DNA of 64,000 nt from Candidatus Sulfopaludibacter sp. SbA3 (GTDB lineage: Bacteria; Acidobacteriota; Vicinamibacteria; Vicinamibacterales; UBA2999), in NCBI GenBank assembly GCA_945903265.1, contig CAMDNQ010000019.1:1-64000 (forward strand), read 5' to 3'. Shown piece by piece: positions 1 to 64,000 of the stretch. The position numbers and the translations under genes are program-made. How positions within the stretch are numbered: position 1 is the stretch's first letter; each line of letters starts with the position of its first letter. The notes beneath the pieces are model-generated. The model was not told the origin of the DNA. It saw only the letters and a list, made by a program, of their open reading frames with translations, and ran no database searches.

Positions 1-2871
1 CAGGTTGAACACCTCGAAGATCCCGTCAATCGTCACGCTCCCGGCAATCCGCTGCCGCTTCTGGAAACGCACGTCAAAACGGTGAATCGGGTCGCCCGTG
101 ATGTCGGCGCGCGGCCAGATCGCCGCGCCGCCGGTCGCCTGGAACGCGGGGGTCGTCAGACGGCCGGTGCCGCCAGAGCCCACGTTGCGCAGGTCGCCGC
201 CCCAGCTCGTGCCGAAGCGCGGACCGGAGCCGAAGAAGTAGAGACCGCTGAACTGGAAGCCCGCGGGGAGTTCCCAGATGCCGTTCAGCGTTGCGCGGTG
301 ACGCTGATCGTCCGGCGCCAGCGTGTAATCCGCACGGAGGTCCGGAGCGAGCTCGAACGGGATTTCCTGGAGCGTCGTCGGAATGTCGGCGCTCGGATCG
401 AGCACAACGTTCCACGGGCTCGGCCCGCCGATGCCGCCGTCGTCATAGAACCACGACAGCGAGTAGGTCGCGTTCATCTGCCACCGGTTGCTGAACCGCT
501 TGGTGAAGGAGTTCTCCCAGCCGTAGTAGTTCGACCGGCCGCTCATCACTTCGCCGAGGATGATGCCGTACTGCGGGAAGGGGCGGGAGGCGATGTTGGT
601 GAACGGGAAGTTCGCGCCCGTCGCCTGGTTGTACGAGAGGTTCGCGTTCAACCGGCGCTCTTCCTTGCGGCCACCCGTGAACACGAAGTTCGACTCCACC
701 GACATCAGCGCGCCGACCTGCCGCTGCACGCCCAGCGAGCCCATGTGGCTGTAGGACGTGTCGTGTTCGCCCATCGGAATTTCGATGGTGATTGAGCGCT
801 GGTAGCAGGGCACAGCACCCGTATAGCCGCTGGCACGCCACGCCGCGAAGGTTCCGGCCATCTGAGGCTCGTCGCACGAGCGCGCGAGCACCTGCTCATA
901 CGTCGGCCACGCACCGTTGAACGGGTTCCCGCCGAAGTCCGCACGCCCGTCGTTGATGACCGTGACGCCGAAGTGCTCGGTGAGGATGTGCGACTGGTGC
1001 AGCGCGTCGTTCTCGAGCTGCGTGAAGAAGATGCCGTAGCCGCCACGGAGCACCATGCGGTCGCTTGCCGCATAGGCGAACCCGAGGCGCGGCGCCACGT
1101 TGTCCAACTCCATCGGGCGGTTGCCGGACAGCCACGGCGCGGCCTTGACAGACTCGCCGTGCACGCCGCGGTCGACATCCCAGCGCACGCCGAGGTTCGC
1201 CGTGAACCGGTCGCCGATCTTCCAGTCATCCTGCAGCCAGCTGGCGAAGATCTGCCGGTGCAGCTCGTAGGAGAAGTCGCCGATGTTGACCGTGAAGTCG
1301 CGCATGAGCGGCGACAGCGCATTCAGGTTCCAGGTGGACGCGTCGTTCCACACCGGAAGCAGCTGCTCGATGTTGGCTGGCGGCGCCGCGTTCAGCGTGT
1401 ACTGCCCGGTGCCGATGTTGCTCCACGACTGCGGCATGTTGTAGAAGATGACCTCGCCGCCAAGCTTGATGTCGTGACGCCCGCGCCATCCGAACGACGT
1501 CGAGAAGTCGTCGCGGATCGAGTAGTTCTTCTCACCGGTGCGCTGCGGGTTGTTTGTCGCCGATCCGACCGAATAGCCGGTGAAGTTGAGCCGCGGCACG
1601 GCCGGCGGCAGCCGGCGGCCCGACGTGATGCCCTCGAGAATCTGGGGGATGTGGGCGGGAATATTCGCGCCCCAGCTCGCGTTCGGCTCGAGCGTGAAGA
1701 AGTTCTCGTTCATGCCGACGCGGACTTCGTTGACGCTGGTGCCCGAGAGCACCTGGGTGTAGACGCCGAAGAGCTGCGTCGCGTGGCGGTTGTTCTCGCC
1801 CGACGTCGACGGGTGCACCGCGGCGCCGCCGCCGGAGCTCGGGATCAGGTTGTCGTACTTGTTCCAGCGGGCCGCGAGACGATGCTGCGGACTGAACTGG
1901 AAGTCACCCTTCACGCCGCCCTTGCTTTCCGTGCGCGTGCCCGGCTGGTCGATGTTGAAGCTGGGATAGCGGCTGTTGAAGGTGATGGTGTTGGGCTCTT
2001 TCTCGTGTTCCCAGTTGACGAAGAAGTGGATCTTGTCGCGGACGATCGGGCCGCCGAACGTGCCGGAGAGCTGCCGATCCGAGTACGGAATGACGCGGTC
2101 CTGGATGTGATCCTTCGCGTTCCACTTGTCGTCGCGGAAGTAGCCGGCGAACGTCCCCTCGAAGGCGTTCGTCCCTGACTTCGTGACCGCGCTCACCATC
2201 ATGCCCATGGTGCGGCCCTGGGTGGCGTCGAAGCGGTTGGTCGAGATAACGAATTCCGCGATCGAGTCGCGGCTGTAGCGCGGCTGGTTCTGTCCGCAGC
2301 AGACCGTCAGCGTCTGCTGCTGGCCGTCAACCGCGATCTGGAAGAAGCCCTGGCGGTCCTGGGGAATTTCGCTCGACGAGTTCGAGCGGCTGCCCGGCGC
2401 GAGGAGCGTGAGGTCCATCCAGTTGCGGCCGTTGAGCGGAATGTCCTGCATCTGCCGCGGGTCGATGTTGCTGCCGATGCTCGACGTCGTCGTGTCGAGA
2501 AGCGGCGCCTCGCCGGTGACGGTCACCGTTTCCTGTACACCCGACACACCCATGTCGAGATTCAGCGTGACCTGCCGGCCCAGGAGCATTTCAACGCCAG
2601 GCCTGGCGGCGGTCGCAAATCCCGAAAGTTCCGCGGTGACGCGGTAGAGGCCCGGGCGCACCGGAATGCGATAGAGGCCCTGTTCGTCCGTGACGGCAAC
2701 GAATGTCGTGCCGGCCGCCTCGTTCGTGGCGGTTACCGTGACGCCCGGCAGCACGCCGCCGGTGTTATCGCGCACAGTCCCGCCAATGACGGTGTCCTGT
2801 GCGTGCGCGAGCGCCGGTACGAGGAGTACAGCGCCGACGACGAACATCAATAGCAGTCGACCCAATTTCAT
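1..2871 (-). CDS. TonB-dependent receptor, Oar-like, C-terminus beyond window edge
   Basis: The reading frame is open from ATG 2871 to the left edge, giving about 957 residues of an outer-membrane receptor. Residues 1-25 are a Sec signal ending LAHAQ. A carboxypeptidase-regulatory-like beta domain follows (about 28-110, with GGTVRDNTGGVLPGVTV), then a TonB plug (about 115-240, with the IPLNGRNWMDL motif). The rest is beta-barrel sequence rich in aromatic strand ends. A strong ribosome site, AAGGAG, lies 8 bases before the ATG and fixes the start. Known Oar-like receptors of Acidobacteriota and Myxococcota have this layout and about 1000-1200 residues. The substrate cannot be told from sequence. 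It is transcribed away from the gene group at 3066-10677 and may be separate from it. Confidence 0.93.
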   Translation of the reverse strand, partial: MKLGRLLLMFVVGAVLLVPALAHAQDTVIGGTVRDNTGGVLPGVTVTATNEAAGTTFVAVTDEQGLYRIPVRPGLYRVTAELSGFATAARPGVEMLLGRQVTLNLDMGVSGVQETVTVTGEAPLLDTTTSSIGSNIDPRQMQDIPLNGRNWMDLTLLAPGSRSNSSSEIPQDRQGFFQIAVDGQQQTLTVCCGQNQPRYSRDSIAEFVISTNRFDATQGRTMGMMVSAVTKSGTNAFEGTFAGYFRDDKWNAKDHIQDRVIPYSDRQLSGTFGGPIVRDKIHFFVNWEHEKEPNTITFNSRYPSFNIDQPGTRTESKGGVKGDFQFSPQHRLAARWNKYDNLIPSSGGGAAVHPSTSGENNRHATQLFGVYTQVLSGTSVNEVRVGMNENFFTLEPNASWGANIPAHIPQILEGITSGRRLPPAVPRLNFTGYSVGSATNNPQRTGEKNYSIRDDFSTSFGWRGRHDIKLGGEVIFYNMPQSWSNIGTGQYTLNAAPPANIEQLLPVWNDASTWNLNALSPLMRDFTVNIGDFSYELHRQIFASWLQDDWKIGDRFTANLGVRWDVDRGVHGESVKAAPWLSGNRPMELDNVAPRLGFAYAASDRMVLRGGYGIFFTQLENDALHQSHILTEHFGVTVINDGRADFGGNPFNGAWPTYEQVLARSCDEPQMAGTFAAWRASGYTGAVPCYQRSITIEIPMGEHDTSYSHMGSLGVQRQVGALMSVESNFVFTGGRKEERRLNANLSYNQATGANFPFTNIASRPFPQYGIILGEVMSGRSNYYGWENSFTKRFSNRWQMNATYSLSWFYDDGGIGGPSPWNVVLDPSADIPTTLQEIPFELAPDLRADYTLAPDDQRHRATLNGIWELPAGFQFSGLYFFGSGPRFGTSWGGDLRNVGSGGTGRLTTPAFQATGGAAIWPRADITGDPIHRFDVRFQKRQRIAGSVTIDGIFEVFNL

Positions 2872-3020
2872 CTCAGAAACTCCTTCCGGCAAGCCGCAGC
2901 CGCCGAAATTCCACATGTCGCGAGGGTTGCCCGTAGGGGCGGGCACGATTATACAGCGCAAGATGAGTTCCACCACGAATCTGTTGCCGCAGAAGCACTT
3001 ACGGCCACGAAGCTCACGAA

Positions 3021-3052
3021 AATCCAAGATCCGGCAGCGCCGGAATCCAAGA
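3021..3052. repeat. Small hairpin flanked by direct repeats
   Basis: The 194-base gap between the TonB receptor and the secreted protein at 3066 holds a CCGGC-AGC-GCCGG hairpin (3031-3043). It is flanked on both sides by the 9-mer AATCCAAGA (3021-3029 and 3044-3052). There is no T-run, so it is not a classic terminator. The remainder of the gap holds a partial GTAGGGGCGGGC motif near 2935, resembling half of the palindrome at 7907, and nothing else recognisable. Confidence 0.4.
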
Positions 3053-3065
3053 AACCGTAGCCGCG

Positions 3066-3785
3066 CTACTGAGGCGAACCCGGCGCGCTGATCCGGCCCT
3101 GGTCGGCGGCCGGTGCAGGGCGCCCCTGAAGCGCCGGCTTCGGCAAATCCGGGTCCGAATAGTAGATGAACTGGTAACGGATACCGCGACCCTCGGTATC
3201 GAGCCAGCCGAGAGACTGCTGGAAGAGCCCGGGCTCAGGGTAACCGTCAGGGACCTTGCCCTCCATGATCAGCAGCTTGTTCTCGTGAAAGTAGACCGAT
3301 GCAAACGTCCGCGACTTGTCCGGATTCGTGAGCTGCACCTGCTGTCCCGCCACCAGATCCATGAAATTCCACATCAGGTGGGTCGCCTTGACGCCCGGCC
3401 GTTCCATCAGCTTCCACGTGGCATAGACGACGGCGCCGCGCACGTCGTTCTTCCAGTAGCCGAGGCCGGTGGCGGCGACGCCACGGCAGGTTTCGGCCCC
3501 AATCGCGCACTGCGTCTTCGACTTCTCCGTGAGGATGCGCTCGACGGGGGCGTAGTCGATCACCGTCACCGTGTAGGTCCCCGGCCCGCTCCGGGCGGTG
3601 TACACGCGGCCCTTCAGGTCGGCTCCGTATTCCGACTTCCAGGTGGTGTCCGACACGACCGGCTGGCCAGGAAAATTGCTCGTGAAGCGATCCTCCCGGC
3701 TGGCAAACTCAATCCACTCCTGCGCAAACGCGGTCGCCGGCGTCGACATGAGTGCCAGCGCCGCCATGATGTGCATCATCCGCAT
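3066..3785 (-). CDS. Secreted protein of unknown function, paralogue of the next gene upstream
   Basis: A 239-residue protein with a Sec signal ending TPATAFAQ, predicted periplasmic or secreted. The start is taken at ATG 3785, which has AGGAG 8 bases upstream. An in-frame TTG at 3815 overlaps the stop of the preceding gene as TTGA and is the alternative. The mature part opens with EWIEFASREDRFTSNFPGQP and carries a conserved CRG motif, GYWKND and a C-terminal PEPGLFQQSLGWLD segment. All of these recur in the protein at 3812-4558, so the two form a tandem duplicate. I recognise no catalytic motif. It sits at the end of a series containing two exported MBL hydrolases and could act with them. 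Confidence 0.85.
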   Translation of the reverse strand: MRMMHIMAALALMSTPATAFAQEWIEFASREDRFTSNFPGQPVVSDTTWKSEYGADLKGRVYTARSGPGTYTVTVIDYAPVERILTEKSKTQCAIGAETCRGVAATGLGYWKNDVRGAVVYATWKLMERPGVKATHLMWNFMDLVAGQQVQLTNPDKSRTFASVYFHENKLLIMEGKVPDGYPEPGLFQQSLGWLDTEGRGIRYQFIYYSDPDLPKPALQGRPAPAADQGRISAPGSPQ

Positions 3786-3811
3786 GGGCCTGCTCCTGAA
3801 GTTCGACGGGT

Positions 3812-4558
3812 TCAACGAATTCCGGTCGCGTCGATGCGGCCGAAATCAGAAATGAAGCTGCGCTGGTGGAGGGGCGGCTTCGGGAGATCCGGGTCGCCGT
3901 AGTACACGGTCGCGTAGCGGATGCCGCGGCCGGTGGCATCGAGCCATCCGAGCGACTGCTGGAACAGCCCCGGCTCGGGTTCCGCTTCCGGGACGGTTCC
4001 TTCCATGACGATCAGGCGATTGTCGTGGAAGTAAATGGATGCGAAGGTGCGCGTACCATCCGGATTGGTCAGGTGCAGGAGCTTCCCCGCCACCATGTCC
4101 TGGAAGCCCCACATGAAATGCGTGACGCGCACGCCGGGGCGCTGCATCAGCCTGAATGCGGCGAAGTCGATAGCCCCACGGATGTCGTTCTTCCAGTACC
4201 CGACGCCCGTGTCGGCGCCGCCCCGGCAGGTCTCCGCGCCGACGGGACAGGCCTTCGCCCGCGCCGTCAGGATCGATTCAATCGGCGCATAGTCGATTGC
4301 GGTGATCTGGAAGCGCCCGTTGCCGCGCGTGGCGGCGTACACCCTGCCCTTCAGCTCGGCGCCGAACTCGGACGTCCAGGTTGTCGGCGTGACGGTCGGG
4401 GGACCGGGAAAGTTGGAGGTGAAGCGGTCGTCGGGACTGGCAAACTCCGCCCACTCGCCGGGACCGCGGTCCATCACCATGCGGCCGACGGTCTGCGCCT
4501 GGATCTGCGCAACGGTGAGGCCGGCGGCGAGCAGCACTCCCAGCGTCCGGCGCATCAT
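3812..4558 (-). CDS. Secreted protein of unknown function, tandem paralogue
   Basis: A 248-residue protein with a signal peptide (MMRRTLGVLLAAGLTVAQIQAQ). ATG 4558 overlaps the stop of the MBL gene as ATGA (4558-4555), so translation is probably coupled to it. The open frame extends further upstream, but that part lies antisense-free inside the MBL gene and looks like out-of-frame sequence. The mature region matches the 3066-3785 product over its whole length: EFASPDDRFTSNFPG, AETCRGGADTG, GYWKNDIRGA, THFMWGFQDMVAG, EPGLFQQSLGWLD. Two conserved cysteines, in the paired CxxGAETC pattern, may form a disulphide. The function is unknown. Conservation of both copies argues for a shared substrate rather than a decaying duplicate. 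Confidence 0.85.
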   Translation of the reverse strand: MMRRTLGVLLAAGLTVAQIQAQTVGRMVMDRGPGEWAEFASPDDRFTSNFPGPPTVTPTTWTSEFGAELKGRVYAATRGNGRFQITAIDYAPIESILTARAKACPVGAETCRGGADTGVGYWKNDIRGAIDFAAFRLMQRPGVRVTHFMWGFQDMVAGKLLHLTNPDGTRTFASIYFHDNRLIVMEGTVPEAEPEPGLFQQSLGWLDATGRGIRYATVYYGDPDLPKPPLHQRSFISDFGRIDATGIR

Positions 4559-5580
4559 GAACGGGTCTTCGCCGCTTCCTCCAGCGCAATCACACGCGCC
4601 CGGGCGCAGTCGAGCACCATCGACCAGTAGCGGTTCGCACGCTCGCGGCCGAGCAGAATCGGGTTCGGGCCGTTCGGGTTCTTCCGGATCGCCGCCATAT
4701 CCGCGATCGTGTCCTGATAGAGGCCGGGGTGCGTGTTCATCAGCGCCTCGGCGCCCATCGGCCGGGCGTACTTGTTCACCACCTCTTCCAGCCTCGCCAG
4801 CGACGCACGCGTCGGATGATGCAGTCCGCCGCCGTGCAGCCAGATGACCGACGACTGGCCGCGCCACTTCACGGGAATGAAGATGCCGAGGCTGCCGTCC
4901 GAATGGCCGAAGAGCGTCGTGAACGTGAGCGTGGTGTCGCCGAGCGTCAGCGTCTGCCCGTGCGTGATGTCCATGTCCCGCTTGGCTAGCGGCCGTTCAG
5001 GACGCTGCGCGGGAAGCGTGGCGTCCCAGTCTTCCTTCGCCATCAGGATGCGCGGCTTGTAGGTCGTCTGGAACCAGCCCGCGCCGCCGGTGTGATCGGT
5101 CTGTCCCGGATGGCCGTGGCTCAAGACGATGTACTTGATCTGCGCCGGATCGAGCCCGGCCTTCTTCATGCCCGGGACGATGATGTCGCGCGCTTCCTCG
5201 GTGGTGTTCAGCGTGTCGATGAGGATGAGCCCGTCACTGGTCTGGATGACAAAGGCGCCCTGCGACGCCAGCCCGACGTACCACACGTTGTCGAAGACCT
5301 TCGTCGGCTCGACGGTGTAGTCCTTCAGCGTCTGCCCCGTCGCCTCGAGGGCCAGCGCCACGCGCTGCGGGCCCATCGACGAGCAGACGTTGGTGTAGTG
5401 CCATTGCAGATCGGTGCCCGCGTACTTCTTCGCGTCGGCAACGATCCGCTGCGCTTCCGCGGATGCCTTGAACTGCGCGGGCGTCGGAAACCGGACTGGT
5501 CCGGCGCCGCCGCCCCGCTGGGCCAGCGCGGTGCCGGCTGCGCATAGCGCGATGCATGACGCGACGAGAATGTTTCGCAT
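4555..5580 (-). CDS. Exported MBL-fold hydrolase with an interrupted zinc motif
   Basis: A 341-residue metallo-beta-lactamase-fold protein with signal peptide MRNILVASCIALCAAGTALAQ. The zinc-binding loop reads SHGHPGQTDHTGG (about residues 154-166). The first two histidines and the D-H pair are present, but four residues (PGQT) separate them instead of the single residue of HxHxDH. Later histidines that could complete the site are GHSDGS and NTHPG. The N-terminal extension (about 25-95) includes a helical ALALEATGQTL segment. The fold assignment is firm, the reaction unknown. It lies 11 bases after another exported MBL gene, and its stop overlaps the start of a secreted unknown, so all are probably one transcript. 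Confidence 0.88.
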   Translation of the reverse strand: MRNILVASCIALCAAGTALAQRGGGAGPVRFPTPAQFKASAEAQRIVADAKKYAGTDLQWHYTNVCSSMGPQRVALALEATGQTLKDYTVEPTKVFDNVWYVGLASQGAFVIQTSDGLILIDTLNTTEEARDIIVPGMKKAGLDPAQIKYIVLSHGHPGQTDHTGGAGWFQTTYKPRILMAKEDWDATLPAQRPERPLAKRDMDITHGQTLTLGDTTLTFTTLFGHSDGSLGIFIPVKWRGQSSVIWLHGGGLHHPTRASLARLEEVVNKYARPMGAEALMNTHPGLYQDTIADMAAIRKNPNGPNPILLGRERANRYWSMVLDCARARVIALEEAAKTRS

Positions 5581-5591
5581 GTGCTCCCGTC

Positions 5592-6506
5592 CTATTTTTT
5601 AGCCTTCGCCTGCTCGTCGGCGAGGAACTTCTGCGAGACCATCTTCAGCCGGTCCATCCATCCGCGCCACGAGGCCGGATCGACGAACGGGTTCGGCATG
5701 TCGCCGCGCCGCAGCTGCAGCTGCGCCATCCGCTCGAACGTGCCGCCGTTCGGATACGTCGACATGGCGAGCCAACTATGGACAAGCAGGCCGACCGAGA
5801 CGTCCGGGATTGTCGCCAGACGATTGACGCTCGCCACGAACTGCTGCGCGCCCTCCATGCCGCCACGCGGCTCGGGTCCGCCGAAGAGCATCGCCTTGTA
5901 GGGACGCCCCTTGTCGTACGCGGTGAACTCGAACGACGCGCCGCCCGGCGTGTGGCCCGGCAGCAGGTACACCTTCAACGACGTGCTGCCGAGCGTGACG
6001 GTATCGCCATCCTTCAGCACGATGTCGCGCTCGATGGTGCGATGAAACGGCGGCATCGCCGGCACCGGCCGCCTGGCGTATTCATCCATCAGCACCCAGT
6101 CGCCCTCGGCCGCCGCCACGCGCGCGCCCGACAGTTCCTGGATCCGCGCGGCGCCGCCGAAGTGATCGAGATGCCCCTGCGTGAGCAGGATGTACCGGAT
6201 GTCCTTCGGGTCGTAGCCGAGATTGCGGATGTTGTTGAGGATGTGGTCGACGTACGGTTCCTGCGCCGTGTCGACGAGGATCAGTCCGGCCGTCGTCGGA
6301 ATCAGCCAGACCGACACCGTGCCGGGCCCGACGTGAAACACGTTGTCGAGCGCCTTGAACGGCGGAATCTTCTGATACTCGACATCGCGCCCGCGGGTAC
6401 CGCGGAACGTCTGACTGAGCGTTTCAGTGGCCGGCGCGGCCGGCGCCTGGGCGAATGCTGCCACGGGCACCAGCGCCAACATCGTTACGAGCAATCCTTT
6501 GAACAT
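5592..6506 (-). CDS. Exported subclass B3-like MBL-fold hydrolase with Gln in the zinc motif
   Basis: A 304-residue protein with signal peptide MFKGLLVTMLALVPVAAFAQ. The zinc motif is TQGHLDHFGG (Q110, H112, D114, H115), with later ligands at H185 (PGHTPGG) and H243 (LVHSWLA). This is the subclass B3 arrangement with glutamine in place of the first histidine, as known in GOB-type enzymes. The length and the PGHTPGG motif fit B3 relatives, many of which are not beta-lactamases. It is likely periplasmic. An MFS carrier lies 71 bases upstream and another MBL gene 11 bases downstream. Whether it acts on beta-lactams, lactones or other esters cannot be decided here. Confidence 0.9.
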   Translation of the reverse strand: MFKGLLVTMLALVPVAAFAQAPAAPATETLSQTFRGTRGRDVEYQKIPPFKALDNVFHVGPGTVSVWLIPTTAGLILVDTAQEPYVDHILNNIRNLGYDPKDIRYILLTQGHLDHFGGAARIQELSGARVAAAEGDWVLMDEYARRPVPAMPPFHRTIERDIVLKDGDTVTLGSTSLKVYLLPGHTPGGASFEFTAYDKGRPYKAMLFGGPEPRGGMEGAQQFVASVNRLATIPDVSVGLLVHSWLAMSTYPNGGTFERMAQLQLRRGDMPNPFVDPASWRGWMDRLKMVSQKFLADEQAKAKK

Positions 6507-6577
6507 CGCTTACTCCCGGCGGGGCCACTCGGCGCTGATTCCTTGCGCCTTCGCGGCACCGCCCTCCGTACGTCCAG

Positions 6578-7888
6578 TTAGCGCGGAAGCGGCTGGCCCT
6601 TCGTCTCCGCCGCGAACGGCAGGAGGAACAGCCCGAGGAAAATGATGATCGACGTGAGCGCGATCGGCGTGCCGATGCTGCCGAAGAAATTCACACCCGC
6701 CGCAATCAGGAAGATCATTCCGACGCCGACGAACCGGCCGATGGAGCTGATGAAGCCCATGCCGCTCGCCCGGCAGCTCGTATCGAACTGCTCCGGCAGC
6801 CATAGCGTATACATCGCGAAGTTGGCACCGGCGAGGCCCAGGAAGAACACGCAGATGAAGAACGTCTGCAGCGCGTCGACCGGGAGGTAGAAGACATAGC
6901 CGAACGACACGGCGGTCATGACGCACAACAGCGTCATGAACATGCCCATGGCCTTGCGCCGGCCGAACCGCTCGGCCAGGATCGGTGCGAGCAGACACCC
7001 GATGACGGTGCCGATCGCCAGCACCATCGCTCCGCGCGACGCGAGCCGCGCGGCGTCGGGCGGCATCATGCCGGAGCGCAGCGCGAGCTGCGTGATGGCG
7101 GTCGGCACGTAGATCGAGCCGGCCCACTGGCCGATGATCGACACGGTGTAGATCATCGACATGATCGTCGTCCGGCTCTTGTACTTGCCGGTGAAGAGCG
7201 TGCCGAACGCCTCGGACATCTTCGGCCGTGCCTTCTTGGCGCCGCTGCCGAACTGCTCGTCCCAGAGCCGCGATTCCTTGACGCCCCACCGGATGAAGGT
7301 GATGAACAGCGCCGGGAGCCCGCCGAAGAAGAACATCCACCGCCAGCCGTAGGTGGCGCCGATGTAGTAGTTGGCAATCGACGCCAGCAGGAAGCCCATG
7401 TAATAGCCGGTATGCAGGACACCGGCGGCCATCTTGCGCCGATCCTCGGGCAGCTCCTCGGCCACGAATGTCGACCCGATCGGCTGTTCGCCGCCGAGGC
7501 CGATGCCGCAGAGGACGCGAAGCACCGCAAGCTGCCAGATGTTGGTGACCATCCCGCACAGGAACGTGAACAGCGAATAGGCCAGGATCGTGAGCATCAG
7601 CGCGCGGACGCGGCCGATCCGATCGCCGATCGGCCCCCACACCATCGACAGGCCCCATCCGAGCAGGAACATCGCGAAGAGGACGCTCCCGTAAAAGCCG
7701 ATGTTCACCGGCGTCGCGGCAATGCCGGACGCAGGCAGGAGCTCGGTCAGCGCCGGCACCAGCACGAGCGCGTAGATGAACGCGTCCATGCCGTCCAGCG
7801 TCCATCCGCCGTACGCCGCGAAGAAGCCGCGCTTCTGATTGGAGGTGAGTGGCGTGCGGGTGCGGACGGCGGTCGCAGTTTCAACCAT
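6578..7888 (-). CDS. MFS transporter, sugar/organic acid type
   Basis: A 436-residue inner-membrane carrier with about 12 membrane segments. The loop after TM2 carries GPIGDRIGR, matching the conserved GxxxDRxGRR motif, and the motif RRKAMG follows TM8. The N-terminal GWTLDGMDAFIYALVLVPAL resembles the aromatic-acid/sialate branches of the superfamily, where an acidic residue in TM1 serves proton symport. AGGAG lies 7 bases before ATG 7888. It follows a D-2-hydroxyacid dehydrogenase gene after a 67-base gap that holds a perfect palindrome. The substrate is unknown; neighbours suggest an organic acid or a product of the exported hydrolases. Confidence 0.9.
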   Translation of the reverse strand: MVETATAVRTRTPLTSNQKRGFFAAYGGWTLDGMDAFIYALVLVPALTELLPASGIAATPVNIGFYGSVLFAMFLLGWGLSMVWGPIGDRIGRVRALMLTILAYSLFTFLCGMVTNIWQLAVLRVLCGIGLGGEQPIGSTFVAEELPEDRRKMAAGVLHTGYYMGFLLASIANYYIGATYGWRWMFFFGGLPALFITFIRWGVKESRLWDEQFGSGAKKARPKMSEAFGTLFTGKYKSRTTIMSMIYTVSIIGQWAGSIYVPTAITQLALRSGMMPPDAARLASRGAMVLAIGTVIGCLLAPILAERFGRRKAMGMFMTLLCVMTAVSFGYVFYLPVDALQTFFICVFFLGLAGANFAMYTLWLPEQFDTSCRASGMGFISSIGRFVGVGMIFLIAAGVNFFGSIGTPIALTSIIIFLGLFLLPFAAETKGQPLPR

Positions 7889-7906
7889 GTGGGGGCTCCT
7901 GAAACC

Positions 7907-7936
7907 GTAGGGGCCGACCTTAAGGTCGGCCCCTAC
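7907..7936. repeat. Perfect palindrome with 14-base arms
   Basis: GTAGGGGCCGACCT is followed by TA and its exact reverse complement. The element fills the gap between two minus-strand genes. Its core matches the palindrome at 22191-22215, so it is probably a dispersed REP-like element. It could act as a hairpin terminator or mRNA stabiliser. No long T-run follows. Confidence 0.75.
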
Positions 7937-7955
7937 AAATGTTGGAGGCGCGATT

Positions 7956-8948
7956 CTATACCCGTTTCAGCACGTCGCGGTTCACGACAAACGTGGGCGT
8001 CTCTTCACGGGACACCGCCACCACCGAACGAAACGCGCTCTCGGCATTGTTGCGGAAGAACTCGTCGGTCCAGCAGATCGAATGCGGGGTCACGATGATG
8101 TTATCGAGCTTCAGCAGCGGGTTATCCGGAGCGATCGGCTCCTGCTCGAACACGTCGAGCGCCGCGCCCGCAATCCGCCGCTCCGACAGCGCGGCATAGA
8201 TGGCCTTCTCCTGGACGATCGGGCCCCGCGACGTGTTGATCAAATACGCCGTCGGTTTCATCAGCGCCAGCTCGCGCTCGCCGACCATGCCGCGTGTCTC
8301 CGGCGTCAGCGGCATGTTGATGAACACAAAGTCCGACTCGCGCAGCACCGTATCCTTGTCCGTCAGCGTGACGCGCAGATGCGCCGCATCCGCCGGCTTC
8401 ATGTACGGGTCGAACGCGATGTGCCGCATATCGAGCGGCGCGAGCAGCCGGAACGCCTCGCCGCCGATGTTGCCGACCCCGAGCGAGCCGACGGTCTTCC
8501 CGCTCAGACCGATGCCCATGTGTTTGGTCGTCTCGGTCCAGCGTCCGCCGCGCGTAATCGCGTCCTTCGTCATCAGCTTGTGCGACAGCGCGAGGATGAG
8601 CAGCAGGATGGTCGTGGCCACCGGCCGGCGGACGCCGTCGGGCGTGTTCGTCAGAATGACGCCGTTCGCGGTGCAGGCGGCGACATCGACGCTGTCGTAA
8701 CCCACGCCCATGCGCGCGATGATCTTCACGCGCCTGTCGGGACCCGCGAGCGTCGCCGCGGTGACCTTCGGGTTGAAGACGCACAGCGCGTCGTACTGCG
8801 CCGCCTGCGCCGCGGTCACCTCTTTGACGTCGTCGACGAGAAACTCAGCGTCGAGCCCGGCCTGCCTGAAGATGTCGAGCGCGGCCGGATCGAAGATGGA
8901 CGTACCGTCAGCGCGCTGCGTGTCGCGCGTAATACCAACCTTAAACAT
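7956..8948 (-). CDS. D-2-hydroxyacid dehydrogenase family protein
   Basis: A 330-residue cytoplasmic NAD(P)-dependent oxidoreductase of the phosphoglycerate dehydrogenase-like family. The Rossmann motif is GSLGVGNIGG (about 155). The catalytic arginine lies in INTSRGPIVQ, and the acid/histidine pair is represented by the FEQEPI and TPHSICWTDE segments. Length and domain order (split catalytic domain around the nucleotide domain) are normal. Family members reduce 2-keto acids or oxidise D-2-hydroxyacids; the exact substrate is not evident. It is 14 bases downstream of the ABM monooxygenase gene, implying one transcript. There is no clear ribosome site before ATG 8948. Confidence 0.9.
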   Translation of the reverse strand: MFKVGITRDTQRADGTSIFDPAALDIFRQAGLDAEFLVDDVKEVTAAQAAQYDALCVFNPKVTAATLAGPDRRVKIIARMGVGYDSVDVAACTANGVILTNTPDGVRRPVATTILLLILALSHKLMTKDAITRGGRWTETTKHMGIGLSGKTVGSLGVGNIGGEAFRLLAPLDMRHIAFDPYMKPADAAHLRVTLTDKDTVLRESDFVFINMPLTPETRGMVGERELALMKPTAYLINTSRGPIVQEKAIYAALSERRIAGAALDVFEQEPIAPDNPLLKLDNIIVTPHSICWTDEFFRNNAESAFRSVVAVSREETPTFVVNRDVLKRV

Positions 8949-8962
8949 GTGTGAATGCTGAC

Positions 8963-9259
8963 TTATGAATACAGGATGGTATGACCCATCCAGCGTTCCG
9001 CCGGAACGGCCATCCAGGGCGCCGACGCCTCGATGTACTTCTTGAAGTGCGGCGTCAGCCGGTGCGCCGCGAGCGCGGCGTCGTCCTTGTACACCTCATA
9101 GAAGCGGAACAGGTGCGTGTCTTCGCGGTCCTGGATGATGTCGAACCGCAGGCAGCCTGGCTCGTCGGCGACGGCATGTTCCGCGTTGTGCCGGGCGGCG
9201 GGAAGAAACTCCGCGAGGTGTTCGGGCTTGATGCGAACGGTCACGAGCAATACGAGCAT
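8963..9259 (-). CDS. Antibiotic biosynthesis monooxygenase (ABM) domain protein
   Basis: A 98-residue single-domain protein of the ABM/YgiN-like ferredoxin-fold family. The typical order is present: strand MLVLLVTVRIKPEHLAEFLPAA, the helix with NAEHAVADEPGCLRFDI, and FRFYEVYKDDAALAAH with a C-terminal HFKKYIEA helix. Members are cofactor-free monooxygenases or small-molecule binding dimers acting on quinol-like compounds. Its ATG overlaps the stop of the upstream deacetylase gene by one base (TAATG at 9261-9257), so translation is coupled. The substrate is unknown. Confidence 0.88.
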   Translation of the reverse strand: MLVLLVTVRIKPEHLAEFLPAARHNAEHAVADEPGCLRFDIIQDREDTHLFRFYEVYKDDAALAAHRLTPHFKKYIEASAPWMAVPAERWMGHTILYS

Positions 9260-10152
9260 TACTTCGGCCCCACGAATTTATCGGCGTTCTTCGAATACCA
9301 GTCGTAGATCTCGAGCCCATTCAAGTGCACGACGCCCTTGAACTTCGCGGCGTGCTCGTAAATCTTCTCGAGATACTTCATCGCGTGTGGCTGGCCCGCG
9401 GCATACGGATGGATCGCCACGGCGAAAATCTTCGGCCGCTTCGCGCTTTCCTCGTACAGCCGATCGAACGCGTCGATGCACTTGCGCTCGAAGTACGGCG
9501 CTTCCTGCGTCTGCACGGCCAGTGTCGTGACGTCCTGCGTCTCGATCGGATACGGCAGCGTCACGAGCGGCCCGTGCTTCGTGGAGATGCGCGTCGGCTC
9601 GTCGTCGTAGGGCCACTCGCAGGTGTACTTGAGGCCCGCGCCGGCCAGCACGTCGGGCGTGTTGAACAGCTCGCCGAATCCCGGACTCAGCCAGCCGATC
9701 GGCCGCTGGCCCGTGTGTTTCTCGAGCGTATCGAGGGAGCGCTGCACCATGGCTTCGGGATCGTGCTCGACGTGCATCGGCTGTTGGTCGTAGCTGTGGC
9801 CCACCATTTCCCACCCCGCTTTGGCCGTCGCCTCGACGATGCGTGGATAGTCGATGCAGACGCGGGCGTTGATGGAGAGCGAGGGCTTGATCCCGAGCCG
9901 CTCGTACAGCTCGAAGAAGCGCCAGAAGCCGACGCGGTTGCCGTACTCGTGCCACGCCCAGTTGCCGACGTCAGGGAAGCGGACCTGCCCCTGCGGCGGC
10001 ATGAGCAGCATGCGCGGCATGGGACGAGTGATGTCCCAGACTTCCACGTTGACGATGGTCCAGAAGACGATGCGATTGCCGCCTGGCAGCGCCGGGAGCG
10101 GCGGCCGATCGACGATGGCGGAATAGGGAGCGCGATCTCGGGGTTGGGTCAT
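9259..10152 (-). CDS. Polysaccharide deacetylase (NodB-fold) family protein, PuuE/HpPgdA-like
   Basis: A 297-residue cytoplasmic protein without a signal peptide. It shows the NodB-type elements of the allantoinase PuuE and HpPgdA branch: SINARVCIDYP, GWEMVGHSYDQQPMH, GWLSPGFGELFNTPDVLAGAG and a conserved YPIETQD. This branch includes amidase-type enzymes acting on small nitrogen compounds as well as glycan deacetylases, and absence of an export signal favours a small soluble substrate. It is the first gene of the coupled set deacetylase-ABM-dehydrogenase. The gap upstream holds an inverted AGTTGGT repeat. Confidence 0.85.
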   Translation of the reverse strand: MTQPRDRAPYSAIVDRPPLPALPGGNRIVFWTIVNVEVWDITRPMPRMLLMPPQGQVRFPDVGNWAWHEYGNRVGFWRFFELYERLGIKPSLSINARVCIDYPRIVEATAKAGWEMVGHSYDQQPMHVEHDPEAMVQRSLDTLEKHTGQRPIGWLSPGFGELFNTPDVLAGAGLKYTCEWPYDDEPTRISTKHGPLVTLPYPIETQDVTTLAVQTQEAPYFERKCIDAFDRLYEESAKRPKIFAVAIHPYAAGQPHAMKYLEKIYEHAAKFKGVVHLNGLEIYDWYSKNADKFVGPK

Positions 10153-10157
10153 GAACT

Positions 10158-10260
10158 AGTTGGTAGTTGGTAGTCGGTAGTTGGTATGTGAAAAGGCCCG
10201 TACGTAAAAAATTGGTAGTCAGCAGTTGCCGTTTCGGCGAACTACCAACTACCAACCACT
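10158..10260. repeat. Inverted pair of AGTTGGT-type tandem repeats
   Basis: A tandem AGTTGGTAGTTGGTAGT (10158-10174) is matched by its inverse at 10241-10256, with 16 bases identical in inverted orientation. The pair fills the 123-base gap between the DUF6152 gene and the deacetylase. A related tandem occurs at 44070-44099. This may be a low-complexity mobile palindrome. Confidence 0.6.
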
Positions 10261-10275
10261 AACTAACGACTGGCT

Positions 10276-10677
10276 TTAGAAGTCGGCCGGAACGGGCGTG
10301 TTCTGTCCGCCGTCCCAGTCCTTCACGGAGCCGTCGCGCGCCTTGAGGAACCCGAGGAGGCAGCCGCGCGAGCCGTCACGAAGCACGTGGCAACGGACCT
10401 TGATGTTGTCGCCCGGCTTGATGTACTCGCGGTTGACGCCGAGACGCTCGAGACCGTTGCGTCCGGTCGCTTCGAGCGCCCAGATCTCAGCCTCGTTGGT
10501 CTTCGGGTTCTTCACTTCCATGTACACCCAGGAGTGCGGAACGACCAGGTGCACTTCCTTCACGACGCCGCTGATGTCCGTGAACGTGTCCACGTAATTG
10601 CCGTGGGAGTGATGGGCCGCCACCGGCAGTGCAAATGCCAGGGCGCAGAGGATCGCAAGACCGAATCTCGTACGCAT
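10276..10677 (-). CDS. DUF6152-like secreted protein
   Basis: A 133-residue protein with Sec signal MRTRFGLAILCALAFALPVAA, followed by the HHSHGNY opening characteristic of this family. The mature part looks like a small OB-type beta barrel: GVVKEVHLVVPHSWVYMEV, then KPGDNIKVRCHVLRDGS. ATG 10677 has GGAGG 6 bases upstream and is preferred over the longer open frame to 10737. A second family member lies at 35459. The family is common in Acidobacteriota and has no proven function. The N-terminal histidines, exposed after signal cleavage, could bind metal, which is my inference. Confidence 0.85.
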   Translation of the reverse strand: MRTRFGLAILCALAFALPVAAHHSHGNYVDTFTDISGVVKEVHLVVPHSWVYMEVKNPKTNEAEIWALEATGRNGLERLGVNREYIKPGDNIKVRCHVLRDGSRGCLLGFLKARDGSVKDWDGGQNTPVPADF

Positions 10678-10822
10678 AATTAGCCTCCAAAAACCACTGA
10701 CAGATTCTCTCAGAAAATTGCCGGGACTGCCCGCCACGCGAATTCACGGCCGGCGGGGTGCGCCGCGCCGGTGGATCCTCCCCGAACAGGGGCTCAGTTT
10801 ACTTCGGCCACGGGCCAAATGC

Positions 10823-10834
10823 TATGCTCGGCCC
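10823..10834 (+). promoter_or_regulatory. Predicted leaderless promoter of the diheme cytochrome gene
   Basis: TATGCT at 10823-10828 is followed by exactly 6 bases and then ATG 10835. There is no ribosome-binding sequence. The spacing places the transcription start on or next to the ATG. Confidence 0.5.
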
Positions 10835-11794
10835 ATGAGAGCGAGGAACGGGCTGATTCTCGTCGCCATAGCCGTTTTCGCGGGAAACGCGCTGGTTTCC
10901 GCCGCCGATCCGCCGCCGTGGGCCTATCCGCGCGTGCCCCCGGAAACCCGGGTCGATCCGGACGACGGCAAGCCCCGATCGGTCCCGGGCGGTGCACGTA
11001 CTTATAGCGTCACCCAGATCCGAGACTTCTTCGCGCCCCCGGCTTGGTACGACGACCACCCTCCGATGCCCGGCATCGTCGGCAAGGGACGCCAGCCGCG
11101 GGTGTATGCGTGCGGCTACTGCCACCTCCCCAACGGCGTCGGCAAGCCGGAAAACGCCCGCGTCGCGGGACTGCCTGTCGAGTACATCAAGCAGCAGGTC
11201 GCCGAATTCAGGAGCGGCGCGCGCAAGAGCTCGTCGCCCGGATTGCTGCCGCATGTCTGGATGGTGGAGGCGGCGCAGGAGGCAACCGAGGCGGAGGTCG
11301 ACGAAGCGGCGCGCTACTTCTCCGCGCTGCCACCCCCCAAGGGCTGGTACAAGGTCACCGAGACCGAGACGGTGCCGAAGACGCGCGTTGCCGGCTGGAT
11401 TCTCGTGCCCGATGGCAGCGGACAGACCGAGCCGATCGGCCAGCGCATCGTCGAGACCGCGGTCGATCTGGGGCGTACGGGCCTGCGTGACTACCACTCC
11501 GGTTACGTCACGTATGTGCCTGTCGGCAGCGTGGCGAAAGGCGAGGCGCTGGTGAAGACAGGCGGCGGGAAGACCATGGCGTGCGGGGTGTGCCATGGGG
11601 CCGACATGAGAGGCGTGGCCAACGTGCCCCGGATCGCCGGCGTGTCAGCGATCTACACGTTCCGGCAGATGTTCGACTTCCAGTCGGGCGCGCGCAACGG
11701 GAAGGGCGCGCCGCTGATGAAGCCGGTCGTCGCCAAGCTGACCGAAGAAGACATGCTCAATATCTCGGCCTACCTCACGTCGCTCGAGCCGTAG
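10835..11794 (+). CDS. Diheme cytochrome c, periplasmic
   Basis: A 319-residue exported protein (signal about 1-23, ending LVSAA). It has two heme c sites, CGYCH (93-97) and CGVCH (250-254), each followed by a class I-type tail (GKPENARVAGLP; GVANVPRIAGVS). The repeated pattern of heme motif, then RIAG and a Y-I/F-QQ helix, resembles two cytochrome c4/c553 modules joined by a long linker. A role in periplasmic electron transfer is expected. Start ATG 10835 is chosen from the signal peptide and the promoter spacing. Its 3' end overlaps the convergent TRAP permease gene by 20 bases. Confidence 0.92.
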   Translation: MRARNGLILVAIAVFAGNALVSAADPPPWAYPRVPPETRVDPDDGKPRSVPGGARTYSVTQIRDFFAPPAWYDDHPPMPGIVGKGRQPRVYACGYCHLPNGVGKPENARVAGLPVEYIKQQVAEFRSGARKSSSPGLLPHVWMVEAAQEATEAEVDEAARYFSALPPPKGWYKVTETETVPKTRVAGWILVPDGSGQTEPIGQRIVETAVDLGRTGLRDYHSGYVTYVPVGSVAKGEALVKTGGGKTMACGVCHGADMRGVANVPRIAGVSAIYTFRQMFDFQSGARNGKGAPLMKPVVAKLTEEDMLNISAYLTSLEP

Positions 11795-13718
11795 CGCCGC
11801 GCCTGGTTCTGGCCACGTTGAGGATGATGGCGAGCGCGAAGAGCGCCAGCCCCGCAACGTCCGACGTCACGCCCGCGTAGAACAGGAGCAACGACCCCGC
11901 GATCGCCAGCAGGCGCTCGGGCAGGCTTGCGGGGCCGATGATCCACCCACCCAGTCCGGCGGCGAGCGCAAGAATGGCGAGCGCCGCGGTCCCGGTCGCC
12001 ATCAGGATCGTCCCCACCGTCCCCTGCATCAGCAGCCCCATGCCTTCGGGACTGAGCGTGAAGGCAAACGGGAATACGAACGCTGGCAGCGTGTACTTCC
12101 ACGTCAGCATCATCGTGGGGAACGGACGCGCGCCGGTGATCGCGGCGGCGGCGAACGGCGAGAGCGCGGTCGGCGGACTCACTTCGGAGAGCACCGCGTA
12201 ATAGAAGATGAACATGTGCGCGCCGAGCTCCGGCACGCCCACCTGGATCATCGCGGGGGCGACCATGACCGCCGCAATGATGTACGACGCGGTCACCGGC
12301 ACCGCGAGCCCGAGCATCAGGATCGCGAACGCGGAGTACAGCACCGTGAGGAACAGCTGCCCTCCGGCGAGTGCGACGATCAGGCCCGCGATCTTCAGGC
12401 CAAGCCCGGTCAGCGTCACGACGCCGACGATGATGCCGGCTGTCGCCGTGGTGGCCGCCACAGGCAGTACGCTCTTGCCGCCCGTGTACAACGCCTGCAG
12501 CAGCCGCTTCGGCCAGAGCGCGTTGGCGCGGTCCACAAAGCTCAATCCGATGGCAAGCAGCATCGAATAGAAGACCGCGCGAAACGCCGTCATGCCCATG
12601 ACGAGCATCACCGGCACACCCACAAGCGCGAGGAAGTGATATCCCCGGCGCTTCGTGATCTGCCAGAGCGATTCGAGACCGACATCGACCGGCTTCGTGC
12701 CCGCGCGCCGCGTGTCGGCCTCGATCATCAGGAAGATCGAGAAGAAGTACAGCAGCGCCGGAATCGCGGCCATCACGATGACCTGCAGATAACTGATGCG
12801 CAGGAACTCCGCGATGATGAACGCCGCGGCGCCGAGCGCGGGCGGACAGATGATGGCGCCGATGCCGGCGGCCGACAGCACCGCGCCCGCCATGTCCCCC
12901 GGGTAGCGCGCGCGCTTCAGGAGCGGCCACGCAACGGAGCCAAGCGTCACGGTGTTGGCGACGCCGCTGCCGGAGATGGTGCCGAGCAGCAATCCGGCCA
13001 CCGTGACCGCGCGTCCGGGGCCCGCGCCCCCGCCAGACTTCCCCACCGCCGCCATCGACCAGTCCAGGAAGAACAGACCGGCGCCCGAGGCGGCGAGAAT
13101 CGCGCCGTACAGCGAGAACAGGACGATATACGTCGACGCCACGTCGAGCGGGACGCCGAAGATCCCTTCGAGCGTCATGAACGACGTGCCCACGATGCGC
13201 GGCCAGTCGTACCCGCGGTGCGCGAACATGCTCAGTCCGACCAGATCGAGCAGGGGGCCGTAGAAGGCGTACACGAGAAATACCGCGGCGGTCGTCGTGA
13301 GAATCCAGCCGGTGGTGCGGCGCGTGGCCTCGAGGACGGCGACGATGACGATGAGCCCCATCGTGAAATCGACGGTGGTGGGATTCGCCGCGCGGTAGAT
13401 GAACTCGTCGAAATCGACAATCGGCCAGGCGAGCGCCACGCAGGACAGGGCGATCAGGAACCAGTCGAAGAGCGTGACCCGGGCGCGGTCGCGCCTGCCT
13501 GCCGGATAGAACAGGAAGCTCAGAACCAGCGTGAGCGCGAGAAACGTGACGCGATAGACGAGCGGCTGGACGATGCCGATGACCCAGTAGATCGCGTAGA
13601 GCGACAGACCGATCGCCAGCACGGTCGCGAGGCCGCCGGTGATGCCTTTGAGCTGTCTGCTGGGAGACTCGACTTCGAGATCTTCTGGGGCGGTCGACAG
13701 CGGCGTTACTGGTTCCAC
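11775..13718 (-). CDS. TRAP transporter fused permease (4TM + 12TM), TAXI type
   Basis: A 647-residue integral membrane protein, the length of the fused DctQM-like permeases paired with TAXI binding proteins. The N-terminal four segments (to about 190) correspond to the small subunit. The rest is the large permease, with the FLDWSMAAVGKSGGGAGPGR loop, GTISGSGVANTVTLGSVAWPL and the PPALGAAAFIIAEFL segment seen in this family. Its start overlaps the binding-protein gene by 13 bases, so the two form a transcript of binding protein followed by permease. TAXI systems import carboxylates such as glutamate or 2-oxoglutarate in known cases. The substrate here is not determined. Confidence 0.94.
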   Translation of the reverse strand: MEPVTPLSTAPEDLEVESPSRQLKGITGGLATVLAIGLSLYAIYWVIGIVQPLVYRVTFLALTLVLSFLFYPAGRRDRARVTLFDWFLIALSCVALAWPIVDFDEFIYRAANPTTVDFTMGLIVIVAVLEATRRTTGWILTTTAAVFLVYAFYGPLLDLVGLSMFAHRGYDWPRIVGTSFMTLEGIFGVPLDVASTYIVLFSLYGAILAASGAGLFFLDWSMAAVGKSGGGAGPGRAVTVAGLLLGTISGSGVANTVTLGSVAWPLLKRARYPGDMAGAVLSAAGIGAIICPPALGAAAFIIAEFLRISYLQVIVMAAIPALLYFFSIFLMIEADTRRAGTKPVDVGLESLWQITKRRGYHFLALVGVPVMLVMGMTAFRAVFYSMLLAIGLSFVDRANALWPKRLLQALYTGGKSVLPVAATTATAGIIVGVVTLTGLGLKIAGLIVALAGGQLFLTVLYSAFAILMLGLAVPVTASYIIAAVMVAPAMIQVGVPELGAHMFIFYYAVLSEVSPPTALSPFAAAAITGARPFPTMMLTWKYTLPAFVFPFAFTLSPEGMGLLMQGTVGTILMATGTAALAILALAAGLGGWIIGPASLPERLLAIAGSLLLFYAGVTSDVAGLALFALAIILNVARTRRGATARAT

Positions 13719-14692
13719 ACGCCACGTTCCTGATAGAACCGGATCGCGCCCGGGTGGAACACGGCGGGAGAACCGATGACCGCGCGATCCGGCGCCAGGT
13801 GACGGGCCTCGGGGTGGATCGACTGGAGCTCGGACTTCTTGTCGAAGAGCGTGCGCGTCAAGTCGTACGCCAGCTGCTCGTCCATGCGCGCGTCAACCAC
13901 CAGCGCGTTCTCCACGCCGACGACGCCGATGTCGACGGTCTGTCCCGGGTACGACCCCTTCGCCATCACCAGCCGCGAGTAGAGGCCTGGCCCGTACATC
14001 TTCTGCAGCGCCGGAATCACATCGTCATTGGGAATGAGCTTCGCGGTAATGCCGACGGTGCTGGCGATGTCGAGGATCGATGCGGTGGGAAGCCCGCCGC
14101 TCCAGAAGAACGCGTCGATCTTGTCGTCCTTCAGCGCATCAGCGGAGGCATTCACCGTCAGTGCCTGCTTCGTGATGTCGCGGTCGGGATCGATCCCGGC
14201 GGCGCGCAGGATGCGGAATGCGATCACCTCCGTGCCGCTCCCGGGTGCGCCGGTCGACACGACCCTGCCCTTCAAATCCGCCAGGCGCTCGATGCCCGTG
14301 CCCTCGAGCGTCACCAGGTGCGTGTAGTTCGGGTACAGGATGGCAAGGGTCTGCGCGTCGACGGGCCCTGACTTCTCGAACGGCCCACGCCCGTTGATCG
14401 CGTCGTCGAGCGTGTCGGCGAGCGCAAACGCGATGTCGACCTTCCCCAGTTGAATCAGCTTGAGATTGTCGACCGAGGCCGCGGTCACTTCCGCGGTCGC
14501 TTCGACGCGCGGAATGGAGTCGCCGATGACTTTCGCGAGTCCCCCGCCGTACGGGTAATAGACACCGCCCGTGTTCCCGGTGGCAATCGAGATCCGCGTG
14601 ATGCCGCCATGCTCGCGCGCGAACTCGCGCGGGTTGCAGCCGAGCGCCGCGCACGCGATTGCGATCAGAACAACGGTTCGGATGATGGCCAT
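13706..14692 (-). CDS. TAXI family TRAP transporter substrate-binding lipoprotein
   Basis: A 328-residue periplasmic binding protein anchored as a lipoprotein: the signal MAIIRTVVLIAIACAALGC ends in an AALGC lipobox. TAXI hallmarks are clear, including ISIATGNTGGVYYPYGGGLA, LKGRVVSTGAPGSGTEV and DAFFWSGGLPT. Start ATG 14692 is chosen because it opens the signal peptide; the longer frame upstream crosses the divergent gene. It partners the fused permease at 11775-13718. The dctA-like gene starts 31 bases away on the other strand, so the two carriers share a control region. Confidence 0.93.
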   Translation of the reverse strand: MAIIRTVVLIAIACAALGCNPREFAREHGGITRISIATGNTGGVYYPYGGGLAKVIGDSIPRVEATAEVTAASVDNLKLIQLGKVDIAFALADTLDDAINGRGPFEKSGPVDAQTLAILYPNYTHLVTLEGTGIERLADLKGRVVSTGAPGSGTEVIAFRILRAAGIDPDRDITKQALTVNASADALKDDKIDAFFWSGGLPTASILDIASTVGITAKLIPNDDVIPALQKMYGPGLYSRLVMAKGSYPGQTVDIGVVGVENALVVDARMDEQLAYDLTRTLFDKKSELQSIHPEARHLAPDRAVIGSPAVFHPGAIRFYQERGVWNQ

Positions 14693-14723
14693 CGGGGAGT
14701 AGCGTATTCTATACAACCTTTTC
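14693..14723. promoter_or_regulatory. 31-base divergent promoter region
   Basis: The gap separates TAXI and dctA start codons. It holds the AT-rich core TATTCTATACA (14705-14715), readable as a -10-like element on either strand. Neither ATG has a ribosome-binding sequence, so short-leader or leaderless transcripts are likely. Confidence 0.4.
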
Positions 14724-15971
14724 ATGCGCGGACTCGCACGCCGCCTGTACTTCTGGATTCTCGTCGGCATCATCGCGGGGAGCCTCTTCGGGCTCGTCGC
14801 GCCGGCCGCCGCGGTGCAGCTGAAGCCGATCGCCGACGGCTTCATCGCGCTCGTCCGGATGCTCATCGGACCGATCATCTTCCTGACCGTCGTGCTCGGC
14901 ATCGCGGGTGCGGGGGATTTGAAGAAGGTCGGACGCGTCGGCGTGAAGAGCCTGATCTACTTCGAGATCGTCTCGACGCTCGCGCTCATCATCGGACTGA
15001 TCGTCGTCAACACGATGCGGCCGGGCGACGGCTTCAACGTGGATCCCACCACGCTCGACACATCGTCGGTCAAGAGTTACACCACCGCGGTCCAGAACCG
15101 GACGACCACGCAGTTCATCCTGAACATCATTCCGCGCACCTTTACAGACGCGTTCGCCGGCACCGGCGACATGCTGCAGGTGCTGATGGTCGCGATCCTG
15201 TTCGGCTACGCGCTCAGCAGGATTGGCCCGAAGGCCGACATCGTTCATCGGTTCCTCGAGCAGGTGTCGCACGTTTTCTTCGGGATCATGAACGTCGTCA
15301 TGAAGCTGGCGCCGCTGGGTGCGGGCGCCGCCATGGCGTACACGCTCGGCGAATACGGCGTCGCCGCGCTGGCGCCGCTCGCGCGCCTGATGATCGGCTA
15401 CTACATCACCTGCTTCGTCTTCGTGGCCGGCGTCCTAGGCTTCATCGCCTGGTGGACGGGGTTCAGCCTGTGGCGCTTCATCCTCTATATCAAGGACGAA
15501 GTCCTGACCGTGCTCGGCACCTCGTCCTCCGAGTCCGCGCTCGTCCCGATGATGCAGAAGCTGGAACGCATCGGCTGCTCCAAGTCGGTGGTCGGCATCG
15601 TCGTCCCGTCCGGCATGTCGTTCAACATGGACGGCACCAATATCTACCTGACGATGGCCTCGATGTTCCTGGCGCAGGCGATGAACATCGACCTCACGTG
15701 GGGACAGCAGCTCTCGCTCCTCGGCGTCGCGATGCTGACGTCGAAAGGGATGGCTGGCGTGTTCGGCGGCAGCTTCATTACACTGGCCGCCACACTGGCG
15801 GTGGTCCCGACGATCCCGATTGCCGGCCTCGCGCTCATCCTCGGCGTCGATCGGTTTCTTGCGGAGATCCGGACCGCCACCAACTTCATCGGCAACGGCG
15901 TCGCGGCGATTGTCATCTCGCGCTGGGAGGGGGAGCTCGATTCAGAGCGCCTCAAGGAGGAACTGCAATGA
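14724..15971 (+). CDS. dctA: Dicarboxylate/amino acid:cation symporter (DAACS family)
   Basis: A 415-residue inner-membrane symporter of the DctA/GltP family. Diagnostic motifs are present: the serine-rich re-entrant loop GTSSSESALVPMM, the substrate/cation motif NMDGTNIYLTMASMFLAQ, and the second hairpin TSKGMAGVFGGSFITLAATL. The length matches the family. Known members import C4-dicarboxylates or glutamate/aspartate with H+ or Na+. It starts an operon: its stop overlaps the next ATG as ATGA (15968-15971). The gene symbol is by family resemblance; glutamate specificity is equally possible. Confidence 0.92.
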   Translation: MRGLARRLYFWILVGIIAGSLFGLVAPAAAVQLKPIADGFIALVRMLIGPIIFLTVVLGIAGAGDLKKVGRVGVKSLIYFEIVSTLALIIGLIVVNTMRPGDGFNVDPTTLDTSSVKSYTTAVQNRTTTQFILNIIPRTFTDAFAGTGDMLQVLMVAILFGYALSRIGPKADIVHRFLEQVSHVFFGIMNVVMKLAPLGAGAAMAYTLGEYGVAALAPLARLMIGYYITCFVFVAGVLGFIAWWTGFSLWRFILYIKDEVLTVLGTSSSESALVPMMQKLERIGCSKSVVGIVVPSGMSFNMDGTNIYLTMASMFLAQAMNIDLTWGQQLSLLGVAMLTSKGMAGVFGGSFITLAATLAVVPTIPIAGLALILGVDRFLAEIRTATNFIGNGVAAIVISRWEGELDSERLKEELQ

Positions 15972-16747
15972 GACCTCGGTTCGCCGGACTCATCGTCTCC
16001 GTCGCCACGCTGGGCATTCTCTGGGGCACGCTCGCAGCGGCTCAGACCTCCCCGGCACCCTATGCGCCACCGCGCACGCCGACCGGCCATCCCGATCTGC
16101 AAGGCGTCTGGCAGGCGCTCAACGCCGCCGCCTGGGATCTCGAGGATCACAACGCCAGCCTTGGCGTGCCCGCCGGTCATGGCGTGGTGGAAGGCGGGAT
16201 GATCCCGTACCGGCCGGAGGCGCTCGCCACGAAGAAGGACAACTTTGCGAACCGGACGGCCCGCGATCCCGAAACGAAGTGCTACCTGCCGGGAGTTCCG
16301 CGGATTACGTACATGCCCCACCCGTTTCAGATCGTGCAGCAGGCGGACAAGGTCTCCTTTCTGTACGAGTACCTGCACACCGTGCGGTACGTCTATATGA
16401 ACGGGAACCCGCATCCGAAAGGGCCGATCGAATGGTGGATGGGCGACTCACGCGGCCGATGGGAGGGCAACACCCTTGTGGTCGACGTGATCCATTTCAA
16501 CGACCTCACCTGGCTGGATCGGGCGGGCAACTTTCACAGCAGCGCGCTGCATGTCGTCGAGCGCTACACGCCGACGGGTCCGGATCACCTCTTGTACGAA
16601 GCGACGATCGACGATGACCAGGTGTTCACGCGGCCGTGGAAAATCAGCATGCCGCTGTACCGCCGGCAGGAACGCAGCGCGGAGCTGCTGGAATACCAGT
16701 GCAATGCGTACCTGCTCGAGCGGGAATGGAATAATCCGGCGCCATGA
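15968..16747 (+). CDS. Secreted protein of unknown function, first of a related pair
   Basis: A 259-residue protein with signal peptide MRPRFAGLIVSVATLGILWGTLAAAQ. The mature form begins with the proline-rich APPRTPTGHPDLQGVW. It ends with a region shared with the next gene: GDSRGRWEGNTLVVDV, a central NHF/FHS segment, VERYTP, FTRPWKISMPLYRR. Translation is coupled to dctA by an ATGA overlap. This family is common as long paralogous sets in Acidobacteriota, but I know of no biochemical function. Four cysteines are scattered and there is no heme motif. A periplasmic partner of the symporter is possible but unproven. Confidence 0.85.
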   Translation: MRPRFAGLIVSVATLGILWGTLAAAQTSPAPYAPPRTPTGHPDLQGVWQALNAAAWDLEDHNASLGVPAGHGVVEGGMIPYRPEALATKKDNFANRTARDPETKCYLPGVPRITYMPHPFQIVQQADKVSFLYEYLHTVRYVYMNGNPHPKGPIEWWMGDSRGRWEGNTLVVDVIHFNDLTWLDRAGNFHSSALHVVERYTPTGPDHLLYEATIDDDQVFTRPWKISMPLYRRQERSAELLEYQCNAYLLEREWNNPAP

Positions 16748-16761
16748 ACGGGAGGTGTGAC

Positions 16762-17742
16762 GTGAAGCATCGAGGTTCTGCCACGATCGTTGCGTTGACC
16801 GCTGTGTGCTGGGCCGTGGTACTCGTGGCGGGTGCCGCGGGACAGGCCTTCTGGCCCAGGGACACCCCGAAGCTGCCGATGGCCAGGACCTGGCTGGCGC
16901 AGAAGGCGAAGCTGCCGCCGTACAGGGCCCCGCGGACGCCGGACGGCGTCCCCGATCTTCAGGGGAACTGGGGCGGCGCGGGCGGCGACAACAACAGTTT
17001 TCTCGAAGACCACGACTTCATCGACGTGACGACTCCGGCGCAGGAAAGCTTCGTCTCCGATCCGGCCGACGGGAAGGTGCCCTACACACCGTGGGCGCTC
17101 GCGAAGCGGAAGGAAATTCTGGCAGGCCTCGCGCGCGGATGGCCTGGCGAGACAGGCCAGAGCCTCTACAACCCGCCGGGGGCGCTCTGCTTGAACGTCG
17201 TACCGGTCTTCTCCTTCGATCCGCAGGAGATCGTCCAGAAGCCTGGATCCGTCATCATGCTCAGCGACGAGACGTTCCGGGTCATTCCAACCGACGGACG
17301 TGCAGCGATGGCGCAGAACGCCAAGTTCTGGCTCGGGAGCTCACGCGGGCGATGGGACGGCGACACGCTCGTCGTCGAAGTGACCGGGCTCAACGGCATG
17401 GGGTGGTTCGACAGCACCGGCCACTTCTATAGCGAGAACACGCGGATGGTGGAGCGCTGGACGCTCGTCGACGCCAATACGATGGACTACGAGGTCACCG
17501 TCGAGGATCCCACGATCTATACGAGGCCGTGGAAGATGAACATCCCGAAACGCCGGGCAGGGACCGGGCCTGGAAACGCGCCGCGCGGGACGACCGCGAC
17601 GTCAGTCCTGGCGCCTGCCGCGAAGGATCCGTACGCGAGCGAGCTCTGGGAAGTGGCGTGCTACGAAGGCAACACGGAGAGCCTGAAGGCCATCAAGGGG
17701 CTCGGCTTCAAGTGGTTCGGCGGGGTCTTTCCTCCGAAGTAG
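16762..17742 (+). CDS. Secreted protein of unknown function, second of the pair
   Basis: A 326-residue exported protein. I place the start at GTG 16762 because GGAGG lies exactly 6 bases upstream; ATG 16744, which overlaps the previous stop as ATGA, is the alternative and would add six residues. The signal runs to about AGAAGQA. The body shares with the preceding protein the PYRAPRTPDGVPDLQGNWG opening, GSSRGRWDGDTLVVEV, MVERWTL and YTRPWKMNIPKRR. It is longer by an insertion around residues 60-170 that includes DHDFIDVTTPAQ and PPGALCLNV. The function is unknown. Confidence 0.85.
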   Translation: MKHRGSATIVALTAVCWAVVLVAGAAGQAFWPRDTPKLPMARTWLAQKAKLPPYRAPRTPDGVPDLQGNWGGAGGDNNSFLEDHDFIDVTTPAQESFVSDPADGKVPYTPWALAKRKEILAGLARGWPGETGQSLYNPPGALCLNVVPVFSFDPQEIVQKPGSVIMLSDETFRVIPTDGRAAMAQNAKFWLGSSRGRWDGDTLVVEVTGLNGMGWFDSTGHFYSENTRMVERWTLVDANTMDYEVTVEDPTIYTRPWKMNIPKRRAGTGPGNAPRGTTATSVLAPAAKDPYASELWEVACYEGNTESLKAIKGLGFKWFGGVFPPK

Positions 17743-17751
17743 CGTCTCGTC

Positions 17752-19137
17752 CTATTCCGTCGTCCTCGCGCCCTGCCACTTCGCGCGCAGGGCGGCGCGG
17801 TCGACCGCGGTGCCGCGGAGATAGACCGCGTTGATCTTCCGCGAGTTGTTGATGTTCTCGAGCGGATTCGCGTCGAGGACGATGAAGTCGGCGCTCTTGC
17901 CGGTCGCGACGGTTCCCAGCTGCTTCAAGCCGACAATCTCCGCTGAATTGCGCGTGGCGATCGTGATCGCTTCGGCAGGTGTCATGCCGGCTTCCACCAG
18001 GCTCGCCATTTCCATGTGGGCGCCGTAGCCGAAGTACTGCGCGCCGTTGGTCGCCCCGGCATCCGTCCCAAGCCCGAAGCGCACGCCGGCCGCCTTGAGT
18101 TTCGCGAGGCCGCGGGGCACGACACCCGTCTTCCACTTCGCGGCAGCATCCGCGGGAATCTTGGGATTCTCCAGCAGCCGGATGTCTTCCTCGTTGAACG
18201 TTTCGCGCAGCAGCGGGTCATCTATCCAGGCGGGACGCGGACCGAAAATCTGGTTCCGCGTGCCCCAGAGCGTCAGCATCATCCAGACGTTCGGCCGTTC
18301 CTTGAAGAGCGCCACGAGCTCCTCGTCCACTTCCTGGCCGAGCCGCCAGGGCGGATGGACGAATCCATCGACGCCGGCGCGCAGGATCGCTTTCACGTCT
18401 TCGCGGTCCTGTGTGTGGGTGGCGGTCTTCAATCCGAGCTTGTGCGCCTCGTCGATCGCGGCCGTGTACAGAGCGGGGGGAAGCTTCGCGACGGTCCCCT
18501 CGCGGTCGTCGACCCAGATCTTCACGTAGCCGTCGATCTTCTTCGCGGCCTCGGCGCGAACGGCCTCACGAACCTCCGCCTCTGTGTCGACGGGATACGG
18601 CGACTCTCGCAGAGGCGGGTTCGGCCCGCCGTTCGGCATCGCCACGCCACGGCCGGCCGTCAGGAAGAGCGCCATGTCCGGCTGCGGATTCGCGCGCAGC
18701 TCATCGCGCAGCGCCATCCCCAGGTCCCGCTCGGTCCCCATGCTCATGAACGCCGCCACGCCGTGATAGGCCTGCCGCTGCAGGTGGTCGATCAGATTCT
18801 CGCGGGTGTAGTTCTCGACGCGGAAGCTCGCCCCGCGGCGATATCCCATATGGCCGTGCGCGTCGATCATCGCCGGCATCACCGTCTTGCCCGCCAGGTT
18901 TACGCGCGTCGTCCCCTCGGGCACCTGCACGACGCCAGCCGGACCCACATAGCTGAACGCGCCGTTGTCGACAATGAAGGCGGCGTTCTCGATTGGCGCG
19001 CTCTCGTCGCCGACGATCAGGCGCGCGCCTTCGAAGACGACCGCGGTGGACTGTTGCGGCGACGCGGGTGTCTGCGATCCGCAGGCGGCGGACGCGAGCG
19101 TCGCAAGAAGCGCTAGCGCGAAGGCGTACTGAGCCAT
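17752..19137 (-). CDS. Amidohydrolase, periplasmic lipoprotein
   Basis: A 461-residue metal-dependent hydrolase with a lipoprotein signal (MAQYAFALALLATLASAAC; lipobox SAAC). Metal ligands expected for the superfamily are visible: H94 and H96 in DAHGHMGY, K206 in GYVKIWVDD (candidate carboxylated lysine), H241 in THTQ, H261 in GFVHPP, and catalytic D359 in GTDAG. The family includes imidazolonepropionase-like and dipeptidase-like enzymes. The exported location suggests cleavage of an amide, lactam or ester in the periplasm. Its start overlaps the end of the isocitrate-lyase-like gene by 25 bases. Confidence 0.91.
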   Translation of the reverse strand: MAQYAFALALLATLASAACGSQTPASPQQSTAVVFEGARLIVGDESAPIENAAFIVDNGAFSYVGPAGVVQVPEGTTRVNLAGKTVMPAMIDAHGHMGYRRGASFRVENYTRENLIDHLQRQAYHGVAAFMSMGTERDLGMALRDELRANPQPDMALFLTAGRGVAMPNGGPNPPLRESPYPVDTEAEVREAVRAEAAKKIDGYVKIWVDDREGTVAKLPPALYTAAIDEAHKLGLKTATHTQDREDVKAILRAGVDGFVHPPWRLGQEVDEELVALFKERPNVWMMLTLWGTRNQIFGPRPAWIDDPLLRETFNEEDIRLLENPKIPADAAAKWKTGVVPRGLAKLKAAGVRFGLGTDAGATNGAQYFGYGAHMEMASLVEAGMTPAEAITIATRNSAEIVGLKQLGTVATGKSADFIVLDANPLENINNSRKINAVYLRGTAVDRAALRAKWQGARTTE

Positions 19138-20138
19138 CGTTTGGCAAGCTCACTGAATGTTGGGGACCCGGTGATTCGGGCCATGGTCTCGGGTGCCAGC
19201 GGCGGACGGCTGACGACTTCGCCGTTCTGCTTCAGCTCACGGAACATCGTGTCGCACAGCGCGAGCGCGGCGCTCGACACGATATTCGGATAGATGTTCA
19301 CCTTCATCCGGGTATTGGCGAGATGCGTCTTCGGGATCCCGATTCCGAGGACAGGCACCGGCACTTCGGCGGCGATCCTGTTGATCTGCTCGGCCGTCAT
19401 GTTCAGGAAGCTGTTCATGACGACATCGGCGCCCGCTTCGGCGAATGCAATACCGCGCCGGATGACGGCGTTCGGATCCTCGGCCACCGTCCGGCCGATG
19501 ATGACGAAGTCGCGGTCGCGCCGCGCCGATACCGCCGCCTCGAGCCGCTCGCGCATCTGCTCGATCGGCTGCAGCTCGGTCGTCGTCGGCCCGCCCGGGC
19601 CGGCCCATGTTTCCATCTTCTTCGGGTTGCGGCTGTCTTCGATGTGCAGCGCGGCGATGCCGGCGCGCTCGTACAGCTGCACCGTCCGATACACATTGAG
19701 AGACGTCTCTCCCGCCTGGTCGGCGTCGACGATGGCGGGGATGGAGACTTCGCGGGCGATGCGGCCCGCGATATCGACCATCTCGGGCGTGCTGATGATT
19801 CCCCAGTCCGGCACACCCAGGTAGGTCGTCGACATCATATTGCCGCCGATATAGATCGCCTCGAACCCGTGCGCCTCGGCGAGCTTGCCGGCAATCACCG
19901 TGTAGGCCTCGGGAGCAATCAGCAGTCCCGGCTGCTGCAGCCGTAGGCGGAGGGCGCGCGCGCGATTCACCGTTGCGGCCGGCGGCGCAGCCTGCGCGGG
20001 CGGCACTTCTTCAGCGTGGACTGCCGAATCGCGCAGCGCTAACCCGGCTGTGATCGCAGCGCCGGCACCGCGGAGAAAGTGTCGCCTGCCCCGCCGAAGC
20101 GAAGGCGTAAAGCGGGGACGAGAGGCTGGGCTGTCCAT
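19113..20138 (-). CDS. Isocitrate lyase/PEP mutase superfamily protein with a Tat signal
   Basis: A 341-residue protein whose N-terminus has twin arginines in RRHFLRG (18-24) followed by a hydrophobic run ending SAVHAEE, a Tat export signal. The remainder is the phosphoenolpyruvate-mutase-like TIM barrel: FEAIYIGG, PAIVDADQAGETSLNV (metal aspartates), AALHIEDSRNPKKMETWAG, FVIIGRTVAEDPNAV and GADVVMNSF. The KKCGH catalytic motif of true isocitrate lyase is absent; the loop reads PKKMETW. This favours a mutase, 2-methylisocitrate-like or oxaloacetate decarboxylase-type activity. Export is unusual for this family. It is divergent from another Tat-exported enzyme. Confidence 0.85.
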   Translation of the reverse strand: MDSPASRPRFTPSLRRGRRHFLRGAGAAITAGLALRDSAVHAEEVPPAQAAPPAATVNRARALRLRLQQPGLLIAPEAYTVIAGKLAEAHGFEAIYIGGNMMSTTYLGVPDWGIISTPEMVDIAGRIAREVSIPAIVDADQAGETSLNVYRTVQLYERAGIAALHIEDSRNPKKMETWAGPGGPTTTELQPIEQMRERLEAAVSARRDRDFVIIGRTVAEDPNAVIRRGIAFAEAGADVVMNSFLNMTAEQINRIAAEVPVPVLGIGIPKTHLANTRMKVNIYPNIVSSAALALCDTMFRELKQNGEVVSRPPLAPETMARITGSPTFSELAKRWLSTPSR

Positions 20139-20163
20139 AGTCGGGCGCTACTATACTGCACCG
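20139..20163. promoter_or_regulatory. 25-base bidirectional promoter with a shared TATA core
   Basis: The sequence ACTATACT (20150-20157) gives TATACT on the plus strand, 6 bases before ATG 20164. It gives TATAGT on the minus strand, 11 bases before ATG 20138. Both transcripts would have almost no 5' leader. Confidence 0.5.
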
Positions 20164-21180
20164 ATGCATCCCTCCAGGCGTCAGTTCATCCGTGATGCGT
20201 GCGCGGCTGCGCTCAGCGCGGCCGCAGCCGGCTCACTCGTCGCCGCGCAGACGCGCAATGCCGGCGCGGCGGCACGGCGTATCGACGTTCACCACCATTT
20301 CATTCCGCCGCCGTATCTCGACGCGGTGCTCGCACAGCGCGAGAGCGGGCGTACGCCGCCCTGGACGCCGGAGATCGCGCTGGCGGAAATGGACCGCAAC
20401 GGCGTCGCCACGTCCATCTGCTCGCTCGTGCAGCCGGGTGTCTGGCTTGGCGACATCCAGAAGTCGCGAACGCTCGCGCGCGAGTGCAACGAGTACGGCG
20501 GGCGCATGGCGGCCGACCATGCCGGCCGGCTCGGCTACTTCGCGGCGATTCCGCTGCCGGATACCGACGGGAGCCTCCGCGAAATCGAATTCGCGCTCGA
20601 CACGCTCAAGGCCGATGGCATCGGCCTGATGACCAGTTTTGCCGACAAGTATCTGGGCGACGCCGCTTTCGCGCCGGTCTACGAAGAGCTGAACCGGCGA
20701 CGGGCGGTGGTCTACGTGCATCCGACTCAGCCCGGATGCTGCACGGGCCTTGTCCCCGGCGTGACGGTCTCGACAATCGAGTACGCCACCGATACGAGCC
20801 GCACGATCGCGAGCCTCGTGTTCAGCGGCACTGCTGTGAAGTATCCGAACATTCAGTGGGTGTTCTCGCATGGCGGCGGGACGGTGCCATTCCTGGTCGG
20901 CCGATTCGAACGGCTCGCGATCGAGCAGAAGCTGGCGGGCGGCGCGATCCCGCAGCTGCGGAAGTTCTTCTACGAGACCGCGCAAGCCAATCACAAGGGC
21001 GCCCTGGATGCGCTCCTCGCCATTATCCCGACATCGAACGTGCTGTTTGGCAGCGACTACCCGCTGCGACCCGTCTCGGAAAACGTGGAAGGTCTTGCCG
21101 CCTACAGCTTCACTGCGGCGCAGCGCCTGGCGATCGAGCGCGAGAACGCGCTGCGACTGATGCCGCGCCTGCGGGCGTGA
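20164..21180 (+). CDS. ACMSD-like amidohydrolase with a Tat signal
   Basis: A 338-residue protein. The N-terminus SRRQFIRDACAAALSAAAAG is a Tat signal. The mature part is an amidohydrolase-2 barrel related to aminocarboxymuconate-semialdehyde decarboxylase: HxH ligands in DVHHHFIPP (H43, H45), the WTPEIALAEMDRNGVATSI segment, a conserved SHGGGTVPFL histidine, and the acid in LFGSDYP. Relatives decarboxylate or hydrolyse aromatic-ring products. ATG 20164 is fixed by the signal and by promoter spacing. Export together with the divergent isocitrate-lyase-like protein suggests a periplasmic pathway, which is inference. Confidence 0.9.
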   Translation: MHPSRRQFIRDACAAALSAAAAGSLVAAQTRNAGAAARRIDVHHHFIPPPYLDAVLAQRESGRTPPWTPEIALAEMDRNGVATSICSLVQPGVWLGDIQKSRTLARECNEYGGRMAADHAGRLGYFAAIPLPDTDGSLREIEFALDTLKADGIGLMTSFADKYLGDAAFAPVYEELNRRRAVVYVHPTQPGCCTGLVPGVTVSTIEYATDTSRTIASLVFSGTAVKYPNIQWVFSHGGGTVPFLVGRFERLAIEQKLAGGAIPQLRKFFYETAQANHKGALDALLAIIPTSNVLFGSDYPLRPVSENVEGLAAYSFTAAQRLAIERENALRLMPRLRA

Positions 21181-21191
21181 GAGGGAAACCC

Positions 21192-22187
21192 ATGCGACAG
21201 CTCACGATCGCCATATCCGCCGTTCTCGTCATGGGGGCGCTCGCCTCACTGCACGTCGCCAGGGCGCAGACGCCTGGAGCCGGCGGACCGGCGGCGCAGA
21301 TCATCCCCGGCGCGTCGGTCACGACGGGTATTGCTCCCTCACGCGCGATCGGCCACCCGACGGTCGCGTGCTCCAATCCGAAACGGCAGGTGAACGCGAT
21401 GGCGATGCCCGCGTACGCCGGCACGGTGACATCGAGCGACGGCAAGACATGGGCGATCCCGATGACCGAGGAGGGGCCGTTCGCGCTCGACTACTTCAAC
21501 GACTGCAACGGCACGGGGGAGAACACCGGCTACGCCTCGCAGCTTCAGACCGTGATCATCGACAAGGACGGCGTCGAGATTACCGGCTTCATCCATGCCG
21601 ACAATTACTTCGAGCTGTGGGTGAACGGCCGATTCGTGGCGCGCGACTCGATCGGGATGACGCCGTTCAACACGGCTGTCGTCAGGTTCCGTGCGCGTTA
21701 CCCCATGACGTACGCGCTCAAGGCGATCGACTGGGAAACGCACCAGGGCATCGGCCTGGAATACAACACGTACAACGTCGGCGATGGCGGCTTCATCGGG
21801 TACTTCAGCGATGGGAACCGGACCGGCCCCGACTGGCGCGCGGAAACGTTCTACATCGCGCCGCTGGACGACCCGAGCTGCGTGCGCGCGACCGCAGCGG
21901 GCCGCGACTCGACCTTCTGCTCCCAGGCGGTACGGCCGGCCTGCGCGCAGAAGCCGGAAACCTGCAATGCGTTGCACTTCCCCGTCCCCGGTGACTGGCG
22001 CACGCCCGCGTTCAACGATTCCCGCTGGCCGATGGCGACCACCTGGCCGCCCGCCGTCGTCACCGACGATCAGTCCTACACGCGGGTCGCGCAGATTTTC
22101 AGGAATGCCGAGTTCATCTGGACGAAGAACCTGAAACTCGACAACCTCGTACTCGCGAGATACACCGCGAAGGGCCCCGCGAAATAG
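21192..22187 (+). CDS. Secreted beta-sandwich protein of unknown function
   Basis: A 331-residue exported protein (signal MRQLTIAISAVLVMGALASLHVARAQ). GAGGG lies 6 bases before ATG 21192. It appears to contain a sandwich domain with carbohydrate-binding character: FIHADNYFELWVNGRFVARD resembles galactose-binding-like modules, and the C-terminal WRTPAFNDSRWPMATTW resembles the DSSW motif of such modules in glycosidases. Six or more cysteines in the second half suggest disulphides. No catalytic motif was found. It follows the ACMSD-like gene by 11 bases, so is probably co-transcribed. Confidence 0.82.
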   Translation: MRQLTIAISAVLVMGALASLHVARAQTPGAGGPAAQIIPGASVTTGIAPSRAIGHPTVACSNPKRQVNAMAMPAYAGTVTSSDGKTWAIPMTEEGPFALDYFNDCNGTGENTGYASQLQTVIIDKDGVEITGFIHADNYFELWVNGRFVARDSIGMTPFNTAVVRFRARYPMTYALKAIDWETHQGIGLEYNTYNVGDGGFIGYFSDGNRTGPDWRAETFYIAPLDDPSCVRATAAGRDSTFCSQAVRPACAQKPETCNALHFPVPGDWRTPAFNDSRWPMATTWPPAVVTDDQSYTRVAQIFRNAEFIWTKNLKLDNLVLARYTAKGPAK

Positions 22188-22190
22188 CCA

Positions 22191-22215
22191 GGCGGACCTG
22201 AAGGTCCGCCTCTAC
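22191..22215. repeat. Palindrome between convergent genes
   Basis: GGCGGACCT, GA and its inverse lie between two stop codons (22187 and 22212). The following TCTAC completes the same GTAG-type border seen in the palindrome at 7907. It may act as a two-way hairpin terminator. It overlaps the stop codon of the SDR gene. Confidence 0.65.
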
Positions 22216-22958
22216 ATGTACAGGCCGCCGTTGGCGTGGATGGTCTGCCCGGTGATGTAGCGGGAGCCGGGACCGCAGAGAAACCGCACCAGCGTCGCAA
22301 TTTCCTCCGGCGTCCCCTTCCGTCCGAGCGGCGTCGCCAGCTTCTGGTGATGCGCCGGCTCCGGACCGGTGCGTGACGTATCGATCAATCCAGGCGCGAC
22401 ACAGTTCACCGTCACCTTGTGCGGTGCCAGGTCGTGCGCCAGCGCGCGCGTCAGGCCGGCAAGTCCCGCCTTCGCGGCCACGACGTGCGCGCGGCGCGGT
22501 GCGCCGGTGTGCGACGACAGGCCGCCGATGTTCACGATCGATCCGCTCCCGGCCGCAATCAGATGCGGCAGTGCCGCGCGGCTGCACAGATAGGCGCCGT
22601 CGAGCGTCGTGGCCATGATCGAACGCCACTCCGCATAGTCGAGATCCGCGAAATCCATTTCGCGGCGCACGCTCGCGTTGTTCACGAGAATATCGAGCCG
22701 CCCGAACTGCGTGACGGTCGCCGCGATGAGTGCGGCGGCGCCGTCCGGGTCGCCCACGTTGGCGACCTGCACCGCCGCTTGTCCACCGGCCTGCTGAATC
22801 TCCCCGACGACCGCGGCCGCATCCTGCGCCGCGCTCCGCGCGTTCACCATGACGGCCGCTCCGGCCTGCGCGAGCGCGAGCGCGATGGCGCGGCCGATGT
22901 TGCGCGAGCTGCCGGTGACGATCGCCACGAGACCCCGCAGTTCCTGTTCATCACTCAC
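22212..22958 (-). CDS. SDR family protein lacking catalytic Tyr and Asn
   Basis: A 248-residue Rossmann-fold protein of the short-chain dehydrogenase family. The cofactor motif TGSSRNIG (15-22) and the NNAS segment are intact. The active site is altered. In FabG-like alignment the TNL asparagine position reads TTL (about T118), and the YxxxK position reads HVVAAK with valine at 159, though S149 and K163 remain. Such a protein may bind NAD(P) without normal catalysis or may use a different mechanism. The start is GTG 22958, overlapping the PrpD stop as GTGA, with AAGGAG 8 bases upstream. It is the last gene of the tctC-B-A-prpD operon. Confidence 0.9.
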   Translation of the reverse strand: MSDEQELRGLVAIVTGSSRNIGRAIALALAQAGAAVMVNARSAAQDAAAVVGEIQQAGGQAAVQVANVGDPDGAAALIAATVTQFGRLDILVNNASVRREMDFADLDYAEWRSIMATTLDGAYLCSRAALPHLIAAGSGSIVNIGGLSSHTGAPRRAHVVAAKAGLAGLTRALAHDLAPHKVTVNCVAPGLIDTSRTGPEPAHHQKLATPLGRKGTPEEIATLVRFLCGPGSRYITGQTIHANGGLYM

Positions 22959-24325
22959 GCGCGAAACTCCTTCAGGATGTCGAGTGCGGGCTGCGTGAAC
23001 AGCGACCGCGATGCCAGCAGCAGCCGCTCCGCGGCAGCGGGCGTCCAGCCGCCATACCGCGCGTTCTCCGCGAACTTCTCCTCGACCTCATGTGGCGGCA
23101 GTGGAGACTCGACGCCGCCCCGCATGAAGGCCTGGCGATACTCCTTGATGCGGCCATCCTTCAATGTCGCGCGCAGATGGCCGCTGAAGCGGCGCGGGTA
23201 TTCGTCTCTTGGATTGATCTGGTAACGGATTTTTGCGGCAAGCGCGAGCGTCTCCGCGTCATGGATGCGCGCGTCGCTGAACTGGGCGAGCCCGACCCTG
23301 CCATCCAGAAACCCGACCGCCATGCAGAACGGCGTGCTGAACTTCGCCGCGTACGGCGTCGGCGGCCGCTGCTTGCCGGCGAGCGGCTCCCACAGCCGCG
23401 GGACGGTGCCCTCGGCCACGTCGCACACGATCTCCGAGATCTCGGCCGCGGTGACGCCATCGGCGGCCAGCTTCACGGCGCAATCGATGAACGGCTGCAC
23501 CATCGTTCCGCACGGATACGGCTTGAAGGCAATCGACGGCATCACCCATCGGGAACCGAGGCCTGAGAGGAGCGGCTCGAAGTTCGGTTTTACAGAGGGG
23601 GCGAAGGCGCGGTAAATGCTGTCTCGGCCGTCGAAGACCGTCCGCGGGCCAACGAAACCACCGCGCGCCATGAGTGCCGCGCGAATACCCGACTGCGCCG
23701 CCCAGCCGGCATGCATGCGCTTCGTCCACGTGCCTTCGGCCAGATACTCGATGATGCCGGACGCCATGCTGCCGGCGATGCCCAGCGCCGACGCCGTGGC
23801 GGCCGGCGAAAGCCGCAGCGCTGCGGCGACGCCGCCCGCCGCCGCAAGCGCTCCGAACACCGCCGTCGGATGAAAGCCGGCGTTGTGTGTCGCCTTCGGC
23901 GCCACGAGGCTCAGGCGGCACATCAGCTCGGCGCCCGTCACGATGCCCACGAGCAGCCGGTCGCCACCGAGTTGCTCGCGCTCACACGCGGCCGCGACCG
24001 CGGGAACGACGACGGCGCCGGAGTGGACGGGGCCGCCTTCGAAGGTATCGTCGTAATCCTCACCGTGCGCGGCAGTCCCGTTCACCAGCGCCGCGCCGAA
24101 CGCGTCGAACGATCCCGGGTGACCAAAGACGGTGCAGGCGCCTCCCTCCGAGTGGACGCTGTCGACGGCGCCCAGCGTGGCGCCGACATACAGCTCGCGC
24201 CGCGCCGCGATGCAGAGTCCGGCGACATCCAGAAACAGCAGCCGCGCCGTCTCGACCGCGGACTCCGGAAGATCGCGGGCACGCGTTTCCGCCAGCCAGG
24301 CGGCAACCGTTTCAGCGACGATCAC
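22955..24325 (-). CDS. MmgE/PrpD family protein
   Basis: A 456-residue protein of the 2-methylcitrate dehydratase-like family. Conserved blocks are NGTAAHGEDYDDTFEGGPVHSGAVVVPA, the helical GAELMCRLSLVAPKATHNAGFHPTAVFG and IAFKPYPCGTMVQPFIDCAV (quoted as consecutive blocks). Members include methylcitrate dehydratase, aconitate-type isomerases and other hydro-lyases. The start is GTG 24325, overlapping the tctA stop as GTGA, with GGAGG 7 bases before; longer frames upstream lie inside tctA. Placement straight after a tricarboxylate transporter suggests that its substrate is what TctCBA imports. Confidence 0.9.
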   Translation of the reverse strand: MIVAETVAAWLAETRARDLPESAVETARLLFLDVAGLCIAARRELYVGATLGAVDSVHSEGGACTVFGHPGSFDAFGAALVNGTAAHGEDYDDTFEGGPVHSGAVVVPAVAAACEREQLGGDRLLVGIVTGAELMCRLSLVAPKATHNAGFHPTAVFGALAAAGGVAAALRLSPAATASALGIAGSMASGIIEYLAEGTWTKRMHAGWAAQSGIRAALMARGGFVGPRTVFDGRDSIYRAFAPSVKPNFEPLLSGLGSRWVMPSIAFKPYPCGTMVQPFIDCAVKLAADGVTAAEISEIVCDVAEGTVPRLWEPLAGKQRPPTPYAAKFSTPFCMAVGFLDGRVGLAQFSDARIHDAETLALAAKIRYQINPRDEYPRRFSGHLRATLKDGRIKEYRQAFMRGGVESPLPPHEVEEKFAENARYGGWTPAAAERLLLASRSLFTQPALDILKEFRA

Positions 24326-25773
24326 GCGGTCGCCTCCCGTCCCGCCCTCAGATGGCGGACAACCGTCACCACGATGAACGTGACCGCGACGAGGAGGAGG
24401 CCTGCGGCGAGCGGATCGCGGAGAAACGTGGAGTGGTCGCCGCTCGACAGGACGAGCGCGCGCCGGTAGTTCGATTCCACGAGGAATCCCAGCACGACGC
24501 CGAGCACCATCGGGAGAAAGGGAATTTTCAGATAGCGCATCACGTAGCCGAGCGCGCCGAAGCCGAGCGCCACGCCGACATGGAACAGGCTCCCCTCGAT
24601 GGAATAGACGCCCGAGACGACGAACGCGTAAATGAATCCCATCAGATAGGGCTTCGGGCGGTTCACGAGCCACAGGCAGGGCGTCATGATCAGATAGCCG
24701 AGGATCAGCATCGCAATATTGGCGACGAGCAATCCCCAGTACAGCCCGGTGACGACCTCCGGATTGCGCACGAACAGCATCGGGCCCGGGACCAGTCCGT
24801 GGATCAGAAACCCGCCAAGGAGGACAGCCGACGAGTTCGAGCTCGGAATCCCGAGGCTCAGCATCGGAATGAGCGCCGTGCAGGCGACGGTATTGTTCGC
24901 GGCTTCAGGCGCGGCGATGCCTTCGGGCGATCCCTTGCCGAACTCTTCCGGGTGCGACGACCAGCGGCGCGCTTCGTTGTACGCGAGGAACGCCGAGATC
25001 GTGCCACCGCCGCCCGGCATGACGCCTTCGATGGTTCCCATCACGGATCCAATAGCCTGAGGGCGCGCAATCCGCTTCCACATCGCAGGGCCTGGAAAGC
25101 GGATACGCGCGGAGTCGGCGGACGCCTTCTCCCACCCGGGCTCGCCCGTCTGCGCGAGCAGCTCCCCGATCGCAAACAGTCCGACCATCACGAGAATCGG
25201 CGGAATGCCGGAAAGAAGCTCGGGGCTTCCGAACGTAAACCGGCTGGTGCCCGTCACCGGGTCAGTGCCGATCGTCGCGATCATCAATCCCAGGAGGGCC
25301 GCGATCAATCCTTTGACGAGGGAGCCACCGGACACCGAGCCAATGACGCTGAGCCCAAGCACGCCGAGCGCGAAGTAGGCCGGCGGCGTGAACGCGAGCG
25401 CCACGCGCGACAACGGTTCGGTGAGAAGAACCAGCACGACGAGACCGACGATCCCGCCCACGAAACCCGAATACAGCGAGATGCCGAGCGCCTCGCCGGC
25501 CCTTCCCTGCTGTTTCATCGCGTAGCCGTCGAGGACCGTCGCGGCGGCGGCATTGGTTCCAGGCGTGCGGATCAGAATCGCCGGGATCGACCCGCCGTAC
25601 TCGGCCCCGACGTACGTGGCCGCGAGGAGCACGACCGCCACCGTCGGGTCCATGCCGTAGGTAAACGGCAGGAGCAGCGCCATCGTGATCGAGGGCGAGA
25701 TGCCCGGCAGCGCGCCGCCGAGAATGCCCCAGGCGACGCCGCCAAACGCGGCCGCGATGATACTGGGGCTCAG
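24322..25773 (-). CDS. tctA: Tripartite tricarboxylate transporter, large permease TctA
   Basis: A multi-spanning inner-membrane protein of about 483 residues. TctA signatures are clear: GALPGISPSITMALLLPFTYG, GSIPAILIRTPGTNAAAATVLDG and the MGTIEGVMPGGGGTISAFLAYNEARRW region. The first ATG (25683) would begin after the conserved ALPGI motif, which is too late. The frame stays open upstream, and CTG 25773 overlaps the tctB stop as CTGA, matching the overlaps elsewhere in this operon, so I take it as the likely start, with moderate certainty. TctA with TctB and the TctC binding protein forms a secondary carrier for tricarboxylates or related acids. Confidence 0.9.
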   Translation of the reverse strand: MSPSIIAAAFGGVAWGILGGALPGISPSITMALLLPFTYGMDPTVAVVLLAATYVGAEYGGSIPAILIRTPGTNAAAATVLDGYAMKQQGRAGEALGISLYSGFVGGIVGLVVLVLLTEPLSRVALAFTPPAYFALGVLGLSVIGSVSGGSLVKGLIAALLGLMIATIGTDPVTGTSRFTFGSPELLSGIPPILVMVGLFAIGELLAQTGEPGWEKASADSARIRFPGPAMWKRIARPQAIGSVMGTIEGVMPGGGGTISAFLAYNEARRWSSHPEEFGKGSPEGIAAPEAANNTVACTALIPMLSLGIPSSNSSAVLLGGFLIHGLVPGPMLFVRNPEVVTGLYWGLLVANIAMLILGYLIMTPCLWLVNRPKPYLMGFIYAFVVSGVYSIEGSLFHVGVALGFGALGYVMRYLKIPFLPMVLGVVLGFLVESNYRRALVLSSGDHSTFLRDPLAAGLLLVAVTFIVVTVVRHLRAGREATA

Positions 25774-26219
25774 CGCCAGATCCCCGCCGGCTGCTCGATG
25801 CCCATGAGGACGACGAACAGCAGCCAGAACAGCACGCCGCCGCTCACCGCCACGAGTGCCGCCTCGCGCGTGAACGCGCCGCCCTGGTAGTACGTGGTCG
25901 CGGCAATCAGCGCCGCGATGGCGACGGGATATCCGATCCAGGGCGCCAGCACGATGTAGGCGACCCCCATCAGGAGCACTCCGGCGACCCGCGACAACGG
26001 GGCACGCGACTCGCTGGCCTGTGCCGCGCGACGACGGTCGGCAACAGCGCCGATGATGAGGATGAAGGACAGCGCAGCGAGCGCGAGCGCGTAGATTTTC
26101 GGCAGGCCCTCAGGACCGATCGCGTCGGACAGCTGGCTGACGGGAAGACGGTCCGCCAGCCAGTAATACACGGCGCTCAACACGAGCGTCGCGCCGCCGA
26201 ACACGATCTCCCGCCGCAT
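25770..26219 (-). CDS. tctB: Tripartite tricarboxylate transporter, small permease TctB
   Basis: A 149-residue membrane protein with four predicted segments: FGGATLVLSAVYYWLADRL, LPKIYALALAALSFILIIGA, VAGVLLMGVAYIVLAPWIGY and AALVAVSGGVLFWLLFVVLM. DAIGPEGLPK is the typical family motif after the first segment. ATG 26219 shares one base with the tctC stop (TGATG). It pairs with TctA to form the membrane part of the carrier. Confidence 0.88.
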   Translation of the reverse strand: MRREIVFGGATLVLSAVYYWLADRLPVSQLSDAIGPEGLPKIYALALAALSFILIIGAVADRRRAAQASESRAPLSRVAGVLLMGVAYIVLAPWIGYPVAIAALIAATTYYQGGAFTREAALVAVSGGVLFWLLFVVLMGIEQPAGIWR

Positions 26220-27160
26220 CACTCGATGACGCCGGCGTCCTGCAGGAAGGCTTGCGTATCGGCGCCGAACTTCTGCATGAAGGCCACGTACTCGGCGTGC
26301 GTCATGTAGCCTGGCTGCAGGCTGTTGTCCATGTACAGCTTGCGGTACGCCGGGTCCTCCAGCAGCTTCGGCACCGCCGCCTCCCATGCTGCAATCACCT
26401 CGGCCGGCATGCCCTTGGGGCCCGCGAGCCCCCGGAACTTCCGTACCGCGAGGTCGATCCCCTGCTCGCGCGCGGTCGCCACATCAGGAAACTGCGGCAG
26501 CCGCGCCTGGCCGACGACCGCCAGGAGTCTGATGCGGCCGGCATCGAGCTGACCGCGAATTTCCTGGAGCTCGCCGACGCCCATGTCGAGCGTGTGATTC
26601 AGCACGTTGAGCAGCATGTCGCCGCCGCCTTCGAACGTCGTGATCGCGGCGTTGACCCCCGCCTTCTGTTTGATTTGCTCCATCACCTGCCGCTCGAGCG
26701 ACGCGGGATTGGCCGCGCCCCAGCGGCCCGGTCCCGTCCGGGCGTGGTCGAGCACGTCGCGCAGCGAGCGGAACCGGGAATCAGCCGCGGTGTACAGCAC
26801 TTCCGGATCGAAGAAGAGATTCACGAGAGGTTCGAGGTCGGTGTACCGCGCCTCTGGCCGGCTGAGGAGCGACGTGTAGATGTAGGTCGGCGTGGTGGCG
26901 TAGAGCGTGCGCCCGTCTGGCGCGGCGGCCGCGACAGTCGCGATCGCCTTGGCGCCGCTGCCGCCCTGGATGTTGTCGACGATCACCGTGCCGCTCATCA
27001 CGCGCGACAGGTGCGGAATCATCTCGCGAAGGAAGACGTCGCTCCCGCCGCCCGGGCTCGAATGGGTGACGACGCGCGTGACGGTCCGTGTCTCCCCGCC
27101 ACCGCCGCAGGCGGTCGCGGCGAGCGCGAAGAGGAGAACCGCATGCCGGGAACGAATCAT
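26219..27160 (-). CDS. tctC: Tripartite tricarboxylate transporter substrate-binding lipoprotein (Bug family)
   Basis: A 313-residue extracytoplasmic binding protein. The lipoprotein signal MIRSRHAVLLFALAATAC ends in an ATAC lipobox. Bug-family motifs are present: SSPGGGSDVFLREMIPHLS, GGSGAKAIATVAAAAPDGRTL, RGLAGPKGMPAEVI. Known Bug proteins capture citrate, other carboxylates or aromatic acids for TctAB. It is the first gene of the tctCBA-prpD-SDR operon. The divergent fumarase starts only about 20 bases away, so the two may be induced together by the same acid. Confidence 0.9.
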   Translation of the reverse strand: MIRSRHAVLLFALAATACGGGGETRTVTRVVTHSSPGGGSDVFLREMIPHLSRVMSGTVIVDNIQGGSGAKAIATVAAAAPDGRTLYATTPTYIYTSLLSRPEARYTDLEPLVNLFFDPEVLYTAADSRFRSLRDVLDHARTGPGRWGAANPASLERQVMEQIKQKAGVNAAITTFEGGGDMLLNVLNHTLDMGVGELQEIRGQLDAGRIRLLAVVGQARLPQFPDVATAREQGIDLAVRKFRGLAGPKGMPAEVIAAWEAAVPKLLEDPAYRKLYMDNSLQPGYMTHAEYVAFMQKFGADTQAFLQDAGVIE

Positions 27161-27186
27161 GGGGGCTGTAAGTATAGTAAATGCGC
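27161..27186. promoter_or_regulatory. Compact divergent promoter between tctC and fumarase
   Basis: The core AGTATAGTA (27171-27179) gives TATAGT (27173-27178) on the plus strand, 8 bases before ATG 27187. On the minus strand it gives TATACT, 10 bases before the tctC ATG at 27160. Neither gene has a ribosome-binding sequence. Confidence 0.45.
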
Positions 27187-28707
27187 ATGCGCGGCACGAT
27201 TCGACGCGACGACTTCGTCACCAGCATCGCCGACGCGCTCCAGCACATTTCGTACTTCCATCCTCCCGACTACGTCCGCGCGCTGGCCGCTGCGTACAAA
27301 GTCGAGCAGTCGCCCGCCGCGCGCGATGCCATCGCGCAGCTCCTCACCAACTCCCGCATGTGCGCCGAAGGTCATCGCCCCATCTGCCAGGACACAGGCA
27401 TCGTCGTCGTCTTTCTGGATGTGGGCATGAACGTCCGCTGGGAGAGCGACGCGAGCATCGACGACATGGTGAACGAGGGTGTCCGGCGCGCGTATCGCGA
27501 TCCGGACAACATTCTCCGTGCCTCGATGGTGGCCGATCCGCTCGGTGCGCGGAAGAACACCGGCGACAACACGCCCGCCATCGTGCACACGCGCCTCGTG
27601 CCGGGCGATTCAGTCGACGTGCGGATTGCCGCGAAGGGCGGCGGCTCCGAGAACAAGGCGACATTCACGACGCTGAATCCGTCGGACGATCTCGTCGAAT
27701 GGGTGGCGAAGACCGTGCCGGCGATGGGGGCCGGGTGGTGCCCACCTGGGATCCTGGGGATTGGCGTTGGTGGAACCGCGGAGAAGGCAATGCTGCTCGC
27801 GAAGGAATCGCTCCTCGCGCCGATCGACATCCACGAGCTCAAGGCACGCGGGCCCGCCAACCGGATCGAGGAACTGCGGCTGGCCATTTATGAGCGCGTC
27901 AACGCCCTCGGCATCGGTGCGCAGGGACTCGGCGGGCTCACGACCGTCCTCGACGTGAAGATCCTCGACTATCCGTCACACGCCGCGTCGCTGCCGGTGG
28001 CGATGATCCCCAACTGCGCGGCCACGCGCCACGCACACTTCGTCCTCGACGGCTCCGGTCCGGTTCGCCTGCCAGTGCCTGACCCCGCCGTCTGGCCGAG
28101 GATCAACTGGTCACCGGCGCCGACCGCACAACACGTCGACCTGAACACCGTCAGCAAGGCCGATGCGGCCGCCTGGAAATCAGGCGACATGCTGCTCCTG
28201 TCCGGGCGCCTGCTCACGGGACGCGATGCGGCGCATCAGCGTATCGCCCGCATGCTCGCGAACGGCGAAGCGCTGCCGCCCGGGCTGGATTTCACGAATC
28301 GCTTTATCTATTACGTCGGCCCCGTCGATCCCGTGAAGGGCGAAGTCGTCGGTCCCGCCGGTCCGACGACAGCGACGCGGATGGACAAGTTCACCGACGT
28401 GATGCTTGGAGAGACCGGGCTGCTCGGAATGATCGGCAAGGCCGAGCGCGGTCCAGAGGCGATTGACTCGATCACGCGCCACGGCGGCGTCTACCTGATC
28501 GCAGTGGGCGGAGCCGCCTATCTGGTGTCCAGAGCCATCCGCTCAGCGCGCGTCGTGGCCTTTGCCGATCTCGGGATGGAGGCGATCTACGAATTCGAGG
28601 TCGAGAACATGCCCGTCACCGTTGCGGTCGATTCTGAAGGCCGCTCGATCCATCAGACCGGCCCAGCAGAGTGGCGGAAACGGATTGAACTGACGATTAC
28701 GAAGTAG
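27187..28707 (+). CDS. Fumarate hydratase class I (iron-sulphur fumarase, fused alpha-beta)
   Basis: A 506-residue enzyme with the alpha and beta regions fused, as in FumA/FumB. It interconverts fumarate and malate with a [4Fe-4S] cluster. Three likely cluster cysteines are visible: C67 in ICQDTG, C185 in GWCPPGILG and C277 in PNCAATRH. The beta region carries GPTTATRMDKFTD and the C-terminal EFEVENMPVTVAVD. Two in-frame ATGs exist, 27181 and 27187; promoter spacing favours 27187. It lies next to a tricarboxylate carrier and a DASS carrier. Other hydro-lyase substrates such as mesaconate or tartrate cannot be excluded. Confidence 0.93.
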   Translation: MRGTIRRDDFVTSIADALQHISYFHPPDYVRALAAAYKVEQSPAARDAIAQLLTNSRMCAEGHRPICQDTGIVVVFLDVGMNVRWESDASIDDMVNEGVRRAYRDPDNILRASMVADPLGARKNTGDNTPAIVHTRLVPGDSVDVRIAAKGGGSENKATFTTLNPSDDLVEWVAKTVPAMGAGWCPPGILGIGVGGTAEKAMLLAKESLLAPIDIHELKARGPANRIEELRLAIYERVNALGIGAQGLGGLTTVLDVKILDYPSHAASLPVAMIPNCAATRHAHFVLDGSGPVRLPVPDPAVWPRINWSPAPTAQHVDLNTVSKADAAAWKSGDMLLLSGRLLTGRDAAHQRIARMLANGEALPPGLDFTNRFIYYVGPVDPVKGEVVGPAGPTTATRMDKFTDVMLGETGLLGMIGKAERGPEAIDSITRHGGVYLIAVGGAAYLVSRAIRSARVVAFADLGMEAIYEFEVENMPVTVAVDSEGRSIHQTGPAEWRKRIELTITK

Positions 28708-28773
28708 AACCACGAAGGCGCGAAGAAACGAAGGTTCGATACTCTTCTTCGTCGCCTTCGTGTCTTCGTGGTT
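28708..28773. repeat. CGAAG-type imperfect palindrome between convergent genes
   Basis: AACCACGAAGGCGCGAAG opens the element and CTTCGTGTCTTCGTGGTT closes it, about 66 bases in all. It fills the entire gap between the fumarase stop and the DASS stop codon. Similar CGAAG-rich palindromes are familiar from several phyla with high-GC genomes. A transcription-terminating hairpin for both genes is plausible. Confidence 0.65.
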
Positions 28774-30179
28774 CACCACAGCCCTAGCACTCTCCACCAC
28801 AACCCGCCGATGCCAATCCAGATCACCAGGTGCACGATGCTGATGATCGCGCCGGCCCGCCACCACAGTCCCAGAGACACATTGCCGCTGCTGAAGAGAA
28901 TGGGCGCGGGCGCCGTGCCGTAATGTGTCAGGCAGGCGAAGAGGTTGCTCGTGAACGCCAGGACGAGCGCGGCGAAGAGTGGCGGCACGTCGATGTTGAG
29001 CGCCACGGCCAGGAACGGCGCATACATGGCGCTGACGTGGGCGGTCAGGCTCGCGAAGAAATAGTGCGTGTAGAAGTACACGATGATGATGCCCAGAAAC
29101 CCGGTCACCCATCCCATGCCTTCGAACGCAGGCTGCACCACCCCGGTAAACCATTTGATCAGCCCGAGCTGGCCCAGGAAGGTGGCCATCATGACGAGGA
29201 CAGCGAACCAGACAAACGTGTTCCAGGCCTCCGCATCGCGCGCGACGTCGTCCCACCGCAGCACGCCTGTCAGGATCAGCACCGCGACGGCCATGAGCGC
29301 GGCCGCCGTCGGATCGAGCCCGATGGCCGATCCGGTGATCCAGGCGGCGAGCAGGACGATCGCGACGATCGCCATCACGCGTTCGGCGCCTGACATCGGC
29401 CCGCGCGCCGCAAGAGCGGCACGCGCCATGTCGGGCGCGTCGGTTGGCGTGACGACACCGCGTGCGCAGATCAGGTAGATCACGAACGGCACGACGATCA
29501 GGCTTGCAACGCCGGGCACCGACGCGGCAAGCGCCCAGAGTCCCCACGTGATCGTGATCCCCTGATCGGACGCGAACTGCACGATCAGCGGGTTGGCGAC
29601 CATCGCGGTCAGGAACATCGCGCCGGTGATGACGGTGGCGTTGTACGCCGACAGGGTCAGGAAGGCGCGGACCGACGCGCTCGAGCTCGCGTCCATCGCC
29701 GGCATCGCCTTGGTGAGCGACTGCAGGATGGGAAACACCACGCCGCCGGCGCGCGCCGTGTTGCTGGGAATCATGGGCGCGAGGATCAGGTCGGACGCCA
29801 CGAGGCTGTAGCCGAGGCCCAGCGTGCTGCGGCCGAAGCGCGCGACCAGGTGGTAGGCAATCCGCTCGCCGAGTCCGGTGCGGATGAAACCGGCCGCCAG
29901 GAAGAACGAGGCGACGACAAGCCAGAGCGTGACGTTGCCGAATCCGCTGAGCGCCTCGCCGATGGTGAGCGTGCGGGTGGCGAGGGTGGCCGCCAGACCG
30001 ACAAAGGCCATGGCGCCGATGGGCATCGGCTTCGCGATGATGCCGACGACGGTCGCGACGAAGATCGCGAGGAGCTGCCAGGCGCGCGGGTCGACGGCCT
30101 CGGGGCGAGGGAGCGCCCAGATGCCGACGCCAACGGCGGTGACGAAGGCGAGGCGGCCGAAATGGACCCCGCCGTTCAC
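28773..30179 (-). CDS. DASS family anion/dicarboxylate carrier (SLC13-like)
   Basis: A 468-residue inner-membrane carrier. The two Ser-Asn hairpin-tip motifs of the DASS fold are present: IPSNTARAGG about residue 140 and TSNLFACLTHYGTAPAPI near the C-terminus. The PMPIGAMAFVGLAA and TAMVANPLIVQFA segments match CitT/2-oxoglutarate-malate exchanger relatives. The start is GTG 30179, directly abutting the stop of the MBL gene upstream. It probably takes up or exchanges C4- or C6-carboxylates with Na+ or another acid. Confidence 0.91.
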   Translation of the reverse strand: MNGGVHFGRLAFVTAVGVGIWALPRPEAVDPRAWQLLAIFVATVVGIIAKPMPIGAMAFVGLAATLATRTLTIGEALSGFGNVTLWLVVASFFLAAGFIRTGLGERIAYHLVARFGRSTLGLGYSLVASDLILAPMIPSNTARAGGVVFPILQSLTKAMPAMDASSSASVRAFLTLSAYNATVITGAMFLTAMVANPLIVQFASDQGITITWGLWALAASVPGVASLIVVPFVIYLICARGVVTPTDAPDMARAALAARGPMSGAERVMAIVAIVLLAAWITGSAIGLDPTAAALMAVAVLILTGVLRWDDVARDAEAWNTFVWFAVLVMMATFLGQLGLIKWFTGVVQPAFEGMGWVTGFLGIIIVYFYTHYFFASLTAHVSAMYAPFLAVALNIDVPPLFAALVLAFTSNLFACLTHYGTAPAPILFSSGNVSLGLWWRAGAIISIVHLVIWIGIGGLWWRVLGLW

Positions 30180-31805
30180 TTAGTTGGTTCGCGCCGTATT
30201 CGCGAAGAGCCTCAGGAACTCCTCATGCGTCCCCACGCGGCCGTGGATCGGCGCGTGGCGCTGGACGTCCAGCTTCAGCTTGAGGATGTTCTGGTGCAGC
30301 GTTTTCTGAGCTGCGTTCGGCGACGCCGGCAGCGCCGCGCCCTGCGCGGGCGGTGAATAGAGATCGCCGTTGATCAGAATCTTTTCCTTCGGCAGCCAGG
30401 CCATCAGCATGTCCTCGCTGTGGTGGCCCTGCGTATACGTGCGGTCGCCCAGCTCGTACGCCATGTCCTGCACGTGGAAGACTTCTAGAATGCGCTCGCC
30501 GTCGCTGAGCGCCCACCGGCCGGTGCCGCGCGCTTCGCCCTCCACCGTCTCAATGGGCGCCGGACGCCGGCTGATCCAGTACATCGGGTTGTACTTCGCC
30601 ATCCGATCGGGATACAGCGTCCTCGGCGACGGGTAGAACATGATGTCGAGGTAGTACTGCTTGTTCGTATCGTGCGTCACGATCGTGGTGCCCTGCGAGA
30701 GAAACGTCCGCAGGCCGCCGGCGTGGTCGAAGTGATGGTGTGTATTGATCACGTACTTGATCGGCTTGTTCGGCGCGAGCCGCGCCGCTTCCGCAATCAC
30801 CGCCAGCGACCGCTCCTCGTTGTTCGGCGCCTCGACGACGGCCAGGTAGTCCTTGAACTCCACGAGAAGGCTGTTGTGCGTGCCGCCCCCGAGGACCCAG
30901 ACGCCGGGGGAGAGGCTCTCGCTCACGACCCGCGCGGGCGGGACTACCGCGGTTCGCACCACCTCCGGCACCGGCGTCGTCGTGACCGGCGCGTTCGGCT
31001 TCACGCTCGTGATCTTGTATTCGAAATAGTTGTGCGCGGTGTTCAGCCGCGGATCGGCCTGGTGCGTGTGGACGAGCATCGGAAACTTGATGCCGCCCAC
31101 GTCCTGGTACTGCGTGTAGCGCATCTCGTAGTTCATGTCGCCGTAGACCGGATTGGGAATCCAGGTGTCGACGAGCTCCACGAGATTCCGGTCGTCGATG
31201 GTCCCGACGATCGTGTACTTCCCGAGATACGAGAACGACACCATCGTCACCCAGCGGCCGAACTGCGAGAGTCCGAAGTCTGAGGCGCCGACGATCTGCA
31301 GCTTGATGGCGGTTGCGTCTTTCGCGGCCAGCGCGGCTTTCAGGAAGCCGTGCGGCGTAATGGCGATCTCCAGCTGCCGGAGCTCGCCCCAGGGCGCGCC
31401 GTCGAGATACGGCCTCGTCAGCGGGACGGGCATGTTGTCGCGCACGTCCCAGGCGTACGGGCCGCGCGCGATGGCGGTGATGCGCTGCTCCGCCATCGGG
31501 TTGCGGCCGAATGTCGGATAGGTTCCCTGCCGGCGCGTGTAGTCCTCGCGCGACCACCACGCGTCGTAGTCGATCGCGCGCGTGTAGTCGGCCACCTCGT
31601 AGGTCGGCCACCCGCCGCTGACGGCATACTGCTGCCCGATCAGCGACGAGAAGCCCGCGCCCGTGTATTCGATGGTCTTGAGATTCTCGCCACCCATCGC
31701 TTTCTGAGCGGCGAGGAGAGCGGTGCGAGCGTCAACGTCCTGCGCAGACGCCACTGGCGGTACGCATACCGCCGCTGCTACGAAAAACAATAACGCTCGC
31801 ACCAT
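30180..31805 (-). CDS. Exported MBL-fold hydrolase with a long N-terminal domain
   Basis: A 541-residue protein with signal MVRALLFFVAAAVCVPPVASAQ. Residues about 25-280 are beta-rich and resemble a lipoprotein-localisation-like or outer-membrane sorting fold (GGENLKTIEYTGAG at its start). Residues about 300-530 form the MBL domain with a canonical motif NTHHHFDHAGG (H356, H358, D360, H361), a TIVTHDTN strand and GHHSEDMLMAWLP. ATG 31805 is preferred to the GTG just before it, with GGAGG 5 bases upstream. Between an NHL propeller gene and the DASS carrier, it is probably part of one transcript. The substrate is unknown. Confidence 0.88.
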   Translation of the reverse strand: MVRALLFFVAAAVCVPPVASAQDVDARTALLAAQKAMGGENLKTIEYTGAGFSSLIGQQYAVSGGWPTYEVADYTRAIDYDAWWSREDYTRRQGTYPTFGRNPMAEQRITAIARGPYAWDVRDNMPVPLTRPYLDGAPWGELRQLEIAITPHGFLKAALAAKDATAIKLQIVGASDFGLSQFGRWVTMVSFSYLGKYTIVGTIDDRNLVELVDTWIPNPVYGDMNYEMRYTQYQDVGGIKFPMLVHTHQADPRLNTAHNYFEYKITSVKPNAPVTTTPVPEVVRTAVVPPARVVSESLSPGVWVLGGGTHNSLLVEFKDYLAVVEAPNNEERSLAVIAEAARLAPNKPIKYVINTHHHFDHAGGLRTFLSQGTTIVTHDTNKQYYLDIMFYPSPRTLYPDRMAKYNPMYWISRRPAPIETVEGEARGTGRWALSDGERILEVFHVQDMAYELGDRTYTQGHHSEDMLMAWLPKEKILINGDLYSPPAQGAALPASPNAAQKTLHQNILKLKLDVQRHAPIHGRVGTHEEFLRLFANTARTN

Positions 31806-31815
31806 CACGTCCTCC

Positions 31816-33138
31816 CTACTTCCAGGCCGAGTAGATCGGCTTGCCCACCAGGTACGCCGGGTTCGCGCCCGCGCGCGGGGTGAACTTCTGGAACCGGCCG
31901 GCGTTCACTTCCGCCGTATACAGGTTCCCTTCCTGATCGGTGCTGATGCCGTGCACGCCCCAGAGCGATCCCGGCAGGTCGGCGGCCGTGCCCCACGCAT
32001 ACACGAGCCGTCCCTCGAGGTCGTACTTCAGCATCTTCTGCGTGCCCTGATCGAAGGTGACGATCTGGCGATCCTGTCCAATCTGGATCAGGTGCAGGCT
32101 CGAGGGCCGCTGGTTGATGACGAACTCCGACTGGTACTGGCCGTTGGCGTCGAAGATCTGCACGCGGTGATTCTGGCGATCGTTGACGAACACACGGCCC
32201 GTCTCCACGTCGACGGCGACGCCGTGCACGTTGTTCATGTAGCCGGGCCGCTTCTCGTCGCCCGAGTTGTCACCGGCTTGCCCGAATTCGAGGAGGAACT
32301 TGCCGCTGGCATCGAATTTCGCCACGCGCGTGCCGTTATAGCCGTCGGCCACGTAGAAGCTGCCGTCGGGCGCCCAGGCCATGAAGGTCGGCCGGTTGAA
32401 GTGCGTCGCGTCGGCGCCAGGCACGCCAGACGTGCCGATGGTCTGCACGAGCTGCTTGCCGTCGTTGGTGAACTTGTAGATGACATGCATGTGGTCATCG
32501 ACCAGCCACACATGCTTCTCAGGATCGTACGGGCTGACGTAGATCGAGTGCGGGCGCTTGGTGATCTTGTCCCACTGCGTCCACTCCTCGATGATGTCGC
32601 CCGCCCGGTTCGCGACCGTGACCGTGTGCTCCCATCGCGCATCGACGCCGACCTCGCGGTACGGGGGCTTGGCGCCGCGCCAGATTTCCATCCCCTTCTC
32701 GGGATCCTGGCCGGTACCGCCCGCGCCCGGCAGCGCGGTCTGTGTCGCGCTCCGCCACGGCAGGCCGCCGATAGGGAACTGGAGGCTCGGCCCCACCTGC
32801 GGCAGCTTCGTGGTCGGCGGCTCCTTCAGAGCGGGAAGCTCACCACGCGAGACGAGGTACACGCGGTCGGGGCTTTCGGCGAAGATGCCCTGTCCCGCGC
32901 CCCAGGTCCACTGATCGTGGCCCGGCAGCGAGCTGATGTCTTTCGGCCAGCCTTCGACCACGTCATACGCCCCGAACAGATCCTGCACGCCGATGGCGCC
33001 GGGGACCGCGGCGAATCCCGCCGGCGCCGCCGCCGGCGCCTCGCGCTCGGTGTCCGCGGGCATCAGGCGCCCGCCAAGTGGAACCCCCACGGCAAGTCCA
33101 ATAACAAGTGCCAGTACGACCGCTACGCCTTTACTCAT
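31816..33138 (-). CDS. NHL-repeat beta-propeller protein, PAL-like, membrane-anchored or secreted
   Basis: A 440-residue protein. An N-terminal hydrophobic segment (MSKGVAVVLALVIGLAVGVPLGG) acts as signal or anchor. The rest is a six-bladed propeller of NHL type: blades include RPHSIYVSPYDPEKHVWLVDD, PTFMAWAPDGSFYVADGYN, VHGVAVDVETGRVFVNDRQN and HGISTDQEGNLYTAEV. The pattern resembles the lyase domain of peptidylglycine alpha-amidating enzymes, although amidation is not known in such bacteria. A relative lies at 57696. It is probably a periplasmic binding or lyase-like protein. Confidence 0.85.
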   Translation of the reverse strand: MSKGVAVVLALVIGLAVGVPLGGRLMPADTEREAPAAAPAGFAAVPGAIGVQDLFGAYDVVEGWPKDISSLPGHDQWTWGAGQGIFAESPDRVYLVSRGELPALKEPPTTKLPQVGPSLQFPIGGLPWRSATQTALPGAGGTGQDPEKGMEIWRGAKPPYREVGVDARWEHTVTVANRAGDIIEEWTQWDKITKRPHSIYVSPYDPEKHVWLVDDHMHVIYKFTNDGKQLVQTIGTSGVPGADATHFNRPTFMAWAPDGSFYVADGYNGTRVAKFDASGKFLLEFGQAGDNSGDEKRPGYMNNVHGVAVDVETGRVFVNDRQNHRVQIFDANGQYQSEFVINQRPSSLHLIQIGQDRQIVTFDQGTQKMLKYDLEGRLVYAWGTAADLPGSLWGVHGISTDQEGNLYTAEVNAGRFQKFTPRAGANPAYLVGKPIYSAWK

Positions 33139-33192
33139 GAATCCTCTGCTTTGTGATGTGTGACTTCGAACTTCTGACTGCTGACTGCTGAC

Positions 33193-33957
33193 TTATCTGG
33201 GCTCCGGCGACACTTTCACGCCGGCAACCTTGCCTGTATCAATCGAGCGCTTCACGAAACCTGACTTGCGCACGTCGGCGAGAAACCGGTTCACGGCCAT
33301 TCGTCTCGCGGTATTCCCTTTCGGGACGACGATCGCCTGGCCGGTCACCATGTAGTCATCGGCGAGCACGCGGAGGCCAGGTACGTCACGTATCAGCTCT
33401 TCCATCCGTGTGCGGTTGGCGGCAAACGCATCGAACTTGCGATCGAGCAGCATCTTGCCGAGCGCCGCGTTCGGCGGTACCGACGGCAGCGATACGACCT
33501 TCGCGGCCTTGAGGTGCTCGCGAACGTACACCTCCGGACTCTGTCCGGCGATGCCGCCGACGGTGACGCCCGGTCGATCGACGTCGGCCGATTTCTGGAA
33601 CGGCGCGTCTGTGCGCACCGCATAGGCCGCGCCTGAATCGAGATAGGGATCGGTGAAGTCCACGAGCGTCGCGCGCTCGGCTTCGACGGCGAGAAACCCG
33701 ATATCCGCCTTGCCGCTCGTGACGCTCGCGAGCACGGCGCCGGCGTTCTCCAGCGGCATGATTTCGTACTTCACCCCGAGGCGCCGCGCCAGCTCACGCA
33801 CCAGATCCGGGGCAGGCCCGCTGACCTCCTTCGTCGAGGGGTCGACTCGTCCCTGCACCGGATTGGTGGCGATGAAGGACGCGCGCAGCGTCCCCGTGGG
33901 CGCGAGGTCGGCCGCTGGAAGTTGAAGAAGAAGAACAAGAGCGAGTAGCAATTTCAA
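33193..33957 (-). CDS. Periplasmic amino-acid-type substrate-binding protein (SBP_bac_3)
   Basis: A 254-residue exported binding protein with a short signal (KLLLALVLLLQLPAADL). Family 3 motifs are visible: APDLVRELARRLGVKYEIMP, KADIGFLAVEAERATLVDFTDPYL and GGIAGQSPEVYVREHL. TTG 33957 is the start and overlaps the stop of the SGNH gene as TTGA. No ABC permease or ATPase is nearby, so it may serve a distant transporter, a signalling partner, or be an orphan. Ligands of this family are usually amino acids or opines. Confidence 0.87.
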   Translation of the reverse strand: MKLLLALVLLLQLPAADLAPTGTLRASFIATNPVQGRVDPSTKEVSGPAPDLVRELARRLGVKYEIMPLENAGAVLASVTSGKADIGFLAVEAERATLVDFTDPYLDSGAAYAVRTDAPFQKSADVDRPGVTVGGIAGQSPEVYVREHLKAAKVVSLPSVPPNAALGKMLLDRKFDAFAANRTRMEELIRDVPGLRVLADDYMVTGQAIVVPKGNTARRMAVNRFLADVRKSGFVKRSIDTGKVAGVKVSPEPR

Positions 33958-35390
33958 TTCGTACTCCCTGCGTCATCTACGCGGACGATCCGCTCGGCAC
34001 CGGTTTTCAGTGCGGCCAGGCTCTGGGCACGGTTCTCCACGCTCCCGTTGGACGCAAACTCGGCGTCGGTCAACGGCGCGTAGATTTCGAGGCTGCCCTG
34101 GAGCAGTTTCCCGTCCGCGAGCACGGCGACTTCGTCGGCGTTGAGGGCCGAGCGGAAGATGAACAGATCCTTATAGTCGGCCTGCCGCGGCCCGGCCGGC
34201 GCAGCGCCGCCGCCAGGGCCACTACCCGGGCCGCCGATCACGAAGCGGTTCGGCTCGAGCCGCTCCGCAACTTTCCCGGTCAGCTTGCCGTCGACGTACA
34301 GATACGTCTCGCCCAGACCCGTAAAGTGGCTGAGCACGATGTGATGCCACCGCGCGTCGGCGGCTACTCCGGAATCGACGACCGTTCCGCCGGCCGACTG
34401 ATAGGCCCACCGGCCGTTCTGCACCGCCAGCGTGGCGGTAAACGTCCGATCCGCAACGAGCGTCGTCGCTTCGAATGGCTTGCCTTCGTTCGGGCGGGTC
34501 TCTGTTTTCGCCACGAGCGTCGAGCCGGCAATCGCCGCGACCGTGCCATTGCCCTGCGCGCGCACCATGACGCTGACCGCGAACGGATGCACGACGCTGT
34601 CAGGCGTGTAGGTCAGCGGCGCGCGGCCGCCGGCCACCCGCGCGAACGAACGGCTGTTCACTGGCTTGACCGGAGTCGCCTTCCCTGCCTCGAGCGCCTC
34701 GAAGAGCGTCGGGACGAACGCGTAGAACATTTCCTTATGCCCTGACGCCTGCGGATGCTTGTCGTCCCAGCCCAGGCTCCAGCGTCCGTGGCCGTCGTCG
34801 GTCGCGCCAAGGAAATTCACGATCGGCACGTCCCACTGCTGCTGGATCACGTTCATGCGCCGCAGGAACGAGTAATCTTCCGGCGTATACACCGAGCGGG
34901 TGTAGACGCCAGAAATGATCGGCACGATGTTGTTCTGCCTGGCGCGATCGATCAGGGCTTGTACGCCTTCGCCGTACGCCTTGAAGACCGCTTCCTTCTC
35001 GGCTGTGGTCTTCGCCTCGTACAGTCCTTCATTGCCGAACGACAGGCCGATGACCACGTAGCTGGGATTTACCGCAGTCAGATAGCGGACCTTGGGGTCG
35101 GGAGCGCCCGCCGGCGTAAAGCGCGGCACGATGGACCGCACGTTGTCGCCGCCGCGAGACTGGTTCAGCACTTCCCATCCGCGTGCCGCCATCAGCGTCC
35201 TGAGCATGCCCGTGTAGCCGTCGCGCGCGAACTCGTCGCCGCGCCCGTTGGCCACCGATGAGCCGAACACCGCAATACGGCGCGGGTGAAGCTTCGCAGT
35301 CTGCCCGTATCCCACGGTCTGGGCGACAAACAGCGCAAGCAGGATGGACAGCAGCATCCGCCAGGGCGTAAACCACCGGAAAGTTGTCAT
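33954..35390 (-). CDS. SGNH hydrolase fused to a LamG-like domain, secreted
   Basis: A 478-residue exported protein (signal to about VAQTVGYGQ). The SGNH esterase domain spans about 35-230: nucleophile block AVFGSSVANG, the GGDN block (LNQSRGGDN), GLSFGNEG, and the DxxH block DDKHPQASGH. Residues about 255-450 form a concanavalin A-like/LamG sandwich (RWHHIVLSHFTGLGETYLYVDG, DLFIFRSALNADEV). Together they suggest deacylation of a polysaccharide, glycolipid or other ester, with binding by the LamG part. AAGGAG lies 5 bases before ATG 35390. It is followed by a coupled binding-protein gene. Confidence 0.9.
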   Translation of the reverse strand: MTTFRWFTPWRMLLSILLALFVAQTVGYGQTAKLHPRRIAVFGSSVANGRGDEFARDGYTGMLRTLMAARGWEVLNQSRGGDNVRSIVPRFTPAGAPDPKVRYLTAVNPSYVVIGLSFGNEGLYEAKTTAEKEAVFKAYGEGVQALIDRARQNNIVPIISGVYTRSVYTPEDYSFLRRMNVIQQQWDVPIVNFLGATDDGHGRWSLGWDDKHPQASGHKEMFYAFVPTLFEALEAGKATPVKPVNSRSFARVAGGRAPLTYTPDSVVHPFAVSVMVRAQGNGTVAAIAGSTLVAKTETRPNEGKPFEATTLVADRTFTATLAVQNGRWAYQSAGGTVVDSGVAADARWHHIVLSHFTGLGETYLYVDGKLTGKVAERLEPNRFVIGGPGSGPGGGAAPAGPRQADYKDLFIFRSALNADEVAVLADGKLLQGSLEIYAPLTDAEFASNGSVENRAQSLAALKTGAERIVRVDDAGSTN

Positions 35391-35446
35391 GACAGCTCCT
35401 TCTCTGGGTGCGGGACCGATCGCGCCGCCGGTGAGTCTAACTCAGG

Positions 35447-35458
35447 TACCCTAGGCTC
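35447..35458 (+). promoter_or_regulatory. Predicted leaderless promoter
   Basis: TACCCT at 35447-35452 is followed by exactly 6 bases and then GTG 35459. There is no ribosome-binding sequence. This is the same geometry as at 10823, 20152 and 47040. Confidence 0.4.
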
Positions 35459-35869
35459 GTGCGAACGGTGATGGGGGCGGCGATCCTGGCCGTGGCAGCC
35501 TCTGCCGGCGCGCACCATTCGATCGCGGGCATGTACGACGCGTCCCGGAACGCCACTCTCGAGGGGGTCGTCGCCGAGTTCCAGTTCGTCAATCCACACC
35601 CAATCCTCGTAGTGGACGTGCGCCGCGGGGACGCCACCGAACGGTGGCAGATGGAAATGGACAACCGCCGCGAGCTCATCGAGATCGGCGTCACGGAGAC
35701 GACCCTCAAGCCTGGCGATCGCATCGTCGTGTACGGCAGCCCCGCACGGCGCGACGTACGAAGGCTCTATATCCGTCGCCTCGATCGGCCTGCCGACGGG
35801 TTCGGGTACGAGCAAGCGGGGTCGCGGCCGAGCCTGCGCCCGAGTCTGCCCCCGCCGACGCGCCGCTGA
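35459..35869 (+). CDS. DUF6152-like secreted protein
   Basis: A 136-residue protein with a short signal (residues 1-18, ending ASAGA) and the family HHSIAGMYD opening. The central region is EGVVAEFQFVNPHPILVVDV, followed by a LKPGDRIVVYGSPARRD strand pair. It resembles the product of 10276-10677 in layout. The C-terminus is a basic proline-rich tail. GTG 35459 is supported by promoter spacing; ATG 35471 would remove part of the signal. It is followed after 7 bases by an FAD monooxygenase gene, so the two are probably co-transcribed. The function is unknown. Confidence 0.8.
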   Translation: MRTVMGAAILAVAASAGAHHSIAGMYDASRNATLEGVVAEFQFVNPHPILVVDVRRGDATERWQMEMDNRRELIEIGVTETTLKPGDRIVVYGSPARRDVRRLYIRRLDRPADGFGYEQAGSRPSLRPSLPPPTRR

Positions 35870-35876
35870 CCGCCTG

Positions 35877-37433
35877 ATGCTCCCGCAGCGCACGACCGAC
35901 GTCATCATCATCGGCGCGGGTCCGACCGGCCTCTCGCTCGCCTGTCAGTGCGTCAGGCACGGCATCGACTTCATCATCATCGACCGGCACGCCGGGATCA
36001 CGCCCTACTCCAAGGCCATCGGCGTGCAGGCGCGCACGCTCGAGATTTACGAACAGCTCGGTCTTGCCGATGACGCGGTCGCGCAGGGCACGCGCGCAGC
36101 ACGCGGTCGCCTGGTTGTCGACGGCCGGGTGCGCGGGGAGCTCGAGTTCGGCGCGATTGGCGCCGGCATGAGTCCCTATCCCTACGTGCTGCTCCTGGAG
36201 CAAAGCAAGAACGAGCGGCTGCTGTACGACTACCTGCAGCGCTCGGGCAGGGACGTCCTCTGGAATACAGAACTGGAGCGGCTCTCGCAGACGGCGGCGG
36301 GCGTCACGGCGCATGTGACAACGTCCGACGGCTCGTCAGAGGTCATCGAGGGCAAGTACCTCGCGGGGTGCGACGGCGCGAAGAGTCCGACGCGGCATGC
36401 GCTCGGCCTGGCATTCGAAGGCAGCACATTCGAGCGCATGTTCTTCGTGGCCGATGCGCAGGTGGACTGGGAGATGCCGCATGATGCGCTGCACGTCTGT
36501 CTTGCGCCATCCACGTTCGTCGTCTTTTTTCCGCTGCCGGGCGAGCGGCGGTATCGCATCGTGGGTGTCTTTCCGGAGGAGTTCGCGGGGGCTGAAGGCG
36601 ACGTCCTGTACGAGGAGATCGAGCAGCGCATCAAGGGAGAGGCTGGCATCCGCCTCGATATCCACCACGTGGAGTGGTTCTCGACTTACAAGGTGCACAC
36701 ACGCCACGCCAGCTCCTTCTCCTCCGGCCGCTGCTTTCTGGCGGGCGACGCCGCGCACGTGCACACGCCCGCCGGCGCGCAGGGAATGAACACCGGCATT
36801 CAGGATGCGTACAACCTGGCCTGGAAGCTGGGAATGGTCCTCAAGCACGGCGCGCCAGCGACGCTTCTCGATACCTACAACGAGGAGCGGCTCGCCAACG
36901 CTGCGAATCTCCTGCGAACGACCGACCGATTTTTTCAGTTCGTCTCGGGCGCACATCCGCTCGTCGCGTTCCTGCGCCTGAACATTTTTCCGATCGTGGC
37001 GAACCGTTTGACGAGGCTTGATGCGGTCAGGCGCCGTGTCTTCCCGACGCTGTCCCAGATTGGGATCACCTACCGGCGAAGCTCACTGAGCGAGCATCGC
37101 GGCGACGATCGCTTTCGCGTCAAGGCGGGCGATCGGATGCCGTATCTGCTGATTGATGGGCGGAGCATCTACGACAGCCTCCATCGCGCCGCGTTTCACT
37201 GGATCTCGTTTTCCGGCGTGCGACATGACGGTCGCAGGGACGAATTCGAACGGCGGTACGGCAGTCTCGTTGAGGTGCACGAGTTGCCGCTGACGCCTGA
37301 CGTTGCACGCGCGTTCGGCGCCGGCGCGCCGTTCGGCGTGTTGCTCAGACCGGACAACTATGTCGGGTGTATTTCCCCCGGCACGGGAGCCGACAGCGCG
37401 GTGGCATACCTCGACCAGTTCGTCGCGAAATAA
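35877..37433 (+). CDS. FAD-dependent aromatic monooxygenase (MhpA/PheA-like)
   Basis: A 518-residue flavoprotein of the class A hydroxylase family. FAD motifs are present: GAGPTG (13-18), the CDGAKSPTRHALGL loop with the DG motif, and AGDAAHVHTPAGAQGMNTGIQDA. The C-terminal thioredoxin-like domain ends with FGVLLRPDNYVGCI. Relatives hydroxylate phenols or 3-hydroxyphenylpropionate-type acids using NAD(P)H and O2. It has no export signal. Its 3' end overlaps the convergent MFS gene by 76 bases. The aromatic substrate is unknown; ACMSD-like and PrpD neighbours would fit ring-product breakdown. Confidence 0.92.
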   Translation: MLPQRTTDVIIIGAGPTGLSLACQCVRHGIDFIIIDRHAGITPYSKAIGVQARTLEIYEQLGLADDAVAQGTRAARGRLVVDGRVRGELEFGAIGAGMSPYPYVLLLEQSKNERLLYDYLQRSGRDVLWNTELERLSQTAAGVTAHVTTSDGSSEVIEGKYLAGCDGAKSPTRHALGLAFEGSTFERMFFVADAQVDWEMPHDALHVCLAPSTFVVFFPLPGERRYRIVGVFPEEFAGAEGDVLYEEIEQRIKGEAGIRLDIHHVEWFSTYKVHTRHASSFSSGRCFLAGDAAHVHTPAGAQGMNTGIQDAYNLAWKLGMVLKHGAPATLLDTYNEERLANAANLLRTTDRFFQFVSGAHPLVAFLRLNIFPIVANRLTRLDAVRRRVFPTLSQIGITYRRSSLSEHRGDDRFRVKAGDRMPYLLIDGRSIYDSLHRAAFHWISFSGVRHDGRRDEFERRYGSLVEVHELPLTPDVARAFGAGAPFGVLLRPDNYVGCISPGTGADSAVAYLDQFVAK

Positions 37434-38659
37434 ATTACCGACCCGATCGCGGTCGCGATGGAGATCATGATCACGCCGGCCATCCAGATGCCCCGATAGT
37501 CGGCGAGGGCGCCGGTATCGCCGCTTCCCATCAGCTGTCCCAGGTAACCGCTTCCGGCGAGCGCCGTCGCTCCCGCCAGCTGCGCCACCATGTTCACGAA
37601 GCCGGTGATCGCGGCGGTCCGCTGCGGTCCGTATGTGTCGGACACGGACGCCGTGATCAGCGTGAAGCAATTGACGGAGATGCCGACCAGAATCGCGATG
37701 GCGCTCAACAACCAGAGTTCGGTCACGCGCATCGACAGCAGCTGAAACAAGCCAATGGAGAGCAGGAGCCAGCCGATGACGACGGCTGTGCGTGAGATGC
37801 CTCGCGCGACGAGCGCATCAGAGAGCTTCCCGGCGACAGGCAGACCGAGACCGCGGCCGACGAACGAGAACGCCACGGTCGCGAGGAAGCCGCCAGCCAC
37901 GATGGCGGCATTGGGTTCGTAGCCGTGTGCGGCGGCGTACACGTCACCGAGGTAGACCGAGATCCACGCCTGCGACAGACGCGTGCCGATGATGAACCCG
38001 GCAAAGAGCGCAGAGAAGCACCAGAGCCGGGGATCAGAAAGCAGACTCCACGAAAACGGCGCGCGTGTGGTCCCCGGCTGCCCCGGCGGAGATGAGCGCA
38101 GAAACACGAAGCACAGGATGCCGACGACGGCGATGCCCATCGCCACGACGTTGGTCGCCTGCCGCCATCCGGACGCGAACGACAGGGCGAGCACCGGCAG
38201 CAGGAAGAACGCGGCACCCTCGCCGACCGCTCCGCCCATGCCGCCGAACGCCGCCTGGCTCAGTCCGCGCTCGTTCGGCGGAAACCAGCGCGCGACACCG
38301 CCGGCAATCGACACATAGGCTGCGGCGCCGGCAATACCCGCGGCCGCGCGCCAGAACAGCAGCGCCGTTTCCGACTGGCTCGTCGCGAACCCGGCCATCG
38401 TGACCGCCGTGAGCAGCATGCCGAAGGTCGCCATCGCGCGGCTGCCGAACCGATCAGCGGCAATACCCCACGGCATCTGAAATACGGCGTACGCATAGAA
38501 AAAGGAGGCGCCCAGCAGACCGATCGCGCCCCGATCGAGGTCGAAGTCGGCCTGCATGAACTTCTGGATGCCGGTGTAGTTCTGGCGCGAGAAATGGCTG
38601 GTCCCGTACGCCAGGATGCCGAACAGGAGCACGACCCAGCGATAGGCCGACGACGTCAT
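37358..38659 (-). CDS. MFS transporter
   Basis: A 433-residue carrier with 12 predicted membrane segments. The motif after TM2 is AADRFGSRAM. The first segments (YRWVVLLFGILAYGTSHFSRQNYTG, quoted from residue 6) resemble ACS-type organic-anion carriers. ATG 38659 overlaps the PrpD stop as ATGA. It is the last gene of the operon that begins with the split ThDP decarboxylase, so it may import that pathway's substrate or export a product. The final segment lies in the 76-base region shared with the opposite monooxygenase gene. Confidence 0.9.
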   Translation of the reverse strand: MTSSAYRWVVLLFGILAYGTSHFSRQNYTGIQKFMQADFDLDRGAIGLLGASFFYAYAVFQMPWGIAADRFGSRAMATFGMLLTAVTMAGFATSQSETALLFWRAAAGIAGAAAYVSIAGGVARWFPPNERGLSQAAFGGMGGAVGEGAAFFLLPVLALSFASGWRQATNVVAMGIAVVGILCFVFLRSSPPGQPGTTRAPFSWSLLSDPRLWCFSALFAGFIIGTRLSQAWISVYLGDVYAAAHGYEPNAAIVAGGFLATVAFSFVGRGLGLPVAGKLSDALVARGISRTAVVIGWLLLSIGLFQLLSMRVTELWLLSAIAILVGISVNCFTLITASVSDTYGPQRTAAITGFVNMVAQLAGATALAGSGYLGQLMGSGDTGALADYRGIWMAGVIMISIATAIGSVIYFATNWSRYATALSAPVPGEIHPT

Positions 38660-40023
38660 GCGACCCGGCTCTGAGCCGTCGACAGCAGCTCGGTGAGAAC
38701 GGACATCTGCTCCACCCTTTCAATCGCGCTCAGCATCGTCCACGCCTGATCGGCCACCGCCGCCGGAAGCACGCGACGCGCACATTCCGAGAACTTCGCC
38801 GACAGCTGCGTGTCGCTGGCCGGACGGGCGGGATAGCCGCGCGCGCCATTCGACGAGCGCTCGAGCACCCGTCCGCCCGACAGCCGCAGGGTGACGATGG
38901 TGTGCGACAGCGGCGGCGTGTTATCGAACGCGGCATTGGCCCGCATCCTGATCTTCGGCATCAACGCCTGAATGTCGGGCGCCTGAATGCGCGAGACGTC
39001 GAACGTTGAAATGCCGACGTGGCCGTCGACAAGAGCCGCGGCGGCGCAGAAGGGCATGCTGAACTTCCCTTCGAGCCCGGTCGCGGGCCGATCGTAGATC
39101 AGGAGCCGCGGCGTCATGGAGTCGACCTGAACGTCAATCGACTCGACGTCATCAGGGCTGAAGGCCTCTGCGTACCGAAGGTCCAGCAGCACGTCGAGCG
39201 GCGGGTGCGTCGCCGCGCATGAGGGGTACAGCTTGACGGTGATGCCGGTCGTCAGAATGTCCCAGAAGGTGTCGAGCTGCGCGACTGCGAGCGTCAGATC
39301 GCGATGCTGCGCGTCCATCGCCGCCAGAAATCCCTGCGGGCCATCGAGCGACAGCTCGCTGGCGCGGTAGCCGCGCTGCGCGAGCTGCGCGGCCATCACG
39401 CCGTTGCGGGCGGCCATCCCTGCATGGAGCGGCTTCACCATGCTGCCCAGGTTCTCCTTGAGTCCGCAGGCGGAAGACGCCGCAATGCCGAGCGCGTGCA
39501 CCGTTTCGGCCGGCGTCAGGCCGAGCACGCGCGCCGCGGCCGCCGCAGCGCCGACCGTCCCAATCGTCGACGTGCAGTGCCATCCGCGATCGTGATAGTG
39601 CCGGGGATTCATCGCCTTGCCGAGGCGGCACTCCAGCTCGAATCCGACGACGTACCCTTCGAGCAGCGTGCGTCCGGACGCTCCGGCAAGCTCACAGGCG
39701 GCGAGCGCCGCCGGCATCAGTGCGCAGCTCGGATGCGCCAGCGACACGAAGCACATGTCGTCATAGTCGAGCGCGTGCGCCGCGACCCCGTTGGCCATCG
39801 CCGCCACGCCCGCCCCGGTTCGCATCGACGTGCCAAGTACCGCCGAGTCGCCCCGCCCTTCGTCGGCAGCGAGCGACTGGACCATGCGGGCGGCCGGCTC
39901 GATCGCGCCCGCCAGGACCACGCCGACCGTGTCGCGCACCGCCGCGGCCGCCGCGTCGAGCGCCGCCTGAGGCGGCACCGCGCGTGCCACGAACTCCGCG
40001 AGCTGCGCGGTTTCTTTCGTCAT
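38656..40023 (-). CDS. MmgE/PrpD family protein
   Basis: A 455-residue protein, the second PrpD-family member in the window. Family blocks are ALDYDDMCFVSLAHPSCALMPA, GFELECRLGKAMNPRHYHDRGWHCT (adjacent blocks) and KLYPSCAATHPPLDVLLDL. ATG 40023 shares its first base with the upstream stop (TGATG); longer frames lie inside the acyl-CoA dehydrogenase gene. Known relatives are hydro-lyases or isomerases on carboxylates. Its partners here are an acyl-CoA dehydrogenase-like flavoprotein, a ThDP decarboxylase and an MFS carrier, so the likely substrate differs from that of the tct-linked copy. Confidence 0.9.
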   Translation of the reverse strand: MTKETAQLAEFVARAVPPQAALDAAAAAVRDTVGVVLAGAIEPAARMVQSLAADEGRGDSAVLGTSMRTGAGVAAMANGVAAHALDYDDMCFVSLAHPSCALMPAALAACELAGASGRTLLEGYVVGFELECRLGKAMNPRHYHDRGWHCTSTIGTVGAAAAAARVLGLTPAETVHALGIAASSACGLKENLGSMVKPLHAGMAARNGVMAAQLAQRGYRASELSLDGPQGFLAAMDAQHRDLTLAVAQLDTFWDILTTGITVKLYPSCAATHPPLDVLLDLRYAEAFSPDDVESIDVQVDSMTPRLLIYDRPATGLEGKFSMPFCAAAALVDGHVGISTFDVSRIQAPDIQALMPKIRMRANAAFDNTPPLSHTIVTLRLSGGRVLERSSNGARGYPARPASDTQLSAKFSECARRVLPAAVADQAWTMLSAIERVEQMSVLTELLSTAQSRVA

Positions 40024-41195
40024 CAATACGACCGCGGCAGGCCGAGGACGTGCTCGGCCACATAACTGAGAATCAGGTTGGTCGAGATCGGCGCCACCGA
40101 ATAGAGACGCGTCTCCCTGAACTTCCGTTCGACGTCGTACTCCTCGGCGAAGCCGAAGCCGCCGTGCGTCTGCACCGCAACATTGGCCGCCTCCCACGAC
40201 GCGTCGGCGGCCAGCATCTTCGCCATGTTGGCTTCCGCGCCGCACGGCGAACCGGCATCGAAGAGCTCCGCGGCACGGATCCGCATCAGGTCGGCAGCCT
40301 CGATGTTCACGTGGGCGCGCGCGATCGGAAACTGAATGCCCTGGTTCTGGCCGATCGGCCGGCCGAAGACGGTGCGTTCTTTCGCGTACCGGGACGCGCG
40401 CTCGATGAACCAGCGGCCGTCCCCCACGCATTCGGCGGCGATGAGGATGCGCTCGGCGTTCAGTCCGTCCAGGAGGTAGCGAAAGCCCTTCCCTTCCTCG
40501 CCGATCAGATTCTCGACGGGGACCTCGAGGTCGTCGAAGAACAACTCCGTCGTCGCGTGATTCATCATCGTGCGCATCGGACGAATGGTCAGGCCCTTGC
40601 CGATCGCGGTTCGCATGTCGACCAGCATCATCGAGAGTCCTTCGGTGCGCTTCTTCACCTGCTCGATGGGGGTCGTACGCGCCATCAGCAGCATGAGGTC
40701 GGAATGCTCCGCGCGCGAGATGAAGACTTTCTGGCCGTTGATGACGTACCTGTCGCCCCTGCGGACGGCCATCGTCTTCATCTGCGTCGTATCGGACCCG
40801 GTCGTCGGCTCAGTGACGCCGAACGCCTGCAGCCGGATCGATCCGTCGGCGATGCCTGGCAGGTACTGCTGTTTCTGCGCGTCGCTGCCGTGCCGCAGCA
40901 GCGATCCCATGATGTACATCTGCGCGTGGCACGCGCCGGAATTGGCACCGCAGTGGTTGATCTCTTCGAGGATGACCGAGGCTTCCCGGATCCCGAGACC
41001 CGACCCGCCGTACTCCGCCGGAATCAACGCCGCCAGATACCCGGCCTCGGTGAGCGCTTTCACGAAGGCATCCGGATACGCGCGCGCGGCGTCGATCTCG
41101 CGCCAGTACGGATCGGGGAAATGCTCGCAGATTTCGCGGACGCTCTGCCGCAGGCTGGCCTGCAGCTCCGCGGCCTCACTCAACTGGGTCGTCAC
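40023..41195 (-). CDS. Acyl-CoA dehydrogenase family flavoprotein
   Basis: A 390-residue protein of the acyl-CoA dehydrogenase fold: N-terminal helical domain (to about 120), the beta-domain with AFGVTEPTTGSD and GQKVFISRAEHSD, and a C-terminal helical domain with KERTVFGRPIGQNQGIQF and QTHGGFGFAEEYD. The region that carries the catalytic glutamate in many members (YEGT) reads YSVAPIST, so the base is not at that position. The start is GTG 41195, overlapping the preceding stop as GTGA. It may oxidise a CoA-thioester or act on a free acid. Confidence 0.9.
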   Translation of the reverse strand: MTTQLSEAAELQASLRQSVREICEHFPDPYWREIDAARAYPDAFVKALTEAGYLAALIPAEYGGSGLGIREASVILEEINHCGANSGACHAQMYIMGSLLRHGSDAQKQQYLPGIADGSIRLQAFGVTEPTTGSDTTQMKTMAVRRGDRYVINGQKVFISRAEHSDLMLLMARTTPIEQVKKRTEGLSMMLVDMRTAIGKGLTIRPMRTMMNHATTELFFDDLEVPVENLIGEEGKGFRYLLDGLNAERILIAAECVGDGRWFIERASRYAKERTVFGRPIGQNQGIQFPIARAHVNIEAADLMRIRAAELFDAGSPCGAEANMAKMLAADASWEAANVAVQTHGGFGFAEEYDVERKFRETRLYSVAPISTNLILSYVAEHVLGLPRSY

Positions 41196-41785
41196 AGTAC
41201 CGCCTTGGGACCGAGAAGCGCTTCTCGAAACCGATTCTTGATATAGGTGCCGTCGCGCGCCGGCACCGTCAGCGGCGGCTGGGTCGCTGCCACCTTGATG
41301 ACGCCGAGCACGGGCCCGCTCCCGCTCTGGAGGACCGGCAGCCAGTGCGACAACTGCGATGCCGACGTCAGGGTCAATGTCGACGGAAATCCAGCAGCGG
41401 CCGCCATGCCGGCCAGATCCACACCGCAGGCCGTATGCGATGCCTGCATGCCGGTTTCTCCATAATGCTCGTTGTCGAGCACCGCAATCGCCAGGTTCGC
41501 CGGCCGCGCTGCCGCGATCGTGGCCAGGCTGCCAAGTCCCATCAGCAGTTCGCCATCGCCGGTGATGACAATCACGCGACGTGATGGCTGCGCGAGTGCC
41601 AGGCCGAGCCCCACCATCGCGGCGCCGCCCATGGCGCCCCAGAGATAAAAGTTCAGCGGCGACTCGGACGTGGCGGCGACGTCCCACGTCGGGGAGCCGA
41701 GACCTGTCACGACGAGCGCGTCGCCACGGCCAGCCAGCAGGGCGGCTACGGCCTCACGACGCTCGAGCGCGGGGGGAGGCGCCAT
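41192..41785 (-). CDS. ThDP-dependent decarboxylase, beta (PP-domain) subunit, ComE-like
   Basis: A 197-residue protein corresponding to the pyrophosphate-binding half of a two-subunit 2-oxoacid decarboxylase such as sulfopyruvate or phosphonopyruvate decarboxylase. The ThDP motif is GDGELLMGLGSL (76 onward) with the closing asparagine at N105 (VLDNEHYGETG). The motif GAMGGAAMVGLGLALAQP precedes it. It starts one base after the alpha-subunit stop, fitting an alpha-beta complex. The acid decarboxylated is unknown; neighbours are not sulfonate or phosphonate genes. Confidence 0.9.
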   Translation of the reverse strand: MAPPPALERREAVAALLAGRGDALVVTGLGSPTWDVAATSESPLNFYLWGAMGGAAMVGLGLALAQPSRRVIVITGDGELLMGLGSLATIAAARPANLAIAVLDNEHYGETGMQASHTACGVDLAGMAAAAGFPSTLTLTSASQLSHWLPVLQSGSGPVLGVIKVAATQPPLTVPARDGTYIKNRFREALLGPKAVL

Positions 41786-41786
41786 G

Positions 41787-42323
41787 CTATTCGAACCTCT
41801 TCGCGCCGATGAGACGCTGTCCGATCAGCACCGCGACGGCGCGGTTCGACACGAACGCCATCTGCGCGGCCATTTCCACTTCCGCTCCAAGCCGCGCGGC
41901 GTCGTCAACCTGGTAGACGATCATCCCCGCCAACTCGAGAACGCGCGCTGACGTGTGCCCCATCGGAACCTGCCAGGGGTTCGTCTCGCCCCACTCCCCG
42001 CGCATCGTCACGATCATGAGCAGCGGAAACCGGCACTCTTCTGCGAGCGAGAGCATGTTGATGCAGTTGCCGACACCGCTCGACTGCATCAGGACCGCGG
42101 CGCGTACGCCGCCGAGCCAGGCCCCGGCGCTCATCGCGACGCCTTCTTCCTCGGTCGTCAGAGCGACGGTCGTGATGGCGCTGTCGGCATGACAGCTTTC
42201 GATCAGCGATTTATGCCCGGCATCAGGCACGTACGCGACCTGGCCGACGTTCGCCTGTTTCAGTGCCTGATAGATGTATTGGGACCAGACGGACTGCGGG
42301 ACGTTAACGGGGTCGGGAGTCAT
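41787..42323 (-). CDS. ThDP-dependent decarboxylase, alpha (PYR-domain) subunit, ComD-like
   Basis: A 178-residue protein equivalent to the pyrimidine-binding half of sulfopyruvate/phosphonopyruvate decarboxylase. The glutamate that activates ThDP lies in TTEEEGVAMSAGAWLGG (E58-E60), followed by VLMQSSGVGNCINML, EECRFPLLMIVTMRGEWGE and the ARVLELAG helix. It is the first gene of a five-gene operon: alpha, beta, acyl-CoA dehydrogenase, PrpD, MFS. The first residues (MTPDPV) are encoded by the left arm of a repeat palindrome (42309-42341), so the upstream control region of this operon is probably the repeat itself. Confidence 0.88.
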   Translation of the reverse strand: MTPDPVNVPQSVWSQYIYQALKQANVGQVAYVPDAGHKSLIESCHADSAITTVALTTEEEGVAMSAGAWLGGVRAAVLMQSSGVGNCINMLSLAEECRFPLLMIVTMRGEWGETNPWQVPMGHTSARVLELAGMIVYQVDDAARLGAEVEMAAQMAFVSNRAVAVLIGQRLIGAKRFE

Positions 42324-42391
42324 TTTTGGAGGACACGCGCGTGGACCATTCTTCCACAGCGCACTGTCCTCTTAAAATGACCTCCGACCCC
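42309..42391. repeat. REP-like palindrome spanning the start of the ThDP operon
   Basis: The left arm (42309-42341) opens GGGGTCGGGAGTCATTTTTG. The right arm (42359-42391) is its inverse, reading GGGGTCGGAGGTCATTTTAA on the minus strand. About 27 of 33 positions match, with a short loop between. It lies between two divergent genes, and the left arm contains the start codon of the alpha-subunit gene. It resembles dispersed REP elements; no transposase is nearby. Confidence 0.7.
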
Positions 42392-42410
42392 ATTTCTCCA
42401 GGCCCGCGGG

Positions 42411-42423
42411 TACTATTGAGGCC
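42411..42423 (+). promoter_or_regulatory. Predicted leaderless promoter before a mini-ORF
   Basis: TACTAT at 42411-42416 is followed by 7 bases and ATG 42424, the start of a five-codon reading frame coupled to the GGT-like gene. Confidence 0.4.
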
Positions 42424-42441
42424 ATGGTGCACATCCGCTGA
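42424..42441 (+). CDS. Possible leader peptide MVHIR, coupled to the GGT-like gene
   Basis: ATG 42424 opens a five-codon frame ending in TGA 42439-42441. The A of this TGA is the first base of the GGT-like ATG (TGATG). No ribosome-binding sequence precedes either ATG. A leaderless ribosome entering at the first ATG could re-initiate at the second. Too short for homology support, so this is inference from geometry only. Confidence 0.35.
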   Translation: MVHIR

Positions 42442-44078
42442 TGCTCTCGACTGCCCTTTCAGGCGATCGCCCCGCCGGGCGAATTTATGGCACGCGCTCG
42501 CCCGTGCTCGGGCGCAATGGCGTCATCGCGACAAGCCAGCCGCTGGCGTCGGCGGCCGGCCTGCAGGTGCTGCAGGAAGGCGGAAACGCGATTGATGCCG
42601 CCGTGACCGCTGCGGCCGTCCTCGCCGTCGTCGAACCGACGATGACCGGCGTCGGCGGTGATTTGTTCGCGCTGGTCTACGACGGCACAACGAAGACGCT
42701 CAGGGCACTGAACTCGAGCGGACGCGCCGGGACGAACGCCAGCGCCGATGCACTGCGGGGCCGTGGCCTCTCGGCGATGCCGTCGCATGGACCCACGTCA
42801 ATCACCGTCCCCGGATCGGTCGCGGGCTGGAGCGAACTGCTGCGATCGCACGGCACGATTCCGCTGGCTCGCGCGGTCGCACCCGCCATCGCGTACGCCC
42901 GCGATGGGTATGCGGTCTCAGAGATCGTGGCCGGTCAATGGGAAGCGGCTGCCGAACGGATCGCTCTGGATCCGGGCGCCGCGGCGGCACTGCTGCCTGG
43001 CGGCCGGCCTCCCGCGCACGGTGACGTGGTGCGCAACCCGGATCTGGCGAACACACTCGAGCAGGTTGCGAAGGATGGAGCCGACGCTATCTACAGGGGG
43101 CCTATCGGCACAGCGATCGCGGCGCATGTGTCGAAGCTCGGCGGATTCCTGACCCCAGCCGACTTCGCCGCTCATGCGTCGGACTGGGTCGCACCGATTG
43201 CCACGAGCTATCGCGGCTACACGCTGTTCGAGATGCCGCCGAACACGCAGGGGTTCGTCGCGCTCGAGATGCTGAACATCCTCGAGGGGTATGACATCCG
43301 CGGCATGGGACACAACACGGCGGATTACCTGCACGTGTATACGGAAGCGAAGCGGATCGCCTTTGCCGACCGCGCGGCATACCTCGCGGACGCGGGAAAT
43401 TTTCCGGAGGCGCTGCTCGCCACGCTCATCTCGAAACCGTACGCGGCGGAACGCCGGAAGCAGATCGACATGCGACGGGCGGCCCCGGACTACGACGCCT
43501 GCGGCCCTGCGGGTTTCGACACGCGCGGCAAGGGCGATACCGTGTATCTGGCCGCTGCCGATCGCTTCGGCAATGCCATCTCACTGATTAACTCACTCTT
43601 CGACAGCTTCGGCTCGGGCATCGTCACGCCGGGCACCGGCGTGGCGCTTCACTCGCGCGGCAGCGGCTTCTCGCTCGAGGCCGGCCATCCCAACGAACTG
43701 GCGCCAGGCAAACGGCCTTTCCACACGCTGGTGCCCGCGTTCCTGATGAAGGACGGGAAACCGTTCATGGCCTTCGGGGTCATGGGCGCCGACAATCAGG
43801 CGCAGGCACATGCCCAGGTCGTCGCGAACGTCGTCGACTTCGACATGAACGTGCAGGAAGCGGGCGAAGCCGCGCGCGTGCGCCACTTCGAGGAAGGGCT
43901 TGCCGTCGAGTCGGGGATCGCCGAATCCGTGCGCGCCGAACTTCGGAAGCGCGGCCACGTCCTGCATGACGGACGCGGGATGGTGGGCGGATACCAGGCG
44001 GTCCGGATCGACACGACGACGGGCGTACTGCAGGGCGGTTCGGATCCCCGCAAGGACGGCCTCGCTATCGGTTGGTAG
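42441..44078 (+). CDS. Gamma-glutamyltransferase-like Ntn-hydrolase
   Basis: A 545-residue protein of the GGT family. The N-terminal part has the family opening GVIATSQPLASAAGLQVLQEGGNA and TMTGVGGDLFALVYDG. The autoprocessing nucleophile is probably T367 in GKGDTVYLAAADRFGNA, followed by SLFDSFGSGIVTPGTGV. Cleavage there would give large (about 366) and small (about 179) chains. No signal peptide is visible, so this copy is likely cytoplasmic, unlike the classic periplasmic enzyme. Family members act on gamma-glutamyl amides or cephalosporin-like acyl groups. The final codons merge into a GGTTGGT repeat. Confidence 0.91.
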   Translation: MLSTALSGDRPAGRIYGTRSPVLGRNGVIATSQPLASAAGLQVLQEGGNAIDAAVTAAAVLAVVEPTMTGVGGDLFALVYDGTTKTLRALNSSGRAGTNASADALRGRGLSAMPSHGPTSITVPGSVAGWSELLRSHGTIPLARAVAPAIAYARDGYAVSEIVAGQWEAAAERIALDPGAAAALLPGGRPPAHGDVVRNPDLANTLEQVAKDGADAIYRGPIGTAIAAHVSKLGGFLTPADFAAHASDWVAPIATSYRGYTLFEMPPNTQGFVALEMLNILEGYDIRGMGHNTADYLHVYTEAKRIAFADRAAYLADAGNFPEALLATLISKPYAAERRKQIDMRRAAPDYDACGPAGFDTRGKGDTVYLAAADRFGNAISLINSLFDSFGSGIVTPGTGVALHSRGSGFSLEAGHPNELAPGKRPFHTLVPAFLMKDGKPFMAFGVMGADNQAQAHAQVVANVVDFDMNVQEAGEAARVRHFEEGLAVESGIAESVRAELRKRGHVLHDGRGMVGGYQAVRIDTTTGVLQGGSDPRKDGLAIGW

Positions 44079-44099
44079 TTGGTGGTTGGTGGTTGGTAG
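44070..44099. repeat. GGTTGGT tandem repeat across a gene end
   Basis: Units of GGTTGGTAGTT/GGTGGTT run from the last codons of the GGT-like gene through its stop codon into the gap before the SDR gene. They resemble the AGTTGGT repeats at 10158-10260. AGGAG for the next gene follows directly. Confidence 0.55.
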
Positions 44100-44111
44100 C
44101 AGGAGCGTGTA

Positions 44112-44900
44112 ATGGATCTCGGTCTCAAGGGAAAGCTCGCGCTCGTCACCGGCAGCACCGCGGGCATCGGCTACGCCACGTGCGAGTCGCTCGCGCGTGA
44201 AGGCGCGCGCGTCATCGTCAATGGACGGACAAAAGAGACGGTGGAGGCCGCGGTTGCGAAACTGAAGGCGGCGGGTGGCGATGCGGCCGCGTTTGCCGGC
44301 GATCTGACGACCGCCTCGGCGGCCGCGGACGTCGTCCGGCGGTTCCCGGACGTCGAGATCCTCGTCAACAACCTTGGCATCTTCGAGCCGCAGCCGTTCG
44401 AAGAGATCCCGGACGAGGAGTGGATCCGGTTCTTCCAGGTGAACGTCCTGAGCGGCATCCGCCTCGCCCGCGCATATCTGGCCGGCATGAAGAAGCGCAA
44501 CTGGGGGCGCATCATCTTCATTTCGAGCGAGAGCGGCGTGCAGATCCCGTCGGAAATGATCCACTACGGCATGACGAAGACCGCGCAGCTCGCCGTCTCG
44601 CGCGGGCTGGCCGAAGCGGTCGCGGGGACCGGCATCACGGTCAACAGCGTCCTGCCCGGCCCGACGAAGTCGCGCGGTGTCAGCGATTTCGTGGAGGCGC
44701 TCGCGAAGAAGGAGGGGAAGACATTCGCTGAGTTCGAGAAGGAGTTCTTCCTGAAGGTCCGGCCGACGTCGCTCATCAAGCGGTTCGCCACGCCCGAGGA
44801 AGTCGCATCGTTGATTACCTACGTCGCCAGCCCGCTCTCCTCAGCCACCACGGGCGCTGCGCTCCGAGTTGACGGCGGCGTCGTCAAGAGCGCGTTCTAG
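44112..44900 (+). CDS. SDR family oxidoreductase
   Basis: A 262-residue short-chain dehydrogenase with an intact site: cofactor loop TGSTAGIG, NNLG, the catalytic asparagine in VNVLSG, serine in ISSESG, and Y-K in HYGMTK. AGGAG lies 6 bases before ATG 44112. The C-terminal segment is longer than average (LAKKEGKTFAEFEKEFF), a feature of a subgroup often annotated as 3-oxoacyl-ACP reductase-like. It follows the GGT-like gene by 33 bases. Its stop overlaps that of the convergent dehydrogenase by 4 bases. The substrate is unknown. Confidence 0.9.
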   Translation: MDLGLKGKLALVTGSTAGIGYATCESLAREGARVIVNGRTKETVEAAVAKLKAAGGDAAAFAGDLTTASAAADVVRRFPDVEILVNNLGIFEPQPFEEIPDEEWIRFFQVNVLSGIRLARAYLAGMKKRNWGRIIFISSESGVQIPSEMIHYGMTKTAQLAVSRGLAEAVAGTGITVNSVLPGPTKSRGVSDFVEALAKKEGKTFAEFEKEFFLKVRPTSLIKRFATPEEVASLITYVASPLSSATTGAALRVDGGVVKSAF

Positions 44901-45769
44901 CCGCTGCTGCCCCGCTCGACGAGCTCGATGAGGGCGGCGAGATCCTGGGTGGACTTCCCTTCTGCAACCAGCCGGTCCAGACGGGCGCGCACGATCGCAG
45001 CGGCGGGAAGCTCGAGACCCGCTTCCCGCGCGAGCTCGAGGACGAAACCCAGATCCTTGTCGTACAGCCGTGCGGCCATTCCAGGCTTGAAATCGCGCTT
45101 CGCCATGCGGTCGCCGAAGACTTCGAGTACGCGGCTCGCGGCGATGCCGCCCATCAGGGCTTCCCGCACTTTGCCGGCGTCGAGACCGTAGCGAACGCCG
45201 AGCGCAAGCGCTTCGGCCGTCCCCTCCGCATTCACCAGCAGCGCCAGCTGGTTGCAGGCCTTCGCGATTTGTCCCGTACCGTGGCTTCCCATGTGGACGA
45301 TCTGCCGGCCGAGGCAGTCCAGCAGCGGCTTCGCCGTCGCCAGCACGTCGGCATCCCCGCCGACCATGATGACGAGCGTCGCCGTCTCGGCGCCGACAGG
45401 GCCGCCCGAAACCGGTGCGTCGAGCATCGGAATGTTCCGCGCCGCGAGCGCCGCCGCGATGCGCCGCGTCGACTGCGGCGAGATCGTGCTGAAGTCGATG
45501 ACGATCGTTCCGGGACGCGCGCCGTGGATGACGCCGTCGGCGCCGAGCAGCACCTCCTCGACATCTGCCGTGGCCGTCACGTTCGTCATGACGACGTCGG
45601 AGCGCGCTGCGAGTTCGGACGGCGATGAGGCGAGCGTAGCGCCGGCGGCAGCAAGTGGAACCGCCGCCTCGGGACGCCTCGCGTAGACCGCGAGGCTGTG
45701 GCCGGCCTTCAGCAGATGGAGCGCCATCGGGCGCCCCATCACACCAAGACCAATGAAGCCGATCTGCAT
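44897..45769 (-). CDS. Beta-hydroxyacid dehydrogenase (3-hydroxyisobutyrate/tartronate semialdehyde reductase-like)
   Basis: A 290-residue NAD(P)-dependent enzyme. The N-terminal motif GFIGLGVMGRPMALHLLKAGH is the signature of the family (shown from residue 3). The substrate-binding block DAPVSGGPVGAETATL, the catalytic lysine region GTGQIAKACNQLALL and the C-terminal KDLGFVLELAREAG helix are present. Members oxidise 3-hydroxyisobutyrate or reduce tartronate semialdehyde. It lies downstream of the SMP-30 gene, from which it is separated by a 48-base palindrome, so co-transcription is uncertain. ATG 45769 has no obvious ribosome site. Confidence 0.92.
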   Translation of the reverse strand: MQIGFIGLGVMGRPMALHLLKAGHSLAVYARRPEAAVPLAAAGATLASSPSELAARSDVVMTNVTATADVEEVLLGADGVIHGARPGTIVIDFSTISPQSTRRIAAALAARNIPMLDAPVSGGPVGAETATLVIMVGGDADVLATAKPLLDCLGRQIVHMGSHGTGQIAKACNQLALLVNAEGTAEALALGVRYGLDAGKVREALMGGIAASRVLEVFGDRMAKRDFKPGMAARLYDKDLGFVLELAREAGLELPAAAIVRARLDRLVAEGKSTQDLAALIELVERGSSG

Positions 45770-45781
45770 GACGGTGGGTTA

Positions 45782-45829
45782 CTCGGGTGCTCGGGTGCTT
45801 TGGTGCACCTGAGCACCTGAGCACCCGAG
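45782..45829. repeat. 48-base palindrome built from GGTGCTC heptamers
   Basis: The left half opens CTCGGGTGCTCGGGTGC and the right half closes GCACCTGAGCACCCGAG, with the centre at GGTGCACC (45802-45809) and three mismatches. Each half is itself a tandem of GGTGCTC-like units. It lies between two minus-strand genes. A hairpin in the mRNA is likely. Confidence 0.7.
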
Positions 45830-45839
45830 AACCTTGTTC

Positions 45840-47033
45840 TTAGGAGGGGCCTGCTCCCTGCGTGTTGAAGTGAACCGAGTAGACCGACGTGCTCCCCATC
45901 ATGAACAGGCGGTTGCGCTTCGGGCCGCCGAAGCAGATGTTCGCGCAGACTTCCGGCAGACGGATCCGGCCGATGAGCATGCCGTTCGGGTTCCAGACCG
46001 TGACGCCGTTGTACCCGACCGCGCGGCCCGCGTTGCTCGAGGACCACACGTTGCCGAAGACGTCCACGCGCACGCCGTCGCCGCCGCACTTGACCCCGTC
46101 CACCATGTAGTCGGTGAACACCCGGCGGTTCGCGACGCGCGTGCCCTGCACGTCGAACGAGAACATCTCGCGCGTGCCGCCGGGCCCGGTGTCGCCAGGG
46201 CCGCGGCCGGTGCTGATCACATAGAGACGCTTGAAGTCCTGTGAGAACGCGAGGCCGTTCGGATCCGCCAGCTGGTCCTCGCCAATCACGAGATCGACCT
46301 TGCCGCTCGGATCGACGCGATAGACGCCCGTCGGCAGCTCGCGGCGGAACGCGCCGAGCTCCGGCGGCAGGCCGAGACGGGGATTGAGGAGCCCCTGCGG
46401 GTTTGACGGCCCGCCGGCGGCGTCAGGTTGCCCCTCGAACAGCTGCCCGCCGTACGGCGGATCGGTGAACCAGTAGCTGCCGTCCGGATGCGTGACGACG
46501 TCATTCGGTGAGTTCAGGCGCTTGCCGCCGTAGTTGTCCGCGATGATCGTGACCGACCCGTCGTGCTCGTAGCGGACGACGCGGCGCATCAGGTGCTCGC
46601 ACGACAGCTGGCGTCCCTGGAAATCGAAGTGGTTGCCATTGCTGTTGTTCGCCGGATTCCGAAACACCGTCACCTGGCCGTTGTCCTCGCTCCACCGCAT
46701 CTGGCGGTTGTTCGGGATGTCGCTGAAGACGAGGTACCTGCCGACGCCGCTCCACGCGGGCCCCTCGAGCCACACGCCGCCGGTCCACAGCCGGCGGATC
46801 GAATTCTGCGGCTGCACCAGCGCGTTGAATGACGGATCGACGCTCAGGATGTCGGGGTCCTGAAAGTAGGTCGTGGGCTGATCGAAGTCGCGCGGGGGAT
46901 TCGAAATCGTCGTCGGCGGCTCGGCGCGCTGCTGCGCGAACAGGCCGTTGCCGGCGAGCGCCGCGCCCGCCACCGCACCGAACGCTTTCACCACACCGCG
47001 GCGCGAGATCCCGTTTTCGTCACGAGTAGGCAT
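45840..47033 (-). CDS. SMP-30/gluconolactonase family protein with a Tat signal
   Basis: A 397-residue protein. The N-terminus ISRRGVVKAFGAVAGAALAG is a Tat signal. The mature part is a six-bladed propeller of the SMP-30/lactonase type: LEGPAWSGVGRYLVFSDIPN, LNSPNDVVTHPDGSYWFTDP and LADPNGLAFSQDFKRLYVI hold the likely metal ligands (E, N and D). Known members hydrolyse sugar lactones. ATG 47033 is chosen from the signal and from promoter spacing, since the frame runs on into the divergent gene. It shares its promoter with the monoheme protein gene at 47052. Confidence 0.9.
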   Translation of the reverse strand: MPTRDENGISRRGVVKAFGAVAGAALAGNGLFAQQRAEPPTTISNPPRDFDQPTTYFQDPDILSVDPSFNALVQPQNSIRRLWTGGVWLEGPAWSGVGRYLVFSDIPNNRQMRWSEDNGQVTVFRNPANNSNGNHFDFQGRQLSCEHLMRRVVRYEHDGSVTIIADNYGGKRLNSPNDVVTHPDGSYWFTDPPYGGQLFEGQPDAAGGPSNPQGLLNPRLGLPPELGAFRRELPTGVYRVDPSGKVDLVIGEDQLADPNGLAFSQDFKRLYVISTGRGPGDTGPGGTREMFSFDVQGTRVANRRVFTDYMVDGVKCGGDGVRVDVFGNVWSSSNAGRAVGYNGVTVWNPNGMLIGRIRLPEVCANICFGGPKRNRLFMMGSTSVYSVHFNTQGAGPS

Positions 47034-47051
47034 GAGGCGTATAGTAATCGA
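47034..47051. promoter_or_regulatory. 18-base bidirectional promoter with a shared TATA core
   Basis: TATAGTA (47040-47046) reads TATAGT on the plus strand, 6 bases before ATG 47052. It reads TACTAT on the minus strand, 7 bases before ATG 47033. Both genes are therefore predicted to be leaderless and to compete for one core. Confidence 0.55.
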
Positions 47052-49220
47052 ATGCGCAAGGTATTTGGATCGTTCGGAGCCAAGGTCATCACTGGTTTCG
47101 CACTCGTGTGCGCCGTCAGCATCGGGGTCAGCGCGCGTCAGACGGGCGATGCCGTGGCCGTCGACGTGGACGACATCGGCGGTGTCGTCCGGAGTTCGAA
47201 GGGGCCCGAAGCGGGCGTCTGGGTGATCGCTGAAACCGCGGACCTCCCGACGAAGTTCGCGAAGATCGTCGTCACCGACGAGCAGGGGCGCTATCTGGTT
47301 CCCGATCTGCCGAAGGGCAACTACACCCTGTTCGTGCGCGGCTACGGACTCGTCGATTCGAGCAAGGTCCGGTCGGCGCCGGGCCGCACGCTGAACCTCA
47401 CGGCCATTCTCGCGCCGAATGCGCGTGCCGCAGCGGAGTACTACCCCGCCGGGTACTGGGCCTCGCTGCTGCAGATTCCTGACAAGAGCGAGTTTCCCGG
47501 CACGGGCGCCCAGGGCAATGGCATTCATCCCGACATGAAGATGCAGGCGCAGTGGCTGGGTTGGTTGAAAAACGCCAGCTGCTATACCTGCCATCAGATC
47601 GGCAACAAGGCCACGCGCGAGATTCCGAAAGAGTTCGCGACGATGAAGACGACGCGCGATGCGTGGGCGCGACGGATTCAGTCAGGCCAGGCGGGTCCCG
47701 ACATGGCGCGGGAGCTTGGACTCTTCGGGGCGCCGCGCGCGCTGCAGATGTTCGCCGACTGGACGGATCGAATCGCCGCCGGCGAGCTGCCGCCCGTCCC
47801 CCCGCGGCCGCAGGGCACAGAGCGCAACGTCGTCATCACGCAGTGGCACTGGGCGGATGACAAGACCTATATGCACGACCAGATCTCGACCGATCGCCGC
47901 AAGCCGACGGTCAACGCGAATGGACCGATTTACGGCGCGCCGGAGTTGAGCAAGGACTTCATCCCCGTCCTCGACCTCACGACGCACCGCCCGAGCACGA
48001 TTCCGGTGGCGCCGAGCAACTCGCGCGTGCCGATGGCGCCAAGCAAGGTGCTGCAGTCGTCGCCCTTCTGGGGTAACGAGCAGATCTGGTCGAGCCGTAT
48101 GGACATCCACAACCAGATGCTCGACCAGGACGGACGCGTCTGGATGACGACCCGCGTGCGTCCGCCGCAGACACCGGCATGGTGCCGTCAGGGGTCCAGC
48201 CATCCGTCCGCGAAGCTCTATCCGATCACCGAGTCGACGCGGCAGGCGGCCGTCTACGACCCGAAGACGAAGAAGCTGACGGAGATCAACACCTGCTTCG
48301 ACACACACCACCTCAATTTCACCGAGGACGCCGACAACACGCTCTGGTTCAACGGCTATGGCAGCCCGTATTTCGGGTGGATCAACACGAAGGTGTTCAA
48401 CGCGACCGGCGACGAACAGAAGTCACAGGGGTGGACGCCGATCATTCTCGACACCACCGGCAATGGCCGCCGCGACGCGTACGTCGAAGCGGGTCAGCCG
48501 ATGGATCCGGCGAAGGACACGCGGATTGGTGATTCGCTCTACACCACCACTCCCGCCGCCGATGGTTCGATCTGGGGATCGGTGCTCGGGTTCCCCGGCT
48601 CGATTATCCGGATGGTCCCCGGCGCGAACCCCACGGAAACGTCTCTCTCGGAGCGGTACGAGCTGCCGTGGCTGAACCCGAACGCGCCGATCCAGGGCTA
48701 CTCACCCCGTGGCATGGACGTCGATCGCAACGGCGTGGCGTGGGTGGCGCTCGGCAGCGGCCACCTGGCGAGCTTCGACCGCAAGAAGTGCAACAGCCCG
48801 CTAAATGGACCGAAGGCCACGGGACAGCACTGCCCCGAGGGCTGGACGCTCTACGCGAACCCGCTGCCGCAGTTCAAAGGGCTCCAGGACAACGGCAGTT
48901 CCGAGGGCAGCTACTACGCGTGGGTCGATCAGTTCGACACGCTCGGCCTTGGCGCGAACACGCCGATCGCGACCGGCAATCAGTCGGATGCGTTCCTCGC
49001 GCTGCAGGGCGGTAAGTGGGTCACGCTGCGCGTGCCGTATCCGATGGGCTTCTACACGAAGGGGCTTGATGGCCGGATCGACGATCCGAACGGTGGATGG
49101 AAGGGACGCGGTCTCTGGTCAACCGTCAGCACCCGCGCGCCGTTCCACATGGAGACCGGCAAGGGGACGCCGCCGATTGCGATGAAGTTCCAGGTCCGGC
49201 CGAACCCGCTCGCGAAATAA
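47052..49220 (+). CDS. Exported monoheme protein with a carboxypeptidase-regulatory domain and propeller-like body
   Basis: A 722-residue protein. The N-terminal segment KVITGFALVCAVSIGVSARQ is a signal. Residues about 40-120 are a carboxypeptidase-regulatory-like sandwich (GVWVIAETADLP, GRYLVPDLPKGNYTLFVRG). A heme c motif CYTCH follows (177-181). From about 250 the chain is WD/NHL-like with repeated VWMTTRVRPP, TLWFNGYGSPYFGW and GSIWGSVLGFPG strands, as in virginiamycin B lyase-type propellers. This suggests a periplasmic redox or lyase-like protein. It is divergent from the SMP-30 gene and shares its promoter. Confidence 0.88.
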   Translation: MRKVFGSFGAKVITGFALVCAVSIGVSARQTGDAVAVDVDDIGGVVRSSKGPEAGVWVIAETADLPTKFAKIVVTDEQGRYLVPDLPKGNYTLFVRGYGLVDSSKVRSAPGRTLNLTAILAPNARAAAEYYPAGYWASLLQIPDKSEFPGTGAQGNGIHPDMKMQAQWLGWLKNASCYTCHQIGNKATREIPKEFATMKTTRDAWARRIQSGQAGPDMARELGLFGAPRALQMFADWTDRIAAGELPPVPPRPQGTERNVVITQWHWADDKTYMHDQISTDRRKPTVNANGPIYGAPELSKDFIPVLDLTTHRPSTIPVAPSNSRVPMAPSKVLQSSPFWGNEQIWSSRMDIHNQMLDQDGRVWMTTRVRPPQTPAWCRQGSSHPSAKLYPITESTRQAAVYDPKTKKLTEINTCFDTHHLNFTEDADNTLWFNGYGSPYFGWINTKVFNATGDEQKSQGWTPIILDTTGNGRRDAYVEAGQPMDPAKDTRIGDSLYTTTPAADGSIWGSVLGFPGSIIRMVPGANPTETSLSERYELPWLNPNAPIQGYSPRGMDVDRNGVAWVALGSGHLASFDRKKCNSPLNGPKATGQHCPEGWTLYANPLPQFKGLQDNGSSEGSYYAWVDQFDTLGLGANTPIATGNQSDAFLALQGGKWVTLRVPYPMGFYTKGLDGRIDDPNGGWKGRGLWSTVSTRAPFHMETGKGTPPIAMKFQVRPNPLAK

Positions 49221-49226
49221 CAGAAC

Positions 49227-49274
49227 GGCGGGTCCGCGCTCCGGATGGAATCTGCCCGGAGCGCGGGACCCGCC
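49227..49274. terminator. Hairpin between convergent genes, probable two-way terminator
   Basis: GGCGGGTCCGCGCTCCGG (49227-49244) pairs with CCGGAGCGCGGGACCCGCC (49256-49274) with one bulged base. It lies between the stop codons at 49220 and 49290. There is no U-run, so termination efficiency is uncertain. Confidence 0.6.
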
Positions 49275-49289
49275 CTACGTACTTCTGAG

Positions 49290-49856
49290 TTACTTCGGCA
49301 CCGCGCCGAACAGCTCGCCGCCGTCGATGACCGTCGCCGACGTCGGACCGTAGCCGCTAATCGCCACCCAGACATCCTCGTCGAGCGCACCGTCATAGTG
49401 CGGGCCAGCCGCGGGATGACGCATGTACTCGCCGGGCTTCAGGCCCACCAGCTTCCCTTTGTCGGTGATCCAGTCCTTGCTCTCGCCCGTGTACCAGGTG
49501 CCGCGCAGCACGAGGCAGTAGCGCTCGTCCGGGTGGAAGTGCGGCCGGCTCATCACGCCGGGAGGAAAGTGGTTGATCGTGAGGTAGTAGCCGGGCTTCG
49601 ACGGATCGCCCTCAAGCACCATGGTCTCGACGCCAAGCTTGTTGCCCTCGGTCGCGCGCCACTCGAAGTTGGCGATCTGCTTGCGCAGGAACTCGCGGTC
49701 GGGGAACTTGCCCATCTCCGCCTGACGGTCGACGGCGGGAGCCGCCTCGGCGGCTGGCGCGGCTTCCTCTGCCGGCGGCGGCGCCGGCGTCGTGCATGCG
49801 ATAGCGAAAACGGTGAGGGCGCAACCGGCCCATCTCAGAACGTTTGAAGATTTCAT
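49290..49856 (-). CDS. Cupin-domain lipoprotein
   Basis: A 188-residue lipoprotein (signal to FAIAC). An Ala/Pro/Glu-rich linker (about 22-45) leads to a cupin barrel. The first cupin motif has RPHFHPDERYCLVLRG (H and E ligands about 107-112), and the second contains KPGEYMRHPAAGPHYDG. This resembles the ChrR-like/DUF4437 cupins that bind metal. GGAGG lies 7 bases before ATG 49856, and TATACT about 30 bases before it, so this is one of the clear leadered genes. The role is probably a periplasmic dioxygenase or isomerase; not certain. Confidence 0.88.
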   Translation of the reverse strand: MKSSNVLRWAGCALTVFAIACTTPAPPPAEEAAPAAEAAPAVDRQAEMGKFPDREFLRKQIANFEWRATEGNKLGVETMVLEGDPSKPGYYLTINHFPPGVMSRPHFHPDERYCLVLRGTWYTGESKDWITDKGKLVGLKPGEYMRHPAAGPHYDGALDEDVWVAISGYGPTSATVIDGGELFGAVPK

Positions 49857-49896
49857 CGGCGGTCCTCCTGGACTAGGAAGCTGAGTATATGGGGAC

Positions 49897-50973
49897 TTAC
49901 GGCCTGACGACTACCTTGATGGCGCCGTCCACACGATCGCGGGCGTAGCGGAGCGCTTCGGGAAGCTCGGCCAGCGAAAACGTGTGCGTGTGCACCGGCG
50001 ACGGATCGATTTTTCCCTGCGCGAGCAATGATGCCGCGCGCCGGACGGCACTTTGCCCTTCGCCCCTGATGCCGAACAGGTAGATGTTGTTGGTGACGAT
50101 GTACTCGACATCCACGAGGGCGGGCTTGTGGGCGAACGCCCCGAGACAGACCCGTCCTCCGCGGCTCACCATCCTGATCGCCTCGTTGACCGCGTTCGGC
50201 GCGCCGGACGCCTCGAACACGTAGTGCACGCCACGCCCGCCGTTCAGCCGCCGCACTGCATCGACGACAGGTTCCAGTGACGCATTGATCGAAAAATCAG
50301 CTCCAAGCTGTTTTCCGATCGCCAGGCGATCGTCGCGGATATCCGTCAGGATGACCGGATTCGCGCCAAGCGCTTTCGCAACGGCCACCGCCAGGAGGCC
50401 GATGGGGCCCGCGCCGGTCACGACAAGCGCCTGACCGGCGATCAGCCCGCCGAGCACGTCGAGGCCGTACATCGCGGTCCCCGCCGTGACGATGAGCGTG
50501 GCCACTTCGTCGCTGATGCCCTCGGGCACGCGTACGAGGGTGTTGATGTGATTGACGGCGTACTGCGCGAAGCCGCCGTTGGTCGTAAACCCGTTCGCGC
50601 GGTGACCCTTGTTCACCTCGCCGTAGTTGCGACCGTAATTCAGGCACGAGGTGTACATGCCCTGGCGGCACCGCTCGCATCGGCCGCAGCCCGCGTGAAT
50701 CTCCACCGCCACGCGCTCGCCGACCGTGTACTCGTCGACCGTCGGCCCAAGGGCCGCAATCGTGCCCATGTACTCATGGCCCGGCGTGAAGTTCTTGTTG
50801 AACGGGAGGCCGCCTTCGATGGTCGCAGGGGCGCCGTGGCTGATGACGTCGAGGTCGGTCGCGCAGATCGCGCACGCGTCGATGCGCACGAGGACCTCGG
50901 CGGGCCCCGGGCGCGGAACGGGCGTGTCGGTGAGCGTCAGCTGGCCCGGGTCCCCGAGGACCCAGGCTTTCAT
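49897..50973 (-). CDS. Zinc-dependent alcohol dehydrogenase (MDR family)
   Basis: A 358-residue medium-chain dehydrogenase. Catalytic zinc ligands are CAICATD and GHEYMG. The structural zinc cysteines are CGRCERCRQGMYTSC, with a normal four-cysteine lobe. The cofactor site is VVTGAGPIGLLAVAVAKALGA, with a DIRDDR acidic turn favouring NAD. Relatives include sorbitol/threonine dehydrogenase-like enzymes. ATG 50973 is listed; TTG 50991, overlapping the upstream stop as TTGA, is an alternative adding six residues. It is probably co-transcribed with the YeiH-like exporter gene. Confidence 0.93.
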   Translation of the reverse strand: MKAWVLGDPGQLTLTDTPVPRPGPAEVLVRIDACAICATDLDVISHGAPATIEGGLPFNKNFTPGHEYMGTIAALGPTVDEYTVGERVAVEIHAGCGRCERCRQGMYTSCLNYGRNYGEVNKGHRANGFTTNGGFAQYAVNHINTLVRVPEGISDEVATLIVTAGTAMYGLDVLGGLIAGQALVVTGAGPIGLLAVAVAKALGANPVILTDIRDDRLAIGKQLGADFSINASLEPVVDAVRRLNGGRGVHYVFEASGAPNAVNEAIRMVSRGGRVCLGAFAHKPALVDVEYIVTNNIYLFGIRGEGQSAVRRAASLLAQGKIDPSPVHTHTFSLAELPEALRYARDRVDGAIKVVVRP

Positions 50974-50987
50974 GGTCTCTGGAATCG

Positions 50988-52313
50988 TCAAATCGTGATC
51001 GTCGGAAAAACTATACCTCCGAAGATCAGCCAGGCCAGCACGAGCGTCCAGGCGACGTTGAACGCCTGCGCGAGCACGAACGCGGCGAGCGGACGCCCGT
51101 TGTCGAACGTCAGCAGATCGCTGACCCGCGCCTCGAGGCCGATGGCCACGAACGCGAGCGCAAACCAGATCGTCCTCATGGATCCGATGGCGCCTTTCGT
51201 CTGGTCGACCATCGCCGGCGTGAGCACGAACGAGAAGACGAGCGATGCGGCGACGAACCCGATGACAAACTTGGGGAACCGCTGCCAGATGACGCCGATG
51301 CCGGTCGCCTGCGGGCCCTGACCGGTCGGATGCCGCATGGCCCACCACGCCGAGAGCACGACCGCGGCGACGCCGATGAGGACGTTCTGCGAAAACTTCA
51401 CGATCGTCCCGACTTTCATCGTCGTCTCCGACACGAGGGCGCCGGCCGCCGTCACCGACGCGGTCGTGTCGAGCGTCCCGCCCATCCATGCCCCGGCGAC
51501 GGCGTCGGGGATTCCAGCCACGCGCGCCACCCAGGGCATGAGGATGATCATCGGCACCGCCACCACGAGTACGAGCGCCGTGATGTAGCTCAGCTTGCGG
51601 CGGTCTCCCTGAATCGCGCCGCAGGCGGCAATGGCCGCCGACACACCGCAGATCGACACGGCGGTGGCCAGCATCACGGCAAGCTCCTCGTCGACGCGGA
51701 ACTTCTTCGCGAGCCAGAACGCCACGTACCAGACGACGACCACCACGCCGACCGCCTGAAGAATGCCGAGCACTCCTGCGGCGACGACGTCGGAGAACAG
51801 AATCGTGGCGCCCATGATGACGAGTCCGGTCTTGATGAACAGCTCGGATCGTGCCGCGGATCGGATCGCCGCGCTCGCGCCGCCGAGATGGCTCACGAGC
51901 AATCCGATGGCAAGGGCGAAGATGACGTACTCGATGCCGAACGCCAGCGACTGCTGGTGGCCCGCCGCGACCATCGACAGCCACGCGAGGCCGAAGAGGA
52001 GCGGGAACCCGCGCGTATACCGGGCCAGGTCAACGCTCCCCTCGAGCGTCAGCGCGACGGCCGACAGAATGCCGATGCCGACGCCTGCCGCGATCCAGCC
52101 GCCGACCACGGCGGGCGCGAAGAGGCTAAGGAGAGACGCGCCGTCACCGCCCCACTTGAGCCCCGGGAGCGCAGGCACGGCACCGAGGAGGGCGAGCCCG
52201 AGCACGACCACGCCAAGAATCACGGCAAGCCAGTCTTCGTGAATCCGCATGGCTGGCAGCGGTGCCCGCGCCACGCTCACGCTGTCGGCGGTTTGAACGT
52301 TCTCAATCATCAT
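50988..52313 (-). CDS. YeiH/UPF0324 family putative sulfate or sulfonate exporter
   Basis: A 441-residue membrane protein with about 10-11 segments. The family signature ATAVSICGVSAAIAACGAI is present, as are GLVIMGATILF and the TLDTTASVTAAGALVS loop. The N-terminal region carries an extra pair of segments compared with E. coli YeiH. Homologues are proposed to export sulfate or related anions, which is weakly supported experimentally. Starts at ATG 52313, ATG 52310 and TTG 52322 are all possible; a short duplicated GAGCAGGATGAT sequence surrounds them. Downstream is an alcohol dehydrogenase gene. Confidence 0.88.
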   Translation of the reverse strand: MMIENVQTADSVSVARAPLPAMRIHEDWLAVILGVVVLGLALLGAVPALPGLKWGGDGASLLSLFAPAVVGGWIAAGVGIGILSAVALTLEGSVDLARYTRGFPLLFGLAWLSMVAAGHQQSLAFGIEYVIFALAIGLLVSHLGGASAAIRSAARSELFIKTGLVIMGATILFSDVVAAGVLGILQAVGVVVVVWYVAFWLAKKFRVDEELAVMLATAVSICGVSAAIAACGAIQGDRRKLSYITALVLVVAVPMIILMPWVARVAGIPDAVAGAWMGGTLDTTASVTAAGALVSETTMKVGTIVKFSQNVLIGVAAVVLSAWWAMRHPTGQGPQATGIGVIWQRFPKFVIGFVAASLVFSFVLTPAMVDQTKGAIGSMRTIWFALAFVAIGLEARVSDLLTFDNGRPLAAFVLAQAFNVAWTLVLAWLIFGGIVFPTITI

Positions 52314-52340
52314 CCTGCTCAATCATCCTGCTCGAAACGC

Positions 52341-52378
52341 AAAAAGGCCCGGGAAGCGTCTGCCTCCCGGGCCTTATC
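52341..52378 (-). terminator. Rho-independent terminator
   Basis: On the minus strand AAGGCCCGGGA, a short loop and TCCCGGGCCTT are followed by a T-run. It would end transcripts from the TonB-like gene at 52519 before they reach the YeiH gene. Confidence 0.85.
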
Positions 52379-52480
52379 GAATGCTGTGTGTTAGATGCTT
52401 AGAAACTGGCGGGTGCGGACACAGCGCGGCCCATGGAGACTTGTGCTCCACGACAACAACACGCGCAGGTCACGACCGCA

Positions 52481-52502
52481 GACACGATATTTCATCGTGT
52501 CA
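52481..52502. repeat. Perfect small palindrome after the TonB-like gene
   Basis: GACACGAT, ATTTC and ATCGTGTC form a hairpin in the gap 52379-52518. The rest of that gap shows nothing recognisable. It could be an operator or an extra termination signal. Confidence 0.5.
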
Positions 52503-52518
52503 TACGGGTATTGGAGAG

Positions 52519-53412
52519 TCAAATACCCGGCTGGGACGCCACCGTAATCTGGATGCGTTTACGGAACTTCACAGGCTTCCCATCTGCCCGCGCGGGATAG
52601 TACTGCCACCGGTTCGCGGCAGCGGTAACGAGCTCGTCGTAGGCAGCGCCGAGTGATACGAGGGTGCTCGCGGCCTCCACCATCCCCATCTCGTTGATGA
52701 CGACTTCGATGACGCCGGTCATGCCCCCGGGACGGATCCGGCCCGGATACTTCGGCAGCTCCTGCTGGATGGCAATCGGGGCGGTGACCTTCGCGTCCTC
52801 GCCGCTGTAGATACGGGGCTCAGGCACAGGGGCCGCGGCCACCGGAGCGGGAGGCGGAGGAGGCGGAATCGCCTTGACGCTCAAGTCGTGAAAGCCTGTC
52901 GCCAGTGTTCGCAGGTCTGACAGCGGCGACTGCGCGGCAGCCTGCGTCATGTCGGGGTCGGACACGGTATCGACCACGCGCTTGAAACCCGACGCGGCCA
53001 CCGCATACTCCTGCCGATCGAATGCCGCCTTCGCCTGCTGATAATTCTGCTGAATCAGCGACGGAAGCAGCCGGCGCCGCGCATCGCTGAACACGGTCCG
53101 CATGCGCGGCGAGACATCGTCGCCGGGACGGAACAGCGGATCCTCGGCAATGATCCCTTCGATCGCCTTGTCGGCCTCGTCACGGCGGCCCACGGCAATC
53201 AGGCACAGCGTGCGATAGACCTCGACCGCCTGCCTGTCGACGGTGCCATGTTTCCCCGCCGCAAGCCCCTCGAGCATCGTCAGCGCATCTTCGTACTCGG
53301 CCGCGGCGTAGAGCGCGCGCGCGGTGTCAATCGGATTGGCAATCGGACCCTGCGCGCGGGCTTCGGGCGCAATGAGGACGAGCAGCAGCAGGCAGGAGAG
53401 CGTGGTGCGCAT
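52519..53412 (-). CDS. Periplasmic protein with a TonB C-terminal-like domain
   Basis: A 297-residue exported protein (signal MRTTLSCLLLLVLIAPEARAQ). Residues about 25-110 look like helical repeats (TARALYAAAEYEDALTMLEGL). A proline run precedes the last domain. Residues about 215-295 resemble a TonB C-terminal domain: LPKYPGRIRPGGMTGVIEVV, then ANRWQYYPARADGKPVKFRKRIQI. There is no N-terminal membrane anchor, so it is not a typical TonB. ATG 53412 overlaps the pseudokinase stop (TGATG), so the two proteins are made together. It may bind periplasmic or outer-membrane partners. Confidence 0.83.
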   Translation of the reverse strand: MRTTLSCLLLLVLIAPEARAQGPIANPIDTARALYAAAEYEDALTMLEGLAAGKHGTVDRQAVEVYRTLCLIAVGRRDEADKAIEGIIAEDPLFRPGDDVSPRMRTVFSDARRRLLPSLIQQNYQQAKAAFDRQEYAVAASGFKRVVDTVSDPDMTQAAAQSPLSDLRTLATGFHDLSVKAIPPPPPPAPVAAAPVPEPRIYSGEDAKVTAPIAIQQELPKYPGRIRPGGMTGVIEVVINEMGMVEAASTLVSLGAAYDELVTAAANRWQYYPARADGKPVKFRKRIQITVASQPGI

Positions 53413-55580
53413 CACCGTTTCCTCATATCGACGCTGAGACGCGACGGGGCCTTCAGCGACACGGTCGTGCGCACGACCTGTTCACCGAGCTCCGGATGGC
53501 GGAAGACGACTTCGTGCGGCCCGATCGGAAGGGCGTGGTTGCCGATCGGCGTCTCGCCAATCCGCTCGCCGTCGATCCAGACGTCGGCCCATGGCTGCGC
53601 GTTGAGCGCCAGGGCGCCGTTGGGCCACTCCACCTTCACCGACGCCACCTGGCCCGGCGCCACGGTAATGGTGCGTGTCGCGCGGTAGCCGAGCGCGTCA
53701 TTGACGATGTCGAGCTCGTGGCGGCCGGCGGCCACCATGATGCGATCGCTGCGGCTGGTGCCGAGGAGTTTCAGGTCTTCGTAGATCTGGACTTCGGCCG
53801 GCGCCGAGATCGCAATCCATGCGGAGACCGGCGCGCCCTGCGCCGACGCACTCATCGGCACGACGAGGGACGCGGTCGTGCCCGCGGCCACCGTGACCTC
53901 GTGCGTCACCGAGCCGGCGTCGTTCGTCAGCACCACGAGATGGACCCCCGGAAACAGCCCCTCGAGCGTTGCCGGCGTGACGCCGCGGAGCGTGCCGTCC
54001 ACGGTCAGGCGTGCGCCGGCCGGATTGCTGCTGATGGCGAGCTGCCCTGTATCCGGTCCCGCCTTCGGAAGATCGATCACCTGCGAGATCGTCCCGCCGG
54101 CGGTGATCGTGAGCGGAATCACACGCGGCTCGCCGTCGCCCACGACGCGCAGCACATGCGAGCCTGGCGCAAGTTCGAGGGTCAGCGGCGTGACGCCGCG
54201 CGGCCGGTCGTCAATCAGTACCGCCGCTCCAGCCGGCATCGTTTCGACGACGAGGATGCCGGGCGCCTCGGCGGAGGCCGCGGGAATCAGGTACCAGCGT
54301 CCGAGCATCGCGCCGGCAGAGGCCACGGCGAAGAGCACAGCAGCGGCGACGAGCGCCCGTGGACGCCATGAACTCGCGGGGGCAGAAGGTGCGAGAAGTG
54401 CGGGAGGTGCGAGGGGTGCAAAACGTGTAGACGGAGGTTCAGAAGGTTCAGCAGATTCCGAAGGTGCGGCAAATTCAGCGCGGGCAGGGCGGACAACAAG
54501 TGCGGGCACGTGCGCTGCCGGCGCGGCGGATGTCTGAGCCGGCGCCTGGACCGACGTCTGAACCGGCGCCGGGACTGGCGTCGGGACCGGTGTCTGGACT
54601 GGCGTCGCGACCGACGCCGCCTTCGGCATCGCGACGTAGCGGGTGCAATCCGTGATGAACGCCTTCAGCGCCGTCAGCTGCGAGGTGTAGTCGCCGGTGC
54701 CGAGGGCGCGATCGAGCTCCACGCGTGCGTCGGTGGCCGAGGCAAACGACTGGCGCGCATCGAGCTGCAGCGCGCGTGTCAGCCAGACCCGCAGCGCGGC
54801 GGGAAGCGGCTCGATACCGCCGGCGGCTGTGAGGCCCCACGCCCCCTCCGAGAGCGTAGCCACGCGGTCGGGATACTCCTCGACTTCGAGAGGGCGGCCC
54901 AGAATCAGCGCCAGCGCGACGGCGCCGATCTGGGTCACGTCCGTCCGCTGATCGAACGTCGCCGGACCCGCCGATTTCGGCAGCACGATCCGCAGTTCCT
55001 TCCAGTAGCGGTCATGCGACAGACGCAGCTCCTCGAGTGCGCTGCCAAGCATGTAGTCGACCACGACCAGGCGTCCGCTCGGCGTGACGATAATGCGCTC
55101 GGGCGCAATACTTCCGTGGCCTGTGCCAGGCAGGCGCTCGTGCAGCATGGCGACGGCGGGCACGAGCTGGCGGATCACGCACAACGCGGCATTGATCTCG
55201 ACCGACAGGAGCTGCTGTTTCGCCACGGTGAGCAGACTGGACAGCCGCACGCCCGGGACGCGATCCGACACGACGCCCAGCGCGCCGGACGGCAGGCGCA
55301 GGACTCCGCGTACCCGTGCGTACGAGGTGTTCTGAAACGCGGCGAGCGCACTCACTCGTTCGCGCAGGGTGGCCTCGAATGACTCGGCACTCGCGAGATC
55401 GTCTCGGATTTCCAGCAGCTCCAGCGGTTCGCCGCCGGGACCGACGGCATGAAAGCGCTTGCCCAGCGCATCCTCGAAGACCGGGCGTGGCGACGTCGAC
55501 GCAGCGGATGTAATGGTGTCCATAGGTCCTGCCGCTCGCCGGTGTGCGAGTTCCGTACCCTCGTCATGCGGCACCGACAT
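53412..55580 (-). CDS. Transmembrane pseudokinase with PEGA domains
   Basis: A 722-residue protein. Residues about 35-310 are a kinase-like fold: LRLPSGALGVVSDRVPG, HGSIAPERIIVTPSGRLVVVDY. The HRD aspartate is replaced (H155-G-S), and no VAIK lysine is evident, so phosphotransfer is unlikely. A Pro/Thr/Gln linker (about 325-400) and one membrane segment (ALVAAAVLFAVASAGAMLG) follow. The C-terminal part has four PEGA-like sandwiches, as in NPAGARLTVDGTLRGVTPATL. ATG 55580 is listed; ATG 55523 is an alternative. The layout suggests a cytoplasmic sensor linked to a periplasmic wall-binding part. Confidence 0.87.
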   Translation of the reverse strand: MSVPHDEGTELAHRRAAGPMDTITSAASTSPRPVFEDALGKRFHAVGPGGEPLELLEIRDDLASAESFEATLRERVSALAAFQNTSYARVRGVLRLPSGALGVVSDRVPGVRLSSLLTVAKQQLLSVEINAALCVIRQLVPAVAMLHERLPGTGHGSIAPERIIVTPSGRLVVVDYMLGSALEELRLSHDRYWKELRIVLPKSAGPATFDQRTDVTQIGAVALALILGRPLEVEEYPDRVATLSEGAWGLTAAGGIEPLPAALRVWLTRALQLDARQSFASATDARVELDRALGTGDYTSQLTALKAFITDCTRYVAMPKAASVATPVQTPVPTPVPAPVQTSVQAPAQTSAAPAAHVPALVVRPARAEFAAPSESAEPSEPPSTRFAPLAPPALLAPSAPASSWRPRALVAAAVLFAVASAGAMLGRWYLIPAASAEAPGILVVETMPAGAAVLIDDRPRGVTPLTLELAPGSHVLRVVGDGEPRVIPLTITAGGTISQVIDLPKAGPDTGQLAISSNPAGARLTVDGTLRGVTPATLEGLFPGVHLVVLTNDAGSVTHEVTVAAGTTASLVVPMSASAQGAPVSAWIAISAPAEVQIYEDLKLLGTSRSDRIMVAAGRHELDIVNDALGYRATRTITVAPGQVASVKVEWPNGALALNAQPWADVWIDGERIGETPIGNHALPIGPHEVVFRHPELGEQVVRTTVSLKAPSRLSVDMRKR

Positions 55581-55721
55581 GTCGCCTCAAGTGCTTCAAA
55601 TGGTGATGCTTGGCGTGCTCGCGCGGCACACCCGCTCGCGCGCACCGCGCCCGCGCATTACAGGTTCGGGGCGCCCCGGAAGATTTCTGTTATCGTGTCC
55701 GGACCAATGAGGAGGAACAGC

Positions 55722-56582
55722 ATGCTTTGCAGAACCGTGCACGCGCTGATGGTGATCGCCGTCCTTACGGCAGTGCCGTCCGCCGCGACCGCGCAGACCG
55801 TTGAAGACCGGACGCAGGATCGCGTGGCCTTCCCGGCGCACAAGATCGTCGGCAACCTGTATTACGTAGGCACGGGGACGCTCAACTCGTACCTGATTAC
55901 GACCCCGCAGGGTCACATCCTCATCAACACCAACTTCGAGGAGACCGTTCCCCTCATGGAACAGTCACTGGCGAAGCTCGGATACAAGTGGTCGGACGTG
56001 AAGGTCATTCTTGGCAGCCACGCGCATGGCGATCACATGCAGGCGAACGCGGCCGTCAAGGAGCTCACGGGCGGCGCTCAGGTAATGGCGATGGAACAGG
56101 ACGTCGCCGCGCTGAAGGGGATGAAAATCCCGAGCGGCAAGGCGTCCTCTATTGACCGTGTCATCAAGGACGGCGAGACCGTGACGTTCGGCGGCGTGTC
56201 CCTCAAGGCGCATCTGACCCCCGGCCACACGCGCGGGTGCACGACCTGGGAATTCCCCGTCCAGGACGCCGGACGCACCTACAACGTCGTCATTGCCTGC
56301 GGCGGCCTGCAGGAAGATGCGACGCTGGTCAACAACAAGAACTACCCCGAAATTGCGGATCACTTCGCGCAGAGCATCAAGAAGTACAAGACGCTCAAGC
56401 CGGACATCTTCCTCTCCGCGCACAGCTGGATGTTCGATCTCGCGGGCAAGTACAAGCGCCTGAACGCCGGCGCCAACCCCAATCCGTACATCGACCCCAC
56501 CGGATACCAGGCGTGGGTCGCGAACATGGAAAAGAACTGGAATTCGCTGATCGCCGAGCAGAAAGCCGCGGCGGCGAAATAA
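55722..56582 (+). CDS. Exported subclass B3-like MBL-fold hydrolase
   Basis: A 286-residue protein with signal MLCRTVHALMVIAVLTAVPSAATAQ. The zinc motif SHAHGDH is canonical (H100, H102, D104, H105). Other ligands are the histidines in TPGHTRGCTTWEF and SAHSWMFD. The spacing fits subclass B3. GGAGG lies 6 bases before ATG 55722, which I prefer to the upstream ATG 55707. It stands alone between the divergent pseudokinase gene and a hairpin-rich convergent gap. It could be a beta-lactamase or a lactonase-like enzyme; sequence alone does not decide. Confidence 0.92.
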   Translation: MLCRTVHALMVIAVLTAVPSAATAQTVEDRTQDRVAFPAHKIVGNLYYVGTGTLNSYLITTPQGHILINTNFEETVPLMEQSLAKLGYKWSDVKVILGSHAHGDHMQANAAVKELTGGAQVMAMEQDVAALKGMKIPSGKASSIDRVIKDGETVTFGGVSLKAHLTPGHTRGCTTWEFPVQDAGRTYNVVIACGGLQEDATLVNNKNYPEIADHFAQSIKKYKTLKPDIFLSAHSWMFDLAGKYKRLNAGANPNPYIDPTGYQAWVANMEKNWNSLIAEQKAAAAK

Positions 56583-56596
56583 GGCAGGAAACGAAC

Positions 56597-56656
56597 GGCG
56601 GGCCGCCGGACATACGCCGGCGGCCGCCATGGGCGCGCGCGGCTTACGCCGCGCGG
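56597..56656. terminator. Two adjacent GC-rich hairpins between convergent genes
   Basis: GGCGGGCCGCCGG pairs with CCGGCGGCCGCC around 56597-56627. GCGCGCGGC pairs with GCCGCGCG around 56633-56656, entering the last codons of the small minus-strand gene. Probable two-way termination without a T-run. Confidence 0.5.
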
Positions 56657-56946
56657 CCGGTGAGCGCCGACCCGAAGGTCGGTGTGAACGGCGACGGCCC
56701 CGAGTAGGACACGACCTTCCAACCCGTTTCGCGCAGCGAGCTGGCAATCGACGCGTGCCGCTGCAGCGCGTCCAGCCCCGACTCAAATGCCTCGCTATCA
56801 CCCTGCGACTTGTCCCAGTGAGGGACGAGCGCGAGCACATAGCGACGCTGATTCGACAGCCGCGTGAGCTGACAGGTCATGAAGTGGTTGCCACGGCGGA
56901 AGATCCAGCGCAGCACATTCTGTGACGGTGACGTCGTCTTCTTCAT
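56644..56946 (-). CDS. Small hypothetical protein
   Basis: A 100-residue protein opening with MKKTTSPSQNVLRWIFRRG. It contains HFMTCQLTRLSNQRRYVLALVPHWD and a helical LDALQRHASIASSLRETGWKV. It has no signal or membrane segment. Small proteins with this VLRWIFRRG opening are familiar to me from related genomes, but no function is known. A weak GGGC precedes ATG 56946. Longer frames to 57288 cross the next gene. It may be a regulator or a cytoplasmic accessory protein. Confidence 0.6.
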   Translation of the reverse strand: MKKTTSPSQNVLRWIFRRGNHFMTCQLTRLSNQRRYVLALVPHWDKSQGDSEAFESGLDALQRHASIASSLRETGWKVVSYSGPSPFTPTFGSALTGRAA

Positions 56947-57023
56947 GCTGCCCAGTTGAGCAAGTGGGATGCCAATTCTGAGCGGGCGGGAAAACAAGCA
57001 GCCCGGCTGTAGAAATCTGCGTT

Positions 57024-57677
57024 TTATCGAGCGAAACAGTAGAAACGGCCCGCCCCGCCGCGCGGAGCCGTGTTCGCGCAGTTCTGATTCGTGTGGGCGG
57101 CATTCCAGGAGGACAGCGTTCCGGCCGTCGACTGATTCCCACCCATGCCGTCGGAATGTCCTACCTGGGCGACGTCGCCCGCGGAGCCTGACATCCAATC
57201 GCCGCATGTCAGGCCGGCCGCCAGCGTCCCATCCGCGTTCGACCCGGTCAGGATGTCGTGTTCGTTCGGCGACGGCGATCCGGTCCACTGGCCGTTGATC
57301 CGCCGTCCGCGCTCATCGACGAACACCGACGCCTCGCCCGTGCGGGCGTGGAGCTCCGCGACGCTGCCCGCGACCAGCAGGCCGTTGGCGTTGTACCAGG
57401 GACCAGCACCGATGCGATCGCGCGCGTGGGTGGGTCGATTGCCGTTCGCGGAGTCACTCTGGACGCTGAGGTACGCCCGCCAGGTCCGGCCCGCGCCCGC
57501 GGCCCGCGCCAGCTGCTGGCACGTGGCGTCAGCACCGGCGAGGCCTCCGAGATTACCCGTCACGCTCGTCGTGCTGGTCACAAAGAATCCAAGCGGTTGC
57601 CCGGACGGCGTGGTTGGCGACGGTTCATCGCACGCGGCGACGGTAGCAAGGAGCAGCAGGACGCCAATACGCTTCAT
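57024..57677 (-). CDS. Endostatin/C-type-lectin-fold lipoprotein (DUF1554-like)
   Basis: A 217-residue lipoprotein (signal MKRIGVLLLLATVAAC). The mature domain begins FFVTSTTSVTGNLGGLAGAD and ends GGAGRFYCFAR, the pattern of bacterial proteins related to the collagen XVIII NC10/endostatin fold. Four cysteines at positions typical of the fold suggest two disulphides (TCQQLA, TCGDWM, NCANT, FYCFA). A surface binding role is likely. ATG 57677 is preferred because it opens the signal; GTG 57689 is an alternative. It is 18 bases after the NHL gene's stop on the same strand. Confidence 0.85.
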   Translation of the reverse strand: MKRIGVLLLLATVAACDEPSPTTPSGQPLGFFVTSTTSVTGNLGGLAGADATCQQLARAAGAGRTWRAYLSVQSDSANGNRPTHARDRIGAGPWYNANGLLVAGSVAELHARTGEASVFVDERGRRINGQWTGSPSPNEHDILTGSNADGTLAAGLTCGDWMSGSAGDVAQVGHSDGMGGNQSTAGTLSSWNAAHTNQNCANTAPRGGAGRFYCFAR

Positions 57678-57695
57678 GCGGCTTCCCACTTTGAG

Positions 57696-58787
57696 TTACT
57701 GGCGGACGTACTTCGTGATGCCCCGGAGCTGTGCTTCAGCCGTGTACAAATTGCCAGCCGCGTCGATGGCGATGCCTTCGCCCATCTGTCCATCCGCGAG
57801 ATCAGGGGTCGCATGCGGCGGAATGAACGTCGTCACCTTGCCGTCCTTGAGGCTTCCGATCCGGATTCCTCTCCGCCACCCGGGATGCCTTGGTTCGTCC
57901 GACTCCGAGTCGGCGGTGTAGATCATGTCGTTCGCGTCGATCGCCAGGCCGCTGCTCCGGCCGAAGTTGTGGAGCTCGGCGATGAACTTCCCCTCCTTCG
58001 TCAGGATCTGGACGCGGTGGTTGTGACGGTCGGCGACGATCAGCCGGCCCTGAGAATCGAACTCCAGCGCGTGCGGCGTTCGGAACTCGCCAGGCCCCGT
58101 GCCGGTGCGGCCGATCATCCGGAGGAACTTCCCGTTCCTGTCAAACACGGAAATGCGGCCAACCAGGTTCGGGCCGGCAACGTTTGAGTGGCTTTCAGCA
58201 ACGTACACGTCACCATTGGCTGGGTCGGTGAGCACGTCCGTCGGCTCGGTCACGGCCTCAGGAGGATTCCCACTCACCCCGGGCTTGCCGAGTGTCATGA
58301 GCACCCTGCCCTCGGGACTGAACTTGATGACGACGCTCCCCTTGCCGGCTGCGCCCGGACCAGAGTCAGCCACCCACACATTGCCGTCGCGATCCACGTG
58401 GATACCGTGCGGCCATACGAACAGGCCGGCGCCAAAGCTGCGGACTTCCTTCCCTGAGGCATCGAACAGGTGCACGGGGTTCGCCGTGCTACCGACACAG
58501 CCTGGAGTGGTGCCCGTTGAGCAGCGATCGACGGCCCATACCGACCGTCCATCCCTGTCGATGGCCACGCCGTTCGAGCCGCCCCACGGCCGTTTCTCTG
58601 TATTGAAATGTGCCCAGTCGCGGACGACGCGATAGGGGTTCGCACCGCTGTTGACGGGGGCAACCTTGTCAGTCTGCGGCGTGCCGCCCCGTTGCTGCTG
58701 CCCCTGGGCGCTCGGCACCTCGCGCGCCGCCGCGACGACCACGAGTGACGCAGCAAGGACGCATCTCATGACAGCTGTCTTGGACAT
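57696..58787 (-). CDS. NHL-repeat beta-propeller protein, PAL-like, secreted
   Basis: A 363-residue exported protein (signal about 1-28, ending PSAQG). The propeller blades include GGSNGVAIDRDGRSVWAVDR, WPHGIHVDRDGNVWVADS, EPTDVLTDPANGDVYVAE and TPHALEFDSQGRLIVADRHN. It resembles the lyase domain of peptidylglycine-amidating enzymes and the protein at 31816. Two cysteines near position 100 (RCSTGTTPGC) form a probable disulphide loop. ATG 58787 is supported by a TATAGT 7 bases upstream; the longer frame to 58853 is not. It may bind or cleave a small hydroxylated compound. Confidence 0.87.
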   Translation of the reverse strand: MSKTAVMRCVLAASLVVVAAAREVPSAQGQQQRGGTPQTDKVAPVNSGANPYRVVRDWAHFNTEKRPWGGSNGVAIDRDGRSVWAVDRCSTGTTPGCVGSTANPVHLFDASGKEVRSFGAGLFVWPHGIHVDRDGNVWVADSGPGAAGKGSVVIKFSPEGRVLMTLGKPGVSGNPPEAVTEPTDVLTDPANGDVYVAESHSNVAGPNLVGRISVFDRNGKFLRMIGRTGTGPGEFRTPHALEFDSQGRLIVADRHNHRVQILTKEGKFIAELHNFGRSSGLAIDANDMIYTADSESDEPRHPGWRRGIRIGSLKDGKVTTFIPPHATPDLADGQMGEGIAIDAAGNLYTAEAQLRGITKYVRQ

Positions 58788-58800
58788 GCCCCACACTATA
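58788..58800 (-). promoter_or_regulatory. Predicted leaderless promoter
   Basis: On the minus strand TATAGT (58800-58795) is followed by 7 bases and ATG 58787. No ribosome-binding sequence is present. Confidence 0.45.
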
Positions 58801-58815
58801 CGGCGAATAAGACGG

Positions 58816-59268
58816 CTATCCCTGGCCGTCGTCGCCGCGCTGCTTCTCGCCACTCCGGCGGGGGCGCGCCCTCGTGTTCATCTCGGCGGCGCGCCATACG
58901 AGCCAGATCAGTACCGGCTGCATCGGCAATCGCAGCCACAGGACGATCTGCCACCAAATCGGCGCAGATGACTGCTGCGCACCGATGAGCATCTGGATGT
59001 TCGCCGGAAACACAGCGACAAGCAGCGCGATCAGCCCCCAGCCGGCCCAGTAACGAGTGGGCGACCACGCGAGGCCCAGCGCGCCCGCCAGTTCCGCGGC
59101 GCCGCTCACGGCTACGAGGAGGTCTGCTCGCGGCATCCAGGGCGGCACGATGCTCGCGAATCGATGCGGCGTCAGGAAATGAAACACGCCTGCCGTGGCG
59201 AAGATTGCGATCATTACTCCCCGCGTGCGACGGGTTCGCGATGCGTGATGGGCTGTCGTGGGCACCAC
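58816..59268 (-). CDS. DoxX-like membrane protein
   Basis: A 150-residue inner-membrane protein with four predicted segments: GVMIAIFATAGVFHFLTP, LLVAVSGAAELAGALGLAW, WAGWGLIALLVAVFPANIQM and QPVLIWLVWRAAEM. The FHFLTPHRF and SGAAELAGALGL motifs match the DoxX-like family. The start is GTG 59268, one base after the esterase stop; ATG 59214 is an alternative. It ends with a basic tail (RARPRRSGEKQRG). The role is uncertain; relatives are linked to thiosulfate/quinone oxidation or redox stress. Confidence 0.83.
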   Translation of the reverse strand: MVPTTAHHASRTRRTRGVMIAIFATAGVFHFLTPHRFASIVPPWMPRADLLVAVSGAAELAGALGLAWSPTRYWAGWGLIALLVAVFPANIQMLIGAQQSSAPIWWQIVLWLRLPMQPVLIWLVWRAAEMNTRARPRRSGEKQRGDDGQG

Positions 59269-59269
59269 G

Positions 59270-60208
59270 CTACGGTTCCACGAGAGAGCGAAGGAACATC
59301 AGCACCGCGGTGCCGGCCGCTCGATCGTCGCGGCTCAGCGTCGGGACGATTCGGCTATGTGAGAGGCCAGGCGCGACGATGACCGTCGGTTTCTGTCCGG
59401 CGCGCGTGAGTGCCTCAACGAACAACTGGCTCTGGCGCTGAAGCGCTTTGGTTTCTCCGCCTGCGTAGATGACAAGCGCCGGCGGCCGCTTCGCCGCGGT
59501 GCTGAGGAGCGGCAGCACCGAACCCGCTTCGCGCCAATCGACATCGTCGGCCCTGCGCTGAAACCTCGCCGCATAAAATGCGGGATCGTCATCGTCGCCA
59601 AGACGATACGTCTCCTCGTCTGTCAGGTCATAACCAGCGCCGCTGACGGCAATAAGGCCGCGAATCGCCGACACCGGCACACCAGCGCGTGGCAGTAACT
59701 GCGGGTCCAGCGCCGCACGAGCGGCGAGCTGGGCGCCCGATGAATGCCCCATGAGCACGAGGGCGTTGTCGAGCGCACCGTATTTCGGCGCGTTGTCGCG
59801 CACCCACCTGACGGCCTTGGCCACGTCCTCAGCCTGTGTGCGCCAATCGACGTCGGGAATGAGTCGATAGCTGATGACGGCGGTGCCGAATCCGTGCTGC
59901 GCAAGAAACCGGCCGATGTTGCCGTAGACGTCAGCGCCGCCCACTTCGAGCGCCCGATCGCCCGACGTCCAGCTGCCGCCATGTATGAAGACGACCGCGG
60001 GCCATGGTCGCGATGCCGGCGCGGGCACGTAGAGGTCGAGGCGCTGCTTCGGGGAGCCCGTCGCCGGTTCGTAGGAAATGCCTCGAAAGATCTGGGACTC
60101 GGGCAGCGGCGCGCGCTTGTAGACGAAGCGCACCCCGATGAACTGAAGGGGTGCACACGAAGCCGAAGCGAGCAGGACCGCGAGGACGGTGAATAATCGG
60201 CGGGTCAC
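59270..60208 (-). CDS. Alpha/beta hydrolase, HSL-type esterase lipoprotein
   Basis: A 312-residue esterase with a lipoprotein signal (TRRLFTVLAVLLASASC; C18). The oxyanion motif is HGGSW (76-80). The nucleophile elbow is GHSSG with S156. The catalytic histidine is probably in GLSHSRI near the C-terminus, with an aspartate before it. This matches the hormone-sensitive-lipase/carboxylesterase branch. Its attachment to the membrane suggests cleavage of periplasmic esters. The start is GTG 60208, chosen because it opens the signal; the longer frame to 60511 crosses the divergent cytochrome gene. Confidence 0.9.
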   Translation of the reverse strand: MTRRLFTVLAVLLASASCAPLQFIGVRFVYKRAPLPESQIFRGISYEPATGSPKQRLDLYVPAPASRPWPAVVFIHGGSWTSGDRALEVGGADVYGNIGRFLAQHGFGTAVISYRLIPDVDWRTQAEDVAKAVRWVRDNAPKYGALDNALVLMGHSSGAQLAARAALDPQLLPRAGVPVSAIRGLIAVSGAGYDLTDEETYRLGDDDDPAFYAARFQRRADDVDWREAGSVLPLLSTAAKRPPALVIYAGGETKALQRQSQLFVEALTRAGQKPTVIVAPGLSHSRIVPTLSRDDRAAGTAVLMFLRSLVEP

Positions 60209-60363
60209 GACAACACCTGAACTGTCGGCGTGGCTGCGAGATCTTTTCGCGTCACGTAATAGCTGACAGTGCTGGTAACCGGCGAAGGGTGCGGCCCCAC
60301 AGATCTCAAGGTAATTCGACGATTCAGTAACGGCAGTGTACTTGCCCTCGATCCCACCGACAC

Positions 60364-60843
60364 ATGACGAAGTTGCTTCACTCCCTGTTTGCAGCAGGCG
60401 CCGTTGCGTGCATGGCCTGTGGCGGTGGAGGGGATGGGACGCCGAGCCCCGTGCAACCCTCGCCAGTCGCGTCACCTGCGCCGACGCCGACGCCCACACC
60501 GACGCCCGCACCGGCCCTCCAGCCGACGTTCTCGAGCATCAACACTCAGGTCCTCCAGGTGTGGTGCATCGGGTGCCATTCCGGGGTTGGACGGCCCCCG
60601 GATGGTGGCCTCAGGCTGGATGCGAACGCGGCATATGGCGAGCTCGTGAACGCGCAGAGCGCCGGCAAACCGTCAGCAGTTCGCGTTGTGCCGCGCGATC
60701 CTAGCGGCAGCTACCTCATTCAGAAGCTCGAGGGGCGCTCCGACATCATCGGCGATCGCATGCCGTTCGGCGGGCAGCCGTTGGCCCAGTCAGACATCGA
60801 CGTGATCCGCGCCTGGATCTCCCAGGGCGCTCCGAACAACTGA
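60364..60843 (+). CDS. Monoheme cytochrome c lipoprotein
   Basis: A 159-residue lipoprotein (signal MTKLLHSLFAAGAVACMAC). A Pro/Thr-rich linker with repeated PTPTPTP (about 30-55) leads to a small heme domain. The heme motif is CIGCH, followed by PPDGGLRLD and the family ending DRMPFGGQPLAQSDIDVIRAWISQGA. This ending is typical of planctomycete-type cytochrome C domains used in surface electron transfer. A gap of 155 bases before it separates it from the divergent esterase; no clear promoter is visible there. Confidence 0.9.
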   Translation: MTKLLHSLFAAGAVACMACGGGGDGTPSPVQPSPVASPAPTPTPTPTPAPALQPTFSSINTQVLQVWCIGCHSGVGRPPDGGLRLDANAAYGELVNAQSAGKPSAVRVVPRDPSGSYLIQKLEGRSDIIGDRMPFGGQPLAQSDIDVIRAWISQGAPNN

Positions 60844-60864
60844 CGACTCGAGCGTCGTTTTTTT
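60843..60864 (+). terminator. Rho-independent terminator of the monoheme gene
   Basis: ACGAC, a six-base loop and GTCGT are followed by seven Ts, directly at the stop codon of the cytochrome gene. Confidence 0.8.
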
Positions 60865-60873
60865 CTGGGGAAC

Positions 60874-60902
60874 TGGCGGAGAGGGTTGAGATTCGAACTC
60901 AA
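60874..60902 (-). other. tRNA-Ser-like 3' fragment (T-arm, acceptor strand and CCA)
   Basis: On the minus strand the sequence reads TTGAG, TTCGAAT, CTCAA, a perfect T-arm. It is followed by an acceptor strand CCTCTCC with one extra C, then G and CCA. No matching GGAGAGG, D-arm or anticodon arm lies upstream within 100 bases. It is therefore a remnant, not a functional tRNA, and may mark an old integration site. Confidence 0.6.
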
Positions 60903-60957
60903 GTCCGGCGCGGTCCGCCTGAACCTCCAGGGTTCTCTCTAACGTTCAGCCCGGAGA

Positions 60958-63900
60958 CTAGCGGACCGTCAACATGAAGTTCTGCACGGCGTCCGCTCCC
61001 ACCCCGTTGGTCGCGGTGAACGTGATCGGGTAGAGGCCTTTGACGCCCGCTGCGGCGCCGCTCAGCATGCCCGTCGCCGCGTCGAAGGTGATGCCGCCTG
61101 GTAATGCGCCACTTGTCCCGAGCGTCGCAGGGGTGAATCCGGTGGCCTTGACCACGAATGTCTTCGCAACGCCGAGGGTAAACGTCGCCGCCGCGGCGCT
61201 GGTGAGCTTGGGCGCCTGAAGCACCGTTAGCGTGAAGGTCTGCGAGACCGTCCCCACCGCGTTGGTCGCGCGGAATGTGATCGCGTAGTTGCGGCCGCTC
61301 CCTGCCGCTGGTGTTCCGCTCAGCACGCCGGTCGTCCCGTCGAACGTGACGCCGGCCGGCAACGTGCCGATCCGGGTCAGGGTCGGCGTCGGGAATCCGG
61401 TGGCCGTCACCGTGAACGTGCCCGCCGTGCCCACGGTAAAGGTCGTCGATGCGGCACTGGTGATCGCGGCGGCCTGGTTCACCGTCAGCGTGAACTGCGA
61501 CACCGCCGGCGCCCCCACGCCGTTGGCCGCTGTGAACGTAAGCGGGTAGATACCGCTCGATCCCCCCGCCGGTGTGCCGCTCAGGATGCCGGTCGCCGGA
61601 ACAAACGTCACGCCGCCGGGCAGCGTACCGGTCATGGAGAGTGCCGGCGCCGGGAACCCGGTCGCCTTCACTGAAAACGTTTTCGCAATCCCGAGCGTGA
61701 AAGTTGCCGCCGTGGCGCTGGTGATCGCCGGCGGCTGGACAACCGTCAATTTGAAGGCCTGCGAGACGGTGCCTGCCGCGTTCGCCGCGCGAAGCGTGAT
61801 CGCATAGATGCGACCGGTCCCTGCAGCAGGCGTTCCGCTGAGCAGGCCGGTCGTCGCATTGAAGGTGACGCCTGCGGGCAGTGTGCCGATCTCGCTGAGC
61901 GTCGGCGTTGGCGACCCGGTCGCGGTCATCGCAAACGTTCCAGCGGCGCCGACGGTAAAGGTCGTCGCGGCCGCGCTGGTGATCACCGGACGCAGTCGCA
62001 CCTCGATCGTGACCGTCGCGGTTGCGTTCGTGTAGTTCGCCGCGTCGGTTGGCGTAAATGTGACCGAGAGCGTCTGGGAGCCTGCGGCCAGCACGGTGCC
62101 GGCCGGCGGCGTGTAGACGAACGTGCCAGGCACCGAGGCGGTGGCCTTCAACTGCGTGGCGCTCAGCGCCGTGCCATATGTGATCCCTGCCGGGGTCGCC
62201 CAGGCGATGGCCGGCGTCTGCTGATTGACCGTCAGCGGAACCGTGGCCGTGGCCGACGTGTACGTCGTCGTGTCCGTCGGCGTAAAGGTTACCGACAGCA
62301 TTTGAACTCCGGCGTTGGGCACGGTGCCCTCCGCCGGGGTGTAGACGAACGCGCCCGGCACCGCTGCAGTGGCGTTCAGCATGGGCGCGCTCAACGCGGT
62401 ACCGAAGGTAATGGCCGCTGGCTCCGGCCAGGTGATCGCGGGTGTCGCCGGACTGACCGTCAGCGCAACCGACGTGGTGGCCGTCGTGTAGGCCGCGGCA
62501 TCGGTTGGCGTGAACGTCACCGACAGCGTCTGGACTCCCACTGCGGGCAACGTCCCCGCCGCCGGGCTGTATACGAAGGCGCCAGGCACTGATGCCGTGG
62601 CATTCAACTGCGTCCCGCTGAGCGCCGTTCCGTAGGTGACCGCAGCTGGTGCCGGCCACATGATGGCCGGTGCCACCGGCGTGACGGTCGCGAAGATCAT
62701 CGCATTGCTGATGGTGCTCCCGGCGTGGAGCAGCGACGTGTTGACGACGAGAGGATACGTCGGCGATACCGCGCCCTGGTAAAACATCGTTCCGTTCTTC
62801 GAGTAGGTCACCGCTGAGCCGCTGACGGCGATGCGGAACACGTCGTTGACCGCGGCCGACGTCTCGGAGCGATACGAGCCACTTTCGCGGACTTCGACGT
62901 AGCCCGGCCACAGCAGCAGGCCAAAGTCGATGCCGGAAATCGTGTGAGCGCTCCCGTGGCTCAACCCGATCGCGCGTAGCGTCGCCAGCGTGTCGATCGT
63001 GAACTCCACGGCCCCGCCGTCGGCGCCGATGGTCTGTAAGGACACGGCGCCAGCATCCTGACAGCCGTCGCATCCGCCGGTCTTCGTCAGCAACGTGGTC
63101 GTGGCAGTGGCGTTGACCATCGCGGTCCACATCACCGGAACCCCGGGATTCGCCGGTGGCGCGGCGGTCGTGAACACCGCATCGGCGGATACGACGAGAG
63201 CTCCGGTGTCGTCTCTCGACAGCACTCGGTAGTGATACGGCGTCGAGGGCAACAGACCGGACAGATTCTGCGTGTGCGAGGTGACGAGTCCCGGATTGAG
63301 GGTCGTCGTCGACCCGTATCCCGACGTCGTACCGTACTGCACCTGAGAATCAGCACCGACGTTGGTGATCCATGTCACCACGGCGCTCGAGGACGTGATC
63401 GAGGAAACCGACACCGCCGAAATCGCCGGAGGCGGAGGGGCATTGAAGACGTTGACGATCTCAGGCGACGAGGTCGTCTGGTTGCCGCCGAGATCGACCG
63501 CTACCGCTGTCAGGGCGCGGCTCCCGTTCAGAGAGGTCGTCGTGTTCCACGTCGCTTGATACGGCGGCGCCGTCGCTATCGCGAACATCACGCCGTCAAC
63601 CTGGAAGATCACCTTTGAGACGCCCGTGTCATCGGCCCCAGGCGCGGTGACCGTTGTCGTGCCCGACAGCGTCGCGCCGCCGAGCGGCGCGCTGATCGAC
63701 ACCGTCGGGGCTGTCGTGTCGGGGGACGGCGGCGGAATCGCGCTCGCCTGACCACTGCCAGCGCCAGCGGTCCGGGCGGTCAGGTCGGTCCACGACACAC
63801 CCACGTCGGTCCCGTCGGTCGCGGCCCCCCTGTAGATGCTGGAACTGCCGAGCGCATAGTTGCCGCTCGCCGCGGCCGCGAAGCTGACGTCGGAGAACGA

Positions 63901-64000
63901 CTGCGGAAAGAAATTACCGGACGGATAGACCGGGGTGTTCACGCCGACGATCGCGTTGTTGGTGAATACCGCGTCCGGGAAATAGGTATCCAGCGTCAGC
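60958..64000 (-). CDS. Large repeat-rich surface protein, N-terminus beyond window edge
   Basis: The frame is open from the right edge to the stop at 60958, giving about 1014 C-terminal residues. The first part (PDAVFTNNAIVGVN, FFPQSFSDVSF) looks like the end of a parallel beta-helix. An Ig-like domain (DTTAPTVSISAPLGGATLSG) and a fibronectin-III-like domain (TSSSAVVTWITNVGADSQVQYG) follow, then a sandwich region with paired cysteines (GGCDGCQD). Three MBG-type repeats and four putative-Ig (He_PIG) repeats fill the C-terminal 570 residues. The GTG at 63942 is internal. An extracellular adhesin or polysaccharide-binding role is likely. Confidence 0.87.
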   Translation of the reverse strand, partial: LTLDTYFPDAVFTNNAIVGVNTPVYPSGNFFPQSFSDVSFAAAASGNYALGSSSIYRGAATDGTDVGVSWTDLTARTAGAGSGQASAIPPPSPDTTAPTVSISAPLGGATLSGTTTVTAPGADDTGVSKVIFQVDGVMFAIATAPPYQATWNTTTSLNGSRALTAVAVDLGGNQTTSSPEIVNVFNAPPPPAISAVSVSSITSSSAVVTWITNVGADSQVQYGTTSGYGSTTTLNPGLVTSHTQNLSGLLPSTPYHYRVLSRDDTGALVVSADAVFTTAAPPANPGVPVMWTAMVNATATTTLLTKTGGCDGCQDAGAVSLQTIGADGGAVEFTIDTLATLRAIGLSHGSAHTISGIDFGLLLWPGYVEVRESGSYRSETSAAVNDVFRIAVSGSAVTYSKNGTMFYQGAVSPTYPLVVNTSLLHAGSTISNAMIFATVTPVAPAIMWPAPAAVTYGTALSGTQLNATASVPGAFVYSPAAGTLPAVGVQTLSVTFTPTDAAAYTTATTSVALTVSPATPAITWPEPAAITFGTALSAPMLNATAAVPGAFVYTPAEGTVPNAGVQMLSVTFTPTDTTTYTSATATVPLTVNQQTPAIAWATPAGITYGTALSATQLKATASVPGTFVYTPPAGTVLAAGSQTLSVTFTPTDAANYTNATATVTIEVRLRPVITSAAATTFTVGAAGTFAMTATGSPTPTLSEIGTLPAGVTFNATTGLLSGTPAAGTGRIYAITLRAANAAGTVSQAFKLTVVQPPAITSATAATFTLGIAKTFSVKATGFPAPALSMTGTLPGGVTFVPATGILSGTPAGGSSGIYPLTFTAANGVGAPAVSQFTLTVNQAAAITSAASTTFTVGTAGTFTVTATGFPTPTLTRIGTLPAGVTFDGTTGVLSGTPAAGSGRNYAITFRATNAVGTVSQTFTLTVLQAPKLTSAAAATFTLGVAKTFVVKATGFTPATLGTSGALPGGITFDAATGMLSGAAAGVKGLYPITFTATNGVGADAVQNFMLTVR
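60961..62673. repeat. Two tandem domain-repeat arrays inside the surface protein gene
   Basis: About 62673-61992 holds three copies of a roughly 225-base unit encoding MBG-type domains (each with VTYGTALS or ITFGTALS and QTLSVTFTPTD or QMLSVTFTPTD). About 61990-60961 holds four copies of a roughly 255-base unit encoding He_PIG domains (each with TLPAGVTF or a close variant, and LSGTPA or LSGAAA). Copies differ at many codons, so they are not recent duplicates. Confidence 0.8.

Follow-up and report, generated by a model that had tools for sequence, protein, structure and literature searches.

This locus raises the question of what a kinase-like protein without catalytic residues does when its gene is followed by that of a protein with a TonB-type C-terminal domain. 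We analyzed a window of 64,000 nucleotides (the whole stretch of DNA) in which the original prediction had placed two open frames at 52519-55580, here called genes A and B. Gene A was claimed to encode a kinase fold lacking the catalytic Asp and Lys, a membrane segment and four PEGA-like sandwiches, and gene B a TonB-type C-terminal domain without an anchor. Both frames were found to be open, with exactly these limits (Table 1). The two frames overlap by 1-4 nt, depending on whether B starts at GTG 53415 or at ATG 53412. The start codon of A is uncertain and may truly be the one at 55523, since an alignment of relatives places their starts near M20 of the window protein, to which 55523 is nearer. 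The gene upstream of A diverges from it on the plus strand, from 55449 or 55723 onwards, and the terminator behind B has a fold of -31.8 kcal/mol (z -5.1). Because the upstream gene points away, the frames overlap and a terminator follows B, A and B look like a two-gene unit. The window also encodes a secreted protein with a CxxCH (haem-type) motif (47052-49220); a gene resembling it, as judged by eye, lies directly behind B in genome G035 (L062 9465-11624).

Table 1. Coordinates of features at the A/B locus (window positions) and of ATPase-type loci (locus positions)
Feature	Coordinates	Strand	Details
Gene A	53412..55580	-	pseudokinase, linker, membrane helix, four PEGA; 722 aa; alternative start ATG 55523
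Pseudokinase domain of A, residues 31-297	54690..55490	-	L56 at beta3 Lys position; HGS for HRD; DYM for DFG
Pro/Ala-rich cytoplasmic linker of A, residues 317-404	54369..54632	-	low confidence; model
Single membrane helix of A, residues 406-430	54291..54365	-	model
PEGA 1, residues 441-503	54072..54260	-	Pfam and model
PEGA 2, residues 512-575	53856..54047	-	Pfam and model
PEGA 3, residues 586-649	53634..53825	-	first half of partner-linked module A6
PEGA 4, residues 654-718	53427..53621	-	second half of module A6
A/B overlap	53412..53415	-	GTGATG; TGA stop of A within start of B
Gene B	52519..53415	-	exported TPR-TonB_C protein, 297-298 aa
Signal peptide of B, residues 1-21	53353..53415	-	A-x-A before invariant Gln
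TPR-like helical domain of B, residues 28-182 (about)	52870..53334	-	model, fold matches
TonB C-terminal domain of B, residues 209-293	52537..52791	-	Pfam, profile, model
Intrinsic terminator 3' of B	52344..52375	-	14-pair stem, T run
Six ATPase-type loci	L073 2446-3315; L154 4108-5125; L231; L238; L240; L246 2696-3695

We analyzed the kinase-like part of A by profile searches and structure prediction. At E<=1 Pfam Pkinase did not detect the window protein, and at E<=0.001 it matched one of 27 relatives. Similarity to PknB was detected by phmmer with gene A (7e-5) and with the family profile (2e-7). The AlphaFold2 model had block pLDDT values of 91-98 over residues 31-310 and matched PknB in Foldseek (6e-12), and VIA-align of the kinase fold gave, among the 50 matches listed, Z values of 21.0-23.4 with 235-271 residues aligned at an rmsd of 2.8-3.7. 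Profiles and model confirmed the claimed fold, predicting for this part a bilobal protein-kinase fold that is clear despite the missing Pfam match. The absence of the beta3 Lys and the HRD Asp was likewise confirmed: the former position is an invariant Leu in 16 aligned relatives, and the window protein has HGS for HRD. The DFG position keeps its Asp in the window protein (DYM) and is Glu in most relatives. Alignment with PknB indicated that the catalytic-loop Asn is replaced by Arg, and the glycine-rich loop of the family is shortened to D-[GA]-x-G-x-R or similar. Thus, A lacks the first two of the three residues that mark an active Ser/Thr kinase (beta3 Lys, HRD Asp, DFG Asp) and falls among bacterial pseudokinases as delimited in a section of PMC12599244, by loss of at least one of three catalytic residues. 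In a wider set of 67 sequences, five distant ones were canonical kinases, and the 62 non-canonical ones comprised 58 family sequences and four distant controls. Since none of the 58 family sequences retained the beta3 Lys or the HRD Asp, the catalytic loss is old and common to the family rather than a local mutation.

Two explanations of the kinase-like part were rejected. It is no kinase pseudogene, given an uninterrupted reading frame, a confidently predicted fold and invariant residues (D37, G40, R42, L56 and R112 among them) that are kept across several families of the order. Nor do we read a role in anti-phage defence from the PADLOC matches of A (PD-T4-6, 2e-7; MkoA, 3e-8) or from NCBIfam MAD6 (9e-5, 21.1 bits against a cut-off of 460), as these weak matches cover the kinase-like part only and were taken as generic kinase similarity. 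An enzymatic activity of another kind, such as the AMPylation or glutamylation of SelO or SidJ, is known from bacterial pseudokinases, according to a section of PMC12599244, and would be compatible with the retained Asp at the DFG position. We nevertheless consider it extremely improbable for A: it has lost the beta3 Lys, the HRD Asp and the catalytic-loop Asn, it has no Gly-rich loop of normal length, and even the DFG Asp has given way to Glu in most relatives.

The rest of A agreed with the predicted membrane segment and sandwiches. PEGA (PF08308) was detected at E 2e-26 (92.1 bits against a curated cut-off of 20.8); Pfam finds three PEGA stretches, while the AlphaFold2 model shows four PEGA-type sandwiches behind a helix at residues 406-430. 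Arginines precede this helix, and for this reason the PEGA part should lie on the outer side of the membrane. Among 34 kinase-bearing proteins, the distance from the membrane helix to PEGA3 was 171-186 aa in 28 and 106-139 aa in the other six, and the cytoplasmic linker measured 88-236 aa. A near-constant distance from membrane to PEGA3 combined with a variable linker is as expected for a rod with a loosely tethered head.

We found a TonB_C match in B (E 2e-6, 28.5 bits against a cut-off of 24.6), with TIGR01352 just below its cut-off (26.0 against 27.1). TonB2 was matched at 7e-6, and the predicted TonB fold aligned with 6i97_D (Z 9.8, rmsd 2.7, 87 aligned). The model of B (pLDDT 88.7) has an eight-helix TPR-like domain and the TonB C-terminal domain, with a short proline-rich linker between them. 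The former domain had been missed before; Pfam TPR is below cut-off in the window protein and above it in the relative L145. The N-terminus is of the signal-peptide type. Q22 follows A-x-A and does not vary among the 12 partners aligned, a pattern that fits a signal-peptidase I site, so that B is predicted to be exported and to be unanchored, in line with the original claim. In the TonB energy transducer, an N-terminal membrane anchor engages ExbB/ExbD, as described in part of PMC8262864, and B lacks an anchor of this type. Were B an ordinary energy transducer for TonB-dependent transporters, with A incidental, its TonB_C domain would be explained, and the genome has 25 plug-domain matches (23 over cut-off) that such a protein might serve. 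With a signal peptide and no N-terminal anchor, however, B would have no site for ExbB; its linker is short and its gene follows a PEGA gene, so that we regard this role as very unlikely.

The pairing was checked across the 162 genomes of the order, which GC and gene content suggest to be Vicinamibacterales (Acidobacteriota). Profile A8 found B in 63 of these at 1e-20, and 84 B loci with a TPR part were present in 60 genomes; L262, with no TPR part, was left out. The gene directly before B carried PEGA3-4 at 74 of the 84 loci, two loci lay at contig ends and eight had something else. Five of the 74 PEGA-adjacent loci, including some truncated by a contig end or frame, gave no recognised TonB_C. 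In the opposite direction, B lay behind 70 of the best 85 PEGA3-4 matches (48 of the best 50), with two of the 15 lacking it beside contig ends, and behind 74 of all 143 matches at E<=1e-20. Of the 43 genomes of the window's family, 34 had A-like matches and 32 had B-like ones, which in many cases covered TonB_C alone. PEGA3-4 and B distances correlated at 0.77 over 73 pairs, partly through shared ancestry, the best of 1,000 permutations reaching 0.22. In genomes with more than one pair, 23 of 29 comparisons gave the B encoded with A as its best fit, against about 14 expected by chance by our own arithmetic, and the other six did not. The pair is thus inherited as a unit. No recurrent third gene was common to many of 45 larger stretches, close relatives in one genus aside. 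A neighbour cluster of 27 loci was read as shadow frames rather than a gene, since the example inspected runs antisense to the core genes. Loci in G053, G080 and G093 with a weak B TPR match (4e-10 to 7e-9) encode TPR-FGE without a PEGA gene beside it and were dropped. In G272, two pseudokinase-PEGA genes stand in tandem (L162 4576-6681 and 6836-8944), and the B gene is on another contig without a PEGA gene before it.

The conserved pairing of the original prediction therefore stood as regards position, B lying mostly directly behind PEGA3-4, and did not stand as a pairing with the pseudokinase. A pseudokinase was present in 34 of the 74 partner-linked PEGA genes; the other 40 had no kinase domain in the DNA read, four of them being cut by a contig end. 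The pseudokinase family itself had 113 matches in 83 of the 162 genomes, of which 34 (in 33 genomes) preceded B and 79 had no partner gene behind. Because the kinase is absent from 40 of 74 pairs and B from behind 79 of 113 pseudokinases, B is coupled to the PEGA3-4 module rather than to the pseudokinase. In a tree of PEGA3-4 and B (FastTree, midpoint-rooted, topology read without support values), 32 of the 34 pseudokinase copies grouped in a single clade, which also held truncated members and a kinase-less one, L228. The remaining two were both copies in G214, and pseudokinase presence required four parsimony changes. Frames of 1375-2002 aa in G165, G374, G378, G380, G425 and G426 have the same pseudokinase domain and no B behind. 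A peptide-pattern scan of the genomes yielded one distant PEGA kinase (L031), with no same-strand gene directly behind it in the ORF list.

Kinase-less relatives of A mostly have short cytoplasmic tails. The pattern [DENSG]-x-L-x-x-F-x-[SPTAD]-[ED], hereafter the D-x-L-x-x-F-x-x-E motif, occurred in 14 of 36 such tails (shuffled mean 0.12, maximum 3 of 36) and in none of the 34 pseudokinase linkers, a count that is no blind test, as the pattern was drawn up after about a dozen tails had been viewed. Four previously unviewed tails (L076, L255, L258 and L260) also matched. Examples with D-x-L-x-x-F-x-[STP]-E are L073, L154, L238, L240, L244, L245, L255 and L260, and DPWGFG takes its place in several members of a single genus within the window's family. 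The same cytoplasmic partner may be reached in alternative ways, by the pseudokinase or by the short peptide. A gene resembling the XrtA/PEP-CTERM-associated ATPase adjoins the pair or B at six loci, none of which has a recognised pseudokinase; three of these genes were compared with TIGR03015 and matched it at E 1e-58 to 1e-68, below cut-off. This would suit a role in assembling a secretion or surface-polysaccharide apparatus, in which the pair positions an outer-membrane or wall component and works with a cytoplasmic ATPase in some lineages, and the fold matches of B include PcrH, BamD, PilF and TonB structures. On the other hand, TPR fold matches are generic, and the ATPase-type gene was seen neither at the window nor at any pseudokinase locus, of which the shorter ones stop soon after B. 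We find an assembly role quite doubtful.

Relatives outside the order indicated how far the plan may vary. The B TPR profile at 1e-5 found 20 of 297 genomes of the phylum; ten of the 20, the window's own genome among them, belong to the order. Among the ten outside, a PEGA gene lay directly before the B-like gene in three; weak matches in G123, G237, G278 and G321 were left aside. G048 has a DUF4388 head and a TPR-TonB_C partner, which matched B at 1.5e-81 over its full length (profile including G048) and at 5e-16 in the TPR part (profile without G048), making it a convincing homologue of B over the full length. G105 combines a zinc-ribbon head with a TPR-FGE partner. The head of G046 is a zinc ribbon with an intact kinase (HRD, DFG and beta3 Lys present, Pfam 3e-53), and its partner is TPR-PEGA-propeller. 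At L147, in a genome outside the order, a gene for zinc ribbon, intact kinase and PEGA (4310-5989) is followed by a TPR-PEGA-propeller gene (2510-4306). In some relatives the cytoplasmic part of A has been swapped for other parts. The intact kinase of G046, whose protein shares the head-membrane-PEGA plan and is followed by a TPR partner, also speaks for an inward receptor, in which B and the PEGA rod would sense the state of the envelope and the pseudokinase would allosterically control an active Ser/Thr kinase or another cytoplasmic enzyme; the fold of A is indeed closest to bacterial receptor kinases such as PknB. Yet a kinase-like head is missing from about half of the pairs, no kinase gene recurs beside the pair in the neighbour comparison, and the G046 partner is a weak match to B (4e-6) without TonB_C. 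We therefore think a receptor of this kind unlikely.

Since the PEGA rod and a periplasmic TPR protein are constant and heads and tips vary, we favor a two-gene trans-envelope connector made of a non-catalytic docking head, a PEGA rod and a TPR/TonB_C adaptor, a proposal to which we give about an even chance of being right. Protein A would sit in the inner membrane, with a cytoplasmic pseudokinase that is presumably unable to carry out canonical phosphotransfer and would act as a head for docking or conformational switching. From there, a flexible linker and a single helix would connect to the periplasmic rod, built of four PEGA domains. B, translated from the overlapping gene and then exported, would dock on PEGA3-4 by its TPR domain and hold an outer-membrane or peptidoglycan partner by its TonB C-terminal domain. 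We have shown the anatomy of the two proteins and their pairing, and infer these contacts as well as any direction of signalling. The connector would pass a conformational or positional signal, or tether an assembly, across the periplasm without an energy source of its own. The link from an intracellular signal to wall or outer-membrane partners, as originally suggested, fits this topology. More tentatively, as something we hold possible but not probable, PEGA and an exported TPR protein may form a modular trans-envelope device of its own kind with both ends exchanged. Its heads would be the pseudokinase, the short D-x-L-x-x-F-x-x-E peptide, DUF4388, zinc ribbons or an active kinase, and its periplasmic tips TonB_C, FGE or a beta-propeller.

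Co-inheritance of the pair across the order, with the inside part replaced in some relatives, suggests a cell-envelope connector of a kind about which little is known. PEGA domains occur widely and are mostly unexplained. Should the pair prove to be a connector, they would be given a job, and a TonB C-terminal domain would be used without the TonB anchor. Few bacterial pseudokinases have a known function; that of A has a constant, genetically linked partner in 33 genomes, and its role is therefore testable. In the available main text of the pseudokinase family review PMC12599244, neither PEGA nor TonB occurs. Our literature search (PEGA with TonB, pseudokinase, kinase or FGE), with most subscription papers outside its scope, gave no paper whose listing describes the pair.

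Several known systems resemble the pair in part. PknB-type receptor kinases share the cytoplasmic kinase fold, the single membrane helix and the repeated extracytoplasmic domains. They have PASTA where A has PEGA; the A family differs in having lost catalytic residues in every member checked and in the exported partner encoded behind. GLW pseudokinases differ at the HRD position, which reads HGA, HGS or HGL in the A family and never GLW, and, unlike them, the A family presumably belongs to one order of a phylum other than proteobacteria. EssB, a cytoplasmic membrane pseudokinase with a scaffold role, as outlined in part of PMC12599244, resembles A, as does YukC, in carrying its pseudokinase on a membrane helix. 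A is of another family, though, with another extracytoplasmic part, and we found no type VII secretion context. OCTIN-like FGE proteins recall the G105 partner, TPR and FGE behind a PEGA protein; FGE-domain proteins with Kinase or PEGA extensions, as well as a periplasmic assembly, are described in part of PMC5915273. The window partner B has TonB_C instead of FGE. Myxococcus GltG has a cytoplasmic FHA domain, a membrane helix and a TonB-type domain and forms, with the exported TPR proteins GltD/E/C, an envelope-spanning machine, according to part of PMC3169522. The A/B pair likewise combines a cytoplasmic signalling domain, a membrane helix, a TonB-type domain and an exported TPR protein, but no motor genes of the AglRQS type were noticed next to it, and TonB_C sits on the exported partner and PEGA on the membrane protein.
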